Source: Alistipes senegalensis
GTDB taxonomy: Bacteria; Pseudomonadota; Gammaproteobacteria; Burkholderiales; Burkholderiaceae_D
Direction: 5' to 3'
Assembly: GCA_023664945.1 (NCBI GenBank)
Contig: JAMPER010000001.1
Span: 1 to 64,000, forward strand
DNA length: 64,000 bases
A model generated the notes under the pieces. The model saw only the letters and a program-made list of their open reading frames with translations. It did no database searches and was not told where the DNA came from. A program made the position numbers and the translations under genes. Below are positions 1 to 64,000 of this stretch, one piece after another. The stretch's first letter is position 1, and each line of letters opens with the position of its first letter.

Positions 1-150
1 TCTCTACAGTTATCCCCCTAAATTCTTCAAAATACCCAGGATAGGTCTTCCTAACTACTATAGAATCCCTAACCCGTAACAAAAAACCGTCTTAGTGACA
101 CTGTTCCATAACGCCATAACCGTCTCACCCAATACCCCGTCTTATTCCGA

Positions 151-179
151 TTGCATTAATCAGAAGAGGCCGTTAATAT
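151..179 (+). promoter_or_regulatory. Putative sigma-70 promoter of ychF
   Basis: TTGCAT at 151-156 and TAATAT at 174-179 are separated by 17 bases, close to the sigma-70 consensus. The inferred transcription start is near 186, giving a leader of about 30 bases to the ychF ATG at 216. The rest of the first 215 bases shows no gene. Confidence 0.55.
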
Positions 180-215
180 TCCCGGCATTAACTGAACCAC
201 TGCCTGGTAATTGAT

Positions 216-1307
216 ATGAGTCTCAAATGCGGTATTGTCGGCCTGCCTAACGTAGGCAAATCCACGCTGTTTAATGCATTGACCAAAGCCGCCATCCCGG
301 CAGAAAACTATCCTTTTTGCACAATCGAACCCAATGTCGGGATCGTAGAAGTGCCCGATCCCCGTCTAAAGCAGCTTGCCGCCATCGTCAACCCCCAACG
401 CATCCTTCCGGCTGTTGTTGAATTCGTCGATATTGCCGGACTGGTTGCCGGCGCATCCAAAGGAGAAGGACTTGGCAACCAGTTTTTGGCACACATTCGG
501 GAAACCGATGCTGTTGTACAAGTCGTCCGCTGCTTCAAAAACGACAATGTCGTCCATGTTGCCGGCAAAGTCGATCCGTTAAGCGACATTGAAGTCATCC
601 AGACAGAATTGGCGCTGGCAGACCTAGGAACAGTTGAGCGTGCTCTGCAAAGAGAAGAAAAAAAAGCAAAAACAGGTGATAAAGAAGCCCTTAAACTGGC
701 ACAGCTGCTGGGAAAAGTCGTCACACACCTGAATGCAGCCCTTCCCGTTCGCGCCATGAAACTCGAAGCAGAAGAACGCTTGCTGCTAAGGCCGCTTCAC
801 CTGATCACCGCAAAACCCACCATGTATGTCGCCAACGTCTCGGAAGATGGCTTCGAAAACAATCCGCTGTTAGACCAGCTGACCGAATATGCCAAAGCAC
901 AAGGCGCGCCCATCGTTGCCATCTGCGCAGCCATCGAATCGGAAATCGCCGAGCTAGATGACGCAGACCGCCAGGCATTTCTGACAGACATGGGCATGAG
1001 CGAACCCGGTCTGGACCGGCTGATTCGAGCCGCCTACAACCTGCTGGGACTGCAAACCTATTTTACTGCCGGCATAAAAGAAGTCCGCGCATGGACAATC
1101 CACAAAGGAGATACTGCCCCGGAAGCAGCCGGTGTTATCCACACCGATTTTCAGCGCGGATTCATTCGCGCACAAACCATTTCGTACGACGACTTCGTGG
1201 CGCATAAAGGAGAACAAGGCGCGAAAGAAGCAGGCCGGATGCGTGCGGAAGGCAAAGAATACATCGTTCAGGATGGCGACATTCTGAACTTCCTCTTTAA
1301 CGTCTAA
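216..1307 (+). CDS. ychF: Redox-regulated ATPase YchF (Obg-like)
   Basis: The 363-residue product matches the usual YchF length. The N-terminus carries the G1 P-loop GLPNVGKST (residues 8-16) and a Switch II-like DIAGL motif. A helical insertion follows, then a C-terminal TGS-type region (about 280-363) ending in [11 protein letters not shown], characteristic of the family. YchF is a cytosolic P-loop protein that prefers ATP over GTP, binds ribosomes and affects oxidative-stress responses. The ATG at 216 has only a weak SD, but homology begins at residue 1. It appears monocistronic, followed by a diguanylate cyclase gene after 176 bases. Confidence 0.97.
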
Positions 1308-1483
1308 TCTGACACTCCCCTCTCAATTTTTCGCACAAACCAGACCATAAAAGGTTATTATATTCATAATTTGCAACAATTTGAGCCGAATTAGATTTTG
1401 CATTGGCAACTAAGCCATATTTGCATTTGGCAATCAGGCAATATCCGCTAGTGGCGGCGCGCCTGTCCATTACAAGGCAGATT

Positions 1484-2617
1484 ATGAACGCTCAAGACCC
1501 TATCTGTTCCCTTACGCACGCCATCTCCCGGGATTTGCAGGAAGAAAATACCCGGCTCCGCCACCAGATAAATGAACTGCTCCGCTTCGGGCACGAAAAT
1601 CAGCAAATTCTCAACCGCCACCATGAAATGAGTCTCAGGCTGATTGCATCAGATACCCTGAGCGTCCTGCTGCATCATATTTTTACCACCATGAAAAATA
1701 CTGCCCAGCTTGACGTCATCTCCATGGTTCTGCTTGACGTAAAAGAAGAATTAAACGAACTTGTTTCTTTCCTGGGCATCGATACCAGCCGGTATCCTCT
1801 TTTCCTGCTGGCACGGAATATGGCGGCTTTTCATCCCTCGCTGACCAGTCTGCGCAAACCCTCACTGGGGCCCTATTGCGCACACCACCATCGAAGCCTT
1901 TTTTCTGCGGCCCACAAATTACCCCAAAGCGTCGCCGTCATTCCCTTTATCCGGCATCACCGCCTGAAAGGCCTGATTGGCCTCGGCAGCATGGATCCCA
2001 ACCGATTCCTTCCTGATATGGCAACCGACTTCCTGGAATTGCAGGGCTCTATCATGACCATTTGCCTTGAAAATGTTATTACCCAGGAAAAACTTAAACA
2101 AATCAGCCTTACCGATCCCTTAACCGGTCTGGGAAACCGGCGGCATCTGGAAGAACAGCTGTTAAAAGCGCTCTCCATGGCACGAAGACAAAAACACCCC
2201 CTCTCCTGCCTTTTTATTGATATCGACAAATTCAAACAAATCAATGACCGGCTTGGACACCCGGCAGGAGACGAAGTTCTAAAAGAGCTGGCTTTGCGCA
2301 TCAGAAAAGCATCGCGTTGCTATGATATTCCTGCCCGTCTGGGCGGCGAGGAATTCGTCCTCATCTTGCCTGACACAGCTGTATACGATGCCCAAACCAT
2401 GGCGGAACGCATTCGCCTGTCCGCTGCCAACAACGCTTTTCCCCTGCCTGAAAACGCCTTTTGCGATGTTACCGTTTCCATTGGCGGCTACACCATTGCC
2501 AATATCGCCCCGGGGCAAGACTTGACCGATCTGGCACATCACATCCTGTCGCAGGCAGATCTTGCCTTGTATGAGGCAAAAGAAACCGGCCGAAACAAGG
2601 TCATCTGGGCCAATTAG
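1484..2617 (+). CDS. Diguanylate cyclase with N-terminal DUF484/GAF-like domain
   Basis: The frame is open from a TTG at 1403. I choose the ATG at 1484 because AAGGCAG stands just upstream, giving 377 residues. The first 200 residues resemble DUF484/GAF-like sensory domains, with a coiled-coil-prone start (heptads around EENTRLRHQINELL). The last 170 residues are a GGDEF domain with an intact GGEEF active site (287-291). An RxxD product-inhibition motif (RCYD, 278-281) lies five residues before it, so the enzyme should make cyclic di-GMP from two GTP and be feedback-inhibited. No transmembrane segment is seen, so it is probably cytosolic. The signal it senses is unknown. Confidence 0.9.
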   Translation: MNAQDPICSLTHAISRDLQEENTRLRHQINELLRFGHENQQILNRHHEMSLRLIASDTLSVLLHHIFTTMKNTAQLDVISMVLLDVKEELNELVSFLGIDTSRYPLFLLARNMAAFHPSLTSLRKPSLGPYCAHHHRSLFSAAHKLPQSVAVIPFIRHHRLKGLIGLGSMDPNRFLPDMATDFLELQGSIMTICLENVITQEKLKQISLTDPLTGLGNRRHLEEQLLKALSMARRQKHPLSCLFIDIDKFKQINDRLGHPAGDEVLKELALRIRKASRCYDIPARLGGEEFVLILPDTAVYDAQTMAERIRLSAANNAFPLPENAFCDVTVSIGGYTIANIAPGQDLTDLAHHILSQADLALYEAKETGRNKVIWAN

Positions 2618-2644
2618 CGATACCGGGATATTGCTGCCGGATAA

Positions 2645-2863
2645 TTACCCGCCCCGTTCTTTCTGCCTGAAAGAATGCGTTTTTATAATGCAATTAACCG
2701 GGCACACCATTACACATTGCGGCTCACTGTAAAAACCAACGCACTCCGTGCAGCGGGAAGCGTGGATCTCATACCGGCTCTGTCCCATCACAATAGCTTC
2801 ATTTGGGCATTCCGGCACACAAACATCACAATTAATGCAATCCTGGGTAATAAAAAACGCCAT
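2645..2863 (-). CDS. YfhL/Alvin-type 2[4Fe-4S] ferredoxin
   Basis: This 72-residue protein has two 4Fe-4S cysteine sets: C9, C12, C15, C19, and C38, C41, C50, C54, with C58 in addition. The eight-residue spacing between C41 and C50 is typical of Allochromatium-type ferredoxins, which are low-potential electron carriers. It starts at an ATG preceded by GAGGAAA. It is the last gene of a leftward run after coaD (39-base gap), an arrangement common in betaproteobacteria. The redox partner cannot be read from the context. Confidence 0.93.
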   Translation of the reverse strand: MAFFITQDCINCDVCVPECPNEAIVMGQSRYEIHASRCTECVGFYSEPQCVMVCPVNCIIKTHSFRQKERGG

Positions 2864-2902
2864 CCCCGCGTTTCCTCAACAGCACTGCGCAAAAAACGCC
2901 GA

Positions 2903-3391
2903 TTACTCTGTCATCGGGCGAATTTTATTCCTCAACCAGACTTCCACAGACGGGAAAACAAATTTGGACACATCGCCGCCTAAAACAGCAATTTCACGAA
3001 CAATCGTCCCGGAAATAAACTGGTACTGATCAGAAGGCGTCATAAAAAGCGTTTCCACTTCAGGCATCAAATAACGATTCATCCCGGCCATCTGAAACTC
3101 ATACTCAAAATCGGAAACCGCCCTCAACCCCCGGATAATGACGCGCGCATCATACTGCCTCACCAGATCCTTCAACAACCCGGTAAAAGCAACCACTTCC
3201 ACATTCTGGTAATGGCTCAGCACTTCATTGGCAATTTCCAGCCTTTCTTCCATCGTAAAAAAAGGTTTCTTGATCCGGCTGTCCGCCACAGCAACAATCA
3301 ATTTGCGAAACAGTGCGGAAGAACGCCGGACAAGATCTTCATGACCACGAGTCAGTGGATCAAAAGTACCCGGATAAACTGCAATGGTCAT
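2903..3391 (-). CDS. coaD: Phosphopantetheine adenylyltransferase
   Basis: The 162-residue protein has the nucleotidyltransferase signature [14 protein letters not shown] (residues 7-20, with the TxGH-type motif) and the C-terminal ISGTIVRE motif, a variant of ISSTxVR. CoaD transfers AMP to 4'-phosphopantetheine, the penultimate step of coenzyme A synthesis, and works as a cytosolic hexamer. It sits between rsmD and the ferredoxin gene in one leftward run. rsmD-coaD-fdx is a recurrent proteobacterial order and supports the call. Confidence 0.97.
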
Positions 3392-3427
3392 TTCTTTTTC
3401 CCTTAATAGAAAAACAGCAGGTGCCTA

Positions 3428-4075
3428 TTATGCCTGAAGATTGCCGGAATGCCGAAACTGCAAAAGGTGGTAACAGACCTGCCCAGCCTGTCCCTGGCGG
3501 ATAATATGCCAGTCCCCCCAGCCATTGGCCTGGTTTTCCAAAATGCCTTCCTCAAGCGGAGAAGGAGACTCAACATAAACTACCCCGCCATCCTTCAATA
3601 AAGACAGGCAACAAGGCAAAATCCTCTGCAACACCCCGGAAAAAAAAGGCGGATCAAGGAAAATAACGTCAAATTCCTTCTTTTCCGAAACCAGCCGTGC
3701 CGCAACCTGCAACGCATCACCATAAACCAGCGTCACCAGCGCACCGGCCTGAAACCGGTCACAAGTCTCCTTTAGGCGGGCAAAAACCGTTTTATGCGTC
3801 TCCACCATCATGACCTGGCTTGCCCCCCGGCTGGCCGCCTCAAAACCAAACGCACCGGTTCCGGCAAACAAATCCAGACAAACCACAGAAGGCCACCTGC
3901 TGCCCAAAACCGCTGTCAACCAGTTAAATACCGTCTCGCGGACACGATTAGGGGTAGGGCGCAAACCCGGCACATCAGCGCAAACCGGCAAAAGAGAACG
4001 CTTCCACTGCCCGCCAATAATACGAACCAGGCCGGAGGGGATCTCTTTATTCTTGGCAGAAGAACGGCGGCGCAT
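3428..4075 (-). CDS. rsmD: 16S rRNA (guanine966-N2)-methyltransferase
   Basis: The product has a SAM-binding motif DLFAGTGAFGFEAASRGA and the catalytic FLDPPF motif of N2-guanine methyltransferases. RsmD modifies G966 in assembled 30S subunits. The open frame extends to a TTG at 4084. The ATG at 4075 gives 215 residues and leaves the conserved region intact, and neither start has a good SD. It lies 28 bases after the upstream peptidase-like gene and 36 before coaD, so it is probably co-transcribed. Confidence 0.95.
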   Translation of the reverse strand: MRRRSSAKNKEIPSGLVRIIGGQWKRSLLPVCADVPGLRPTPNRVRETVFNWLTAVLGSRWPSVVCLDLFAGTGAFGFEAASRGASQVMMVETHKTVFARLKETCDRFQAGALVTLVYGDALQVAARLVSEKKEFDVIFLDPPFFSGVLQRILPCCLSLLKDGGVVYVESPSPLEEGILENQANGWGDWHIIRQGQAGQVCYHLLQFRHSGNLQA

Positions 4076-4103
4076 GGTATTCAATCAGGGCAACAAATAC
4101 CCA

Positions 4104-5462
4104 TTATTCAGAACCGCCGACAATCACTGTAGTCAGGCTGTTTGCCGACAGTTTTTTCTGAAATGCAGCGCACACAGCCTCAGCCGTAACCGCCTCAACC
4201 TGTGCGGTCCATGTGTCCAGGTAATCCAGCGGCAGCCCATAATACCCGATCAACGAAAGCAGCGCCAGAATCTTCTTGTTGTCATCCATGCGCAACGGAA
4301 ATCCCTTCACCAGATTATCCTTTGCAGCCGCCAGCTCTTCTGCTGTCGGCCCCTGCTGCATAAAATGCCGGAAAGTTTCCATTACCACCCCTACCGCCTG
4401 TCGTGTCTGATCTTTTTTCGTTTGCAACCCCATCAGAAACGGCCCCTTTTGTAGGCGGGGATCAAGCTGGCTGGATACACTGTAAGAAAGTCCCCGTTGT
4501 TCCCTGACCTCCTGCATCAGCCGGGAAACAAAACCGCCGCTTCCCAAAACATGATTTCCCAGCATCAGGGCAAAAAAATCCGGATCGCCGCGCCGGATAG
4601 CCGGCATACCAATCAAAATATGCGACTGCGTTGCCGGATGCGCAATAAAAACCTCCCTTGCCTCAGCAGGCGGCACCTCCGGCAAAGCCGGCAACACCTC
4701 CCCTTTTTTCCGGCGATTCAGGCGCATACTGAGTTCTTCCGCTATCGCCTCGGCACGCGAACGGGAAACATCCCCCACCATCGCAATAACAGCCGATTCC
4801 GCCACATAATGCTGCCGGAAAAAAGCAACCACATCCTTTTTCGTAATCGCCTGCAATGAATCCGGCGTCGGATTAAAAGCATAGGGATGCCTGCCATACA
4901 GGGCACTCATAAAAGCGCGGGAAGCAATGGCATTCGGCTGCGTGAGCATTTCACGCACAGCGGCAACCGCCCGCGTCCGGTCACGCTGCAACAAAACGGC
5001 AGGAAAAGCCGGTTGAGCCAGCATCCGTGCCAGCAGGCGAACAGCCCTGTCCAATTCCCTTTGCGAAGAAAGCGTACGCAGCGTCATATTGGCCCGATCC
5101 GGCCCGACACTGCCGGCTTGTTGCGCCCCCGTATCCGCCAGCGCATCGGAAACCTGTGCCTCCGTCATCGCCGGTTCATGTAAAGGATAACGCGCCGCGG
5201 CAATCCCCCCAGCCAGCATCAGATTGGTCAACGAAGCCAGCCCGGCCTTCCCTTCCGGATCACGCCGGGAACCGGCATCAAAATCCACACTGATATCCAG
5301 AATCGGAACAACATGATTTTCAACAAAAAACACTTTCACGCCATTCTTCGTCACCCACGATTCGACAGGTGCCGCCTGAAGCGGCACCTGCACAAGCAGC
5401 AGCAAAATAACCCCCAGCGAACCAGCCAGGCGCGAGAAAAAACCACATCCCAAAGCAAACAT
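4104..5462 (-). CDS. M16 family peptidase-like protein, non-catalytic partner
   Basis: The 452-residue protein starts with a hydrophobic signal peptide (about residues 1-30, ending near VPLQAAP), so export to the periplasm is expected. It follows the M16 fold, but the position of the zinc-binding HxxEH reads GLASLTNLM and the motif is absent. The C-terminal half keeps the arginine/tyrosine region (SRLMQEVREQRGLSYSVSS) typical of subunits that pair with the catalytic M16 chain. It lies 12 bases after the catalytic homologue, so the two probably form an alpha-beta heterodimer as in mitochondrial processing peptidase. The substrate is unknown. An AGGAG stands before the ATG. Confidence 0.92.
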   Translation of the reverse strand: MFALGCGFFSRLAGSLGVILLLLVQVPLQAAPVESWVTKNGVKVFFVENHVVPILDISVDFDAGSRRDPEGKAGLASLTNLMLAGGIAAARYPLHEPAMTEAQVSDALADTGAQQAGSVGPDRANMTLRTLSSQRELDRAVRLLARMLAQPAFPAVLLQRDRTRAVAAVREMLTQPNAIASRAFMSALYGRHPYAFNPTPDSLQAITKKDVVAFFRQHYVAESAVIAMVGDVSRSRAEAIAEELSMRLNRRKKGEVLPALPEVPPAEAREVFIAHPATQSHILIGMPAIRRGDPDFFALMLGNHVLGSGGFVSRLMQEVREQRGLSYSVSSQLDPRLQKGPFLMGLQTKKDQTRQAVGVVMETFRHFMQQGPTAEELAAAKDNLVKGFPLRMDDNKKILALLSLIGYYGLPLDYLDTWTAQVEAVTAEAVCAAFQKKLSANSLTTVIVGGSE

Positions 5463-5474
5463 ATCCTGCTCCTG

Positions 5475-6833
5475 TTATTGCATCCGTGTTACCTGCATCT
5501 GTCCATCAGGCGGCAGGGGAACCAGCGTGCCAACCGTCAGCCCATCCTCCCCGAAATACCTTGCAGCCACAGACTGAACCTGGGCGGCAGAAACGCCCTT
5601 GAGTTTATCAATCAGGCGATCCCTGTTTTGATACCCGATTCCCGTCATTTCCAGCATCCCTATCTCAAGCGCCTGGCCAAAAAGAGAATCACGCTTGTAA
5701 ATCTGCGAAGCAACCAGCTGCGTTTTCACCCGTTCAAGCTCGGCAGGCGAAATACCTTCCCGGGCAACCCTGGCTATTTCAGCCAGCAAGCGCTTTTCAA
5801 GCTCCAAGGTCGAAACCTTGCCAAGCGGCACAGCCTCAAGCATAAAAAGCGCCGGGCCTCTTGACGGAACAGCATACTCAACCGCAACACTGGCCGCCAC
5901 CTTATCCTGGCGAACCAGCCTGGCAGGAAGACGCGCATTATCATAACCATCCAAAATGGCAGCAAGCACATCCAGCGCATACACATCCTCATCGCTTTCA
6001 ATATCCCTTAACGCCGGCGCCTTGAACGCCAGCACAACCATCGGATTTTCTGCCGGCGCTTTCACCGTTACCCGCCGCATTCCCTTCTGCACCGGTTCAA
6101 TCTGCGGCCTGGAAGGCACAATATCGCGTGCAGGAATCCGTCCAAAATATTTTTTCGCCAGATCAAAAACCTCCTGCGCCTTCACATCGCCCACAACCAC
6201 CATCGTCGCATTGTTGGGCACATACCACCGCTCATACCAGCTTCTGGCATCAGAAACCGTCATACTTTCCAGATCATTCATCCAGCCGACAATCGGCCAA
6301 TGGTAAGGATGGGCGGAAAAAGCCGCTGCATAAACCGCCTCTTCCAAAAGAGCGACAGGCTGATCCTCCGTACGAAGCCGCCTTTCTTCCATCACCACCT
6401 GTATTTCCTTGCCAAACGCCTCCGGCGTCAGCAACAGATTTTGCATCCTGTCCGCTTCCAGCGCCATCATGCGTTCAAGCTGACTGCTCTGGATATGCTG
6501 AAAATAAGCCGTACAATCCCGGCTGGTAAACGCATTCTCCCTTCCGCCCAGCGAAGCGACAACCCGGCTGAATTCCCCCTGCCCGTAAACCTGCGTTCCC
6601 TTGAACATCATATGCTCAAGCACATGCGCCACCCCCGTTGTGCCACTCGTTTCATCCATGGAGCCGGCCTTGTACCAAAGCATATTCACCACAACAGGAG
6701 AACGGCTGTCTTCAAGCACAATCACCTTCATACCGTTCTCAAGAACCTCGTCCTGCACCTTCTGCGCCTGAACAACACAGGGCAACCCCAGAAGAAAAAA
6801 TAAAACGCCTGTCAGAATATTTTGAAATTTCAT
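5475..6833 (-). CDS. M16 family zinc metallopeptidase, catalytic subunit
   Basis: The 452-residue protein has a signal peptide (residues 1 to about 23) and an intact inverted zinc site HVLEH at 70-74. The third zinc ligand is E150, exactly 76 residues later as in pitrilysin-like enzymes. It is predicted to be an exported insulinase-type peptidase degrading peptides in the periplasm. It is the first gene of the leftward run that continues with its inactive partner, rsmD, coaD and the ferredoxin gene. It is divergent from ftsY, with 88 bases between the start codons; promoters for both must lie there or overlap the coding ends. Confidence 0.94.
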   Translation of the reverse strand: MKFQNILTGVLFFLLGLPCVVQAQKVQDEVLENGMKVIVLEDSRSPVVVNMLWYKAGSMDETSGTTGVAHVLEHMMFKGTQVYGQGEFSRVVASLGGRENAFTSRDCTAYFQHIQSSQLERMMALEADRMQNLLLTPEAFGKEIQVVMEERRLRTEDQPVALLEEAVYAAAFSAHPYHWPIVGWMNDLESMTVSDARSWYERWYVPNNATMVVVGDVKAQEVFDLAKKYFGRIPARDIVPSRPQIEPVQKGMRRVTVKAPAENPMVVLAFKAPALRDIESDEDVYALDVLAAILDGYDNARLPARLVRQDKVAASVAVEYAVPSRGPALFMLEAVPLGKVSTLELEKRLLAEIARVAREGISPAELERVKTQLVASQIYKRDSLFGQALEIGMLEMTGIGYQNRDRLIDKLKGVSAAQVQSVAARYFGEDGLTVGTLVPLPPDGQMQVTRMQ

Positions 6834-6921
6834 ATACCCGGCTCTGCTAAAATGATAATTATTGTCCGTCAGCCAAAATTCTCATGTTGCCCTGACACCG
6901 TTACAGTTTATCCCGGTATCC

Positions 6922-7947
6922 ATGTTCAGCTTCTTTCGAAAAAAAACCGAAACACCCGCCGGCAAAGAAGGCGAAACCGGCATTGACATACCTGAAACAT
7001 CTGCGCCAGATACTGCCACAAGCGGCACAGCAAGCCAAGAACCTCCCGCAAAAAACCGTTCATGGTTTGAACGGCTCAAAGACGGGCTGGCAAAAACCTC
7101 GGCAAACCTCAACATTTTCGGTACCGCCATGCTGGATGAAGACCTGTATGACGAACTGGAAATGGCGCTGTTGACATCAGATGCGGGAATAGAAGCAACA
7201 GAACAACTCCTTTACGACCTGCGGGAAAAAGCCGGCCGGGAACACCTGACAAAACCGGAAGAAATCCGGCAAGCCCTGCAATCGCTGCTGGCAGACATGC
7301 TGAAACCGCTTGAAAAACAAATGGAGATCGGCAGGCGCCACCCGCTCGTCATGATGATTGCCGGTGTCAACGGCGCAGGGAAAACCACCACCATCGGCAA
7401 ACTGGCCTGCCACCTCCAGGCACATGGGCAAACCGTGCTCCTGGCAGCAGGGGATACCTTCCGCGCAGCCGCCCGCGAGCAACTTGCCGTCTGGGGAGAC
7501 CGCAACCGCATTACCGTCATCTCCCAGGAATCCGGTGATCCGGCAGCCGTCGCCTTTGATGCCGTCCAGTCAGCCAAAGCCAAAAACATTGATGTTGTCA
7601 TGGTCGATACCGCCGGACGCCTTCCGACACAACTGCACCTGATGGAAGAACTGAAAAAAATACAGCGCGTTATTGGCAAAGGAGAACCAGCCGCACCGCA
7701 CGAAGTCCTGCTCGTCATTGACGGCAACACCGGACAGAACGCCCTGGCGCAGGTCAAAGCCTTTGACGATGCCCTTGGGCTGACCGGGCTGATCGTCACC
7801 AAACTGGACGGCACAGCAAAAGGCGGCATTTTGGCGGCCATCGCCAAAATTCGTCCCATCCCCGTTTATTTCATCGGCATAGGCGAAAAAATTGAAGACC
7901 TTCAGCCATTTTCCGCCGGGGAATTTGCACAAGCCCTGCTGGGTTGA
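6922..7947 (+). CDS. ftsY: Signal recognition particle receptor FtsY
   Basis: The frame is open from a TTG at 6862, but the conserved start MFSFFRKK begins at ATG 6922, giving 341 residues. An acidic, low-complexity A region (about 10-55) is followed by the N domain and the G domain. The G domain has GVNGAGKT (148-155), DTFRAAAREQL, DTAGR and TKLDGTAKGG. FtsY is the membrane-associated GTPase that docks SRP-ribosome complexes at the SecYEG translocon. Six bases separate it from ftsE, so ftsY-ftsE-ftsX form one operon as in many proteobacteria. Confidence 0.97.
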   Translation: MFSFFRKKTETPAGKEGETGIDIPETSAPDTATSGTASQEPPAKNRSWFERLKDGLAKTSANLNIFGTAMLDEDLYDELEMALLTSDAGIEATEQLLYDLREKAGREHLTKPEEIRQALQSLLADMLKPLEKQMEIGRRHPLVMMIAGVNGAGKTTTIGKLACHLQAHGQTVLLAAGDTFRAAAREQLAVWGDRNRITVISQESGDPAAVAFDAVQSAKAKNIDVVMVDTAGRLPTQLHLMEELKKIQRVIGKGEPAAPHEVLLVIDGNTGQNALAQVKAFDDALGLTGLIVTKLDGTAKGGILAAIAKIRPIPVYFIGIGEKIEDLQPFSAGEFAQALLG

Positions 7948-7953
7948 GCCGCC

Positions 7954-8652
7954 ATGTCAGCCATGATTGAATTTTTCGATGTTTCCCGCTTCTATCCGGG
8001 CGACATCACCGCCGTCAGAAACATCACCTTCTCCATCCAGCCTGGAGAAATGGTCTTTCTGACCGGCCCCTCCGGCGCAGGCAAATCCACCCTGCTTAAA
8101 ATGATCGCCGCCATCGAAAAACCGGATGAAGGCAGCCTGATCGTCAACGGGCAGGATATCGGCAGCCTGAAACCGGCCGGCATCGCTTCCCTGCGCCAGA
8201 ACCTGGGCCTGGTTCTCCAGCAGCAGGGACTCTTGCCTGACAGAACCCTGCTGGATAACGTCATGCTGCCACTGATCGTTACCGGCGCCTCCCGCTCGGA
8301 AGCAGAAGCGCGCGCCAGCGCGGCGCTGGACAAAGTCGATCTGCTCGACCGTGCCCACTTCCTTCCCCAAACCCTTTCCGGCGGGGAACAACAGCGCGTT
8401 GCCGTAGCGCGCGCCATTGTCAACAAACCCAAAATTATCCTGGCAGATGAACCCACCACCAACCTGGACAGAATCAGCGCTGCCAAAGTCATTGACGCCC
8501 TCCGTTTCTTCCAGTCTGCCGGAGTAACCTGCATCATCGCCACCCACGATGGCCAGCTTCTTGAACGGGCCAGCCGGGTAATTCGCCTGGAAAAAGGACG
8601 GCTGTCACCGCTCGGGCCATCTTCCACACCGCTTCGCACAAGTACACCATGA
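7954..8652 (+). CDS. ftsE: Cell-division ABC ATPase FtsE
   Basis: The 232-residue ABC ATPase has Walker A GPSGAGKST (38-46), signature LSGGEQQRVAVARA and Walker B IILADEPTTNLD. FtsE pairs with FtsX at the division septum and controls periplasmic amidase activation rather than transporting a solute. The ATG at 7954 lies six bases after ftsY. Its stop overlaps the ftsX start (ATGA), which indicates translational coupling. The C-terminal tail of about 15 residues is Ser/Pro-rich and probably unconserved. Confidence 0.97.
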   Translation: MSAMIEFFDVSRFYPGDITAVRNITFSIQPGEMVFLTGPSGAGKSTLLKMIAAIEKPDEGSLIVNGQDIGSLKPAGIASLRQNLGLVLQQQGLLPDRTLLDNVMLPLIVTGASRSEAEARASAALDKVDLLDRAHFLPQTLSGGEQQRVAVARAIVNKPKIILADEPTTNLDRISAAKVIDALRFFQSAGVTCIIATHDGQLLERASRVIRLEKGRLSPLGPSSTPLRTSTP

Positions 8653-9578
8653 GCAACTGGCTTCGACAACATTTTTTTGCCATTGGCGACGCCTTTTCAC
8701 AACTGCGGCGCGCCCCCGGCAATTATTTTTTCAACATCCTTGTCCTTTCCCTCACACTGGCCCTGCCTTTCGCCGGCGTTACCCTGCTGGAAAACCTTAA
8801 GACACTCACCAACCGGATGGCAGTAGAACCGGAAATCAGCCTGTTCCTGAACAAATCCGCCTCCCGGGAAGAAGCCACCGGACTGGAAAAACGCATCAGC
8901 CTCATTCTTTATTCCGATGAACACAGCCACGACATCGTCTTCATTCCCAAAGAAAAAGCCTTAAGCGCCCTGCAAAAAAAAGAAGGCATAACCGATATCG
9001 TCAAAACACTCGGGAAAAACCCGCTTCCTGACAGCTATCTTATCCGCATCGCGGGCAACAATGGCGATCCGCGCTTCGCCAGGCATATTGAAAATATCGC
9101 AAAACAACTCGAAAAACTCCCTCATGTCCAGAAAGTACAAATAGATTCAGACTGGATCAGGCGGCTGGCCGCCCTCGTCAGAGTCGTGCGGCTATGCATC
9201 TTCTTTCTTGGGGCCACACTGGGCATCGTCGTCATTGCCGTCATCTTCAATACCATCCGCCTCCAGGTACTGACCCGAACAGAAGAAATCACGCTAATCC
9301 GTACCGTCGGCGCAACCCGCGCCTACATACGGCGCCCCTTCTACTACACCGGCATCCTGCTTGGCCTTTTTTCCGGCATCGTAGCGCTTGGCATTGTCAT
9401 CCTCTCCCTTCACCCCCTAAACAACGTCATTGCCGACCTGGCCCGCCTTTACGCCTCCAGCCTCCAACTCTCGCCTCCCGAACCGCTTGTCGCCCTTTAC
9501 CTCTTATTATCCAGCGCAGCACTGGGCTGGATCGGCGCACTGTTCTCCGTCAACCGCCATCTGGATCGCATAAACTGA
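8649..9578 (+). CDS. ftsX: Cell-division permease-like protein FtsX
   Basis: The 309-residue protein has the FtsX layout: an N-terminal transmembrane helix (about 27-47), a periplasmic loop of roughly 120 residues, then three helices near residues 178-205, 230-255 and 275-300. The TRTEEITLIRTVGATRAYIRRPF region between helices is conserved in the family. FtsX is the membrane partner of FtsE and transmits ATPase state to periplasmic cell-wall hydrolase activators. Its start overlaps ftsE by four bases. rpoH follows after 200 bases with its own promoter. Confidence 0.95.
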   Translation: MSNWLRQHFFAIGDAFSQLRRAPGNYFFNILVLSLTLALPFAGVTLLENLKTLTNRMAVEPEISLFLNKSASREEATGLEKRISLILYSDEHSHDIVFIPKEKALSALQKKEGITDIVKTLGKNPLPDSYLIRIAGNNGDPRFARHIENIAKQLEKLPHVQKVQIDSDWIRRLAALVRVVRLCIFFLGATLGIVVIAVIFNTIRLQVLTRTEEITLIRTVGATRAYIRRPFYYTGILLGLFSGIVALGIVILSLHPLNNVIADLARLYASSLQLSPPEPLVALYLLLSSAALGWIGALFSVNRHLDRIN

Positions 9579-9699
9579 TCCCATCCATTGGCAACCGTCG
9601 CCTGCCTTTTTCCATCCCACTTGCTTGCGCCGCCGCAACACTCGCCGCCACAAACAGAATTAAGCTGTCAGCCTGCCTGGTTACGCCGGGGAAGCCTTG

Positions 9700-9726
9700 T
9701 TAGCACTCCTTGTCAAAGAGTGCTAA
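9700..9726. promoter_or_regulatory. CIRCE operator (HrcA binding site) upstream of rpoH
   Basis: TTAGCACTC (9700-9708), a nine-base spacer and GAGTGCTAA (9718-9726) form an exact match to the CIRCE consensus, with perfect nine-base arms. HrcA, encoded at 20873-21922, is the known CIRCE repressor. The operator begins 79 bases upstream of the rpoH start codon and covers the putative promoter, so repression by occlusion is expected. Confidence 0.95.
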
Positions 9727-9729
9727 AAT
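9700..9729 (+). promoter_or_regulatory. Putative rpoH promoter, overlapped by CIRCE
   Basis: TAAAAT at 9724-9729 is preceded by TGC, giving an extended -10 element. TTAGCA at 9700-9705 (four of six matches to -35) lies 18 bases upstream. Both hexamers share bases with the CIRCE arms. The transcription start would be near 9736, leaving a leader of about 43 bases that contains the strong AAGGAGG SD at 9768-9774. This is inference from motif matching only. Confidence 0.5.
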
Positions 9730-9778
9730 AACACTGTCAGAAAAAATGACCGGTTTCATAAAAATTGAAGGAGGAAAC

Positions 9779-10678
9779 ATGACTGTAACGTCCGCGCCAT
9801 CGGCCTTGATGCTGGCGAACCAGCATTCCCTGGTTCCTGCCTTCACCGGCGCACTGGGCAACATCGAAGCCTATATAGCCGAAGTCAACAGGCTTCCCAT
9901 GCTTTCCTGCGAACAGGAAACCGCGCTGGCAAAACGTTATCGCGAACATGACGACCTTGCGGCAGCGCAAGCCCTGGTACTGTCGCATCTCAGGCTTGTC
10001 GCCTCCATCGCCAGAGGCTATCTTGGCTACGGCCTGCCCCACGCAGACCTCATACAGGAAGGCAATATCGGCCTGATGAAAGCCGTCAAACGCTTTGACC
10101 CGGAAATGGGCGTACGCCTGGTTTCCTATGCCATTCACTGGATCAAGGCAGAAATCCATGAATATATCCTTCGCAACTGGCGTATGGTCAAAGTTGCCAC
10201 CACCAAAGCGCAGCGCAAGCTTTTCTTCAACCTGCGCAGCCATCGTAACGGCAGCGAAACCATGAGCGAAGAACAAATTGACTCCCTCGCGCAAAAACTG
10301 AATGTCAGAAGAGAAGAAGTGCTGGAAATGGAAACCCGCATGAATGGCCGGGATATCGCGCTGGAACCCTCCTCCGACAATGATGATGAAAATTTTGCCC
10401 CCATTGCTTACCTCTCCTCGGAAGACAACGAACCGATGAAGCAGCTTGAGGCTCAACAGGCCGAGCGTCTCCAGTCTGAAGGACTCAAAGAAGCCTTAAA
10501 CAAACTGGACCCGCGTTCCCGCCGCATCATTGAGGCCCGCTGGCTCGCGGGTGAAAATGAAGCCGGTGCCACCCTGCATGCCCTCGCAGAAGAATTTGGC
10601 GTCTCCGCCGAGCGGATACGCCAGATTGAAACAGCTGCCATGAAAAAAATGAAAACAGCACTGGTTGCCTACCAATAA
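9779..10678 (+). CDS. rpoH: RNA polymerase heat-shock sigma factor RpoH (sigma-32)
   Basis: The frame is open from a TTG at 9710, inside the CIRCE element. The true start is the ATG at 9779, preceded by AAGGAGG, giving 299 residues. Region 2 includes the conserved LIQEGNIGLMKAVKRFDP, and the RpoH box QRKLFFNLRS, which distinguishes sigma-32 from other sigma-70 members, is intact. Region 4 ends with the helix-turn-helix FGVSAERIRQIE. RpoH directs RNA polymerase to heat-shock promoters. Two such promoters occur at grpE and dnaK in this window. An exact CIRCE element lies on its promoter, implying HrcA repression. Confidence 0.97.
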   Translation: MTVTSAPSALMLANQHSLVPAFTGALGNIEAYIAEVNRLPMLSCEQETALAKRYREHDDLAAAQALVLSHLRLVASIARGYLGYGLPHADLIQEGNIGLMKAVKRFDPEMGVRLVSYAIHWIKAEIHEYILRNWRMVKVATTKAQRKLFFNLRSHRNGSETMSEEQIDSLAQKLNVRREEVLEMETRMNGRDIALEPSSDNDDENFAPIAYLSSEDNEPMKQLEAQQAERLQSEGLKEALNKLDPRSRRIIEARWLAGENEAGATLHALAEEFGVSAERIRQIETAAMKKMKTALVAYQ

Positions 10679-10695
10679 GCCAGATAACAAAGGGA

Positions 10696-10734
10696 ACAGT
10701 AAAATAAGGCCGTTTTTTTGCCGAAAATTACTGT
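10696..10734. repeat. Inverted repeat between rpoH and the recombinase gene
   Basis: ACAGTAA at 10696-10702 and TTACTGT at 10728-10734 are perfect seven-base inverted arms around 25 bases containing a run of seven T. The right arm ends four bases before the recombinase ATG. It could be an operator, a transcript stem or chance. The T run lies inside the loop, so it is not a standard terminator. Confidence 0.35.
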
Positions 10735-10737
10735 AGT

Positions 10738-11742
10738 ATGAATGCATCTGCAACCTGTTCCCTTCCCTTTTCCTGCTTTCAACAACTAGCCGGCCAGTTC
10801 CTGCACGTATCCGAATTCAAGCCCACCACCGCCAGGACCTACCGGTCGACATTCTCATCTTTCTTCAGCTGGCTCTCCACAACAGGAGATCCCCTGCCAG
10901 CAAAAGAACATATCATCCTCTGGAAAGCCTTTCTCGGAAAAAACCGCTCTTTGGCAACCATCCAGACCTACCTGGCCGCCATCCGGCTATTCTTCAAATG
11001 GACAGAACAACAGGGCATCTATCCCGATATTACCCTGTCCATAAAAGGCATCCGGGTTGGCCGCTTTCCCCGAAAAGACTTCCTGACACCGAAACAAGTC
11101 CTCTCGCTTCTTGACAAAGCTACCCAGGGAAAAACCGCCCTGCGTGACTATGCCCTGATTTTGCTGATGGTCACCTGCGGCCTGCGCGTATCAGAAGCCG
11201 CCAAGGCAAACATAGGCGACTTGCGGCATATCGGCGGAAAACCCGTCCTGTATATCTACGGAAAAGGCCGGGATGGCAAAACAGAATCCGTAAACGTACC
11301 GGGGAAAGCCGTTTCGGCCATTACCCGCTACCTGGCCACAAGACCAGCGCTAACGCCCCATTCCCCCTTATTTGCATCGGCAGGACGAAATAACCCGGGA
11401 GGCCATCTCTCGGCACGCTCAATCAGCCGTATCATCAAAACCCTGTTACTGTCCTGCGGCATCAATAACAGCCAGTTAACCGCGCACTCCCTGCGCCATA
11501 CCGCTGTTACCCTGTCCCTCAAAGCAGGCGCAACCCTGCAACAAGTCCAGCAATTCGCCCGGCACAGCCTGATTATCACCACCCAGATTTATGCGCATAA
11601 CCTCGACCGGCTGCGCAATCCCTGCTCAAACAAAATCTCCCGCTTTCTTTTCCAGGAAAACCGGATACATCAGGAAAAAGACACTTCCCCCGGCATAATC
11701 AACACTGTCCCGCACCCGGCCCTGGCTTTCCCCCTGTGCTGA
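10738..11742 (+). CDS. Tyrosine recombinase (XerC/D-like integrase)
   Basis: The 334-residue protein has an N-terminal SAM-like core-binding domain (about 12-100) and a complete catalytic set: R150 (CGLRVSEAA), K176 (YGKGRDGK), H250 and R253 (HSLRH), H276 and Y285 (IYAHN). It should be an active site-specific recombinase. After the nucleophile there are about 50 further residues, longer than XerC or XerD (about 300 in all). It has no SD and starts 59 bases after rpoH. It is not flanked by phage genes or obvious attachment sites, so it may be a resident Xer-like enzyme rather than a mobile integrase. Its target is unknown. Confidence 0.9.
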   Translation: MNASATCSLPFSCFQQLAGQFLHVSEFKPTTARTYRSTFSSFFSWLSTTGDPLPAKEHIILWKAFLGKNRSLATIQTYLAAIRLFFKWTEQQGIYPDITLSIKGIRVGRFPRKDFLTPKQVLSLLDKATQGKTALRDYALILLMVTCGLRVSEAAKANIGDLRHIGGKPVLYIYGKGRDGKTESVNVPGKAVSAITRYLATRPALTPHSPLFASAGRNNPGGHLSARSISRIIKTLLLSCGINNSQLTAHSLRHTAVTLSLKAGATLQQVQQFARHSLIITTQIYAHNLDRLRNPCSNKISRFLFQENRIHQEKDTSPGIINTVPHPALAFPLC

Positions 11743-11745
11743 TAA

Positions 11746-12618
11746 CTACCGTCCCGGATAAAAATGAACCGGCCGTTCAATCCCGGCTTCTGCCTGCGTC
11801 ACCGAACAGAAAGCATGACCGTAAATAACCTCATAAGGCATCCGTATCAGTCCCTCTTCATCCCGGCCGCTTTCCAGTGCATCCATCAGTTGCCCATAAG
11901 CCTGCCTGCCCATCAAGGCACGCGGACGATTAACCAACACATTACCTCCAAACGCACGTACATCCGACAAGCACTTTTTAACAGAGGAATATGTCACCAC
12001 CATTTCTTCCCTGTCCAGCACCGGTGAAGGAAAACCGGCATCCACCAGCGCATCACCCAAGTCATGCATCTCCATAAAAGGCAGGATATGCCCATAGCCG
12101 TCCACCTGGCAGAAAGCCTCGCGCAGCGGAGAAAGTGTCCCCGGCCCAAAACAGGAAAACAGAAGCATTCCGTCAGCATCCAGCACGGCCTTCCATGCGG
12201 AAAACACCTGAAAAGGCGAAGAATGCCAATGCAAAGCCAGATTGGACCACACCATGCCAAAACTGCCCGGCAAAAAAGGCAGCGCGGCAAAATCAGCGCA
12301 TACCGGGCTTGCCGGCACACATCCGGCATCTGCAAGCCCGGCCTGCAACATCCCCTCGGAAGCATCCAGCGCCACAACCTCTGCCCCGGGAAAACGCCCC
12401 TTTAACCGCGCCCAGTCAGCGCCCTCCCCGCACCCGGCATCCAGAAGACGCCTCGGGTCAAGGCGAATCCCGGCAAGCCGCTCGTGCATCCGGGCCGCCA
12501 CCTCCCGGCGCAAAAAAGCCGAACCGGCAAGCCGCGATGGCACAGCAAAGCGTTTTCTTACAGCAAAAAGATCAATACTTTCTGCTGCCTCATCAGGCAG
12601 CCCATAAAAACAAGACAT
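11746..12618 (-). CDS. BioC-like malonyl-ACP methyltransferase
   Basis: A class I SAM-dependent methyltransferase with motif I LLDAGCGEGADW, an acidic motif II (VVALDAS) and the post-motif WSNLALHW that resembles BioC. BioC methylates malonyl-ACP at the start of pimeloyl (biotin) synthesis. No other biotin gene is nearby, so the substrate is inferred. The frame is open from a GTG at 12690, only eight bases from the divergent comF start. I prefer the ATG at 12618 (290 residues), which leaves about 80 bases for divergent promoters. The 3' end lies three bases from the convergent recombinase gene. Confidence 0.78.
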   Translation of the reverse strand: MSCFYGLPDEAAESIDLFAVRKRFAVPSRLAGSAFLRREVAARMHERLAGIRLDPRRLLDAGCGEGADWARLKGRFPGAEVVALDASEGMLQAGLADAGCVPASPVCADFAALPFLPGSFGMVWSNLALHWHSSPFQVFSAWKAVLDADGMLLFSCFGPGTLSPLREAFCQVDGYGHILPFMEMHDLGDALVDAGFPSPVLDREEMVVTYSSVKKCLSDVRAFGGNVLVNRPRALMGRQAYGQLMDALESGRDEEGLIRMPYEVIYGHAFCSVTQAEAGIERPVHFYPGR

Positions 12619-12698
12619 GAAATCCGGAAAAGAGAATGCGATAATACGGCCTGCCCTGAACAACAGCTCAGCAAACAGTTCAAGCCGCACCCTTTGAC

Positions 12699-13433
12699 AT
12701 GCTGCACATGCTCCGCGAAAAAACCTCCTGGTTAACCGGCATACTGCCCGCCTTGCCGCACTTTTGCGCGCTTTGCGCCCAGGTCAGCCCGCAAAGCCTG
12801 TGCCCAGCCTGTCTTGACCGTTATTTTACCCGCTTCACCCCGCGCTGCCGGATATGCGCTGAAAAACTGCCCGAAAAACAACCTGATCCGCTGTGTGGAG
12901 CCTGCCTGAAAAATCCGCCATCCTTTGACCGTATCATTACCGCAGCAGATTATGAACCGCCCGTTGACCAGCTTGTCCAGTCACTCAAGTTCGGTGGCAA
13001 ACTGGCTTTGGCCCCGCTCTTTGCCAACCTCATCGCACAGGCTGTCCTCCAGGCAGAAAACCTGCCGCTGCCGGACATCATTGCCCCTGTTCCCCTGGCA
13101 GCCCAAAGACTTTCGGAACGGGGATTCAACCAGTCGCTTGAAATCGCCCGGCGCCTTTCACAGCAACTGCACATCCCGCTGATTCCAACACTTGTCAGCC
13201 GAACCCGCGAAACCGCTCCCCAATCCCTTACCGCCATGGCCGAACGGCGCAAAAACATCCGGCAGGCCTTTGCCGTTGGCGCACCTTTTCGCTCCCGCCT
13301 AAACGGCCGTCATATCGCTATCGTTGATGATGTCCTCACCACCGGCCACACCATGGGCGAAATCGCCCGCATACTCAAACAGGCAGGCGCAGAAACCGTC
13401 AGCGGATTCATTTTTGCACGAACCCCTCTTTAA
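12699..13433 (+). CDS. comF: ComF family phosphoribosyltransferase-like protein
   Basis: The 244-residue protein has the N-terminal zinc-ribbon cysteines of ComF/GntX proteins (CALC, CPAC, CRIC and CGAC, residues about 23-70). The C-terminal type I phosphoribosyltransferase fold has the PRPP loop VDDVLTTGHT. The family is linked to DNA uptake in competent bacteria and to use of DNA as nutrient, but the reaction is not established. It is followed after 15 bases by trmL, probably in one transcript. Confidence 0.93.
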   Translation: MLHMLREKTSWLTGILPALPHFCALCAQVSPQSLCPACLDRYFTRFTPRCRICAEKLPEKQPDPLCGACLKNPPSFDRIITAADYEPPVDQLVQSLKFGGKLALAPLFANLIAQAVLQAENLPLPDIIAPVPLAAQRLSERGFNQSLEIARRLSQQLHIPLIPTLVSRTRETAPQSLTAMAERRKNIRQAFAVGAPFRSRLNGRHIAIVDDVLTTGHTMGEIARILKQAGAETVSGFIFARTPL

Positions 13434-13448
13434 ACAGCAAGGAAAACC

Positions 13449-13925
13449 ATGTTCCACGTTGTACTGGTCGAACCGGAAATCCCGCCCAACACCGGCAACA
13501 TCATCCGCCTTTGCGCCAACACCGGCGCACAGCTCCATTTAATCGAGCCATTGGGCTTTCCCCTTGACGATGCCAAAATGCGCCGGGCAGGACTGGACTA
13601 TCACGAATTCGCCACCATAAAAGTCTATCGGAACTGGGCAGACTTTCTCGGCCAAAACCAGCCCGATCCCGGCAGAATATTTGCACTGACCACCCGCGGC
13701 ACAACCTGTTTTGCCGACACCGCTTTCAAACCGGGCGACTTCTTTGTTTTCGGTTCGGAAACCAAAGGGCTGGCAGCCAGCCTGCGAGAAAGCTTTCCAC
13801 CGGCTCAGCGCCTGTACCTGCCCATGCGCCCCAACAACCGCAGTCTGAACCTTTCCAACACCGTCGCCATCGTCGTTTACGAAGCCTGGCGGCAAAACAA
13901 CTTCAAAGATAGCGTTTTAAAATAA
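13449..13925 (+). CDS. trmL: tRNA (cytidine/uridine34-2'-O)-methyltransferase
   Basis: The 158-residue SPOUT methyltransferase has the family motifs PEIPPNTGNIIRLCANTG near the start, FGSETKGL in the middle, and LPMRPNNRSLNLSNTVAIVVYE near the end, which forms the knotted SAM site. TrmL methylates the wobble ribose of certain leucine tRNAs. The length is typical. AAGGAAAACC precedes the ATG, and the gene lies 15 bases after comF. It is convergent with dnaJ. Confidence 0.96.
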   Translation: MFHVVLVEPEIPPNTGNIIRLCANTGAQLHLIEPLGFPLDDAKMRRAGLDYHEFATIKVYRNWADFLGQNQPDPGRIFALTTRGTTCFADTAFKPGDFFVFGSETKGLAASLRESFPPAQRLYLPMRPNNRSLNLSNTVAIVVYEAWRQNNFKDSVLK

Positions 13926-13926
13926 A

Positions 13927-13952
13927 AACCGGCCGGATACCACCGGCCGGTT
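13927..13952 (-). terminator. Rho-independent terminator of dnaK-dnaJ
   Basis: Perfect ten-base arms (AACCGGCCGG / CCGGCCGGTT) enclose a six-base loop. On the minus strand the stem is followed by a T-rich tract (TTTATTTT), as expected for termination of dnaJ transcripts, which end 20 bases earlier. On the plus strand only an A-run follows, so it would be weaker for trmL. Confidence 0.85.
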
Positions 13953-13972
13953 GAACAAAAAAAACGTCGGGA

Positions 13973-15109
13973 CTAGCCGTTAAAAAAATCCCGGACCCGC
14001 TGGCCCCACGACTTATCCTGCGGCGTATGCTTTTCGCCGCCTTCTGTCACCAGCTTGTCAAACTCTTTCAACAATTCCTTCTGCCGGTCTGTCAGCTTCA
14101 CCGGCGTCTCAAGCGTCACATGGCAAAAGAGATCGCCTGGTTTTCCGGTCCGCACACCACGGATACCCTTGCCGCGCAAACGGAAAATCTTGCCTGTCTG
14201 CGTGCCTTCCGGAACAGGGAAAGAAACCTTGCCATCCAGCGTCGGCACTTCAATATCGCCGCCCAAAGCCGCACGGGCAAACGAAACCGGCACCTCACAA
14301 TGCAAATCGTCCCCTTCCCGCTGGAAAACCGGATGCGGCCTGATGCGGATTTCCACATACAAATCCCCCGGCGGACCGCCGTTCGCGCCCGGTTCCCCGT
14401 TCCCCGACGAGCGGATACGCATCCCGTCGTCAATCCCGGCCGGAATCTTCACCTCCAGCGTCTTGTTATGCTTGACTCGTCCTACGCCATGGCACTTGGT
14501 ACAGGGATCCTTAATCGTCTTGCCCATCCCGTTACAGGTCGGGCACGTCTGCTGGATACTGAAAAAGCCCTGCTGCATACGAACCTGCCCCGTACCCTCG
14601 CAAGTCTTGCAAGTCTCCGGCGAAGTTCCCGGCTTCGCACCGGAACCCTTGCAAGTATCGCACTCATCCCATGACGGAACGCGAATCACCTTGTCCGAAC
14701 CGGCAGCGGCCTCTTCCAGCGTAATATCCAGGTTATAACGCAAATCCGCGCCCCGGTACATCTGCGGCCCGCCGCCCCGCGGCCCTCTTCCCGTCCCGAA
14801 AATATCACCGAAAATATCGCCAAAGGCATCGGCAAAACCGCCTGCCCCCGCGCCCCTGAAACCGCCGCCCATATTCATATTGGGATCCACACCGGCATGA
14901 CCAAACCGGTCATAGGCCGCGCGTTTTTCCTCATCGGAGAGCATCTCGTAGGCTTCTTTCACCTCCTTGAACTTGCTCTCTGCAGTCTTGCTGTCGGGGT
15001 TTCGGTCAGGGTGATACTTCATCGCCAGCTTGCGATAAGCCTTCTTGATCTCCTCTTCCGATGCGTTTTTGGGTACGCCCAATACTTCGTAAAAATCCCG
15101 CTTTGCCAT
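13973..15109 (-). CDS. dnaJ: Chaperone protein DnaJ (Hsp40)
   Basis: The 378-residue type I DnaJ has a J domain with the HPD motif (YHPDRNPD, about 32-39) and a G/F-rich linker (about 75-115). Four zinc-finger repeats follow ([32 protein letters not shown]), then the substrate-binding C-terminal domains. It delivers unfolded clients to DnaK and stimulates its ATPase. It lies 167 bases after dnaK on the same strand and is probably co-transcribed from the dnaK sigma-32 promoter. A strong terminator follows. Confidence 0.98.
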
Positions 15110-15188
15110 CTTGTCCCACTATGCCATGAAAATCCGTCACACCTCATGCCGGATTCAGTTTTCCTTGCCCGATACCACCCGGCAAAAA

Positions 15189-15216
15189 CCGGCCTGCCTA
15201 TCAGGCAGAAAGCCGG
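15189..15216 (-). repeat. Stem-loop in the dnaK-dnaJ intergenic region
   Basis: CCGGC-CTGCCT at 15189-15199 can pair with AGGCAG (15203-15208) and GCCGG (15212-15216), leaving a three-base loop and a three-base bulge. No T-run follows on either strand, so it is not a terminator. An RNA stability or processing role, giving less dnaJ than dnaK, is possible but unproven. Confidence 0.5.
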
Positions 15217-15276
15217 ATCAGGGTTTCACGGCAACCCGTCAAACCCTGCCGGCCAAACACCTCATTTGCCAAAGGC

Positions 15277-17235
15277 CTATTCGCCTTTGCCTTCCTTGCC
15301 TGCGTCCTTCACTTCCTTGAACTCGGCATCAACCACATCCGCCTCCTGGGGCTGCTCCCCGGCTGCGCCGCCGGCAGCCTGGCCTGCCGCACCGGCTTGC
15401 TGCTGGGCCTGCATATCCGCATACATCTTTTCACCCAGCTTTTGCGCCGCCGTGGACAACGCCGCAACCTTGGCATCAATGGCCGCCTTGTCATTTTCAC
15501 GCAAAACCGCCTCCAGCTCGCCAAGCGCCTTCTCAATCGCTTCCTTGTCGGCAGCCTCCAGCTTGTCGCCATATTCCGTCATGGATTTGCGGGTCGAGTG
15601 CAGCAAGGCATCCCCCTGGTTGCGCGCATCAGCCAGCTCACGCATCTTCTGGTCTTCAGCCGCATTGAGCTCGGCATCCTTGACCATACGCTGGATCTCT
15701 TCCTCCGTCAGGCCGGAATTCGCCTTGATAGTAATCTTGTTTTCCTTGCCGGTAGCCTTGTCCTTTGCGCTCACATTCAAAATACCGTTGGCGTCAATAT
15801 CAAAAGTTACCTCAATTTGCGGCATCCCGCGGGGAGCTGCCGGAATTCCCTCAAGATTGAACTCGCCAAGCGCCTTGTTGCCAACCGCCATTTCGCGCTC
15901 GCCCTGATACACCTTGATCGTCACCGCCGGCTGGTTATCCTCGGCCGTCGAAAACACCTGGCTGAACTTGGTCGGGATCGTCGTGTTTTTCTTGATCATC
16001 TTGGTCATCACACCGCCAAGCGTCTCAATCCCCAAAGACAGCGGCGTCACGTCCAGGAGCAGCAAATCGGTACGGTCGCCAGACAACACCGACCCCTGCA
16101 AGGCCGCACCAACCGCAACTGCCTCGTCCGGATTCACATCCTTTCTCGGATCCTTGCCGAAAAACTCCTTCACCTTCTCCTGCACCTTCGGCATCCGCGT
16201 CATGCCGCCCACCAGGATAACATCGCTGATATCACCGGCTTTTACCCCTGCATCCTGCAAGGCAATCCGGCAGGGTTCAATCGTACGGTCAATCAGGTCT
16301 TCCACCAGCGCTTCCAGCTTCGCGCGCGAAATCCGCACATTCAGGTGAAGCGGCGTGCCATTGTTCATGGCAATATAAGGCTCGTTCACCTCTGTCTGCT
16401 GTGCGGAAGAAAGCTCAATCTTGGCACGTTCGGCAGAAGCCTTGATCCGCTGAAGCGCAATCGGATCATTCTTCAGGTCAATGCCATTTTGCTTGTTGAA
16501 CTCTTCCAGAATAAAGTTAATCAGCCGCTGGTCAAAATCCTCCCCGCCCAGGAACGTATCCCCGTTGGTAGAAAGCACCTCAAACTGCTTGTCGCCATCC
16601 ACATCCGCAATCTCGATAATCGAAATATCGAATGTGCCGCCACCCAGGTCATACACAGCTATCTTGCGGTCACCCTTGCCAGCCTTGTCCAGGCCAAAAG
16701 CCAGCGCGGCTGCCGTCGGTTCATTGATAATCCGCTTGACATCCAGCCCGGCAATCCGGCCGGCATCCTTGGTTGCCTGACGCTGCGAATCATTGAAATA
16801 GGCCGGAACCGTAATCACCGCTTCCGTCACCTCCTCGCCCAGATAATCCTCGGCCGTCTTTTTCATCTTGCGCAGCACTTCTGCCGATACCTGCTGGGGA
16901 GCCAGCCGCTTGTTATCCAGCACCGAAACCCAGGCATCGCCATTATCAGCCTTCACAATCGAAAACGGCATCCGGCCGATATCCTTCTGCACTTCCTTCT
17001 CGTCAAAACGGCGGCCAATCAGGCGCTTGATGGCAAAAAGCGTATTTTTCGGATTGGTCACCGCCTGCCGCTTGGCAGCCGCGCCAACCAGCGTCTCGCC
17101 ATCTTCCTGGTAGGCAATAATAGATGGCGTCGTACGCGCACCTTCCACATTCTCGATAACCCGGGACTGCCCGCCCTCAATAACCGATACGCAGGAGTTC
17201 GTCGTACCCAGATCAATGCCGATAATTTTTCCCAT
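15277..17235 (-). CDS. dnaK: Chaperone protein DnaK (Hsp70)
   Basis: This is a 652-residue Hsp70. The frame extends to a TTG at 17250, but the ATG at 17235 begins the conserved [15 protein letters not shown] and follows GAAAGGAAG. The nucleotide-binding domain shows [21 protein letters not shown] and [10 protein letters not shown]. The substrate-binding domain and helical lid follow, and the C-terminal tail is Gly/Ala/Gln-rich, ending in acidic residues with a final EGKGE rather than the E. coli-type ending. DnaK folds and protects proteins with DnaJ and GrpE. A sigma-32-type promoter lies 107 bases upstream, overlapping the grpE stop. Confidence 0.98.
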
Positions 17236-17341
17236 TTTTCTTCCTTTCAAACCAGTTTTCCGATCCGGACGCCTTCTTCATAAAGCACGCTGTATGTCAC
17301 AGCCGCCGTGCATCCGGACAATATCTCTCTTCTGCTTTTAT

Positions 17342-17369
17342 ATATGGCGTCGTTTTTTTCGGTTTCAAG
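17342..17369 (-). promoter_or_regulatory. Sigma-32 promoter of dnaK
   Basis: On the minus strand CTTGAAA (17369-17363) is followed after 13 bases by CGCCATAT (17349-17342). This matches the sigma-32 consensus CTTGAAA-N13/14-CCCCATnT at all but one defined position. The -35 element overlaps the grpE stop codon, so dnaK has its own heat-shock promoter besides read-through from grpE. Confidence 0.85.
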
Positions 17370-17925
17370 ATCCTTTTGAAGCCGCCACCGTCACCACAGC
17401 CGGCCTAAGCAGGCGGTCTGCCAGGGTATACCCCTTTTGCAGCACCTCCACCACTGTATTGGGATCCTGTTCCGAAGGCACCGTTGAAATAGCCTGATGT
17501 TTCATCGGATCCAGCTTTTCCCCTTTTTCGGGAACCACCGCCACCAGCCGGTTTTGCTCAAACACCTGTGTCAGCTGGCGCAAGGTCGCTTCCACCCCCT
17601 CACGGATAGATTCCACCGTCGGCACATCCACCGTCAGGCTCATCTCCAGGCTGTCCTTGACAGCCAGCATGGACTGGGCAAACCCCTCCACAGCAAACTT
17701 GTGAGCCTTGGCGACATCCTCCTGGGCGCGGCGGCGGACATTTTCCATTTCCGCCCTGGCCCGCAAAAACGCATCCTGCATTTCAGCCGCCTTCTGCTCG
17801 GCCTGCGCCAGCCTTGCCTCAACAGACAATGCCTCCTTTTCCCCCTCAGATGAAACAACCTCCTCTTCAAGAGCAGCCTCCTGCTCCACAGCAGATGACG
17901 CCTTCTCTTCCTTGTCGTCCTGCAC
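17365..17925 (-). CDS. grpE: Nucleotide exchange factor GrpE
   Basis: The 186-residue protein has an acidic, disordered N-terminus and a long coiled-coil helix (about 35-90, rich in A, E and Q). A compact C-terminal beta domain contains [20 protein letters not shown] and [20 protein letters not shown], which is diagnostic. GrpE exchanges nucleotide on DnaK. The start is GTG at 17925, supported by GGAGGAA five bases upstream. A sigma-32 promoter lies 36-63 bases before the start. The stop codon overlaps the dnaK promoter. Confidence 0.97.
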
Positions 17926-17960
17926 GGCTTCCTCCAGTCAAAACATAAGCAATCCCTCAA

Positions 17961-17988
17961 AGCTGGGGACAAATCCCGGCTTTTCAAG
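17961..17988 (-). promoter_or_regulatory. Sigma-32 promoter of grpE
   Basis: On the minus strand CTTGAAA (17988-17982) is followed after 13 bases by CCCCAGCT (17968-17961). All seven -35 positions and six of seven defined -10 positions match the sigma-32 consensus. It lies between recN and grpE, so grpE is driven independently of recN. Confidence 0.85.
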
Positions 17989-18015
17989 CCATTTTTCAGG
18001 AAAAATCAGAAAAAA

Positions 18016-19665
18016 TTACCCTGCCAACATTTCACGGGCATGCCTGCGCGTCGTTTCCGTAATTTCCACGCCGCCCAGCATCCGGGCAATCTCTTCCACC
18101 CGCGCCTTGTCACCCAGTTTCACAATACGGGAAACCGGCGCATCGTCTCCCGATACCGTCTTGCTCACCTGGAAATGCGCCGCCGCCTGGCTGGCTACCT
18201 GGGGCAAGTGGGTCACGCACAGCACCTGATGGCGGCCGCCCAGTTTTTTGAGCAAACGGCCCACCACCTCGGCCACCCCGCCGCCAATGCCGCTGTCCAC
18301 CTCGTCAAAAATCAGCGTAGGCGCTTCCGTTGCCGATGAGGCAATAACCGATATGGCCAGCGCAATCCTCGCCAGCTCCCCGCCGGAAGCCACCTTGGCC
18401 AACGGCCGCAAAGGTACGCCCGCATGGCCTGCCACCATAAATTCCACCTGCTCCAGCCCATGCAGCCCCGGCTCAACCGCATTCAGCCTCACAGCAAAAC
18501 GGCCTCCTGCCATACTGAGACTTTCCATCATCTCCGTCACAGCCTGCCCCATTGCCCCGGCCGCCGCCGCGCGTTTTTTGCCCAAATCCCCGGCAGCCTC
18601 CCTGTATGCCGCCTCGGCTGCCGCCGCCTTTGCCCGCAATGCCGCCACATCCTCATCTTCGGCAAGCGCATCAAGCCGGCTTCGCAGCTCATCCCGTTTC
18701 GCCGGCAATTCCTCCGGCGCGACATGATACTTCCTCGCCGCCGAATAAAGCGCCTCCACCCGGGATTCCACCTCTGCCAGCCGCGCCGGGTCCAGATCCG
18801 AACGGGAAAGATAATCGCTCAACATATAAGCCGATTCCTGCAACTGGATACGGGCAGAATCAAAAAGCGCGGCAACCGGCTCCAGCGCGGCATCCAGCTC
18901 CGCCAGCCTGGCCAGCTTCTGCTGCATCCCGCTTAGCCGGGACAAAACAGGCATATCGGATTCGGCAATCTCTGCCAGCGCCTCCTGCGCCCCCCCAAGC
19001 AGGCTGGCCGCATTGGACAACCGGCTGTGGACACTGCTGATTTCCTGCCACTCATCAGGCAGGGGATTTAACCTGTCCAGCTCCTCCACCTGCCACACCA
19101 GGAGCTCCTTTTCCTCCTGGCGCTTGCCGGCATCATCTTCCGCCTCCTGGCTGCGCGCCAGCGCCGCCTGCCAGGCCCGGTAGCGTTTCGCCACCTCGGC
19201 CAGCTCATCCTGCAATCCGGCATGCCTGTCCAGGAGCAGGCGCTGCCCCTCCGCCCGTAACAGAGACTGGTGCGCATGCTGGCCGTGAATATCCACCAGG
19301 CATTCACCCAGTCCCCTCATCTGCCCGGCAGTAGCGGGACTGCCGTTAATAAACCCCCGTGAACGGCCGGAAACATCAACCACACGCCGAAGGAGGACCG
19401 TATCCTCCTCCGTTTCCATCCCGTTGGCATCCAGCCAGCTTCGGGCGGCATCACTCATGGCAAACTCGGCACTGATTTCCGCTTTGGCAGCCCCTTCCCG
19501 GACAACCCCCGGATCACTGCGCGCGCCCAGCGCCAATTCCAGCGCGTCAATCAAAATCGATTTGCCTGCGCCGGTTTCCCCTGTCATGGCAGAAAACCCC
19601 TCATCAAACTCCAGAGAAAGGGCATCCACTATCACAAAATCACGGATAGAAAGAGCATGAAGCAT
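18016..19665 (-). CDS. recN: DNA repair ATPase RecN
   Basis: The 549-residue SMC-like protein has Walker A GETGAGKS near the N-terminus, a long helical coiled-coil middle (about 150-370), an ABC signature (ASGGELARIALAI) and Walker B PTLIFDEVDSGIGG near the C-terminus. RecN binds DNA ends and promotes cohesion during double-strand-break repair. It starts 12 bases after nadK on the same strand, a common pairing. I see no LexA box directly in front, so SOS control, if any, would act from upstream of nadK. Confidence 0.97.
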   Translation of the reverse strand: MLHALSIRDFVIVDALSLEFDEGFSAMTGETGAGKSILIDALELALGARSDPGVVREGAAKAEISAEFAMSDAARSWLDANGMETEEDTVLLRRVVDVSGRSRGFINGSPATAGQMRGLGECLVDIHGQHAHQSLLRAEGQRLLLDRHAGLQDELAEVAKRYRAWQAALARSQEAEDDAGKRQEEKELLVWQVEELDRLNPLPDEWQEISSVHSRLSNAASLLGGAQEALAEIAESDMPVLSRLSGMQQKLARLAELDAALEPVAALFDSARIQLQESAYMLSDYLSRSDLDPARLAEVESRVEALYSAARKYHVAPEELPAKRDELRSRLDALAEDEDVAALRAKAAAAEAAYREAAGDLGKKRAAAAGAMGQAVTEMMESLSMAGGRFAVRLNAVEPGLHGLEQVEFMVAGHAGVPLRPLAKVASGGELARIALAISVIASSATEAPTLIFDEVDSGIGGGVAEVVGRLLKKLGGRHQVLCVTHLPQVASQAAAHFQVSKTVSGDDAPVSRIVKLGDKARVEEIARMLGGVEITETTRRHAREMLAG

Positions 19666-19677
19666 AATCAGACCGCA

Positions 19678-20592
19678 CTACTTCGTGGAAAAAGGCCGGC
19701 CGCCCTCATTTTTCTCCCGCCGCGTCACCTCGCCCCAATGCAGCTTGTTACGCAGCGTATCGTAATAACTCCAGCCCGGCGGATGCAAAAACGTAATTGT
19801 ATTGGCCGCCCGCTTGATCACCACACGGTCACCTGGCCGCAAGCTGGCAAACGACTGGGAATCATAACTGACGCTGGGCTGATTGGCCTCAATCAGCTCC
19901 ACCACAATCTCGCTCGTATCCGGAATCACAATAGGGCGGTTTGAAAGAGAATGGGGCGCAATCGAAACAATCGCAATCCCGCCCAGATTGGGATGCATCA
20001 TCGGCCCCCCGGCGGAAAGAGAATAAGCCGTCGAACCCGTCGGCGTGGAAATAATCAGCCCATCCGAACTCTGCTGGTACATGAAGTGGCCGTCCACTGT
20101 CACCTTGAGATCAATCATGCCCGAACCCACGCCGCGGCTGATCACAATATCGTTAAAGGCCACTGCATGGGAAACCGCCTCGCCGTCACGCACAATCGTT
20201 CCCTGAATCAGGAAACGGGTTTCCGAAAGATATTTTCCCCTAAGCATCTGCTCCAGCACCGTCAGCATCTGGTCAAGGGAAATATCCGTAATGAACCCAA
20301 GCCGGCCATGATTGATGCCAATCAGCGGCACCGAATAAGGCGAAAGCTGGCGCGCAATACCCAGCATCGTGCCATCGCCGCCAATCACAATCACTGCCGT
20401 CGCCCGCGTGCCGATATCCCCAATATTCATCGGCGTCACCTCGTCAAAAGGGACATTCATGGCAGTCTGGGATTCATACACCACAATATAGCCTTCCTGG
20501 CAAAGGAAATCAGCCACCTTCTTCATCGAATCCAGAATCCCTTCCGTATAGGATCTGGAAACCAGCGCAAAAATCTTTTGTTTTCCGGACAT
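19678..20592 (-). CDS. nadK: NAD kinase
   Basis: About 304 residues, with the family signatures GGDGTMLG (ATP/NAD-kinase site), [11 protein letters not shown] and [16 protein letters not shown]. NadK phosphorylates NAD to NADP in the cytosol. The frame extends to GTG 20598, and the ATG at 20592 is chosen. It is divergent from hrcA, whose start is 280 bases away, and is followed by recN after 12 bases. The nadK-hrcA divergence beside the grpE block resembles the arrangement in other proteobacteria. Confidence 0.96.
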
Positions 20593-20837
20593 GTTCACAT
20601 CATTGCGGTTCGCAAGAACTTCAGATTACACCAAAACCATGCCATTTTTCCGCCTCCGGCTGAAAAAACCTGCTGCAAAACACGCAAAGCAGTCGAATCA
20701 AAACATTCCTGAAACAGGCCGATTTTCCTGTTTTCGGCCGATTTATTGCCATCTCCCTCTCCCGGCGCAGCGGCAAAAAATTCATGCCATCCCCCCTTTC
20801 CCCCAAAAGCACAGGGAAAAACCGCCCATGCAGCCTA

Positions 20838-20866
20838 TTGAACAGGGACAGAACCTTGCATACAAT
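20838..20866 (+). promoter_or_regulatory. Putative sigma-70 promoter of hrcA
   Basis: TTGAAC (20838-20843) and TACAAT (20861-20866) are separated by 17 bases. Transcription would begin about six to eight bases after the -10, that is at 20872-20874, coinciding with the hrcA ATG at 20873. No CIRCE copy is seen here, so autoregulation through this promoter is not indicated. Confidence 0.55.
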
Positions 20867-20872
20867 AAAACG

Positions 20873-21922
20873 ATGCAACTTGAACCCCGCGCCAGAATCC
20901 TCCTGAAAACGCTGGTAGAACAATACATCGCCGAAGGCCAGCCGGTAGGGTCGCGCTCGCTGTCAAAACTCTCAAGCCTTGAACTGTCCCCGGCGACCAT
21001 CCGCAACGTCATGGCCGACCTGGAAGAAATGGGATTCGTCTCCAGCCCCCACACCTCGGCCGGGCGGGTGCCGACCCCCAAGGGATTCCGCCTTTTTGTC
21101 GATACCCTGCTCACCGTGCAGCCCGTCAGCGAAACGGCGGTAGCATCCGATATCCACAACAGCCTTCAGAAAGCCCCGCCCGGCAAAATCATTGCCAATG
21201 CGGCACAAATGCTCTCAGCCCTTTCCCAGTGCGCAGGCGTTGTGCTGGCGCCGCGGCACGAACTGGCCTTTCGCCAGCTGGAATTCATCCGGTTGTCTGA
21301 AAAACGCATCCTTTTGGTCATCGTCTCGCCGACAGGCGATATCCAGAACCGCCTCATACTGACCGAAACCGATTACACCCCCTCCCAGCTGACCGAAGCG
21401 GCCAATTACATCAACCGCCATTACAGCGGCCTGCAAATGGATGAAATCCGCTCGCGGCTGCAAGCCGAACTGCGGCAACTGCACAACGACCTGTCCAAAC
21501 TGATGGCAACCGCCATTGAAGCCAGCAGCGAAGCCCTTTCGGAAGACAACGAACATATCGTCATCTCCGGCGAAAAAAACCTGCTTGGCATCTCCGGCCT
21601 GACCTACGATATCGCCTCGCTCAGGCGGCTGTTCGACCTCTTTGAGCAAAAAACCGAAATCATGAAACTGCTGGACGTCTCCAGCAAAGCCACCGGCATC
21701 CAAATCTATATCGGCGGCGATTCCCAGCTTGTTCCCATGGAAGAAATGAGCGTTGTCACCGCGCCCTACCAGGTTAACGGCAACATCGTCGGCACCTTGG
21801 GCGTCATCGGCCCCACCAGGATGGCATACCAGCGCGTCATTCCCATTGTGGATATCACCGCACGCCTCTTGTCCAGCGCATTAAGCCACCCGGAATCCCC
21901 TGTCAGGCACGATACCGATTAA
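20873..21922 (+). CDS. hrcA: Heat-inducible transcription repressor HrcA
   Basis: Starting at ATG 20873 the protein has 349 residues, the family's usual size. The N-terminal winged-helix ([24 protein letters not shown]) is followed by the DNA-contact motif [17 protein letters not shown] and by [11 protein letters not shown], typical of HrcA. A C-terminal GAF-like region includes the family ending [24 protein letters not shown]. HrcA is the CIRCE-binding repressor, needing GroEL for folding. The only CIRCE in this window is at rpoH. There is no SD and the promoter sits right before the ATG. The last 20 bases overlap the convergent pyrF. Confidence 0.96.
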
Positions 21923-22736
21923 TCTCGTCGCGCGTCTTTTCGGCAACCTGCCGGGAACGCTTCGCAAACGCCTCATCCTCGTCAATCCCGGCATACAGCA
22001 CAGCGCGCGAAGAATTGATCATCATCCCTTTTCCGTCAGCCGTCCGCCCGGCGGCAACCGTCGCCTGAATATCCCCGCCCTGTGCGCCGATCCCCGGAAC
22101 CAGAAGCGGCATATCGCCGATAATGCCCCGCACCTCGGCCAGCTCATGCGGAAAAGTCGCCCCCACCACCAGTGCGCACTGGCCGTTAACGTTCCATTTT
22201 TCAGCGACAAGCCGCGCAACATGCTGATACAAAGGAATACGCCTGCCGGCTTCATCAACCTGCAAAAACTGCAAATCCGAACCGCCCTGGTTGGAAGTCC
22301 GGCACAGAATAATCGCCCCCTTCTCCCTGTACTGGAGATAAGGCGCAACCGAATCAAATCCCATATAGGGGCTAAGTGTCACCGCATCCGCCTTGTAACG
22401 CTCGAAAACCTCCCTGGCATACTGTTCCGCCGTCGCGCCGATATCCCCCCGCTTGGCATCCAGAATCAGCGGAATATGGGGATAATTGTCCCGGATATAG
22501 GCACAAACCGCCTCAAGCTGGTCTTCAGCCCTTTCCGCATGGAAATAGGCAATCTGCGGCTTGAACGCACAAACCACATCCGCCGTCTCATCAATAATCG
22601 CCCGGCAGAATGAAAAAATGGCATCCTGCTTTCCCTGAAGGCACGCCGGAAAACGCTTGACATCCGGATCAAGCCCAACGCATAACAGCGAATCATGCTT
22701 TTCCCAGACCGCATTCAGTTTTTGCAGAAAATTCAC
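21903..22736 (-). CDS. pyrF: Orotidine 5'-phosphate decarboxylase (type 2)
   Basis: The 277-residue TIM-barrel protein has the active-site motif [16 protein letters not shown], with the conserved Asp-Lys-Asp triad, and belongs to the longer subfamily 2. It decarboxylates OMP to UMP, the last step of pyrimidine synthesis. The start is GTG at 22736, supported by GGGAG seven bases upstream, and no in-frame ATG fits better. It is convergent with hrcA and overlaps its final 20 bases. Confidence 0.96.
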
Positions 22737-22792
22737 AGTGTGCTCCCAAGAGATAAAGTGTATATTGTAACGCGTGATTGGAAGCTTCCCCC

Positions 22793-23683
22793 ATGAATTC
22801 CCTTTCCCGAAAAGATTTTCTCCTGCTCGTTCTTTTAACCCTCATCTGGGGGCTGAACTGGCCCATCATGAAATATGGCGCTGCCCATATCCCTCCCGTC
22901 ACCTTCCGCGCCCTGAGCATGTTTTGCGCCCTGCCGCTCCTCATCCTTTTTGCCAGAAAAACCGGCATCACCATTGCCATTCCGAAAACCTGCATCCTTC
23001 CCCTCATCAGGCTGGCCATTCCCAACGTCCTTGTCTGCCAAACCCTGATGATTATCGGTGTCAGCATGCTCCCGTCCGGCCGCGCCGCCATCCTTTGCTA
23101 CACCATGCCGGTCTGGAGCGCCATATCCGCAAGCATCCTTTTCCGGGAAATCCCCGACAAAAAAACGCTCTTTGGCATCCTTTGCGCCGCGCTTGGCGCT
23201 TTTCTCCTTCTATCCGGTGATATCGACACCCTCTCGGCTTACTACCTTGGCACACTTATCTCGCTGGGCGCTGCCGCTGTGTGGGGATACGGAACCGTCC
23301 AGCTCAAACGCAAACAAATTCCTGTTCCCACCGCTGCGCTGACCTTCTGGATGATTGCATTCAGCGCGTCAGTAATGGCCATCATTGCCCTTGTCTTTGA
23401 GCAATCCTCATGGCACGCCCCCGAACCAATGGAATGGGCAGCTGTCTTCTATAATGCCATCTTCGTTTTTGGCATTGCCGCAACCATCTGGAACAGGATG
23501 GCACGCAGCCTGCCGCCTGTCGCCTCCTGCCTGTCCGTCATGATGGTGCCAGTCATCGGCGTATTTTCCGGCGCGTGGCTTTTGGGTGAAACACCGCAGT
23601 GGCAAGACTACCTTGCCATGCTGCTGATTCTGCTTTCCATGAGCAGCGTCCTCTTGAAACCCGGCAAAACTGCCCGCAACTAA
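22793..23683 (+). CDS. EamA/DMT-superfamily transporter
   Basis: About 296 residues from the ATG at 22793; the frame reaches a TTG at 22778. Ten hydrophobic segments are arranged as two EamA repeats. The N-terminal signature [15 protein letters not shown] is typical of drug/metabolite exporters of the inner membrane. Conserved prolines and a cytoplasmic KRKQIPVP loop separate the halves. The substrate cannot be inferred. It is divergent from pyrF across 56 bases and followed by the lemA group. Confidence 0.9.
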
Positions 23684-23727
23684 CTTTCTGACAAATTTTT
23701 GGCTGACTGCTTACAGGAAAAAACAAA

Positions 23728-24321
23728 ATGAAAAAACTGTTTCATGGCCTTTTGGCACTTGCCGCCGTACTCTTGCTCAGCTCCTGCGGCTACAACCAGT
23801 TCCAGCAAAAAGACGAAGCCGTCAACGCTGCCTGGTCGGAAGTACTGAACCAGTACCAGCGCCGCGCCGACCTGATCCCCAACCTGGTCAACACCGTCAA
23901 GGGCTATACACAGCACGAGAGCGAAACCCTTGTGCAGGTTGCCCAGGCACGCGCTGCGGCAACCGGCTTTAATATCACGCCAGAAGTCCTCAACAACCCG
24001 GAATCCTTCCGGCAATTCCAAAAACTCCAGGGAGAACTGACCTCCGCCCTTTCCCGCTTAATGGCCATATCCGAACAATATCCCGACCTGAAAGCCGACG
24101 CCCGCTTCCGCGACCTGCAAGCTCAGCTTGAAGGAACCGAAAACCGCATCACCGTCGCCCGGCAGCGCTACATCCAGGCAGTCGCCGATTACAACATCCT
24201 GGCAAGAAGCTTCCCCTCCAACCTTACTGCCATGCTGTTCGGCTACAAGCCCAAAGCCTCCTTTACCGTCGAAAACGAAAAAGCCGTCTCAACAGCGCCT
24301 GCCGTCAACTTTGGCAAATAA
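23728..24321 (+). CDS. LemA family lipoprotein
   Basis: The 197-residue protein begins with a signal peptide ending in a lipobox-like LLSSC, so it is probably lipidated at Cys19. The body is helical, with the LemA hallmarks NAAWSEVLNQYQRRADLIPNLV and YNILARSFPSN. LemA proteins recur next to TPM-domain genes, as here, and are thought to act in envelope maintenance, but the molecular function is unknown. AGGAAA precedes the ATG. The next gene begins at the base after its stop codon, indicating translational coupling. Confidence 0.93.
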   Translation: MKKLFHGLLALAAVLLLSSCGYNQFQQKDEAVNAAWSEVLNQYQRRADLIPNLVNTVKGYTQHESETLVQVAQARAAATGFNITPEVLNNPESFRQFQKLQGELTSALSRLMAISEQYPDLKADARFRDLQAQLEGTENRITVARQRYIQAVADYNILARSFPSNLTAMLFGYKPKASFTVENEKAVSTAPAVNFGK

Positions 24322-25104
24322 ATGACCGCCATGCCTCTGCGCCAGCGTTCCTTCCTCTCCGCCCTTGGATGGCTGCTCCCTTTCCTGTTCGCCGCAGCCC
24401 TCCATGCACAGGAACTTGCCGCCGTGCCGCCCCTGCAACGCCAGGTCACCGACCTGGCCGGCATGCTGACACCCCGGCAGCAGCAAGACCTGGAAACAGC
24501 GCTGGCCCAATATGCGGCATCCCGCGGCGCCCAGATTGCCATTTTGCTCGTAAACAGCACCGCGCCTGAAACCATCGAGCAATACGGCATCCGGGTCGTG
24601 GATGCCTGGAAACTGGGCAGGAAAGGCATTGACGATGGCGTATTATTGCTGGTGGCAAAAAATAATCCGCCGGCACTCAACCGCTTGCGTATTGAAAGCG
24701 GGCGGGGAACCGAAGGCGTCCTGACCGATGCCCAGGCCAAACGTATCCTGCAAGACATTATTGCCCCCTATTTCCGCCGGCAGGATTACTACGGCGGCCT
24801 GGCTGCCGGCTCTGCCGCCATCATGGCCGCGCTTGATGAAGAAACCTTCCCGGCCCCTGCACAAAAAAATGAAACAGGACAAGAAGGGGCATCATGGCTC
24901 TCCCTTTTTATCCCGTTCATCCTTTTCCTTCTCCTGCTGCGCGGCAGGGGACGCGGCGCCTTCCTGGGCGGGCTCATACTGGGCGGCGGCCTGGGCCGCC
25001 GAAACCGAGGATGGGACGACCATTCCGGAAGCGGATGGGGAGGCGGCGGCTTTTCAGGAGGCGGCGGCGGATTCTCGGGCGGCGGGGCCTCCGGCAACTG
25101 GTAG
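24322..25104 (+). CDS. TPM-domain (YgcG-type) membrane protein
   Basis: The 260-residue protein has a signal peptide (about 1-28) and a TPM domain (about 40-180), including QVTDLAGMLTPRQQ and GIDDGVLLLVAKNN. One transmembrane helix (about 195-210) and a glycine-rich tail (GGGFSGGGGGFSGGG, ending SGNW) follow. This is the standard YgcG layout, with the TPM domain outside the cytoplasm. It starts immediately after lemA, so the two proteins probably act together. The Gly-rich tail explains the strong base bias near 25000-25100. Confidence 0.93.
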   Translation: MTAMPLRQRSFLSALGWLLPFLFAAALHAQELAAVPPLQRQVTDLAGMLTPRQQQDLETALAQYAASRGAQIAILLVNSTAPETIEQYGIRVVDAWKLGRKGIDDGVLLLVAKNNPPALNRLRIESGRGTEGVLTDAQAKRILQDIIAPYFRRQDYYGGLAAGSAAIMAALDEETFPAPAQKNETGQEGASWLSLFIPFILFLLLLRGRGRGAFLGGLILGGGLGRRNRGWDDHSGSGWGGGGFSGGGGGFSGGGASGNW

Positions 25105-25113
25105 GAGCATCCA

Positions 25114-25605
25114 ATGAAACGCTTTTTCCGAAACCTGTTCACCACAACCCGGGCCGTGCAGCGCGCCTTCCCTCCGGCCACGCTGAAAGCCATTGAAAAC
25201 CGGATTGCCGAAGGCGAAACCCGCCACCGCGCCGAACTGCGTATCATCATTGAAGCCCGCCTGCCCTGGGAAACCATCATGGGGAAAAAACCGCTGCGGG
25301 AACGGGCGCTGGAACTTTTCGGGCGCTATGGCATCTGGGATACCGAAGAAAATTGCGGAGTCCTGCTCTACATCAATATGGCTGGCCGCCAGGTTGAAAT
25401 CGTGGCAGATCGCGGTATCGCAAAAAAAGCCGGCCAGTCGGTATGGCAGCAAATCTGCCACGAGCTGACAGGCGGATTCAGCAGGGGCGAATTTCAGGCA
25501 AGCACCTTAAACGCCCTGTCAGCCGTCAACCAGCTCCTTACCCGGCACTTCCCATTCTCCGGCAACCGTGAAAATCAGCTGCCCGATCATCCCGTCATTC
25601 TCTAA
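25114..25605 (+). CDS. Second TPM-domain protein
   Basis: The 163-residue protein has a TPM-like domain (about 20-150), including RHRAELRIIIEARLPW, NCGVLLYINMAGRQVEIVADRGIAKK and ICHELTGGFSRGEF. It lacks a signal peptide and clear transmembrane helix, so unlike its neighbour it may be cytosolic or peripheral. AGGAG precedes the ATG, nine bases after the first TPM gene. The lemA-tpm-tpm cluster ends with a bidirectional terminator. The function is unknown. Confidence 0.9.
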   Translation: MKRFFRNLFTTTRAVQRAFPPATLKAIENRIAEGETRHRAELRIIIEARLPWETIMGKKPLRERALELFGRYGIWDTEENCGVLLYINMAGRQVEIVADRGIAKKAGQSVWQQICHELTGGFSRGEFQASTLNALSAVNQLLTRHFPFSGNRENQLPDHPVIL

Positions 25606-25622
25606 TGGCATAAACAACCCAT

Positions 25623-25650
25623 AAAAAAAGCAGCTTGCGCTGCTTTTTTT
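25623..25650. terminator. Bidirectional rho-independent terminator
   Basis: A seven-base A-run, GCAGC, loop TTGC, GCTGC and a seven-base T-run form a symmetrical hairpin. On the plus strand it ends the lemA-TPM operon (last stop 25605), and on the minus strand it ends hppA (stop at 25668). Confidence 0.92.
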
Positions 25651-25667
25651 ATGGGGAAAATTGCACT

Positions 25668-27896
25668 CTATTTTGCCGGTACTGGCGCCGGTGCCGGAGC
25701 CGGTTCCTCCACCGGCGGTTCAGCCGGAACAACCGTGGCAGCCGGCTCCACATTCATCCTGCCGGTTGCCAGCGCCGGTTCCGTTACCGCCTTGGCCGGC
25801 ACCGTCGGCGCCACCACAGCGGTCACCGGTTCAGCCTGTGCTTCCACATCCATCACCGTCATGGGCAAAAGCGGCACAATCAACAAGGCAACAATATTGA
25901 TAATCTTGATCAGCGGATTCACCGCTGGGCCTGCCGTATCCTTGTAAGGATCGCCAACCGTATCGCCCGTTACCGCCGCCTTGTGCGCCTCCGACCCCTT
26001 GCCGCCAAAATGGCCGTCCTCAATATATTTCTTGGCATTGTCCCAGGCACCGCCGCCGGTCGTCATGGAAATGGCAACAAAAAGCCCCGTCACAATCGTT
26101 CCCATCAGCACCCCGCCCAGTGCGGCAGGGCCCAATGCCAGGCCCACAATAATCGGCACCACTACCGGCAGGATAGACGGAACAATCATCTCCTTGATTG
26201 CCGCCGTCGTCAGCATATCCACCGCCTTGTCATACTGCGGCTTGCCTTCGCCCGTCATGATCCCGGCAATTTCCTTGAACTGGCGGCGAACTTCCATTAC
26301 CACAGCCCCTGCGGCGCGGCCCACGGCTTCCATCGCCATGGCACTGAAAAGGTAAGGAATCAGCCCGCCGATAATCAGGCCAATAATCACGCGCGGATTG
26401 GAAAGATCAAAAGTCGTCGTATGGCCGACCGATTCCAGCGCATGGGTATAATCCGCAAACAGCACCAGCGCAGCCAGCCCCGCCGAACCGATAGCATAGC
26501 CCTTCGTCACCGCCTTGGTCGTATTGCCAACCGCATCCAGCGGGTCGGTAATCGCCCGCACCGAATCCGGCATCCCCGACATTTCCGCAATACCGCCGGC
26601 ATTGTCGGTAATCGGGCCATACGCATCAAGCGCAACAACAATACCGGCCATCGACAGCATGGAAGTTGCCGCAATCGCCACCCCGTACAAGCCGCCGCAA
26701 AACTGGTAAGTCACGAAAATAGCCACACAGACAGCCAGAACCGGGTAAGCGGTCGCTTTCATGGAAACGCCCAGGCCGGCAATAATATTCGTACCATGGC
26801 CGGTTGTCGAAGCTTCGGCAATATGCTTGACCGGCTTGAAATCCGTTCCCGTATAGTATTCCGTGATATAAACCATCAGCGCCGTCAGCACAATGCCCAC
26901 CACCGAAGCGCCAATCATCTGCCAGCGCATCTCTTCAGGCATCATGAGCCACGTCACAATCACAAAACCAATCAGGGAAAGCCCGGCAGACCACCACAGC
27001 CCCTTGTAAAGGGCAGACATCACCTTCTTGTCAGGATCCGCCTTGACAAGCGAGCATCCGACAATGGAACCGATAATGGAAACGCCACCCAAAACCAGCG
27101 GATACAAAATCGCCTGGGTTGTCGCGCCCGTAATCAGTAGCGCCCCCAGCAGCATAGTCGCAATCAGCGTCACCACATAAGTTTCAAAAAGGTCTGCCGC
27201 CATACCGGCGCAATCCCCTACATTGTCCCCCACATTGTCGGCAATCACCGCCGGGTTGCGGGGATCATCCTCGGGAATACCCGCCTCAACCTTGCCAACC
27301 AGGTCAGCGCCAACGTCTGCGCCCTTGGTAAAAATACCGCCGCCAAGCCTTGCGAAAATCGAAATCAGCGAAGCACCGAAAGCCAGCCCGACCAACGGCT
27401 TGATAATGTCATGGGCCGAAAGCGACGTATTGGCAGGCGCAATCAGAATCAGCGCCAGATAGAAAAGGGCCACGCCCAAAAGCCCCAGCCCGGCCACCAG
27501 CATACCGGTAATCGCACCGCCCCGGAAAGCCACATTCAGCGCCTCATTCATGCCTGAAGCCGCCGCCTGCGCCGTCCGGACATTGGCACGCACAGAAACA
27601 TTCATGCCAATAAACCCGCACGCCCCCGAAAGAATCGCGCCAACCAGGAACCCGACAGCCGTTGAAAAGCCCAGCCCCGGAATAAAGCCGATAGCAATAA
27701 AAAGAACAATACCGACTATCGCAATCGTGCGGTACTGGCGTGCCAGATATGCCGCAGCGCCCTGCTGGATCGCCTGGGCAATATCCTGCATGGACTGGTT
27801 GCCGGCATCCTGCTTGAGAATCCAGTTTCTCGTCACAAGACCATACACAACGGCAATAATGCCGCACACGACGGCAAACCACAAACCTGCTGCCAT
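25668..27896 (-). CDS. hppA: Membrane-bound pyrophosphatase, proton-pumping type
   Basis: The 742-residue integral membrane protein has about 16 predicted helices and the catalytic motif [11 protein letters not shown], followed by the acidic [20 protein letters not shown]. It hydrolyses PPi and pumps cations outward across the inner membrane. The motif [16 protein letters not shown] has Lys at the position that replaces bound potassium, marking the potassium-independent group, which is mostly H+-pumping. Residues 683-742 form an unusual Pro/Ala/Val/Glu-rich tail after the last helix. It is monocistronic, with its own terminator downstream. Confidence 0.95.
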
Positions 27897-27957
27897 GGGG
27901 TTACTCCTTTATATCAGTCAATGTCATAAGGGTTTGGAATACGGCAAGGCGCATCCT

Positions 27958-28716
<759 letters not shown>

Positions 28717-28718
28717 CT

Positions 28719-28748
28719 AAAATACCGGATTCTAACTTGAAATGACAA
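28719..28748 (-). promoter_or_regulatory. Candidate adk promoter
   Basis: On the minus strand TTGTCA (28748-28743) and TATTTT (28724-28719) are 18 bases apart, about 105 bases upstream of adk. The match is moderate and rests on motif similarity alone. Confidence 0.3.
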
Positions 28749-28777
28749 CAATTTCGAGTATTCCGTATAACCGGAAC

Positions 28778-29530
28778 CTACAGAAAATACCGGCGTACCC
28801 GTTCAAGATCTTCCGGCGTATCCACCCCTGCCACAGGCACACGCTGGCTCACATGAACTGCAATCGCATAACCATGCCAGAGAACGCGCAGTTGCTCAAG
28901 CGCCTCATATTGCTCCGGCGGCGAAGCCGGCAGCGAAGCATACTGCTGCAAAAAACGGTTGCGAAACGCATAAATCCCGATATGCCGCAGCGCCCCATAC
29001 CCTTGCGGCAGCACAGCAGGCTTGCCGGCAAATGCCTGGCGATCCCACGGAACCGGCGCGCGGGAAAAATACAGCGCCCGGCCTTTGGCATTCAGCACCA
29101 CCTTCACAATATTGGGATTAAACAGCTCATCCACCGTGCCAATCGGATGCGCAGCCGTTGCCATCGGCGTTTCCTGATCCACACCGGCGGCCGTAGCGGC
29201 AATCAGCTCCGGTTCAATGAGCGGCTCATCGCCCTGCACATTCACAATAACCGCATCCTCCGGCCATTGCATCTTCCTCGCCACTTCCGCAATCCGGTCA
29301 GTCCCTGAAGGGTGCGACTCAAGCGTCATCATGGCAGAAACGCCATGCTCCGCGCAGGCAGCCGCAATCACCGGCGCATCGGTTGCAACAATCACCTCGC
29401 TTGCGCCTGACAACCGGGCGCGTTCCGCCACCCTCACCACCATGGGCTTGCCGCCCAAATCGGCAAGCGGCTTATTGGGCAGGCGCGTAGAAGCCAAACG
29501 GGCAGGAATAACAATACGAAAAGCCATCAT
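28778..29530 (-). CDS. kdsB: 3-deoxy-manno-octulosonate cytidylyltransferase
   Basis: The 250-residue protein (249 if the second of two adjacent ATGs is used) has the nucleotide-binding start [16 protein letters not shown], the motif [10 protein letters not shown] and the [10 protein letters not shown] segment of CMP-Kdo synthetases. It activates Kdo with CTP for lipopolysaccharide inner core synthesis. It follows the Trm112-like gene by 25 bases in the exbB-exbD-lpxK-Trm112-kdsB order, so lipid A phosphorylation and Kdo activation share an operon. Confidence 0.96.
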
Positions 29531-29555
29531 TCACGAAAATAGTCAAAACAGAAAA

Positions 29556-29735
29556 TCAGGAAAGCTCATCCTCTCCCAGCTCCCGCGCCTGGTCAGCCCA
29601 CATAACAGGAATCCCGTCCCTGATCGGATAAGCCAGCCTGTCGGGACGGCATATCAACTCCTGCTTTTCCCGGTCATAATAAACCGGCGCCTTGCACAAA
29701 GGGCATACCAATATATCAAGCAACTCCGCATCCAC
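29556..29735 (-). CDS. Trm112/UPF0434 family small protein (YcaR-like)
   Basis: A 59-residue protein read directly from the minus strand, beginning [20 protein letters not shown] and ending [10 protein letters not shown]. The CPLC and [19 protein letters not shown] segments are diagnostic of UPF0434/Trm112-like proteins, usually found between lpxK and kdsB as here. The start is GTG at 29735, preceded by GGAGAA, because a TAG blocks the frame just upstream. It overlaps the last 20 bases of lpxK in another frame. The family is small and often acts as a methyltransferase activator, but its role in this operon is unknown. Confidence 0.93.
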
Positions 29736-30762
29736 GGCATTTCTCCACTATCATCTCTTCCAGCCCGTCATCCGGCCGCGCCTTTACCGGCACAACCCAA
29801 ATACGCCTGTCCTGCGCAATCGCTTCCGAATGCACACATTTTACTGCATCTTTCTCCGTTACCAGAATAATGTCAGCCTCTATGGCTTCAAAAGGATTCT
29901 TTGCATAATCGAAATGATCCGGAAGCGGATACGCCGTCATATCAGGGAACCACGTTTTCAGCATCAAAAAAAACCGTGCCGGGTTGCCGATACCGGCCGC
30001 AGCGGCAACCCGCCATCCTCCCAGGCGCGCCTTCTCGGCCAATGCCGCCAGCGGCAACACATCGGCACGGTCAGCCAGGCGCTCTGCCAAATCGCCTGTC
30101 AACTGCATCAGAAAAATATCCGGAGAAAAAATCAGGTTGCCGGGCGCAGGATAATTCATGCTGTTGACCACCGTAAAATCCCGGCGTCGGGAAAGCGGCT
30201 CACGCAAAGGGCCGGCAGGCAGCATCCAGCCGTTGCCCGCACCCCGGCCGTCAAAAAGCACCACCTCCACATCCCGCTGCATGGCATAGTGCTGCAACCC
30301 GTCATCGGAAACAATCACATCCACTTCTGGATGCAGCTTCAGCAGCAGCCGCGCCGCTTCAACCCGGTTTCGCCCCACCACCAGCGGACAGGCTGCCCGC
30401 GCCCGGATTAAAAGCGGCTCATCCCCGGCAATCGAAGGCAGGGAGTGCGGAAAAACCTCCTGCGGCTGGCGGCTTGCCGAACCATACCCCCGAGAAACCA
30501 CGCCCGGGCAAAACCCCGCCTTTTTCAGGACGCCCACCAGCCAGATAACCATTGGCGTCTTGCCGGTTCCCCCGATAAAAATATTGCCCACCACCACCAC
30601 CGGCACAGGCAACTTCCACGAACGGAAAATCCCGGCATGGTAAGCGCCTTGCCGAATCCATACCGCCAGGCGAAACAAAAGGGAAAGCGGCCATAACAAA
30701 CAGGCCAGCACCCCCCGTCCCTGCCAGACAGCCATCCAGCCTGTCGGGGAAGAAGGTCTCAC
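29716..30762 (-). CDS. lpxK: Tetraacyldisaccharide 4'-kinase
   Basis: The 348-residue protein has an N-terminal membrane-associated helix, the P-loop [13 protein letters not shown] and the conserved VSRGYGS and [11 protein letters not shown] motifs. LpxK adds the 4'-phosphate to lipid A precursor at the inner membrane. The start is GTG at 30762 and overlaps the exbD stop by four bases (GTGA), indicating coupling. MsbA, often adjacent to lpxK, is absent here, and ExbB/ExbD precede it instead. Confidence 0.95.
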
Positions 30763-31202
30763 CGGCGCTCCTGCCCGCCCGCTTCCGACTGGGTGGCAAA
30801 AGTCAGCCTTTCCAGGCCGGCCAGCCGCGCCGCCTCCATCACATTAATCACCCGCTGGTGCGGGGCATTGCCGTCCGCCGCAATAATCACCACCGGATCC
30901 TTCCCGTCTTCCTGCACAGGCGCCATAATCCGCATTTCCCTTGCCAGCTGCGCCGGATTCTCATAAACAATCCGGCGGTTGTTAATGGCATACTGGCCTG
31001 AGGCATCCACAATAACGTACAACTCCCTGGGCCGTTCAGGCATGGATTCGGCATCAGCCGTCGGCAGCGTCACCTGCAATTCCGTATATTTGCTGTAAGT
31101 CGTCGTCACCATCAGGAAAATCAGGATTACCAGCAAAACATCAATAAACGGAATCAGGTTGATATCCGGCTCATCACGCGTTTTCCGCTTGCGAAAATCC
31201 AT
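30759..31202 (-). CDS. exbD: ExbD/TolR family biopolymer transport protein
   Basis: The 147-residue protein has one N-terminal transmembrane helix with the essential Asp in PFIDVLLVILIFLM (D of the proton channel), then a periplasmic domain. ExbD with ExbB converts proton motive force into work on TonB-type outer-membrane transport. No tonB is nearby, so the partner is unknown. It starts eight bases after exbB and overlaps lpxK by four bases. A TolR-like role cannot be excluded from sequence alone, but the exbBD-lpxK order is common in betaproteobacteria. Confidence 0.92.
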   Translation of the reverse strand: MDFRKRKTRDEPDINLIPFIDVLLVILIFLMVTTTYSKYTELQVTLPTADAESMPERPRELYVIVDASGQYAINNRRIVYENPAQLAREMRIMAPVQEDGKDPVVIIAADGNAPHQRVINVMEAARLAGLERLTFATQSEAGGQERR

Positions 31203-31210
31203 AGCGCCTT

Positions 31211-31831
31211 CTACCTGCCGTCAAGCCTGCCATAATGACTGTGCGCCGCCTCAACCAGCTTGGCCGCCTGCATTTCCATCTCCACCAGAAACCCGTCAAC
31301 CAGCGCGCGGAAATGGCGGTAAAAAACCAGCGTTGGCATAGCAATCAGCAACCCAAACCCCGTATTGTAAAGCGCAATGGAAATCCCCTGGGCCAGCTGC
31401 ACCGGATTGGCGCCCGAAGCCGTCTGCGAGCCAAAAATCTCAATCATCCCCACAACCGTCCCGAACAGGCCCATTAGCGGGGAAAGCGTGGCAATCGTCC
31501 CAATCGTCGTCAAAAAGCGCTCCAGCTGGTGCGCCACACCGCGGCCCGCCTCCTCAACAGCATACCGCATCTCGTCACGGGGAAGCGCCGCATGGCGCAA
31601 AACAGAAGCCAGCACCACACCCAGCGGCGAATGCTGCTCCAGACGCTCTATCGTCTCGTCATTCATCTCCCCGTCAGGAAATACCTGCATCACCTCATCC
31701 AACAGCCCTTTCGGCACAATCCGGCTGCGGCGCAAAAACCACAGGCGCTCAATAATCAGCGCCATCCCCACAACAGATGCAATCAGCAAAAACCAGATAG
31801 GCCAGCCTGCGGCCTCAATAATGGCAAACAA
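31211..31831 (-). CDS. exbB: ExbB/TolQ family proton channel protein
   Basis: The 206-residue MotA/TolQ/ExbB family protein has three transmembrane helices: about 8-30, 115-140 including the conserved TIGTIATLSPLMGLFGTVVGMI, and 150-175. It forms the proton channel with ExbD. The start is TTG at 31831: no ATG lies in frame nearby, homology begins there, and GGGGAGGG stands about six bases upstream. It begins the envelope operon leading to lpxK and kdsB. Confidence 0.92.
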   Translation of the reverse strand: MFAIIEAAGWPIWFLLIASVVGMALIIERLWFLRRSRIVPKGLLDEVMQVFPDGEMNDETIERLEQHSPLGVVLASVLRHAALPRDEMRYAVEEAGRGVAHQLERFLTTIGTIATLSPLMGLFGTVVGMIEIFGSQTASGANPVQLAQGISIALYNTGFGLLIAMPTLVFYRHFRALVDGFLVEMEMQAAKLVEAAHSHYGRLDGR

Positions 31832-31895
31832 AACACCCTCCCCATTCAGTTAACAACAGCCGCCCCGGCCGCCTCCGCCAATCCGGGACAGGCCG

Positions 31896-33293
31896 TTACC
31901 ATCCCCTGTCCTGCCTCATGGCGGAAACCGCCGCCCGAACCCGGTCCGGCGCCGTCCCGCCTGCATGGCTTCTGGCAGCAACCGATCCCTCAAGCGTCAG
32001 CGCCGCCATCACATCTTCCCCAATCAGCGGGGAAAAAGCCCGCATCTCTTCCAGCGTCAGGTCACTCAAGTCACACCGGCGCTCCACACAGGCGCGAACC
32101 GCCCGGGCAACAACCTCATGCGCGGCACGAAACGGCATCCCCTTCTTCACCAGATAATCCGCCAAATCCGTCGCCGTCGCATACCCCTGCATAGCAGCCT
32201 GCCGCATCGAATCCGCCTTCACCGTAATCGCGCCAACCATATCCACAAAAATACGCAAAGTATCCCGTACCGTATCCACCGTATCAAACAACGGCTCCTT
32301 GTCCTCCTGGTTATCCTTGTTATAAGCCAGCGGCTGCCCCTTCATCAGCGTCAGCAAGGCAACCAGATTACCGTTGACCCGGCCGGTCTTTCCCCTCGCC
32401 AGTTCCGGCACATCCGGATTCTTCTTCTGCGGCATAATGGAAGAACCCGTACAAAACCGGTCGGCCATATCAATAAAATCAAAACGCGGGTTCATCCAGA
32501 GTACCAGCTCCTCCGACAAACGGGAAATATGCACCATCACCAGCGCTGCAGCCGCATTGAACTCAATCGCAAAATCCCGGTCAGATACCGCATCCAGCGA
32601 ATTGCGGCAAATACCCTCAAACCCCAGTGTTTTCGCCACCCGTTCCCGGTCAATGGCAAACGTCGTCCCGGCCAGCGCCGCCGCACCCAGCGGCAGGCGG
32701 TTCACCCGCTTGCGGCAATCCGCCATGCGCTCCATATCGCGCCCGAACATCTCCGCATAAGCCAGCAAATGATGCCCGAACGTCACCGGCTGGGCCACCT
32801 GCAAATGGGTAAATCCGGGCATAATCGTATCCGCATGCGCCTCCGCCTTATCCAGCAGCGCACGGCACAAATCCTGCAACAGTCCGGCAATACGGTCAAT
32901 CTCCGCACGCAGATACAGGCGAACATCCGTAGCCACCTGGTCATTGCGGGAACGGCCCGTATGCAGCCGTTTCCCCGCATCCCCGATCAGGTCGGTCAGG
33001 CGCCTTTCTATATTCATGTGCACATCTTCCAGCGCAACCTGCCAGTCAAACAGGCCGGCGCTGATCTCGTCAGTAATCTGCATCATGCCGCACTGGATAT
33101 CGGCATAATCCTTGTCACTGAGAATTCCCTGCGCATGCAGCATCTCGGCATGCGCCAAAGAGCCTTCAATATCATAAGGCGCCAGACGCTTGTCAAACGT
33201 CACCGACGCCGTATATCGCTGCACCAGCGCATCAACCGGTTCGGAAAACCGGCCGGACCAGACATCGCCCTTTTGGGTAGAATCGGAACTCAT
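31896..33293 (-). CDS. argH: Argininosuccinate lyase
   Basis: The 465-residue protein of the fumarase/aspartase superfamily has the signature [12 protein letters not shown] and the N-terminal [20 protein letters not shown] and [11 protein letters not shown] motifs. It splits argininosuccinate to arginine and fumarate, the last step of arginine synthesis. The ATG is at 33293. It lies 110 bases after ilvD on the same strand, too far to be sure of co-transcription. Confidence 0.98.
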
Positions 33294-33403
33294 AATCTCA
33301 TCCTGATGAACAAAGGCATTATAAAACAGCCTCCGGCAAAAACCGGCGCGGCTGTTTGGGAAGAATCCCCTCTTCAGGAAACCCCTCCCGCATAAGCAAG
33401 CAC

Positions 33404-35269
33404 TTACTTTTTAAACAGCGAAGCATCCCTGACAGCACCGCGGTCCGCTGAGGTTGCCATCATCGCATAAGCCTGAAGCGCCCGCGAAACCACCCTCTCC
33501 CGTTTGGCAGGCCGCCAGGCCAAATCCCCCTTCGCATCCATCTTCCGGCGGCGTTCAGCCAGCTCCTCATCGCTTACCTTCAGATGAACCCTGCGCGCCG
33601 GAATATCAATCTCAATCATGTCGCCTTCCTCAATTAAGCCCACCGCCCCGCCTGAGGCAGCCTCAGGCGAAGCATGGCCGATAACCAGGCCGGAAGAACC
33701 GCCCGAAAAACGGCCATCCGTAAAAAGCGCGCATGACGAACCCAGCCCCTTCGACTTGATATAAGAAGTCGGATACAGCATCTCCTGCATCCCCGGGCCG
33801 CCCTTCGGGCCCTCATAACGCACAATAATCACATCCCCCGGCATAATCCGGTCGCCCAAAATAGCCTCTACCGTTTCCTCCTGGCTCTCAAAAACACGCG
33901 CCCGGCCGGTAAACTGCCAAATTCGCTCATCCACACCCGCCGTCTTCACAATACAGCCATCCACTGCAATATTGCCGTACAAAACAGCCAGCCCGCCATC
34001 CCTGGTATAGGCATGCTCCCTGTCGCGGATACATCCGGATACCCGGTTCGTATCCAGCGCCTCATAGCGCCGTTCCTGGGAAAAAGCCGTTTGCGTTGCC
34101 ACGCCGCCCGGCGCGGCGCGGTACAGGCTGAGCGCCGCCTCATCTTTCGTCGTCATCACATCATAATGCGCAATCGCCTCTGACAAAGTCGCGCTATGCA
34201 CCGTCCGCGTGCCGGTATCCAGCAAATTGGCGCGCGCCAGCTCCGCCAAAATACCAAAAACACCGCCAGCACGATGCACATCCTCAATATAATAATCATG
34301 CGTTGCAGGGGAAACCTTGCACAAACAGGGCACCCGGCGGGAAACGCGGTCAATATCCGCCATTTCAAAAGGCACCTCCCCTTCATTGGCCGCCGCCAGC
34401 AAATGCAGCACCGTATTGGTGGAGCCGCCCATCGCCACATCCAGCGCCATCGCATTTTCCAGTGCCGCCTTGGTCACAATACTGCGCGGCAAAACAGACA
34501 CATCATCCTTTTCATAATACCGTTTGGCCAGCCCGACAATCATCCGGGCGGCACGCAAAAAAAGCGATTTCCGGTCAGCATGGGTCGCCACCAGCGTACC
34601 GTTTCCCGGCAGCGCCATCCCCAGCGCCTCCATCAGGCAATTCATCGAATTGGCCGTAAACATCCCCGAACACGAACCGCAGGTCGGGCAGGCAGAACGC
34701 TCATAATCCATCACCGCCTCATCGCTCACCGAAGGATTGCCCGCCTGAATCATGGCGTCAATCAGGTCAACCTTGATAACCGGCTTTCCTTCCCCTGGAG
34801 AAACACCCATCAGGCGGCCTGCCTCCATCGGCCCGCCCGAAACAAAAATCGTCGGAATATTCAGCCTGAGCGAAGCCATCAGCATCCCCGGCGTAATCTT
34901 GTCGCAATTTGAAATACACACCATCGCATCCGCGCAGTGCGCATTCACCATATATTCCACCGAATCGGCAATCAGCTCGCGCGAAGGCAGCGAATACAGC
35001 ATCCCGCCATGCCCCATCGCAATACCATCGTCAACCGCAATCGTATTGAACTCCTTGGCCACCCCGCCGGCCGCCTCAATCTCGCGCGCCACCATCTGCC
35101 CCAGATCCTTGAGATGGACATGGCCAGGCACAAACTGGGTAAACGAATTGACCACAGCAATAATCGGCTTGCTGAAATCGCCATCTTTCATCCCGGTTGC
35201 ACGCCACAAGGCGCGTGCCCCCGCCATATTGCGTCCGTGCGTGGACGTCCTGGAACGGTATTCAGGCAT
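33404..35269 (-). CDS. ilvD: Dihydroxy-acid dehydratase
   Basis: About 621 residues from ATG 35269, which has GGAGAA eight bases upstream. The frame's first codon is GTG 35281. The cluster cysteines are visible in NCDKITPG and [18 protein letters not shown], as is the C-terminal [21 protein letters not shown]. IlvD makes the 2-oxoacid precursors of valine, leucine and isoleucine. The 621-residue length and motifs match the proteobacterial 4Fe-4S class. It is divergent from lgt. Confidence 0.97.
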
Positions 35270-35484
35270 GGTTTTCTCCACAGATCTGATTCAGAAAAAC
35301 AAATATTGTGACACGAAAACACCGCGATAGCGCGGCCCAAGGCCAAAATGCCACGACTCATGCGCAAAAAATGGCAAAAACCCCCGCTTTATGTGAAAAT
35401 GCCGCTGCCCGCGTGTCATCAGCACACCGCGCAGATACCCAAAAAACCAGGAGAAAAGCCGTCCCATACCGGCAGCAACACGCC

Positions 35485-36291
35485 ATGCTCATCCATCCCA
35501 TGCCCGATCCGGTCGCCATCAAACTGGGGCCTGTTGCCATCCACTGGTACGGGCTCATGTACCTGCTGGCCTTTGCCCTGTTCATCCTGCTAGAACGGCT
35601 GCGCCTCAAACAACCGCATATCGCCCAGGCAGGCTGGGTAAAAAAAGACATAGATGAAATGCTCTTTTACGGCGTGCTCGGCGTCATCATCGGCGGGCGT
35701 TTGGGTGAAGTCATTTTCTACCACCCCGCCTACTTCCTTTCCCACCCCCTGCACATCTTCGCCATCTGGGAAGGCGGCATGTCCTACCACGGCGGATTCC
35801 TCGGCGTTTTTTCCGCCATCTGGCTCTACGCCAGAAAATACCGCAAAGGATTCATTGCCACCCTGGATTTCATCGCACCCGCCGTCCCCTTAGGCTACGC
35901 CGCAGGCCGCCTGGGCAACTTCATCAACGCCGAACTGCCGGGCAGAATCGCCGATCCCTCCCTGCCCTGGGCCATGATCTGGCCCAACGTCGATTCATTG
36001 CCGCGCCATCCCTCACCGCTCTACCAGGCGCTGGTTGACGGCGTGCTCATGTTTGTCCTGCTGTGGCTCTTCGCCAGAAAACCCCGCCCGACAGGCGCCG
36101 TCAGCGCAGTTTATCTGCTTCTCTACGGTTCGGCACGCTTCTTTACAGAATACTTTCGCGTACCGGACTACAGCATCGGCATAGCCGGCCTCTCCATTTC
36201 CGCCGGACAGCTGCTCTCCATCCCCATGATACTGGCCGCCCTCATCTGGCTGTGGCGGCTCTACGGAAAAAACGGGCAAAAACAAAAATAA
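35485..36291 (+). CDS. lgt: Prolipoprotein diacylglyceryl transferase
   Basis: The frame is open from GTG 35308, but homology starts at [21 protein letters not shown] (ATG 35485), giving 268 residues. The protein has about seven transmembrane helices, the HGGFLGVF motif with the essential histidine, and the signature [14 protein letters not shown]. Lgt transfers diacylglycerol to the lipobox cysteine, the first step of lipoprotein maturation; likely substrates here include LemA and LptM. About 200 bases separate it from ilvD, in which I see no further gene. Confidence 0.97.
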
Positions 36292-36467
36292 TCGCTGGCC
36301 AGCATAATACCCGGCAAGAGAGCAGCCCTCTTTTCACCGTGCCGGCACAGGCACCGCCATCCGGCCTGCCCTGTCCTGCCTGAACCAGTCCTCCCCGTCA
36401 GGAAACCCGCAGGGTATGCGCCCCCGAAACCTGATATTGGCACAGCAGGTAAAAAGCAAGCGGCCTC

Positions 36468-38744
36468 TCACCCGTTAGCATCGGAAAGTTTCATCGCGCT
36501 GCCAACCTCCAGCGTGTTGTACCACGCCCCATAAATTGCCATCATCCGTTCAGCAGCTTCCTGGCTAAATTTTTTGCACTTTTCGTCTTTGCCATCGTTT
36601 TCTGTCGAATAGATAAATCTACTTTCAGGGGCATAAAAAGGTTCCATCTTTCCTTTATAAACTCCGTCCAGGAAAAACGCTTCCTGAATTCCAGGGGCGT
36701 CCTTACGCTCCTCAAGCGATTTGGCGCCTTTGCTCCGGTTCAGTGAAAACGGCAGCGCCATCAGGTTGCCGATACTTCTCTGCATAAACTGGCCAATATA
36801 GTACCCGTCAACAAAATTGACTTTTGAGGCCCCTGTGCCATCGAAATGGCTGCTGGCCAGAATATGGTCATAATCCCACGGACGGTTGATACTTTCCCAT
36901 AACGCCCGCTTGGAAGGATCATAATCCAGTTTGGACAAGGCCTTGCGCTGGGCGTAAACCAGCAGTTCTCTTTCCCGGTATATGGTATTCAGCAATGTTG
37001 CCACAGCATTGTCTTCTGGCGTCATCTCAACCTTTACCTGATGAAAAAGATCCCATACATTCCATATTTTTGTCTTTTTAAAATGCTCTTTCTTTTCCCA
37101 TGCGGCATTCAGATAACCTATGAATTTTTCTTTCAGCGATTCAACCCCTTTATGGGGAGAAACTCCTTCTTTCAGGAGAAAGCTAATAGACAATTGAAAC
37201 GGCGGGAGGACAAATTCATCACCCCGCTGATTATCCGGTGGCTGAACCAGTGACTGAACCAGATACTCTTTTTTCCAGCCAAACCAGTGGATGACCGTTG
37301 ACAAGGCAAGAATACGTTTTTTCTCTTCTTCCGATATCACCTGATCGCGAAACCAGCCTGCCAATAACAGCCACCACAAATAAACCTCCGGGCTCCGCCA
37401 GGCAATACTGCTGCGAAGGTAAGGCGGCAAACCTGCCGGGTTGCTATCAGAATAAACCAGCGTATTTTCAACCCAGTTTATTGCATATTCAAATTGGCTG
37501 CCTTCAAAGTACCTTTTAATAATGGAAGCCTCGTCAGAAGACTGGCCATTCAAAAACCATTGCCGGATCTGGTTGTCTGTGACAGAAGCGATCTTTTTAT
37601 TTTGTACGCTATCTTTTTTTTGTCCGTTATCTTTTGCATCCAAAGTCAATGCTGCGCGCATTCCCAGCGTAACCAGCCTGGCTTCCCCCGCCGGAAGTCC
37701 TGGTTGTTTTTCAATCCTTCTAATGGCTTCTTCAATTTGGGGATAATAAGCCTTGATCATGGAATAACGCAGTTCTTCCTGATTAATCGACGTCCCCTGA
37801 TTATTGATCCGCTTGAACAGCAGGGCGACAGCGTCAATCGGATTATTATTATTATTCGGAAGGGAAAACTCAATCACGGGAATACGGAAAGCAACTAACG
37901 GCTCCAGCCATTTTTCAATAGTCTCCCGATTTTTCGCCTTCTCCAGAAAAGAAGATAAAGTTTCCCGTTCCGGGTCTTTATGTTTCTTCTTAAGCCAGGC
38001 ATCAATAAATAAAATCCACGGGTTCTTTAACAACTCATCCCAGCAGACAGCGGGCTTTTCATCATTCCGGATATAACGTAACAGCAATCCCATCGGAATA
38101 GGCATCATGGCCCGCTGTGGAAGACTGGCGCAAGGAAGATATTCCGGACTGCCATCCGGCTTATCCAAAATAGCGTTATAAATGTCCCGGAACTCGTAAA
38201 TATGATTCTGCGATAAGCGACTGCTGGCTTCATCATCGGTGAACCCCCAGGGATGCGCGGTTGTAACTACCCGAAAAAGATGCGGGCGGATTTCGTCTTC
38301 CCTGTTTAGATCCAAATCCAGCCATAACACATCTTTTCTCAAACCAGAATCATTCTGCTCTGGCAATTGAAATGTGCCACCCTCCTGCTTTTTTGGTGCT
38401 TCCGGCAAAAAGAAACCCAGGGCAATCGCATTGCACCGTTGCTGCCCATCCAGAATATGATAAGTTGCTTTCCCCCTGCCTGTCCCGCTGCCCACAACCA
38501 GTTGTTTATCTTCCTGTTCCTCAATCCGGCGGCACCACAGCAAAGAGCCTATCGGAAAACCGCGCAACAGAGAATCCCACAGAAACTCAATTTGCTGCGG
38601 TTTCCAGACAGCATTGCGCTGCAACGACGGCATCCCTGCAGAAGGGCTTTTTTCATCATTGCGTTTCGACCATTTTTTTACATCCCCCATGTACCAGGAA
38701 GCAATTTCATCCAGCCCCAACAGGATATTTTTACCTGAATCCAT
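36468..38744 (-). CDS. DUF262 protein with C-terminal HNH (DUF1524-like), GmrSD/type IV-like
   Basis: The 758-residue protein begins with a DUF262 (ParB/Srx-like) domain: QRNAVWK at 42-48, RGFPIGSLL at 61-69 and the nucleotide-binding ILDGQQR at 97-103. The C-terminus shows the DUF1524 HNH pattern: D626-H627-I, N660-L, and LNRSKG at 668-673. Such fusions include GmrSD, BrxU and SspE, which restrict phage with modified DNA. The middle is long and unrecognised. The gene is visibly AT-richer than its neighbours and sits alone beside a divergent XRE regulator, suggesting acquisition. GAGGGGG precedes the ATG. Restriction is inferred. Confidence 0.85.
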   Translation of the reverse strand: MDSGKNILLGLDEIASWYMGDVKKWSKRNDEKSPSAGMPSLQRNAVWKPQQIEFLWDSLLRGFPIGSLLWCRRIEEQEDKQLVVGSGTGRGKATYHILDGQQRCNAIALGFFLPEAPKKQEGGTFQLPEQNDSGLRKDVLWLDLDLNREDEIRPHLFRVVTTAHPWGFTDDEASSRLSQNHIYEFRDIYNAILDKPDGSPEYLPCASLPQRAMMPIPMGLLLRYIRNDEKPAVCWDELLKNPWILFIDAWLKKKHKDPERETLSSFLEKAKNRETIEKWLEPLVAFRIPVIEFSLPNNNNNPIDAVALLFKRINNQGTSINQEELRYSMIKAYYPQIEEAIRRIEKQPGLPAGEARLVTLGMRAALTLDAKDNGQKKDSVQNKKIASVTDNQIRQWFLNGQSSDEASIIKRYFEGSQFEYAINWVENTLVYSDSNPAGLPPYLRSSIAWRSPEVYLWWLLLAGWFRDQVISEEEKKRILALSTVIHWFGWKKEYLVQSLVQPPDNQRGDEFVLPPFQLSISFLLKEGVSPHKGVESLKEKFIGYLNAAWEKKEHFKKTKIWNVWDLFHQVKVEMTPEDNAVATLLNTIYRERELLVYAQRKALSKLDYDPSKRALWESINRPWDYDHILASSHFDGTGASKVNFVDGYYIGQFMQRSIGNLMALPFSLNRSKGAKSLEERKDAPGIQEAFFLDGVYKGKMEPFYAPESRFIYSTENDGKDEKCKKFSQEAAERMMAIYGAWYNTLEVGSAMKLSDANG

Positions 38745-38759
38745 TTGTCCCCCTCACAT

Positions 38760-38861
38760 TTATGCGCCGTCAATCATATTCTGTTTCATCAGCACGGATG
38801 CCGGCGGCGATACGCTCCCATTCAACGGGTTACCTCGCCACAACCCCTGCTCCCCCATCAT
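38760..38861 (-). CDS. Possible small ORF upstream of the DUF262 gene
   Basis: The minus strand is open for 33 codons from two adjacent ATGs, ending NMIDGA and a stop 15 bases before the DUF262 start. The open frame extends 21 codons further upstream without a start, and its composition (Gly/Pro/Trp) resembles coding sequence. It may be a leader peptide, a truncated gene end, or chance. No homology is recognised. Confidence 0.25.
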   Translation of the reverse strand: MMGEQGLWRGNPLNGSVSPPASVLMKQNMIDGA

Positions 38862-39003
38862 TATCCAGCCGCCCGGCTCAATCTGCCCGGGATATACCGG
38901 AAATCCAATTTTACCTATCCAATCAGGCTAAAAACAAAATTATCCGAACCCCTCTCATCGCACAACACCGCCGGCAAACAAGCCACCGCAAGACAAGGTG
39001 TTT

Positions 39004-39354
39004 ATGGAGAAAGAAATTGCCATTCGGATAGGGCGTAACATTGCCCGTGCAAGAAAGTCCGTCCACCGGACTCAGGCAGACCTGGCAGAAAAACTGGGTA
39101 TCGAAACGGGTTCGTTATCGAGAATGGAACGCGGCGTTATCATGCCCGGCATTCCGATGCTGGACAGGATCGCCGATGAACTGGGTGTGGCATTGTGGCA
39201 GCTGTTGGGCACAGCTTCATCCAGTTCGGTTGCCATGGCAGAAAATATCGTTGAACAACTGGAAAAACTGAATCAGGCAGAACGCCTGTTTTTGCTGGAA
39301 GAAATCGAGCGCTGGGTTGCCAAACTGTCGTCTGTTTCGCCGGTAAAAAAATAA
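39004..39354 (+). CDS. XRE-family HTH transcriptional regulator
   Basis: Starting at ATG 39004, the 116-residue protein has an N-terminal helix-turn-helix (about 8-65), with RTQADLAEKLGIETGSLSRMERG as the recognition part. A C-terminal helix (about 80-115) is likely for dimerisation. It is divergent from the DUF262 gene across about 260 bases, so it may control that gene and itself. No clear palindromic operator was recognised in the gap. AAGG lies four bases or more upstream. It could also be an unrelated resident regulator. Confidence 0.88.
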   Translation: MEKEIAIRIGRNIARARKSVHRTQADLAEKLGIETGSLSRMERGVIMPGIPMLDRIADELGVALWQLLGTASSSSVAMAENIVEQLEKLNQAERLFLLEEIERWVAKLSSVSPVKK

Positions 39355-39543
39355 CGTATTCCCGGCAAATAACGCATCCGAATAACCAAACCCAATCCAC
39401 TGGCAATTCCCGGCGGCCGGTGTTTTACTGACGCCGTCTTGAAACCTTCTCCCGGCGTGAGCCGGAAAAAGACAAAACCCGGCCGGGCAAAGCAGGCAAC
39501 AGCACCGCCTGTCCCCTTGCCCGGCGGCCTTACAGAAAAACCG

Positions 39544-39987
39544 CTACCCTTTTGCCCGGGCCATTACCTTGCCAATCGTCTCGGCAGAAAACCCGCGCTG
39601 CCCCAGAAAACGCATCTGCTTTGCCCGCTCCTTCGCATCGGCAGGAAGCCGGCCAAACTTCTTTTCCCACACCTGATACGCCCTGTCTGCCTCATCCAGC
39701 CCAAGCGCCTGCATGGCCTCGCCCAGCAAATCATCCCCTACCTGATACCGGCGCAGCTCCTGCCTGATCCGGCTGTTGCCATAACGCTCCATCCGGCGGC
39801 GGACAAAAGAATGGACAAAACGTTCATCCGATAAAAACCCCTGCGCTTCAAGCCAGTCAAGAAGCGCATTCAAGTCATCCTCTTCCTGCGCAAACCGCAG
39901 GAGCCGGCCCGCCAGCTCCTGCCTGCTGTAATCCCGCGCGGCAAGATAACGCAGCGCCCTGGCCTTTAAGCTCAAAACCGGTTTCAT
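39544..39987 (-). CDS. recX: Recombination regulatory protein RecX
   Basis: The 147-residue protein consists of short three-helix repeats with family motifs YLAARDYSRQELAGRL, WLEAQGFLSDERFV and FLGQRGFSAETI. RecX binds RecA filaments and blocks their extension. It lies 28 bases downstream of recA on the same strand and should be co-transcribed from the LexA-controlled promoter. Confidence 0.96.
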   Translation of the reverse strand: MKPVLSLKARALRYLAARDYSRQELAGRLLRFAQEEDDLNALLDWLEAQGFLSDERFVHSFVRRRMERYGNSRIRQELRRYQVGDDLLGEAMQALGLDEADRAYQVWEKKFGRLPADAKERAKQMRFLGQRGFSAETIGKVMARAKG

Positions 39988-40015
39988 GCCCGGCGGCCTT
40001 CACCGCACCGCCAGC

Positions 40016-41083
<1,068 letters not shown>

Positions 41084-41133
41084 GAGAGTTTTCCCGCAAA
41101 CAAAATTGATTGTCCAAGCCACAACAAAGCACT

Positions 41134-41163
41134 ATTTTACTGTAAAAATAACCAGTATATCAA
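41134..41163 (-). promoter_or_regulatory. recA promoter with embedded LexA (SOS) box
   Basis: On the minus strand TTGATA (41163-41158) and TAAAAT (41139-41134) are 18 bases apart. The spacer holds a near-palindrome at 41138-41157 with outer CTG and CAG separated by ten bases, matching the proteobacterial LexA consensus CTGT-N8-ACAG except for one base. The box lies about 55 bases upstream of the recA ATG, so LexA would block polymerase binding. Confidence 0.85.
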
Positions 41164-41318
41164 GCACTCTCCCAACACACATCCCCATCTGAAAAACCGC
41201 AGTCCCATATCTTTGCACGCTCATCCCCGGTCTGCTAAAATGCCCATGTCTTTTACAAGGCAATCCCTGCTGCGATATGCCGCTTTCCAGCAAAAATTTA
41301 CTGATTTCCTGATAAGCC

Positions 41319-41903
41319 ATGCCGCTTCCTGCTTCCCCCCACCGGCGCGCACTCAAGCACACGCGAAACCTTCAGGTAGAATTTTACCTGAGGGAAGATG
41401 AACTCTGGGATATTGAAGCCCATTTTTCCGATGTCAAACCCTTTGACCTCGAAGTCACCTCCCTGGTCATTCCGGCAAACCGGCCCGTCCATGATTTCTG
41501 GATACGGGTAACCACCGATGCCCAGTCCAACATCGTCGGCGTGCGCATTGTTTTCGACCAGGTGCCGTTTAAAGGGTATTGCGAAAAAATCGAGGCCGAA
41601 TACCAGAAACTGATCGGGCTAAACCTCCTGCACCATTTCCGGCAGGACGTCCGGGAACGGCTGGGCAAAACAGCCGGCTGTACCCACATGAACGAACTGG
41701 TTGAACTTTTGCCGTATGTTGCCGTCCAGGTGCTGATCTTCGGGGAAAAAACCGCCAGGGAAAAAGCCGCCTTCCAGAAAAGCGGTGAAAGGCCCTTCCA
41801 TCTTGACGGCTGCCATGCCCTGAAAATAGATGGCCCGGTCGTGGCACAGTTCTACCCTGAATGGTCAACCCGAAACACCCCGCAAAAAAAAGAACCCGGC
41901 TGA
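41319..41903 (+). CDS. DUF2889 domain-containing protein
   Basis: The 194-residue soluble protein is recognised by the DUF2889 pattern: HRRALKHTRNLQVEFYLREDELWDIEAHFSDVK near the start, then IRVTTDAQSNIVGVRIVFDQVP and CTHMNELVELL. The family is common beside recA in betaproteobacteria and has no established function. It is divergent from recA, with the LexA-regulated region between them, and is followed after 93 bases by xseA. Whether the recA LexA box also affects it is unknown. Confidence 0.85.
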   Translation: MPLPASPHRRALKHTRNLQVEFYLREDELWDIEAHFSDVKPFDLEVTSLVIPANRPVHDFWIRVTTDAQSNIVGVRIVFDQVPFKGYCEKIEAEYQKLIGLNLLHHFRQDVRERLGKTAGCTHMNELVELLPYVAVQVLIFGEKTAREKAAFQKSGERPFHLDGCHALKIDGPVVAQFYPEWSTRNTPQKKEPG

Positions 41904-41996
41904 TATCCCCTTCCTGCCATGTCCGGCAACACACCGCCGGATGCGGCAAGATAACCAATATTGCCCCGTCGCAACCGTTTCCCAAATACCGACCGC

Positions 41997-43358
41997 ATGA
42001 ACACAGAACCGGCCAGCCAGCAACCAGCTTCCCTGCCGCCGGTTATTACCGTCTCGGCCCTGAACCAGTCCGTTGCGCGCCTGCTGGAAAAAAGTTTTGC
42101 CTTGGCATGGATAACAGGAGAAGTCTCCAACTTTACCCGCGCCGCCTCGGGACACTGGTACTTCACCCTCAAGGATAATGCCGCCCAGGTCCGGGCCGTC
42201 ATGTTCCGCGGGCGGGCGCAAGCCGCCGGATTTGACATTAAAAACGGCGATAAAATCGAAGCGCGCGCTACCGTTACCCTGTATGCCCCCAGGGGCGACT
42301 ACCAGTTAAACGTTGAAGCCATCCGCCATGCCGGCGCCGGCAACCTCTTTGAAGCCTTCCAGCGCCTCAAAGAAAAACTGGCAAAAGAAGGCCTGTTTGA
42401 TTCAGATAAAAAACAACCCCTGCCGTACTTTCCCCGCACCATCGGCATCATCACCAGCCCCCAGGCCGCCGCCTTGCGGGATGTGCTGACCACCCTTTCC
42501 CGCCGTGCGCCCCATATCCGGCTTATCCTGTACCCTGCCCCGGTTCAGGGTGAAGGCGCTGCGGAAAAAATTGCCGGGGCAATCCTGGCTGCCTCGGCCC
42601 GTGCCGAAGCCGACCTTCTCATCATCTGCCGCGGCGGCGGCAGCATGGAAGACCTGTGGAGCTTTAACGAAGAAACCGTGGCCCGCGCCATTGCCGCCTG
42701 CGCCATTCCGGTCATTTCCGGTGTCGGCCATGAAACCGATACCACCATCACCGATTTTGTCGCGGATCTCCGTGCCCCGACCCCTACCGGCGCTGCCGAA
42801 ATGGCAACCCGGCCCCGGTCAGACTGGATAAACAGCGTACGCCAGCAAGCCGATAACCTCCGGTATGCCATGGAACGCATCATGGCATACCACCGTCAAG
42901 CCGCCGATATGGCCGCACGCCGCCTTATCAGCCCGGCAGCCTACATCCAGCGTGAAAAAATCCGGCTGGGGGCGCTCGCCGGCCGCCTGTCCCAGGCAGA
43001 AAAGCGCATCACAGCAAACAACCTGCACCAGCTGGCCCATTGGCAAACCCGCCTGAAAGGAAAATGGCCCGATACAGCGCCGCACCATACCCTGCTCCAA
43101 ACCCTGCAACGCCAACTGACGGCCGCCCTGAAAAACACCCTGCATCGCTGCCGCCAGAACATTACCGCCTCCCAGGCCCAGCTTGAACTGCTCAGCCCCC
43201 GGCGGACACTGGAACGCGGCTATGCCATCATCACCGATTCCCGAGGGCAAATCATCCGCTCCCCCCTAAAATTGCCCGTAAGGGAAAACGTCACCATCCG
43301 GCTGGCACAGGGAAGCGCACAAGTCGGCATTGCCAGCGTCCAGCCGGAACTGGAATAA
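41997..43358 (+). CDS. xseA: Exodeoxyribonuclease VII large subunit
   Basis: About 453 residues from ATG 41997; the frame reaches a TTG at 41961. The N-terminal OB-fold (about 18-115) has [23 protein letters not shown]. The nuclease domain has [32 protein letters not shown] and the [23 protein letters not shown] signature, followed by a helical region. With the small subunit XseB (not in the window) it degrades single-stranded DNA processively from both ends. Confidence 0.97.
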
Positions 43359-43366
43359 AAACAGGC

Positions 43367-44500
43367 CTATACCTCTTCCACCTCAAAAAGGCGGCGGTAT
43401 TCCCGCATGGCATACCGGTCCGTCATCCCGGCAATATAATCGGCAATATAGCGCGCCTGTGAGCCTTCATTGCCGTCTTTCGTACGATAATCCGGCGGCA
43501 ACAGGGAAGGCTCCGCCATAAACACGCCAAACAGCTTGCGTATAACCAGCCTGGCCTTGCTGCTCATGCGGTTCACCTGGTAATGGCGGTAAAGATTATT
43601 GAAAAGAAACGCCTTCAGAATCCCCGCCTCCTCCGCCATTTTTTCAGAAAAGGCAATCAGCGCCGGACAGCGGCGCACATCCTCCGCCGTCGCCGGCGCT
43701 GCCGCACGTATCCTCTCCAGCGAAGTCCGCGTCAGGTCAACAATCAGCGCACTGATCATCCGGCGAATCGTTTCATGAATCATCCGTCGTTCGCTGATAT
43801 CCGGCATCGCTGATTTCACCTCATGCCAGTGGCGGGCAAACAAATCAATCTCCTGCAACTGCGCCACCGTAATCAGGCCGGACCGCAGCCCGTCATCCGT
43901 ATCATGGTTAATATAGGCAATCTCGTCAGCCTGGTTTGCCAGCTGCGCCTCCAGCAAAGGCCTGCCATCCTCCAGAAACCTGCGCCCCAGTTCGCCCAGC
44001 TTCGCCGCCTGCTCAGGCGGACAGCGTTTCAGAATCCCCTCGCGCGTCTCAAACGTCAGGTTCAGGCCGTCAAACGACCCATACCGCCGCTCCAGCTTGT
44101 CCACAACACGCAGGCTTTGCAAATTATGCTCAAACCCGCCATATTCCGCCATGCAGGCATCCAGCGCTTCCTGGCCTGCATGGCCAAACGGCGTATGCCC
44201 CAGATCATGGGCCAGCGAAATCGCCTCAACCAGATCGGCATTCAATTCCAGATTGCGCGCAACCGAGCGGGCAATCTGCGCCACCTCCAGGCTGTGCGTC
44301 AGCCGGGTGCGGAAAAGATCCCCTTCATGATTCACAAAAACCTGTGTCTTGTACTCCAGCCGCCGGAAAGCCCCGCAATGGATAATCCGGTCACGGTCGC
44401 GCTGAAAGGCCGTCCGCGTCACCGGGGCCGGTTCGTCATGCACACGCCCCCTGGATTCCGATGATTTGGCTGCATAAGGCGCCAGACAGTATGGATTCAT
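43367..44500 (-). CDS. dgt: Deoxyguanosinetriphosphate triphosphohydrolase-like protein
   Basis: The 377-residue HD-domain hydrolase has [18 protein letters not shown] and [14 protein letters not shown], giving the H...HD metal ligands, and the N-terminal [24 protein letters not shown] of the dGTPase family. It removes triphosphate from dGTP or related dNTPs. The exact nucleotide is not evident, since the shorter type 2 members vary. GGAGGGG precedes the ATG. It follows aroKB by 43 bases, an order seen in other betaproteobacteria. Confidence 0.93.
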
Positions 44501-44543
44501 TTTCCCCTCCGGTGATCAACATCCCCCTGGCCGCGCCATCCGG

Positions 44544-46271
44544 TTATCCCGGCACCACAGCCGCCTCAAGCGTCGCGCGCAACAGCGCTTCCGGGACACG
44601 GGTAATAAAAGCTGAACCCAGCGACTTCAGCAAAACAAACTGAATCTCGCCGCCGGCATTTTTCTTGTCCACCCGCATCAGCTCAATCCAGCGGTCTGCC
44701 CCCAAATCAGGCGCCGCCACCGGCAGCCCTGCCGCCTGCACCAAATCCCGGATTCGGTCCCTTGACGCGGCATCCAGCAGTCCCATCCGGCAGGAAAGAT
44801 CCGCCGCCATCACCATGCCGCATCCCACAGCTTCGCCATGCAGCCAGGTGCCAAAACCCAGCCCCGCCTCAATGGCATGGCCGAAAGTATGGCCAAAATT
44901 CAAAATCGCCCGCAGCCCGCTGCTTTCCTTCTCATCCTGGCTGACAACATCCGCCTTGATCTCGCACGAACGGCCAATCGCCCGCGCCAGCGCCTCCCCG
45001 TCCCGCGCCATCAACTTGCCAATATCCTGCTCAAGCCACGCAAAATAATCCGGGTCAAGAATAGCGCCATGCTTGATCACCTCCGCCAGCCCGGCAGAAA
45101 GCTCACGATCCGGCAGCGTATTGAGCGTCAACGTATCGGCAATCACCGCCTCGGGCTGGTAAAAAGCCCCGATCATGTTTTTCCCCAGCGGATGGTTGAT
45201 TCCCGTCTTGCCGCCGACAGAAGAATCCACCTCCGCCAAAAGCGTCGTCGGCACCTGGACAAAAGGCACCCCCCGCATGAAACTGGCCGCGGCATAACCG
45301 GTCAGGTCACCAATAACCCCGCCGCCCAAAGCCAAAAGCGTCGTCTGCCTGTCGCACTTGTTTTCCAGCAAACAATCAAAAATCTTCATCAGGCTCGACC
45401 AGTTTTTCTCCTGCTCCCCGTCTGGAAGAACAATCGGGATCACCTGCTTGCCAGCCGCCTCAAGCGAACGGGTTACCGCCTCCAGATACAACGGCGCAAC
45501 AACCGTATTGGTCACCACGGCAACCCGGCTGCCCTTTACCAGCCTGGCAATCAGGGCACTGTCGCCAAGCAGCCCCTGGCCGATTTCAATCGGATAACTG
45601 CGCTCGCCCAAAGCCACCGTTACCTGCCTGTTTCCTGATAATTCCGCCGGCATATCATCCTTCTGCAACTTTCCGTTTCTTCTGCGGCCGCGGCGCTTTG
45701 CCTCAGGCTTTCCGCCTGCCGCGGCATCCTTGCGCTTCCCGGCTATCTTGCCCAGGATAGATTGCACCATGGCATGCACATTCTGCCGCCCGGTATCAAT
45801 AACAATATCGGCAACCTCCCTGTAAAAAGGCTCCCGCTGCCGGGAAAGCGCCTCCATCTTTCCACGGGGATCCTCCGTTTGCAAAAGCGGCCGGTTCTTG
45901 TCATGCATCGTCCGCTGAAGCAAACTGGAAACCGACGCCCGCAAATAAATAACCGTCCCCCGCTCCCTGAGATAACGCCGGTTTTCCGGATCAATCACCG
46001 TTCCACCCCCGGTCGCCAGCACAATCCCCTTGCGCGCCGTCAGGTCCCGGATAGCCTCCGCCTCCCGCTTGCGGAACGATGCCTCCCCCTCAATCTCGAA
46101 AATCCAGGAAATAGAAGCGCCTGTCCGGCTTTCAATCTCATGGTCCGAATCAATAAAACGCATCCCGAGCCGTTTTGCCAGCGCCCGTCCTACCGTTGTT
46201 TTGCCGGAACCCATCAGGCCGACAAGAAAGATATTTTCGTTCATGAGAAATTGTACCGCGTGATCCTCCAT
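44544..46271 (-). CDS. aroKB: Bifunctional shikimate kinase/3-dehydroquinate synthase
   Basis: One open frame of 575 residues from ATG 46271 (AGAGGTGG upstream). The frame also has earlier and later ATGs at 46301 and 46244. Residues 1-175 are shikimate kinase: P-loop GLMGSGKTT (18-26), DSDHEIE, FRKRE and ATGGGTV. A strongly basic linker (about 176-206) follows. Residues 207-575 are dehydroquinate synthase, with [32 protein letters not shown] and [11 protein letters not shown]. The gene thus supplies the second and fifth shikimate pathway steps. An internal ATG at 45653 with AAGGA four bases upstream could yield AroB alone. Confidence 0.95.
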
Positions 46272-46419
46272 GCAGCCACCTCTAATGCGCATCTGCACCA
46301 TCTTGCACGGCCGGGAGACAAAATTGCGAATTTAATTGCGCCAAACCCCCACAGGAGAATGCGTAAAACGCCAGTTTCAAGGATAATGTGAATTCACATC
46401 GTTTTCCTGTTTGCAACGC

Positions 46420-48756
46420 ATGTTCTCACGCAAAAACAAAACCCCTTCCGGACAAAAAAAACCGTGGAGCAAACAAAGAGTATTCCGCCTGCTCTTCAAT
46501 ACAGCCGCCGCCTGTATGGGATTGGGCATCGCTGGTGCGCTGGCAGCGGCCTTTGCCATGATCATGATCTACCCCAACCTGCCGGAACTCGATCAACTGA
46601 CAGACTACCAGCCCAAAATGCCGCTTCGCATCTACACCGCCGACCACGTCCTCATCGGCGAATTCGGCGAAGAAAGGCGCAACCTGATCCGTTTTGAAGA
46701 CATTCCCGATGTCATGAAAAAAGCCGTCCTTGCCATTGAGGACGACCGTTTCTACCAGCATGGCGGGCTGGATTACCTCGGCATCATGCGCGCCGCCTTC
46801 AACAACCTGATCGGCAGAAACCGGCAGGGCGCATCCACCATCACCCAACAGGTTGCCCGCAATTTCTTCCTGACAAGCGAGCAAACCCTCAAGCGGAAAA
46901 TGTACGAAGCCCTCCTGGCCTGGAAAATCGAAAGCGCGCTCACCAAAGATGAAATCTTTGAAATCTACATGAACCAGATTTACCTGGGACAGCGTGCCTT
47001 CGGCTTTGCCTCCGCCGCCCAGATCTACTTCGGCAAACCCCTCCAGGACGTCACCATTGCCGAAGCGGCCATGCTGGCCGGGCTGCCAAAAGCGCCATCT
47101 GCCAACAACCCCGTAGCCAACCCCGTCCGCGCAAAAGTCAGGCAGCAATACATCCTCCAGCGCATGTACCAGCTTGGCTACATCGACAAAGACGAATATG
47201 AAACCGCCAAAGACGAACCCATCGTCACCAAAAGCAAAACCCGCGAATTCCCCATCCATGCCGAATTTGTCGCCGAACTGACCCGCATGCTAGTGTACGA
47301 GCAATACAAAGACAGCACCTATACCAAAGGCCTTAACGTTTACACCACCATCACCAGCACAGACCAGGAAGCCGCCTACCAGGCCCTCAGGCAAGGCGTC
47401 ATGGATTATGAAAAACGCCACGGCTTCCGGGGCCCGGAAGGCTACATGGATATTCCGGCCTCAAGGGAAGAAGCCGCCGAAGCCATCGAAACCGAGCTGG
47501 CAAATTACCCCGACAGCGATGAGCTGATGTCCGCTGTTGTCCTCGAAGCCTCGCCCAAAGCCGTATTTGCCGTCATTTCCACCGGGGAAGAAATCACCGT
47601 CACCGGAAAAGGATTGAGCTTTGCCGCCGCCGGCCTGTCAGCAAACGCAAAACCAACCCGCCAGATAAGGAGAGGTTCCATCATCCGCGTCATCAGGGAA
47701 AACAACGCCTGGTCCATCTTCCAGATGCCGGATGTCGAATCAGCCTTCGTCTCCCTGCATTCATACGATGGCGCCATCAAATCCATGGTAGGCGGATTTG
47801 ACTTCAACCGGCGAAAATTCAACCATGTCACCCAGGCATGGCGGCAGCCTGGCTCATCATTCAAGCCCTTCATCTATTCCGCCTCGCTGGAGAAAAAATT
47901 TGCCCCGGCCAGCATCATCAACGATTCGCCAATCCAGTTTACCGCCGCGCAAACCGGCGGACAGGCATGGGAACCCAAAAACTACGATGCCCGCTATGAA
48001 GGCCCCATGACCATGCGGCGAGGCCTTACCAAATCAAAAAACATGATCTCCATCCGCGTGCTCAACCAGATCGGGCCGCAATATGCGCAGGAATATTTCA
48101 CCCGTTTTGGGTTTGACGCCGCACGGCACCCGCCCTACCTTACACTGGCCTTGGGCGCAGGCTCCGTCACCCCGCTGCAAATGGCGGCAGCCTATGCCGT
48201 TTTTGCCAACGGCGGCTATAAAGTCTCGCCCTATCTCATCTCCTACATCACCGACCTGAAAGGAAACATCATTTCAGAAGCCAAACCGGACAAGGCAGGG
48301 GACGAACCCAACCGGGTCATTGACGAACGCAATGCCTTCATCATGGACAGCATGATGAAAGACGTTGTCCAGCACGGCACCGCCGTCAGGGCACGCGTAC
48401 TGAACCGCCCGGACCTGGCCGGAAAAACCGGCACCACCAATGACTCCCTTGACGCCTGGTTTGCCGGTTACCAGCCCAGGCTCGTCGGCGTTGCCTGGAT
48501 CGGCTACGACAGGCCCAAAAACCTGGGCAACCGCGAAACCGGCGGCGGTCTGGCCCTGCCCATCTGGATCAACTACATGAAAGTCGCGTTAAAAGACGTT
48601 CCCATATACAATAAGCCCGTTCCCAAAGGCGTGCTGTTCGTCAACGGGGATTACTACTACGCGGAAAACCCGCCGGGAACCATCATCAACAACCTGGGCG
48701 TTGAATACAAAGAACCCGAACCGGATATCGAAGACGAAGCGCCCGAAATCTTTTAA
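46420..48756 (+). CDS. mrcA: Penicillin-binding protein 1A
   Basis: About 778 residues from ATG 46420; the frame opens at a TTG nine bases earlier. A cytoplasmic basic start and one transmembrane helix (about 25-50) precede the GT51 glycosyltransferase domain, with catalytic E107 in EDDRFYQHGG and RQGASTITQQVARNFFL. An OB-like insert follows, then the transpeptidase domain with S479-S-F-K482, SKN in TKSKNMIS and K669-T-G-T. It polymerises and cross-links peptidoglycan. It is divergent from aroKB and followed by lptM after three bases. Confidence 0.97.
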   Translation: MFSRKNKTPSGQKKPWSKQRVFRLLFNTAAACMGLGIAGALAAAFAMIMIYPNLPELDQLTDYQPKMPLRIYTADHVLIGEFGEERRNLIRFEDIPDVMKKAVLAIEDDRFYQHGGLDYLGIMRAAFNNLIGRNRQGASTITQQVARNFFLTSEQTLKRKMYEALLAWKIESALTKDEIFEIYMNQIYLGQRAFGFASAAQIYFGKPLQDVTIAEAAMLAGLPKAPSANNPVANPVRAKVRQQYILQRMYQLGYIDKDEYETAKDEPIVTKSKTREFPIHAEFVAELTRMLVYEQYKDSTYTKGLNVYTTITSTDQEAAYQALRQGVMDYEKRHGFRGPEGYMDIPASREEAAEAIETELANYPDSDELMSAVVLEASPKAVFAVISTGEEITVTGKGLSFAAAGLSANAKPTRQIRRGSIIRVIRENNAWSIFQMPDVESAFVSLHSYDGAIKSMVGGFDFNRRKFNHVTQAWRQPGSSFKPFIYSASLEKKFAPASIINDSPIQFTAAQTGGQAWEPKNYDARYEGPMTMRRGLTKSKNMISIRVLNQIGPQYAQEYFTRFGFDAARHPPYLTLALGAGSVTPLQMAAAYAVFANGGYKVSPYLISYITDLKGNIISEAKPDKAGDEPNRVIDERNAFIMDSMMKDVVQHGTAVRARVLNRPDLAGKTGTTNDSLDAWFAGYQPRLVGVAWIGYDRPKNLGNRETGGGLALPIWINYMKVALKDVPIYNKPVPKGVLFVNGDYYYAENPPGTIINNLGVEYKEPEPDIEDEAPEIF

Positions 48757-48759
48757 TCC

Positions 48760-48984
48760 ATGAAACGACTTCCCAACCCGTCTTCCGGCTGTGGATACCT
48801 GCCGGCTCTGGTATGTGCGCTGCTTCTGGCCGCCTGCGGCCAGACCGGCGAACTCTACATGCCGGAAACCCATTCAACCCGGCCCCCGCCCCCTCCGAGG
48901 GTATCCCGAATAAAAAAAACGCCGGAACAAACCCCGGATAAACCTGCCGCCAAACCAACAGAACAAGCCTCCCCAAGGAACTGA
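48760..48984 (+). CDS. lptM: LptM (YifL-like) small lipoprotein
   Basis: The 74-residue protein has a signal peptide with lipobox LLAAC (Cys27) followed by GQTGELYMPE, the LptM hallmark (CGQkGPLYlP in relatives). The rest is Pro/Lys-rich and disordered. LptM is an outer-membrane lipoprotein that helps assemble the LptD/LptE lipopolysaccharide translocon. It sits just before lysA, the usual place for this gene, with one base between its stop and the lysA ATG. Confidence 0.88.
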   Translation: MKRLPNPSSGCGYLPALVCALLLAACGQTGELYMPETHSTRPPPPPRVSRIKKTPEQTPDKPAAKPTEQASPRN

Positions 48985-48985
48985 C

Positions 48986-50275
48986 ATGCCAACAACCCAT
49001 TTCGCCTATCAAAACAACATCCTGTGCGCCGATGGCGTCCCGCTGACAGACCTGGCCCGGCACTACGGCACCCCCCTGTATATCTATTCCCGTGCGGCAC
49101 TAACGGAAAACTACCAGGCCTACCACACCGCGCTGCAAAAACACCAGCATCCCGATGCCCCGGCACTCGTTTGCTTCTCCGTCAAATCCAATTCCAACCT
49201 CGCCGTACTGAAAATCCTGGGCAATCTGGGGTCAGGCTTCGACATCGTCTCCGGCGGCGAACTGGCGCGCGTCATTGCCGCCGGCTGCGACCCCCGCAAA
49301 GTCATCTTCTCGGGCGTTGGCAAAACCAAAGACGAAATCCGCTTCGCCCTTGAAAACGACATCCTGTGTTTCAACGTCGAATCCCTGGCCGAACTGCACC
49401 GCATCCACACAGTCGCCCAGGAAATGAAAAAACCTGCCCGTATCGCCTTTAGGGTCAATCCGGACGTGGACGCAAAAACCCATCCCTACATCTCCACCGG
49501 GCTGAAAGAAAACAAATTCGGCGTCGCTTACGATGAAGCCCTCGCCTGCTACAAAACCGCTGCCGCCATGCCGTATATCACCATCACCGGCATAGATTGC
49601 CACATCGGCTCCCAGCTGCTGGACGATGCGCCGCTTCTCGAAGCGCTTGACCGCCTCATCCTGCTCTTTGACAAACTCGCAGCAGAAGGCATCCCGTTAC
49701 AGCACATTGATATCGGCGGCGGCATCGGCATCACCTATAACCAGGAAAAACCCGTTGCCATACCGGATTACATCGCGCGCCTGCAAAACCGCATCCGCAC
49801 CTGGCGCGAAAAACAATACGCAGGCAAACCCCTGCGCCTCATCCTCGAACCCGGCCGCTCCATCAGCGGCAATGCCGGCATCCTCCTGACCGAAGTGCAA
49901 TACCTCAAAACCACCGCCGCCAAAAACTTCGCCATCGTTGACGCCGCCATGAACGACCTCGTGCGGCCCGCCATGTATGAAGCCTGGCACACCGTATTGC
50001 CCGTTGAAAAGCGCGAAGCCGCCGCAACCCCATACGACATTGTCGGCCCTATCTGCGAATCCGGCGACTGGCTGGCAAGAAACCGTGATCTTTCCATAGA
50101 ACCCGGCGACCTGCTGGCCATCCTCTCCGCCGGGGCCTACGGCATGGCCATGGCCTCAAACTACAACACCCGGGGAAGAGCCGCCGAAATCATCATTGAA
50201 AACGGGCAATCCCGCCTGGTTCGCCGCCGGGAAACCCCTGCCGACCTTTTCGCACTGGAACAACCCCTGCCCTGA
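48986..50275 (+). CDS. lysA: Diaminopimelate decarboxylase
   Basis: The 429-residue fold III PLP enzyme has K67 in CFSVKSNSN as the cofactor lysine. It also shows [43 protein letters not shown] and [11 protein letters not shown]. It decarboxylates meso-diaminopimelate to lysine, completing lysine synthesis. AAGGAA precedes the ATG at 48986. It lies between lptM and engB, with two bases separating it from engB, so the run is one operon. Confidence 0.98.
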
Positions 50276-50277
50276 CC

Positions 50278-51018
50278 ATGTCTGCACTCTGGCAAGCCCG
50301 CTTCTTTACCACCGTCAATCACCTGCGCAACCTGCCCAGGCAGGACGCGCCGGAAATTGCCTTTGCCGGCCGCTCCAACGCCGGCAAATCCACCGCCATC
50401 AACCTCCTGTGCAACCAGAAAAACCTGGCGCATGCCTCCCGCACACCCGGCCGCACCCAGCACATCAACTTCTTTTCCATCGGCGGGGCACATGTCGGCC
50501 AGCACCGGAAAGACCCCGTCATAACAGAACACATCCGTGCCTTCCTCGTGGATTTGCCCGGCTATGGCTACGCCGAAGTGGCAGGAGAAGCCAAACAGCA
50601 CTGGCAGCAACTGCTGGGAGACTACCTCCAGACCCGCCCCCAGCTGGCCGGGCTGGTACTGCTCATGGATGCGCGCCGTCCCTTCCAGTCCCTGGATATC
50701 CAGATGCTCGAGTGGTTTCTCGTCACCGGAAAACCCATACACTGCCTGCTCACCAAATCAGACAAACTCAACAAAAACGAAGCCCGCCAGGCCCTGGACA
50801 GGGCAAAAACCACCCTCAAAAGCTACATAGACAGCCAGGGCAACCCCCTGCCCTTTTCCGTACAGCTCTTCTCCGCCCCCAAACGGCTGGGCCTCCAAGA
50901 AGCCACCGCCTGGATATGCAGCAAAACCGGCCTGCCGGAAAAAACGACCCAGGATAAACCCGCCAACGCAACAGCGGCAAACAGCAATACCCCGGCAAAA
51001 GCACACCAGGCACAATAA
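50278..51018 (+). CDS. engB: Ribosome biogenesis GTP-binding protein EngB (YsxC/YihA)
   Basis: The 246-residue GTPase has G1 GRSNAGKST (about 31-39), switch region [14 protein letters not shown]3 DLPGYGYAE and G4 LTKSDKL. EngB is needed for 50S subunit assembly. The last 25 residues are Ala/Thr/Asn-rich and beyond the family core (about 215 residues), so they are probably a disordered tail. It starts two bases after lysA. Confidence 0.95.
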
Positions 51019-51053
51019 ACACCCGTGCTATTTAGGACCACTTTTCCCTTCCC

Positions 51054-51689
51054 ATGACCCGGCAAATCACCTACACCCAGGAAATCCTCCGAAAACTCAT
51101 CCACCTAAGCTCCCTCTGGATGGTCGCCTCCCTGGGATACTTCCCCCGCGCCTGGAACACCTGCCTCTTTGCCGCCCTGCTCATCCTCCAGCTTGCCATC
51201 GAATACGGATACTACAAAAAATGGCCCCTCATCACCGGCCTGTACGGTCGCTTCTTCGGCAACATGTTAAGAGAAAGCGAAAAAGGCCAACAATTCCGTC
51301 CCAGCGGCGCGCCCTACGTCCTGGCAGCCGCCCTCATGGTAACCCTGCTCTTTGAAAAAACCATTGCCATGGTCGCCCTCTCCACCATGCTCGTAGGCGA
51401 CACCTGCGCCGCCCTCATCGGCCGCCGCTTCGGCCGGCACAAAATCAACAACGGCAGCAAAAGCATCGAAGGCGCAGCCGCCTTCTGGCTCTCATCCGCC
51501 GCCGTCCTCGCCTTCTTCACCATCGCCTGCGAGCGTCCCCCCGCCTTCGCCATCATGGGCATAGCCGGCATCACCCTCGCCATGCTCGCCGAAATCTACG
51601 AAAAACAAGTCCGGATGGACGACAACTTCTCCATCCCCCTGGCAATGGGCATCTCCCTCAGCCTCGCCCGCTTCCTGCCCCTTGCCTGA
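51054..51689 (+). CDS. Diacylglycerol/polyprenol kinase family membrane protein
   Basis: The 211-residue protein has about five to six transmembrane helices. The conserved core GDTCAALIGRRFGRHKINNGSKSIEG (about 114-140) matches the CTP-dependent dolichol/phytol kinase superfamily. The reaction is presumably phosphorylation of a lipid alcohol at the inner membrane, but the substrate is unknown. It lies 35 bases after engB and closes the mrcA-lysA run. It is convergent with the hsdR relic, only seven bases away. Confidence 0.82.
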   Translation: MTRQITYTQEILRKLIHLSSLWMVASLGYFPRAWNTCLFAALLILQLAIEYGYYKKWPLITGLYGRFFGNMLRESEKGQQFRPSGAPYVLAAALMVTLLFEKTIAMVALSTMLVGDTCAALIGRRFGRHKINNGSKSIEGAAAFWLSSAAVLAFFTIACERPPAFAIMGIAGITLAMLAEIYEKQVRMDDNFSIPLAMGISLSLARFLPLA

Positions 51690-51696
51690 CCATACA

Positions 51697-52330
51697 TCAA
51701 CCGGCCTGGCCGCGCAGGCTCTTGTAAATCTCGCTGGAAAAAATGCCCAGCACCTGGCGCTTCATCTCGTCATTGGATAACAGCAGCGAGAAAAAATCCT
51801 GGCTCTGTGAAAGCCCCTCAATCAGGGCATCGTCAATACTATCAAAATAGGCAAACTCAAAATTCTGCTGCGTATTGTTCTTCGCGCTGGTCTTCAGCTT
51901 CTCCGACTTCATCAGAATATCCCGTACTTGGAGCATCGACTTCACCACAACATCATTGTCATAGTCCTTCCCCGTACGGCTGTTTATTTCGTCAATAATT
52001 TCCGAAAGCCGCTTCTCCATATCGTCCGTCAACCCGGAACGTCCGGTATCCGGAAGCTTTACGACAGGGCTTGCCACCAGATTGGGCGCGGCATACTCCG
52101 CCCCCTTCTTCCGGACGAAATGAGACGCCTTGATCTTGCCATCCAGGTTGATCCCGCCGCCCGGATGCCTGATTGATATACGCCAGCAAATACGAAATGA
52201 AATTGTACTTCCTGTGCAAGGCCGTATCCTCAAAACAGGAAACCTGCAACAGGAACTCATAGAACCGGACAAACCTGTGCATCACAGCCACATGCCCCAA
52301 AACAACAAACAGTACCTTCCGGTCAACCGG
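51697..52330 (-). pseudogene. Remnant of type I restriction subunit R (hsdR), C-terminal part
   Basis: About 210 codons of an HsdR C-terminus remain. An upstream piece (VRFYEFLLQVSCFED, LHRKYNFISYLLAYIN) is in one frame. From HPGGGINLDGK onward the homology continues in another, through KRLSEIIDEINSRTGKDYD, MLQVRDILMKSEKLKT and SIDDALIEGLSQSQDFFSLLLS, to a natural end KSLRGQAG. The shift lies near 52171-52176 and equals a loss of two bases or gain of one. The motor and nuclease domains are missing, and cutA abuts the break, so this is a decayed relic. No hsdM or hsdS is in the window. Confidence 0.88.
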
Positions 52331-52670
52331 TAGTTTCCAAAGCACTGCACCCGCCGCCTGTCTCTGCCGCCACCCACTGCAAATACGCAGGCAGCCCATC
52401 CGCTGCCTGCACGGCAACCACCTCCGGCACCTCATAAGGATGCAACACCTTAAGCCGTGCCGAAAGCGCAGCAAAACAACGCTTTGTTGTCTTGATCATC
52501 AGGCCAATTTCCGCTGCCTCTTCCACCTGTCCCTGCCAGCGGTAAACAGAAAACACCCCCGGAAGCATACTCACACAAGCCGCCAGCCGCTCCCCCACCA
52601 GTGCCTCCGCAATCCTTTTCGCCGTCTCCCTGTCCGGCGCCGTACTGTAAACAAGCAAAACCTTATCCAT
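52323..52670 (-). CDS. cutA: Divalent-cation tolerance protein CutA
   Basis: About 115 residues from the second of two adjacent ATGs (52670), the better choice because GGGGAGG stands just upstream; the frame extends to TTG 52721. Family motifs: VLLVYSTAPDRETAKRIAEALVGERLAACV near the start, YRWQGQVEEAAEIGLMIKTT and HPYEVPEVVAV. CutA forms compact PII-like trimers and is linked to copper tolerance, with uncertain mechanism. Its last residues (after YLQWVAAETG) run into the hsdR relic, so the 3' end may have been rebuilt at the junction. Confidence 0.92.
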   Translation of the reverse strand: MDKVLLVYSTAPDRETAKRIAEALVGERLAACVSMLPGVFSVYRWQGQVEEAAEIGLMIKTTKRCFAALSARLKVLHPYEVPEVVAVQAADGLPAYLQWVAAETGGGCSALETTG

Positions 52671-53820
52671 CATCCTCCCCTTCCCGAAACACCACCCGAT
52701 AATTGGAAACCGCACACGCAATAAAAACGCCGCCGCGTTAGCCTTCCACCGCCATAACAGCAGTCACCTGCCGCAAAACACCTCATGCACAGAAAAACAC
52801 CTTTCCCCATCCCAAGCACCGTTTCATCCCCGCTGACAGCAGCATACCATGACAATACATAAAAACCTGCCGCACGCCCCTATTGAAATGGGCTAGGCAC
52901 AGGATTGCCACAACGCATGAACAGCCTGCGCAATGTGTGGAGGTCTCACCGCTCCGATACGGAAATGCCCGATAGCGCACTTCAGGTGCGCAATATTTCC
53001 TTCGCATTTGAGGATAGTTTTGGGATGCAGGAAAATGAGTTTCTCGAACTCATCACACCAATTTGATACCAGTGTCATGCCGGGGGCAATTCTGAAAAGA
53101 AGTTTGATGAGCATGACTGTCTCCCGTAGATTGTTTGTACGGAAGATATTTCAGCATGTTTGCAGCAGGTGAAATTCTTTTGCAATCTGTGCAAATGATT
53201 GGGCAGGTGATTTATTGCGCGTGACGATTCAATTTATCGCGCGCCGCTTCATGATAACTTCGTTTATCCCGGCATTGTCCCGCGTGTTGTGTCCTTCAAC
53301 CTGTTGTGCAGGCTGGCCGGAAAGGCTTAACTTTTCTTTTTCTCCTCGCCCGGTATTTCAGCGCTTATTGGCCGGATAAGTGCATCGGTTGATGGAAATC
53401 CTCTGCTGTATGTCTATGAGAATTGCTATACAGAAATTTATAGCACTTGGGAATAGCGCTAACCTGCCCGGCATCTGTATTCCCTTCCATCGAGACGCAA
53501 CCGGCAAATGGCTGCGTTTTTATTGCTTGCAAAGCAACCTGCCCAACCCTTTGATTATTGAAATACCGCAAACAGTTTTCAGCTTGCCGTAGCCCAAATG
53601 CAGCTAAACCCGTCCAGCCATTTCCCCCACATTCAAAAATAGCAATGGCACATCCCTTGTTGCTCACCGCCTGCGAGGCTTTTATCATCCGGTTTTATCT
53701 TGCCTGCCCCGCCACTCCCCGTCATCTATCGCATATCGGCTGATTCATCTCCCAATATCCGGCAATTTTTCCCTTTCCAATCTTCCGCCGCCCTATCCGC
53801 TTTACCCCCGGCACATAACA
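52671..53820. other. Gene-poor 1.1-kb stretch between cutA and the rplQ terminator
   Basis: No convincing gene, tRNA or transposon end is seen over about 1.15 kb, an outlier in this compact window. The base composition is AT-richer than the flanks, notably at 53030-53240 and 53380-53580. Short open frames occur on both strands, but only 52893-53114 has a plausible start. An imperfect direct repeat (TTTAT[T/C]GCGCG) occurs near 53211-53243. With the adjacent hsdR relic it looks like decayed, once-foreign DNA. Confidence 0.7.
52893..53114 (-). CDS. Hypothetical small ORF in a gene-poor region
   Basis: A 73-codon minus-strand frame starts at an ATG with GGGAG about seven bases upstream and encodes a protein with several Cys and His residues (KCEGNIAHLKCAIGHF). 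I recognise no family. It lies in the AT-richer stretch beside the hsdR relic, so it may be a decayed gene or a chance frame. Confidence 0.2.
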   Translation of the reverse strand: MLIKLLFRIAPGMTLVSNWCDEFEKLIFLHPKTILKCEGNIAHLKCAIGHFRIGAVRPPHIAQAVHALWQSCA

Positions 53821-53848
53821 AAAAAGGCCGGGAAAACCCGGCCTTTTT
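53821..53848 (-). terminator. Rho-independent terminator of the alpha operon
   Basis: A perfect 12-base stem (five A/T pairs plus GGCCGGG / CCCGGCC) with a four-base loop and a T-run at the exit lies 18 bases downstream of the rplQ stop, on the minus strand. The A-run on the other side makes it potentially bidirectional. Confidence 0.93.
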
Positions 53849-53866
53849 GAACCTTTCAGAAAAAGA

Positions 53867-54268
53867 TTATGCCTTTTTCTCGGCTTTGTCTTCAGCCACT
53901 ACCGCCGGTTCAGGACGATCCACCAGCTCAACATAAGCCATAGGGGCATTATCGCCAACCCGGAACCCCATCTTCAGGATACGCAGATATCCCCCGTTGC
54001 GGTTGGCATAGCGCGGGCCCAGTTCGCCAAACAGCTTGACTACCATTTCACGGTCACGAAGGCGGTTAAAAGCCAGGCGCTTATTGGCCAGCGTATCTTT
54101 CTTGCCCAGAGTAATAATCGGCTCCACAACCCGGCGTAATTCCTTCGCCTTCGGCAAAGTCGTCTTGATAGCCTCATGGCGCAGAAGCGAAACACACATA
54201 TTGCGCAGCATGGCAAGGCGGTGAGATGTAGTGCGGTTGAGCTTCCTCAAACCGTGACGATGACGCAT
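53867..54268 (-). CDS. rplQ: 50S ribosomal protein L17
   Basis: The 133-residue protein begins [20 protein letters not shown], the invariant L17 start. After the core (about 118 residues) a short Ala/Glu/Lys tail follows. L17 lies near the peptide exit tunnel of the 50S subunit. It is the last gene of the alpha operon, 85 bases after rpoA, and the strong terminator stands 18 bases after its stop. Confidence 0.98.
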
Positions 54269-54353
54269 AATATTTCCTCTTTTATCTTGAAATCCGGCTC
54301 TTCTATCAGCAAGCCGCTGCGGGCCGGTTCACGTTAAAAAACACTTCCCGGTA

Positions 54354-55331
54354 TTACTTCTCCAGTCCCGGCGGGGGCCAGTTATCCAGCTTCATCCCCA
54401 GCGTGAGGCCGCGCGAAGCCAGCACTTCCTTAATCTCGTTCAACGACTTGCGGCCCAGATTCGGCGTCTTCAGCAGCTCATTTTCACTACGCTGGATCAG
54501 GTCGCCAATATAATTGATATTTTCCGCTTTCAGGCAGTTGGCCGAACGTACCGTCAACTCAAGATCATCAACCGGACGAAGCAGAACCGGGTCAACCGGC
54601 GGAAGCTGCGACATCGCTTCAGAAGAAGCTTCCGTCCCTTCAAGCGCGGCGAAAACACTCAGCTGGTCAACCAGAATACGGGCAGACTGGCGAATAGCCT
54701 CCTCAGCCGTAATGACGCCGTTGGTTTCAATATTGATAATCAGCTTATCCAGGTCAGTACGCTGCTCAACCCGGGCAGATTCAACCGAATAGGAAACACG
54801 GCGGACAGGTGAAAAAGAAGCATCCAGAATAATACGGCCAATCGTCTTGTTGGCATCTTCCGAGAGCCTGCGCACATTTCCCGGCACATAGCCCCGGCCT
54901 GTTTCCACCTTCACCTGCATATCCAGCTTGCCGCTTTCCGTCAAATGCGCAATCACATGCTCCGGATTGATAATTTCCACATCATGCGGCAGCTCAATAT
55001 CGGCAGCAGTGACAATACCCAGCCCTTCCTTTTTCAAAGTCAGGGTAACTTCCTCACGGTTATGCAGCTTGAAAACAACACCCTTCAGGTTCAGGAGCAA
55101 ATCAACCACATCCTCCTGCACACCGTCCAGCGTAGAATACTCATGCACCACACCGGCTATCGTCACCTCTGTCGGCGCATAACCGGGCATGGAAGAAAGC
55201 AGAACACGGCGCAAGGCATTGCCCAGCGTATGTCCATATCCCCGCTCAAAAGGCTCCATCTCCACCCTGGAATGGCCAGGACCCAGCACCTCCACATTGA
55301 TAATGCGCGGCTTGAGAAAATTGTTTGGCAT
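54354..55331 (-). CDS. rpoA: RNA polymerase subunit alpha
   Basis: The 325-residue protein has the N-terminal dimerisation and assembly domain ([26 protein letters not shown]) and a C-terminal domain with [15 protein letters not shown] and [24 protein letters not shown], which binds UP elements and activators. It ends WPPPGLEK, as in other betaproteobacteria. It lies between rpsD and rplQ in the standard alpha operon order. Confidence 0.99.
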
Positions 55332-55431
55332 AAAATGTCCTTTTCAATACCCTCGGCTCGTTACACCGATAAGGCTGATGGCACAAACAAAAAAACAAAA
55401 AGAGGATGGCTTCATAAGCCATCCTTCGTCA

Positions 55432-56055
55432 TTAACGCGAATACAGCTCAATAATCAGCGATTCATTGACATCATTGGCAAACTCGGAGCGATCCGGAAC
55501 ACGCTTGAACTGGCCTTCCATCTTCTGTGCGTCAACCGAAACCCATTCAGCCATGCCGATTTGCTCGGCCAAAGAAAGCGATTCAATAATACGGGCCTGC
55601 TTCTTGGCCTTCTCACGAATAGCCACCACATCATTGGGCTTGACCAGGTAGGAAGGAATATTCACCACCTTGCCATTCACCATAACCGCCTGGTGGCTCA
55701 CCAGCTGGCGGCTCTCGGCGCGGGTCGAACCAAACCCCATACGGTAAACCACATTGTCCAGGCGCGTTTCCAAAAGCTGCATCAAATTGTCGCCCGTGTT
55801 GCCTTTCCTGCGTTCAGCTTCGGCAAAATAACGGCGGAACTGCCTTTCCAGCACACCGTACATACGTTTCACTTTTTGTTTCTCGCGAAGCTGATTGCCA
55901 TAGTCCGACATACGTGCGCCGGAACGCAGGCCGTGCTGCCCCGGTTTCACATCCAGCTTGCATTTGGAATCCAGCGAGCGGCGGGCGCTCTTTAAGAAAA
56001 GATCAGTGCCTTCACGGCGGGAAAGCTTGGCCTTCGGCCCAATATAACGTGCCAC
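55432..56055 (-). CDS. rpsD: 30S ribosomal protein S4
   Basis: The 207-residue protein has the S4 start [19 protein letters not shown] and the S4 RNA-binding domain ([21 protein letters not shown]-like segment). The start is GTG at 56055 with AAGGAAC upstream. The N-terminus has [11 protein letters not shown] without the CxxC zinc knuckle. S4 nucleates 30S assembly and, in E. coli, represses translation of the alpha operon. I did not identify the corresponding pseudoknot here. Confidence 0.98.
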
Positions 56056-56150
56056 AATAGTTCCTTTACAATCAATGACGCCCCGAATTCAGCATAATCC
56101 AGGCGCTAGTCAGGCCATCGTTGGCCTGACAGTGGTCTTAAACAAAAAAA

Positions 56151-56552
56151 TCAGATACGGCGGCGCTTGGGAGGACGGCAGCCGTTATGCGGAATCGGAG
56201 TAATATCCTGGATCTGGGTAATGCGAATACCCAAGTTATTCAGGGCGCGCACAGCAGATTCGCGGCCAGGCCCCGGGCCTTTGATGCGCACTTCCAGATT
56301 CTTGATCCCGTACTCCATGGCAACCTTCCCTGCGGATTCCGCAGCCACCTGTGCAGCAAACGGGGTCGATTTGCGCGAACCCCTGAAACCTGCACCGCCA
56401 GAAGTTGCCCAGGTCAGGGTATTGCCCTGACGGTCAGTGATCGTGATGATCGTATTGTTAAAAGAAGCATGAACATGCGCCACTCCTTCCGCAATATTTC
56501 TCTTCACTTTTTTGCGCACACGAGATGCTGCGCTGCTTGATGCTTTTGCCAT
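56151..56552 (-). CDS. rpsK: 30S ribosomal protein S11
   Basis: The 133-residue protein has the S11 signature [23 protein letters not shown] and ends [14 protein letters not shown], the invariant C-terminus. S11 forms part of the 30S platform at the mRNA exit site. It lies between rpsM (44-base gap) and rpsD (95-base gap). Confidence 0.98.
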
Positions 56553-56596
56553 ATTTAAAATCCTTGATCCTTCTACGATTCAAACAGGATGGTTAC

Positions 56597-56962
56597 TTAT
56601 TTCTTCAGAGCCTGTGCTGCCTTGCGCGGTCCCTTCCGGGTACGTGCGTTCGTGCGGGTACGCTGCCCCCTCACAGGCAATCCGCGGCGGTGGCGCAGCC
56701 CGCGATAACACCCCAGATCCATCAGGCGTTTTACGCTCATGGAAACTTCACGGCGCAAATCACCTTCAATCAGGTAGTGGTTCAGGGCATCACGAAGCTT
56801 TTCAAGTTCATTGTCATCGAGATCCTTGACCTTTTTGGAAGGCTCCACACCGGTGGCCTCGCAAATTTCCTTCGCGCGCGGACGGCCAATGCCATAAATA
56901 GCCGTCAGGCCGATAACTATATGCTGATGATTGGGAATGTTTACCCCTGCAATACGTGCCAT
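56597..56962 (-). CDS. rpsM: 30S ribosomal protein S13
   Basis: The 121-residue protein begins [26 protein letters not shown], with the helix-two-turn-helix start, and has [26 protein letters not shown] near the end. S13 sits at the head of the 30S subunit and contacts tRNA and the 50S bridge. It follows rpmJ by 24 bases. Confidence 0.98.
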
Positions 56963-56986
56963 TCGTTAGTCCTAATAATGCCGTTA

Positions 56987-57100
56987 TTAACCTTGACGCT
57001 GTTTATGACGTTTTTCCGTGCAAATAACACGTATTACGCCATTGCGCTTGATAATCTTGCAATTGCGGCAGATCCGCTTGACAGATGCCTGTACCTTCAT
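56987..57100 (-). CDS. rpmJ: 50S ribosomal protein L36
   Basis: A 37-residue protein read from the minus strand, [20 protein letters not shown] at the start and HKQRQG at the end. C11, C14, C27 and H32 form the zinc site of the C+ type. L36 stabilises 23S rRNA structure. It sits between infA and rpsM, as is usual. Confidence 0.97.
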
Positions 57101-57139
57101 TTTCAACCTCTTTCAAAACTAATATACGAGCGGTTCGCG

Positions 57140-57358
57140 CTACTTTGACCGGAAAACAATCCGGGCACGGCTCAAATCATAAGGCGTCAATTCAACCGTC
57201 ACCTTATCCCCCGGAAGAATACGAATATAGTTCATACGCATTTTTCCGGATATATGCCCCAGCACAATATGTCCATTTTCCAGCTTGACGCGAAAAGTTG
57301 CGTTGGGCAGATTGTCAACAATTTCCCCCTGCATCTGGATAACGTCATCTTTTGCCAT
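57140..57358 (-). CDS. infA: Translation initiation factor IF-1
   Basis: The 72-residue S1-fold protein begins [24 protein letters not shown] and ends [13 protein letters not shown]-1 occupies the A site of the 30S subunit during initiation. It lies between secY and rpmJ in the ribosomal cluster, a placement typical of betaproteobacteria and Gram-positives, whereas E. coli has infA elsewhere. Confidence 0.97.
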
Positions 57359-57401
57359 AGGTTGCTGCTTCTCTTCTTACAATTCAGTTATTAAAGGGTA
57401 A

Positions 57402-58733
57402 TTATCCCTTGAAATTAGACTTCTTCAACAACGATTCATACTGGTGCGACATAACGAAATTCTGGATCTGCGCCATAAAATCAATCGTCACCACCACAAT
57501 AATCAGCAAGGAAGTTCCGCCAAAATAAAACGGCACATTCCACTTTGCCACCAAAAACTCCGGCAGCAGACACACCAGCGTAACATATATCGCACCCGCC
57601 AAAGTCAGGCGCATCAAAATCCTGTCAACATAACGGGCCGTCTGCTCTCCCGGACGGATACCCGGAATAAAAGCGCCGCTCTTTTTCAGGTTATCCGCCG
57701 TCTCACGGCTGTTAAATACCAATGCCGTATAGAAAAAACAGAAGAAAATAATGGCAATGGCATACAAAAGCGCATGCATCGGCTCCCCCGGCCCCAGTGA
57801 AGCCGAAAGATCCTTCAGGAAACGGACAAACATATTATCCGATTCTATGCCTGTTGCAAACCACCCTGCAATCGTTGCCGGGAACAATATAATGGATGAA
57901 GCAAAAATCGGAGGAATAACGCCGGCCATATTAACCTTCAGCGGCAAATGCGTGCTTTGGCCGCCATAAATCTTGTTACCCACCTGGCGCTTGGCATAAT
58001 TCACCAGAATCCGGCGCTGGCCGCTCTCGATAAAGACCACCAGGAAAGTCACCCCGGCAACAATCACACAAATCACCAGCGCCGAAATCGCGCTCATGGA
58101 CCCCGTGCGGACCAACTCGAACAAGCCGCCAATCGCATTGGGCAAACCAGCGGCAATACCGGCAAAAATCAGGATAGAAATACCGTTGCCAAGACCTCTT
58201 TCCGTAATCTGCTCGCCCAGCCACATCAAAAACATCGTTCCGGTCAAAAGCGTCACAACCGCTGTGAAACGAAACAGCAGCCCCGGCTCAATCACCAAAC
58301 CGGGCTGAGACTCAACAGCAATAGCAATACCCAGGCCCTGAAACGCGGCAAGAAAGAGCGTGCCATAACGCGTATATTGCGTCATCTTCCGGCGGCCAGC
58401 CTCCCCCTCTTTTTTCAGCGCAGCAATCTGGGGAGAAACAATGCCGATCATCTGCATGATAATCGAAGCGGAAATGTAAGGCATAATCCCCAGCGCAAAC
58501 ACCGAAAAACGGGAAAGCGCGCCGCCCGAAAACATGTTGAACATGCCAAGGATTCCCCCTTCATTTTGCCTGAAGAGAAAAGCCAGCTGATCCGGGTCAA
58601 TACCGGGAACCGGTATATGGGCGCCAATCCGGTAAACCACCAGTGCGCCGAGCAAAAACCACAGACGCCCCCACGGAAAACCGCTCACCGAACCTTTTGC
58701 CGGCGGCACCGCCACTCTAGATGATGTTGCCAA
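57402..58733 (-). CDS. secY: Protein translocase subunit SecY
   Basis: The 443-residue membrane protein has ten hydrophobic helices. Signatures include [13 protein letters not shown] (helix 1), [25 protein letters not shown] and the cytoplasmic loop [12 protein letters not shown]. SecY forms the protein-conducting channel with SecE and SecG. The start is TTG at 58733, with GGGGAAA about seven bases upstream. No better ATG exists before the conserved region. It follows rplO by 18 bases. Confidence 0.97.
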
Positions 58734-58751
58734 TCGATTTCCCCGTTATCC

Positions 58752-59183
58752 TTACGCGATAGTCCCGCCCTGGGCCTCAATCGCTGCACGCGCCCCCTTC
58801 GTAACCTTCAGCCCCGAAAGATTGACCCGCTTGCTCAGCTCGCCCGAGAGAATGACCCGTACATCCTTGACAAGTTGCGAAACAATGCCAGCCTGCTTCA
58901 GCACCAGCAAATCCACATCAGTCACCGCCAGTTTTTCCAGGTCGGAAAGCCGTACTTCCGCACGATAGGGAACTGCCATGGACTTAAACCCGCGCTTCGG
59001 CAAACGCCGTTGCAACGGCATCTGGCCGCCCTCAAAACCAACCCTGTGGAAACCGCCGGCACGCGATTTTTGCCCCTTGTGGCCGCGGCCTGCCGTCTTG
59101 CCCAAACCGGAACCAATTCCCCGACCAACCCTGCGCGCAGTTTGCTTTGCGCCGGCGGCAGGTTGCAAATTATTCAATTTCAT
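58752..59183 (-). CDS. rplO: 50S ribosomal protein L15
   Basis: The 143-residue protein begins [22 protein letters not shown] and has the Gly/Arg/Lys-rich [21 protein letters not shown] segment that threads into the 50S interior. The C-terminal globular domain ends [13 protein letters not shown]. It lies between rpmD and secY. Confidence 0.98.
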
Positions 59184-59212
59184 AGCTTACCCTGTAGGCT
59201 GTTTTTCCGTAA

Positions 59213-59395
59213 TCAGGAAACCACTTTAACAAGAAAAGAAACCTTGTTGATCATTCCGCGAATAGCCGGCGTATCTTCCAGCGTAGAAACGGAATTCAAA
59301 CGACGCAGTCCAAGGCCGCGCACCGTAGCACGCTGTGACTCCCTTGTTCCGATCAGGCTTTTGACAAGCTTTACCTTGATTTGATTAGAAGACAT
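59213..59395 (-). CDS. rpmD: 50S ribosomal protein L30
   Basis: The 60-residue protein (from ATG 59395, with AAGG and AGGTAA upstream; the frame starts two codons earlier at a GTG) has the L30 pattern [28 protein letters not shown]. It lies between rpsE and rplO. Confidence 0.97.
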
Positions 59396-59408
59396 AGTCA
59401 CTTACCTT

Positions 59409-59927
59409 TTACCCGATGATTTCCTCAACTGACTTGCCGCGCTTGGCAGCAATCTCCGACGGCGTGTTCATGGATTCCAGCGCATTCATCGTAGCGCGAA
59501 CCATATTGTAGGGATTACTGGAACCAAATGACTTGGCAACCACATTCGTTACCCCCAGCACATCAAACATGGCACGCATGGCACCGCCTGCAATCACACC
59601 CGTACCCTGCTTGGCCGGATTCAGCATCACCTTGGAAGCGCCATGCTTGCCAATCAAAGTATGCTGCAACGTCCCGTCCTTCAGCGTTACCTTGATCATA
59701 TTGCGGCGAGCCTCTTCCATTGCCTTTTGCACCGCAACAGGCACCTCCTTGGATTTGCCCTTGCCCATACCGATACGGCCATCGCCATCTCCCACGACCG
59801 TCAGCGCAGAAAAACCCATGATACGGCCGCCTTTAACCACCTTGGTCACGCGGTTGATGGCAATCATTTTTTCGCGCAAACCATCATCAGGCCGTTCGCT
59901 CTGCATTTTCTGTTGCATTTTTGCCAT
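59409..59927 (-). CDS. rpsE: 30S ribosomal protein S5
   Basis: The 172-residue protein has the S5 double-stranded RNA-binding-like domain ([40 protein letters not shown]) and a second domain with [26 protein letters not shown]5 contributes to decoding accuracy. It starts ten bases after rplR. Confidence 0.98.
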
Positions 59928-59937
59928 GGAATATCCC

Positions 59938-60300
59938 TCAGAACTTCAGACCGGCTTCGCGCGCTGCTTCTGCCAGCGCCTTGACACGGCCATGATAACG
60001 AAAACCGGAACGGTCAAAAGCAACTTCGGTAATACCTGCCTTCAACGCTTTCTCCGCAACCCTCTTTCCAACCAGTGTCGCAGCCGCCACATTGCCGCCA
60101 GCGCCCGGCTTGCCGCCAAGCTGCTGCCGCACTTCGCTTTCTGCCGTAGAGGCCGATGCCAGGACACGGGAGTCGGGCGCAACAACATTGGCATAAATAT
60201 GCATATTGGTACGATGCACCGACAAACGGTTTACCCCCAACACCGCAATTTTGGCCCGGGTCTGACGCCCGCGACGCAAACGTGATTGTTTTTTGTTCAT
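59938..60300 (-). CDS. rplR: 50S ribosomal protein L18
   Basis: About 120 residues from ATG 60300; the frame begins one codon earlier at GTG. A basic N-terminus ([16 protein letters not shown]) precedes the conserved HIYANVV core and the ending [27 protein letters not shown]18 binds 5S rRNA with L5 and L25. Confidence 0.98.
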
Positions 60301-60312
60301 CACACGCCCCTA

Positions 60313-60846
60313 TTACTTCTTCTTGGTTTCTTTAAGCTTGACCACTTCGTCAACATAGCGAACACCCTTGCCCTTGTAAGGCTCAGGACGGCGATATGCA
60401 CGAACCTCGGCAGCCACCTGCCCCACAACCTGCTTGTCAACCCCCTTGAGGATGATTTCAGTTTGCGATGGCGTCTCACATTTGACGCCTGCCGGCATTT
60501 TATGCGCAACAGGATGGGAAAAGCCCAGAGACATATTCAGCGTATCCCCTTGCGCCTGCGCACGAAAGCCCACACCAACCAGCGTCAGGCGGCGTTCAAA
60601 GCCCTTGCTGACACCCTGAACCATATTGTTTAACAACGCACGGGTCGTCCCCCACATAGCCTGGGCCTCGCGGCTTTCGTTTGTCCGCTCAACCATCAGG
60701 CACTTGTTTTCCTCTTTTACCCGGACATGTTCGGAAAGATCACGCGACAACGTGCCCAACGAACCCTTCACCGTAATCTGCCCGCCAGAAAGACTGACGG
60801 TAACGCCATCCGGAATAGCAATCGGCATTTTTCCAACTCTTGACAT
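60313..60846 (-). CDS. rplF: 50S ribosomal protein L6
   Basis: The 177-residue protein begins [17 protein letters not shown] and has two repeated L6 domains. The signature [24 protein letters not shown] ends the protein. L6 lies near the factor-binding site and sarcin-ricin loop. Confidence 0.98.
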
Positions 60847-60856
60847 GCTTGACTCC

Positions 60857-61252
60857 TCAGGCTACATAACAGATCACTTCGCCACCCACGCCGGTTGCGC
60901 GCGCCTTGCGATCCGTCATCACCCCCTTCGGGGTAGAAACAATAGCAACGCCCAGACCGTTCATCACGCTCGGCAACTCATCACGCCCCTTGTAAATACG
61001 AAGGCCAGGACGGGAAACACGTTCCAGCCGTTCAATAACGGGACGCCCAACATAATACTTCAATGCAATACTCAACTCGGCCTTGCCGCCTTCTTCCTTC
61101 ACGCCAAAAGACTCAATATACCCTTCCTCTTTCAGCACATTTGCAATAGCCACCTTGACCTTTGAAGAAGGCATCGAGACGGAATTTTTATTGACTTGCT
61201 GCGCATTGCGGATGCGGGTCAGCATATCTGCGATAGGATCGCTCATACTCAT
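60857..61252 (-). CDS. rpsH: 30S ribosomal protein S8
   Basis: The 131-residue protein begins [18 protein letters not shown] and ends [18 protein letters not shown], both invariant in S8. In E. coli S8 also represses spc operon translation by binding near the rplE start. GGAGGGAA precedes the ATG. Confidence 0.98.
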
Positions 61253-61267
61253 GAATATTCCCTCCTG

Positions 61268-61573
61268 CTACCAGCTGGCTTTGGTAACGCCGGGAATCTC
61301 GCCATTCATGGCAAACTCCCGGAGCTTGGTACGGCCCAGGCCAAATTTTCTATAGGTGCCGCGCGGCCGGCCGGTAAGCGCACAACGATTGCGCTGACGG
61401 GTCGGATTTGCATTGCGCGGCAACGATTGCAATTTCAGACGCGCCTCGTAGCGTTCTTCGTCTGTCTTGCCCTGATCGTCAATAATTGCCTTCAAAGCGG
61501 CGCGCTTGGCGGCATACTTCTTCACCAGATCCGCACGCTTCTTTTCACGATTAATAAGTGCCAGTTTAGCCAT
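61268..61573 (-). CDS. rpsN: 30S ribosomal protein S14 (zinc-free type)
   Basis: The 101-residue protein has [31 protein letters not shown] and ends GVTKASW. It is the long C- form without the CxxC zinc sites of the short form. It sits in the usual spc position between rplE and rpsH. Confidence 0.98.
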
Positions 61574-61579
61574 ACTGCC

Positions 61580-62119
61580 TCAGTTTCTGAACGGAAATTT
61601 AAATGCGGAGAGGAGCGCTCTAGACTCGTCATCCGTCTTGGCGGTTGTCGTAATGCTGATATTCAGACCGCGCAAGGCATCTATTTTGTCATATTCAATC
61701 TCGGGAAAAATAATCTGTTCCCGAATCCCCAGATTATAGTTACCCCTGCCATCAAAAGACCTGGCAGAAATCCCGCGAAAATCCCTCACACGCGGCAACG
61801 CAATCGTTACAAGACGGTCAAGGAACTCATACATCCGCTCGCCGCGCAACGTCACCATGCAACCAATCGGGTAACCGTCACGAATCTTGAACCCGGCAAT
61901 CGATTTTTTTGCCTTGGTCACAACCGGCTTCTGGCCGGCAATCTTGCCCAGATCCTCAATTGCATGATCAATAATCTTTTTATCTGCCACCGCTTCAGAC
62001 AAACCCATATTCAGGGTTATCTTGGTAATGCGAGGCACCTGCATTACGGTCTTGTAGGAAAATTGCGCCATCAGATCAGGCACAACCTTTTCCCTGTAAA
62101 AATCTCTTAAACGCGCCAT
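61580..62119 (-). CDS. rplE: 50S ribosomal protein L5
   Basis: The 179-residue protein begins [20 protein letters not shown] and contains [21 protein letters not shown] and the end [21 protein letters not shown]5 binds 5S rRNA and contacts the P-site tRNA. It starts two bases after rplX. Confidence 0.98.
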
Positions 62120-62121
62120 AA

Positions 62122-62436
62122 TTATTTCGCCCCAACAACTCTGCCACTGGATTTGTAAACGCGAACCTTCTTGCCGTCCACAACCTTGAAACCCACACGC
62201 TCAGCCTTATTAGAAACCACGTCATACAATGCCACATTGGAGACATGAATCGGCATCTGTTTATTTTCAATTCCTCCTGTTGCCCCCGTCATCGGGTTGG
62301 GACGAATCGTCTTTTTGACCACATTGATATTCTTGACAACAACATAGTCATCCAGGCAACGCTCCACAATACCGCGCTTGCCCTTATCCTTGCCGGCCAG
62401 AACAATGACCTCATCATCTTTTCTGATTTTTTTCAT
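62122..62436 (-). CDS. rplX: 50S ribosomal protein L24
   Basis: About 104 residues from ATG 62436 (GGGGAG upstream; a GTG codon directly precedes it). The KOW motif is [19 protein letters not shown], followed by the [19 protein letters not shown] segment. L24 initiates 50S assembly. Confidence 0.98.
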
Positions 62437-62445
62437 CACACTCCC

Positions 62446-62814
62446 CTACAGCACTTCAGGCGCAAGAGAAACAATCTTCATAAAGCGCTCGGTACGTAAT
62501 TCACGGGTAACCGGCCCGAAAATACGCGTACCAATCGGTTCCAGCCTGGCATTGAGCAAAACAGCGGCGCTGCCGTCAAATTTGATAAGAGATCCATCAG
62601 GCCGGCGCACACCCTTGGCCGTACGGACAACGACAGCATTGTAAATCTCGCCTTTTTTTACCCTTCCCCGCGGCGCAGCGCTTTTGACTGCAACCTTGAT
62701 AATGTCGCCGATACCGGCGTAACGGCGCTTGGAACCGCCCAACACCTTGATGCACAAAACTTCTCTTGCGCCCGTGTTGTCGGCCACCTTCAAACGGCTT
62801 TCATTCTGAATCAT
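62446..62814 (-). CDS. rplN: 50S ribosomal protein L14
   Basis: The frame is longer, but the conserved start [19 protein letters not shown] is at ATG 62814, giving 122 residues, the exact family length. It ends [21 protein letters not shown] stands before the ATG. It is the first gene of the spc operon, separated from rpsQ by a 177-base gap with a candidate promoter and stem-loop. Confidence 0.98.
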
Positions 62815-62923
62815 ATTTTCTTTCCCAACTTGAATTCGTCCAGGCACCTGCCTGACGATCAGTCTTGGTCCCGCCATCTGATGTTCTTCACATCATCTGA
62901 TTGGGTGGACAGTTCTACACCAA

Positions 62924-62953
62924 AGCTTCGCACCATACCTACGGTGCGAAGCT
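62924..62953. repeat. Perfect 11-base inverted repeat upstream of rplN
   Basis: AGCTTCGCACC (62924-62934) and GGTGCGAAGCT (62943-62953) are perfectly complementary around an eight-base loop. No T-run follows on the minus strand, so it is not a simple terminator. It lies at the S10/spc operon boundary, and the transcript from the candidate promoter at 62958-62986 would begin with this hairpin. Confidence 0.85.
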
Positions 62954-62957
62954 CGTA

Positions 62958-62986
62958 ATTATTACATCAATATCAAGCTAACGCAA
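62958..62986 (-). promoter_or_regulatory. Candidate spc operon promoter
   Basis: On the minus strand TTGCGT (62986-62981) and AATAAT (62963-62958) are 17 bases apart, with TG one base before the -10 hexamer (extended -10). Transcription would begin near 62951, at the first arm of the inverted repeat and about 137 bases before rplN. In E. coli the spc promoter lies at this same boundary. Confidence 0.55.
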
Positions 62987-62991
62987 GCGTT

Positions 62992-63258
62992 TTATATCAC
63001 CTGCGCAACCTGCACAACACGGGTGACCACCCATGCCTTGTTTTTGGAAAACGGACGGCTTTCCCGTATTTCAACAGTATCACCCACCTTGGCTTCGTTA
63101 GCCTCGTCATGCGCCAGATATTTTTTTGAACGTCTGACGATTTTGCCGTAAAGCGGGTGCTTGACACGGCGCTCAATCAGGACAGAAACAGTTTTATCCA
63201 TCTTGTCGGAAACAACCCTGCCCGTCAGCGCGCGCTGAACTTTTGCCTGATCACTCAT
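62992..63258 (-). CDS. rpsQ: 30S ribosomal protein S17
   Basis: The 88-residue OB-fold protein has [29 protein letters not shown] and the S17 signature [18 protein letters not shown]. It shares one base with the rpmC stop (TAATG), which indicates coupling. It is the last gene of the S10 part. Confidence 0.98.
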
Positions 63259-63449
63259 TATTTATTGCCCTTTGCATTCATAACCGTCTTTACACGTGCA
63301 ATATCACGCCTGACCTTCCTCATCTGGGAAGTATTTGTCAACTGCTGGGTGGCTTTTTGCATACGAAGGCTGAACTGCGCCTTTAACAGGTCATTCAATT
63401 CCTGGCGCAATGCAGCCTGATCTTTATCGCGAAGCTCGGAAGCTTTCAT
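63258..63449 (-). CDS. rpmC: 50S ribosomal protein L29
   Basis: The 63-residue protein from ATG 63449 (AAGGAGT five bases upstream) begins [18 protein letters not shown] and contains [30 protein letters not shown], the L29 helical hairpin. It lies between rplP and rpsQ. L29 is at the tunnel exit and helps dock SRP. Confidence 0.98.
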
Positions 63450-63459
63450 AATTACTCCT

Positions 63460-63879
63460 TCACTGGCCAATCCGGCGAGTCACAAACATGGTAGGAAGCG
63501 GCAACTTGGCTGCGGCAAGATTAAACGCCTCGCGCGCCAACTCTTCACTGACACCGTCCATTTCATAAAGCATTTTCCCGGGGCGGATTTCCGCAACCCA
63601 ATACTCCGGATTACCCTTGCCGCTACCCATACGAACCTCTGCCGGTTTCTCGGAAATCGGCTTGTCCGGGAAAACCCGAATCCAGATACGGCCTCCGCGC
63701 CGGATATGACGCGTCATTGCCCGGCGGGCCGCTTCAATCTGGCGTGCGGTAAGCCTTCCGCGGCCGGTTGCCTTAAGTCCGAAATCCCCAAAAGAAACAT
63801 GGGTGCCGCGCTCATGCGAAATACCGACATTGCGCCCTTTTTGTTCTTTCCTGTATTTTCTGCGTCTTGGCTGCAGCAT
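63460..63879 (-). CDS. rplP: 50S ribosomal protein L16
   Basis: The 139-residue protein begins [19 protein letters not shown] and has [27 protein letters not shown] and the end [16 protein letters not shown]16 organises the A-site region of the 50S subunit. Its SD (GGAGAATAATT) overlaps the end of rpsC. Confidence 0.98.
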
Positions 63880-63881
63880 AA

Positions 63882-64000
63882 TTATTCTCCTGCCGTTTCA
63901 GCTGGTGCGGACTCCGGTGCTGCATCCGCCTTCTTCGCACGAATACGCTTGACACCGCCCGGCGCCGAAGCGCCATCCACTTTCCTTACACGTTGTTTCC
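63882..64000 (-). CDS. rpsC: 30S ribosomal protein S3 (partial, C-terminal end)
   Basis: The minus strand is open from the window edge to a TAA at 63884-63882, encoding the last 38 residues, [20 protein letters not shown] onward, ending AETAGE. This Lys/Arg then Ala/Glu-rich tail is the usual unconserved C-terminus of betaproteobacterial S3. Position directly before rplP supports the call; the conserved KH and MH2-like domains lie outside the window. Confidence 0.85.

Follow-up and report, generated by a model that had tools for sequence, protein, structure and literature searches.

A CIRCE operator overlapping a putative sigma-70 promoter of rpoH, and its association with hrcA among related genomes

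The textbook account of sigma-32 control derives from Escherichia coli, where that control is exerted largely after transcription. The activity of the repressor HrcA depends on GroESL, as known from Bacillus subtilis. For Geobacter sulfurreducens, a CIRCE operator upstream of rpoH has been published (Rodionov et al. 2004, PMC545781, Table 8), and that paper also gives the consensus TTAGCACTC-N9-GAGTGCTAA. A different input to rpoH is described for Bordetella bronchiseptica, where SigE drives in vitro transcription from the rpoH (fam) promoter (PMC3490749); neither HrcA nor CIRCE is mentioned in the main text of that report. The locus presented here lies in a window of 64,000 nucleotides, the whole stretch of DNA that was analyzed, and is compared with rpoH loci from close relatives, from the class, and from other classes of the phylum.

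The rpoH locus and its operator

Positions 9779–10678 of the forward strand hold rpoH, which encodes the heat-shock sigma factor sigma-32. The gene starts with an ATG at 9779, and its product scores 410 bits against the RpoH equivalog profile TIGR02392, above the cut-off of 323.1. Upstream lie ftsX (8649–9578; FtsX_ECD and FtsX domains) and, before it, genes that match an ABC-transporter ATPase (7954–8652) and an SRP54-type GTPase (with its end at 7947), which we take from gene order to be ftsE and ftsY. Directly after rpoH stands a tyrosine recombinase gene (10738–11742, forward strand; Phage_integrase domain, 92.5 bits).

The gap between ftsX and rpoH is 200 bp long and contains a CIRCE operator at 9700–9726 (motif scan, no strand assigned), 52 bp from the rpoH start. 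The operator is an exact 9-9-9 inverted repeat, TTAGCACTC CTTGTCAAA GAGTGCTAA, with zero mismatches to the consensus. A scan allowing up to three mismatches returns no other match in the window (mean of 0.01 over 100 shuffles) and two sites in the entire genome, the second standing before groES-groEL (genes read from open reading frames). The same whole-genome scan finds no CIRCE before hrcA, dnaJ, dnaK, or grpE. Many class members carry three or four CIRCE sites per genome, compared with two here. The repressor expected at the operator is encoded in the same genome by hrcA (20873–21922, forward strand; TIGR00331, 317 bits, cut-off 197.2), the start codon of which is uncertain, with 20828 as the alternative.

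Judged by sequence alone, the operator overlaps a heat-shock promoter. Within 9500–9850, a single sigma-70-like site was found, TTAGCA-N18-TAAAAT with TG, at 9700–9729 (shuffle mean 0.1). Measured against an extended −10 (TGNTANNNT) with a −35 at a distance of 16–18 bases, the site has nine of 12 hexamer matches, a spacer of 18, and the TG. Its −35-like hexamer, TTAGCA (9700–9705, forward strand), lies within the left CIRCE arm and is a weak match (4/6). The extended −10 (9721–9729, forward strand; found by the scan and conserved in relatives) consists of TG (9721–9722), C, and TAAAAT (9724–9729), and the right arm ends with the first three bases of this hexamer. From the −10, transcription is predicted to start at approximately 9735–9737 (forward strand), and the rpoH Shine-Dalgarno sequence AGGAGG, read from the sequence, is at 9769–9774 on the same strand. 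An earlier note on this DNA had claimed a mismatch-free CIRCE before rpoH and an extended −10 overlapping it; the former is confirmed, and the latter is present as sequence.

Conservation around the operator was assessed in 128 distinct, oriented rpoH sites from relatives. Position 30 of the site, in the −10 hexamer, is T in 128/128, with A at its mirror position on the opposite flank in 17/128. This constancy supports the use of the hexamer. The complete extended −10, TGC-TAnnnT, is likewise present in all 128. In 98 oriented rpoH sites of class members other than the relatives, T30 occurs in 87, the extended −10 in 86, and the mirror A in 18. The third base of the left arm is altered in 26/128 relatives' sites and 31/98 other class sites, and its mirror in the right arm in 0/128 and 2/98, respectively. 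Such one-sided changes would be as expected if the left arm drifts to TTGGCA, which is nearer to TTGACA, with the right arm fixed at TA. The control set of 32 CIRCE sites at groESL, this genome's among them, has A at position 30 in 81%, and its left arm directly follows conserved bases that include TA at −4/−3.

Distribution of the operator and of hrcA

The relatives sample comprised 60 genomes, own included, of which 58 contain a CIRCE anywhere, 55 an rpoH match, and 58 hrcA. A CIRCE with at most three mismatches lies upstream of 53 of the 55 rpoH genes (30 of 30 loci and 23 of 25 others). Among further rpoH loci, taken as the best 80 of 590, the site is present in 78; the two misses are not judgeable, as these loci end at a contig edge (L080 has 51 bases upstream of the match and L097 has 3). 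The relatives sample overlaps these 80 loci, and L032 and L125 share the same site. In four of the 30 relatives' loci (L122, L130, L139, and L140), the distance from CIRCE to the extrapolated start is negative, down to −19, which is put down to shorter N-termini. Of the two relatives that lack a site at this threshold, G043 has one with four mismatches and G053 has none. The latter genome, of the same order and rated 100% complete, contains rpoH, and searches there for hrcA, CIRCE, and RpoE-family members gave no match; it is possible that the whole HrcA/CIRCE/RpoE layer has been lost naturally.

The class sample comprised 149 genomes, own included and mostly one per family, with rpoH in 139 and hrcA in 111; class, order, and phylum are used here as the kinship labels assigned to the sampled genomes. 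The 139 rpoH upstream stretches compared come from 138 genomes, with G000 left out and G089 contributing two copies. A CIRCE with at most three mismatches precedes 95 of the 104 rpoH genes in genomes with detected hrcA versus four of the 35 in genomes without (Fisher p ~1e-18, kinship ignored), and 49 of the 104 are letter-perfect. None of 1640 shuffled stretches reached three mismatches; these shuffles, like those for the sigma-E-register, sigma-32, and relatives' box scans below, kept base composition only. The comparison gives good support to the earlier proposal that HrcA may control rpoH. The same note had regarded rpoH as a departure from the usual CIRCE targets; with 95 of 104 hrcA-bearing class rpoH genes carrying the site, the placement is not unusual here.

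Exceptions occur in both directions. Nine of the 104 rpoH genes lack the site despite hrcA, one being the second copy in G089, whose other copy has it. Four of the 35 have the site in genomes without detected hrcA, a count to be read in the light that profile searches can miss genes in incomplete genomes; for G073, with a site and no detected hrcA, a gap is likely, since G207 of the same genus has hrcA. Compared by hand, 35 of 37 class genomes without CIRCE at two mismatches also lack detected hrcA (exceptions G142 and G176), 18 class genomes being counted as hrcA-less as the complement of those with a match. An additional class draw gave the site in 0/15 loci without hrcA (12 new genomes and three repeats of the class sample) and in 4/4 loci with hrcA, all repeats. 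E. coli, the control of the class profile search, gave no hrcA match. Two arrangements seen in individual class members are a tandem pair of CIRCE-like palindromes upstream of rpoH in G067 (L257), an exact one closely preceded by another that appears near-exact and ends a few bases upstream of it, and a CIRCE before hrcA itself in G129 (L357).

In hrcA-bearing genomes from other classes of the phylum, CIRCE with at most three mismatches precedes rpoH in 2/30 (L413 and L415), a set that represents 30 of 43 such genomes, 20 of them hand-picked, with one rpoH copy each where several genomes have more. Also in other classes, L412 has a four-mismatch CIRCE before rpoH, and L411 covers only 448 bases. 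Given 2/30, the wiring is chiefly a feature of this class and does not simply follow from having HrcA. Because most HrcA-bearing relatives share the arrangement, it looks like real, old wiring that is not peculiar to one genome.

A putative HrcA–sigma-32 circuit and its alternatives

HrcA very probably shuts off sigma-70 transcription of rpoH and co-controls groESL with sigma-32; binding, repression, and the transcription start are what we infer from the data above. The element at 9700–9729 would serve rpoH in two ways at once, as HrcA operator and as the core of the sigma-70 promoter. At ordinary temperature, GroESL would keep HrcA active, and the repressor would occupy the palindrome and exclude sigma-70 polymerase, because the left arm doubles as the −35 region and the right arm contributes the extended −10. 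Once GroESL is filled with unfolded proteins, HrcA would lose its activity, rpoH would be transcribed, and sigma-32 would rise. Raised sigma-32 would turn on dnaK and grpE, and also groESL, jointly with the departure of HrcA from the second CIRCE. Newly made GroESL would then render HrcA active again.

The other heat-shock genes are arranged in keeping with such a circuit. Profile matches place dnaJ (13973–15109), dnaK (15277–17235), and grpE (17365–17925) on the reverse strand. Scored against what we take to be the sigma-32 consensus (CTTGAAA-N11-15-CCCCATAT), promoter-like sites stand just upstream of the groESL CIRCE (CTTGAAA-N13-CCCCTATA) and, on the reverse strand with no CIRCE, before dnaK (CTTGAAA-N13-CGCCATAT, 17342–17369) and grpE (CTTGAAA-N13-CCCCAGCT, 17961–17988). 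Their scores are 13, 14, and 13, and only these three were used, because shuffles yield 11.7 matches per strand at a score of 11. No sigma-32-type site scoring at least 11 was found before rpoH (forward strand, 7000–14600), and sigma-32 autoregulation of rpoH in the window was rejected on these grounds; none was seen before hrcA in the same motif scan. Since groESL has both a CIRCE and a sigma-32-type site, HrcA would act on it directly and via rpoH. In the likely circuit, HrcA blocks rpoH and groESL, sigma-32 drives groESL, dnaK, and grpE, and GroESL feeds back on HrcA. The two-tier cascade of the earlier note is too simple a picture of this wiring, given the direct action on groESL that HrcA would have.

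HrcA may be one of several controls, because control of sigma-32 is largely post-transcriptional in E. coli and the stretch QRKLFFNLR, which we recognize as a region-C-like motif of sigma-32, is intact in this RpoH. It is possible, if rather doubtful, that HrcA binds the site while rpoH output is set mainly by mRNA translation and by chaperone/protease control of sigma-32, leaving CIRCE as a minor trim. Besides the intact motif, the start of the rpoH mRNA (9735–10010), considered as a possible RNA thermometer, would suit such control, as it folds somewhat better than shuffles (z −1.98; 9/200 as good) and its minimum-energy structure pairs the Shine-Dalgarno stretch. Against this reading, the operator is strongly kept across the class, and the rpoH 5′ leaders vary in length and sequence among genus members.

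Alignment of the class sites on CIRCE brings out another signal in fixed phase, with GGAACTT from −15 to −9 and T-N-A from 10 to 12. The combination, GGAACTT-N16-TCTNA, is a sigma-E-type promoter by the consensus that we assumed (GGAACTT-N16-TCNNA), with its −10 within the left CIRCE arm and spacer. Among the 98 class sites outside the relatives, GGAACTT with at least 5/7 matches stands at −15 in 54 (null 1.3 per register) and at −16, −15, or −14 in 65, and 33 have none near this register; in 49, the box at −15 is accompanied by A at position 12 of the site. At the groESL CIRCE control sites, the box is found in 1/32. In the Bordetella locus L062, GAACTT and TCGAA abut CIRCE. Relatives carry a box of at least 6/7 in any of 28 registers at 49 of 128 distinct sites (null 4.5) and none at 79; the commonest registers are −30 (12), −27 (9), and −15 (8), with only 10 of the 49 within one base of −15. 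A box in register −30 or −27 would place the start inside CIRCE.

In the window, no sigma-E-type −35 box of at least 5/7 is found in 9571–9785. A loose GGAAGCC-N16-TCAAA at 9690–9717, noticed by eye, has a −35 of only 4/7 and was rejected as chance. It is therefore improbable that a sigma-E promoter also feeds rpoH in this genome under the same CIRCE, even though rpoE is encoded in the genome, the box is phased in 65 of the 98 class sites, and B. bronchiseptica SigE uses the rpoH (fam) promoter in vitro (PMC3490749). For the class as a whole, which includes the Burkholderiales, the chances appear evenly balanced that members keeping HrcA use the 27-base rpoH element as HrcA operator, sigma-70 core promoter, and often sigma-E −10, with one repressor gating both inputs. 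This state would be ancestral and the HrcA-free control of E. coli derived; the window would represent a branch in which the sigma-E part was lost and the operator was retained together with the sigma-70 promoter.

A further reading takes the palindrome for an RNA hairpin or terminator in the ftsX–rpoH gap instead of a DNA operator. It is an inverted repeat within those 200 bp, but this reading is exceedingly improbable and was rejected: a promoter/terminator scan of 9500–9850 found no terminator-like site, conservation extends to the sequence itself and not only to its pairing (49/104 sites letter-perfect in class genomes with hrcA), the two arms mostly vary at different positions, and absence of the site tracks absence of hrcA.

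Comparison with known systems

Should HrcA act on rpoH in most class members that encode it, the load on GroESL, sensed via HrcA, would set the supply of sigma-32 beside translation and proteolysis. The two heat-shock systems, HrcA and sigma-32, would then form a single feed-forward circuit and, where the sigma-E box is present, one repressor might gate housekeeping and envelope-stress input to sigma-32. The fixed geometry predicts which bases serve HrcA, sigma-70, and sigma-E. Permina and Gelfand (2003) reportedly treated, to judge by the title, the HrcA/CIRCE regulons of beta-, gamma-, and epsilon-proteobacteria and could well include rpoH among the targets of HrcA; both rpoH-CIRCE in betaproteobacteria and the composite geometry may have been published before.

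The groESL CIRCE of the same genomes is the same operator and presumably binds the same repressor. At groESL, the left arm marks the end of a promoter-like stretch (of sigma-32 type by eye in relatives), whereas at rpoH the arms themselves are the promoter. A box similar to that of sigma-E-dependent rpoH promoters, namely E. coli rpoH P3 and Bordetella fam (PMC3490749), is found in many CIRCE-bearing class members; E. coli gave no hrcA match, and the rpoH of the window has CIRCE and no sigma-E box.

Within the accessible part of the open-access literature on HrcA and rpoH, CIRCE on rpoH was found only for G. sulfurreducens (PMC545781). As here, the rpoH site of that delta-proteobacterium has exact CIRCE arms, at −51 from the rpoH start, and groESL also carries CIRCE. 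Unlike here, CIRCE is also present on hrcA-grpE-dnaKJ, and an overlap with the rpoH promoter, as seen in the window, is not described in the accessible part of PMC545781. CIRCE on rpoH is already known as a kind; what is added here is its spread in the class and the geometry of the promoter.
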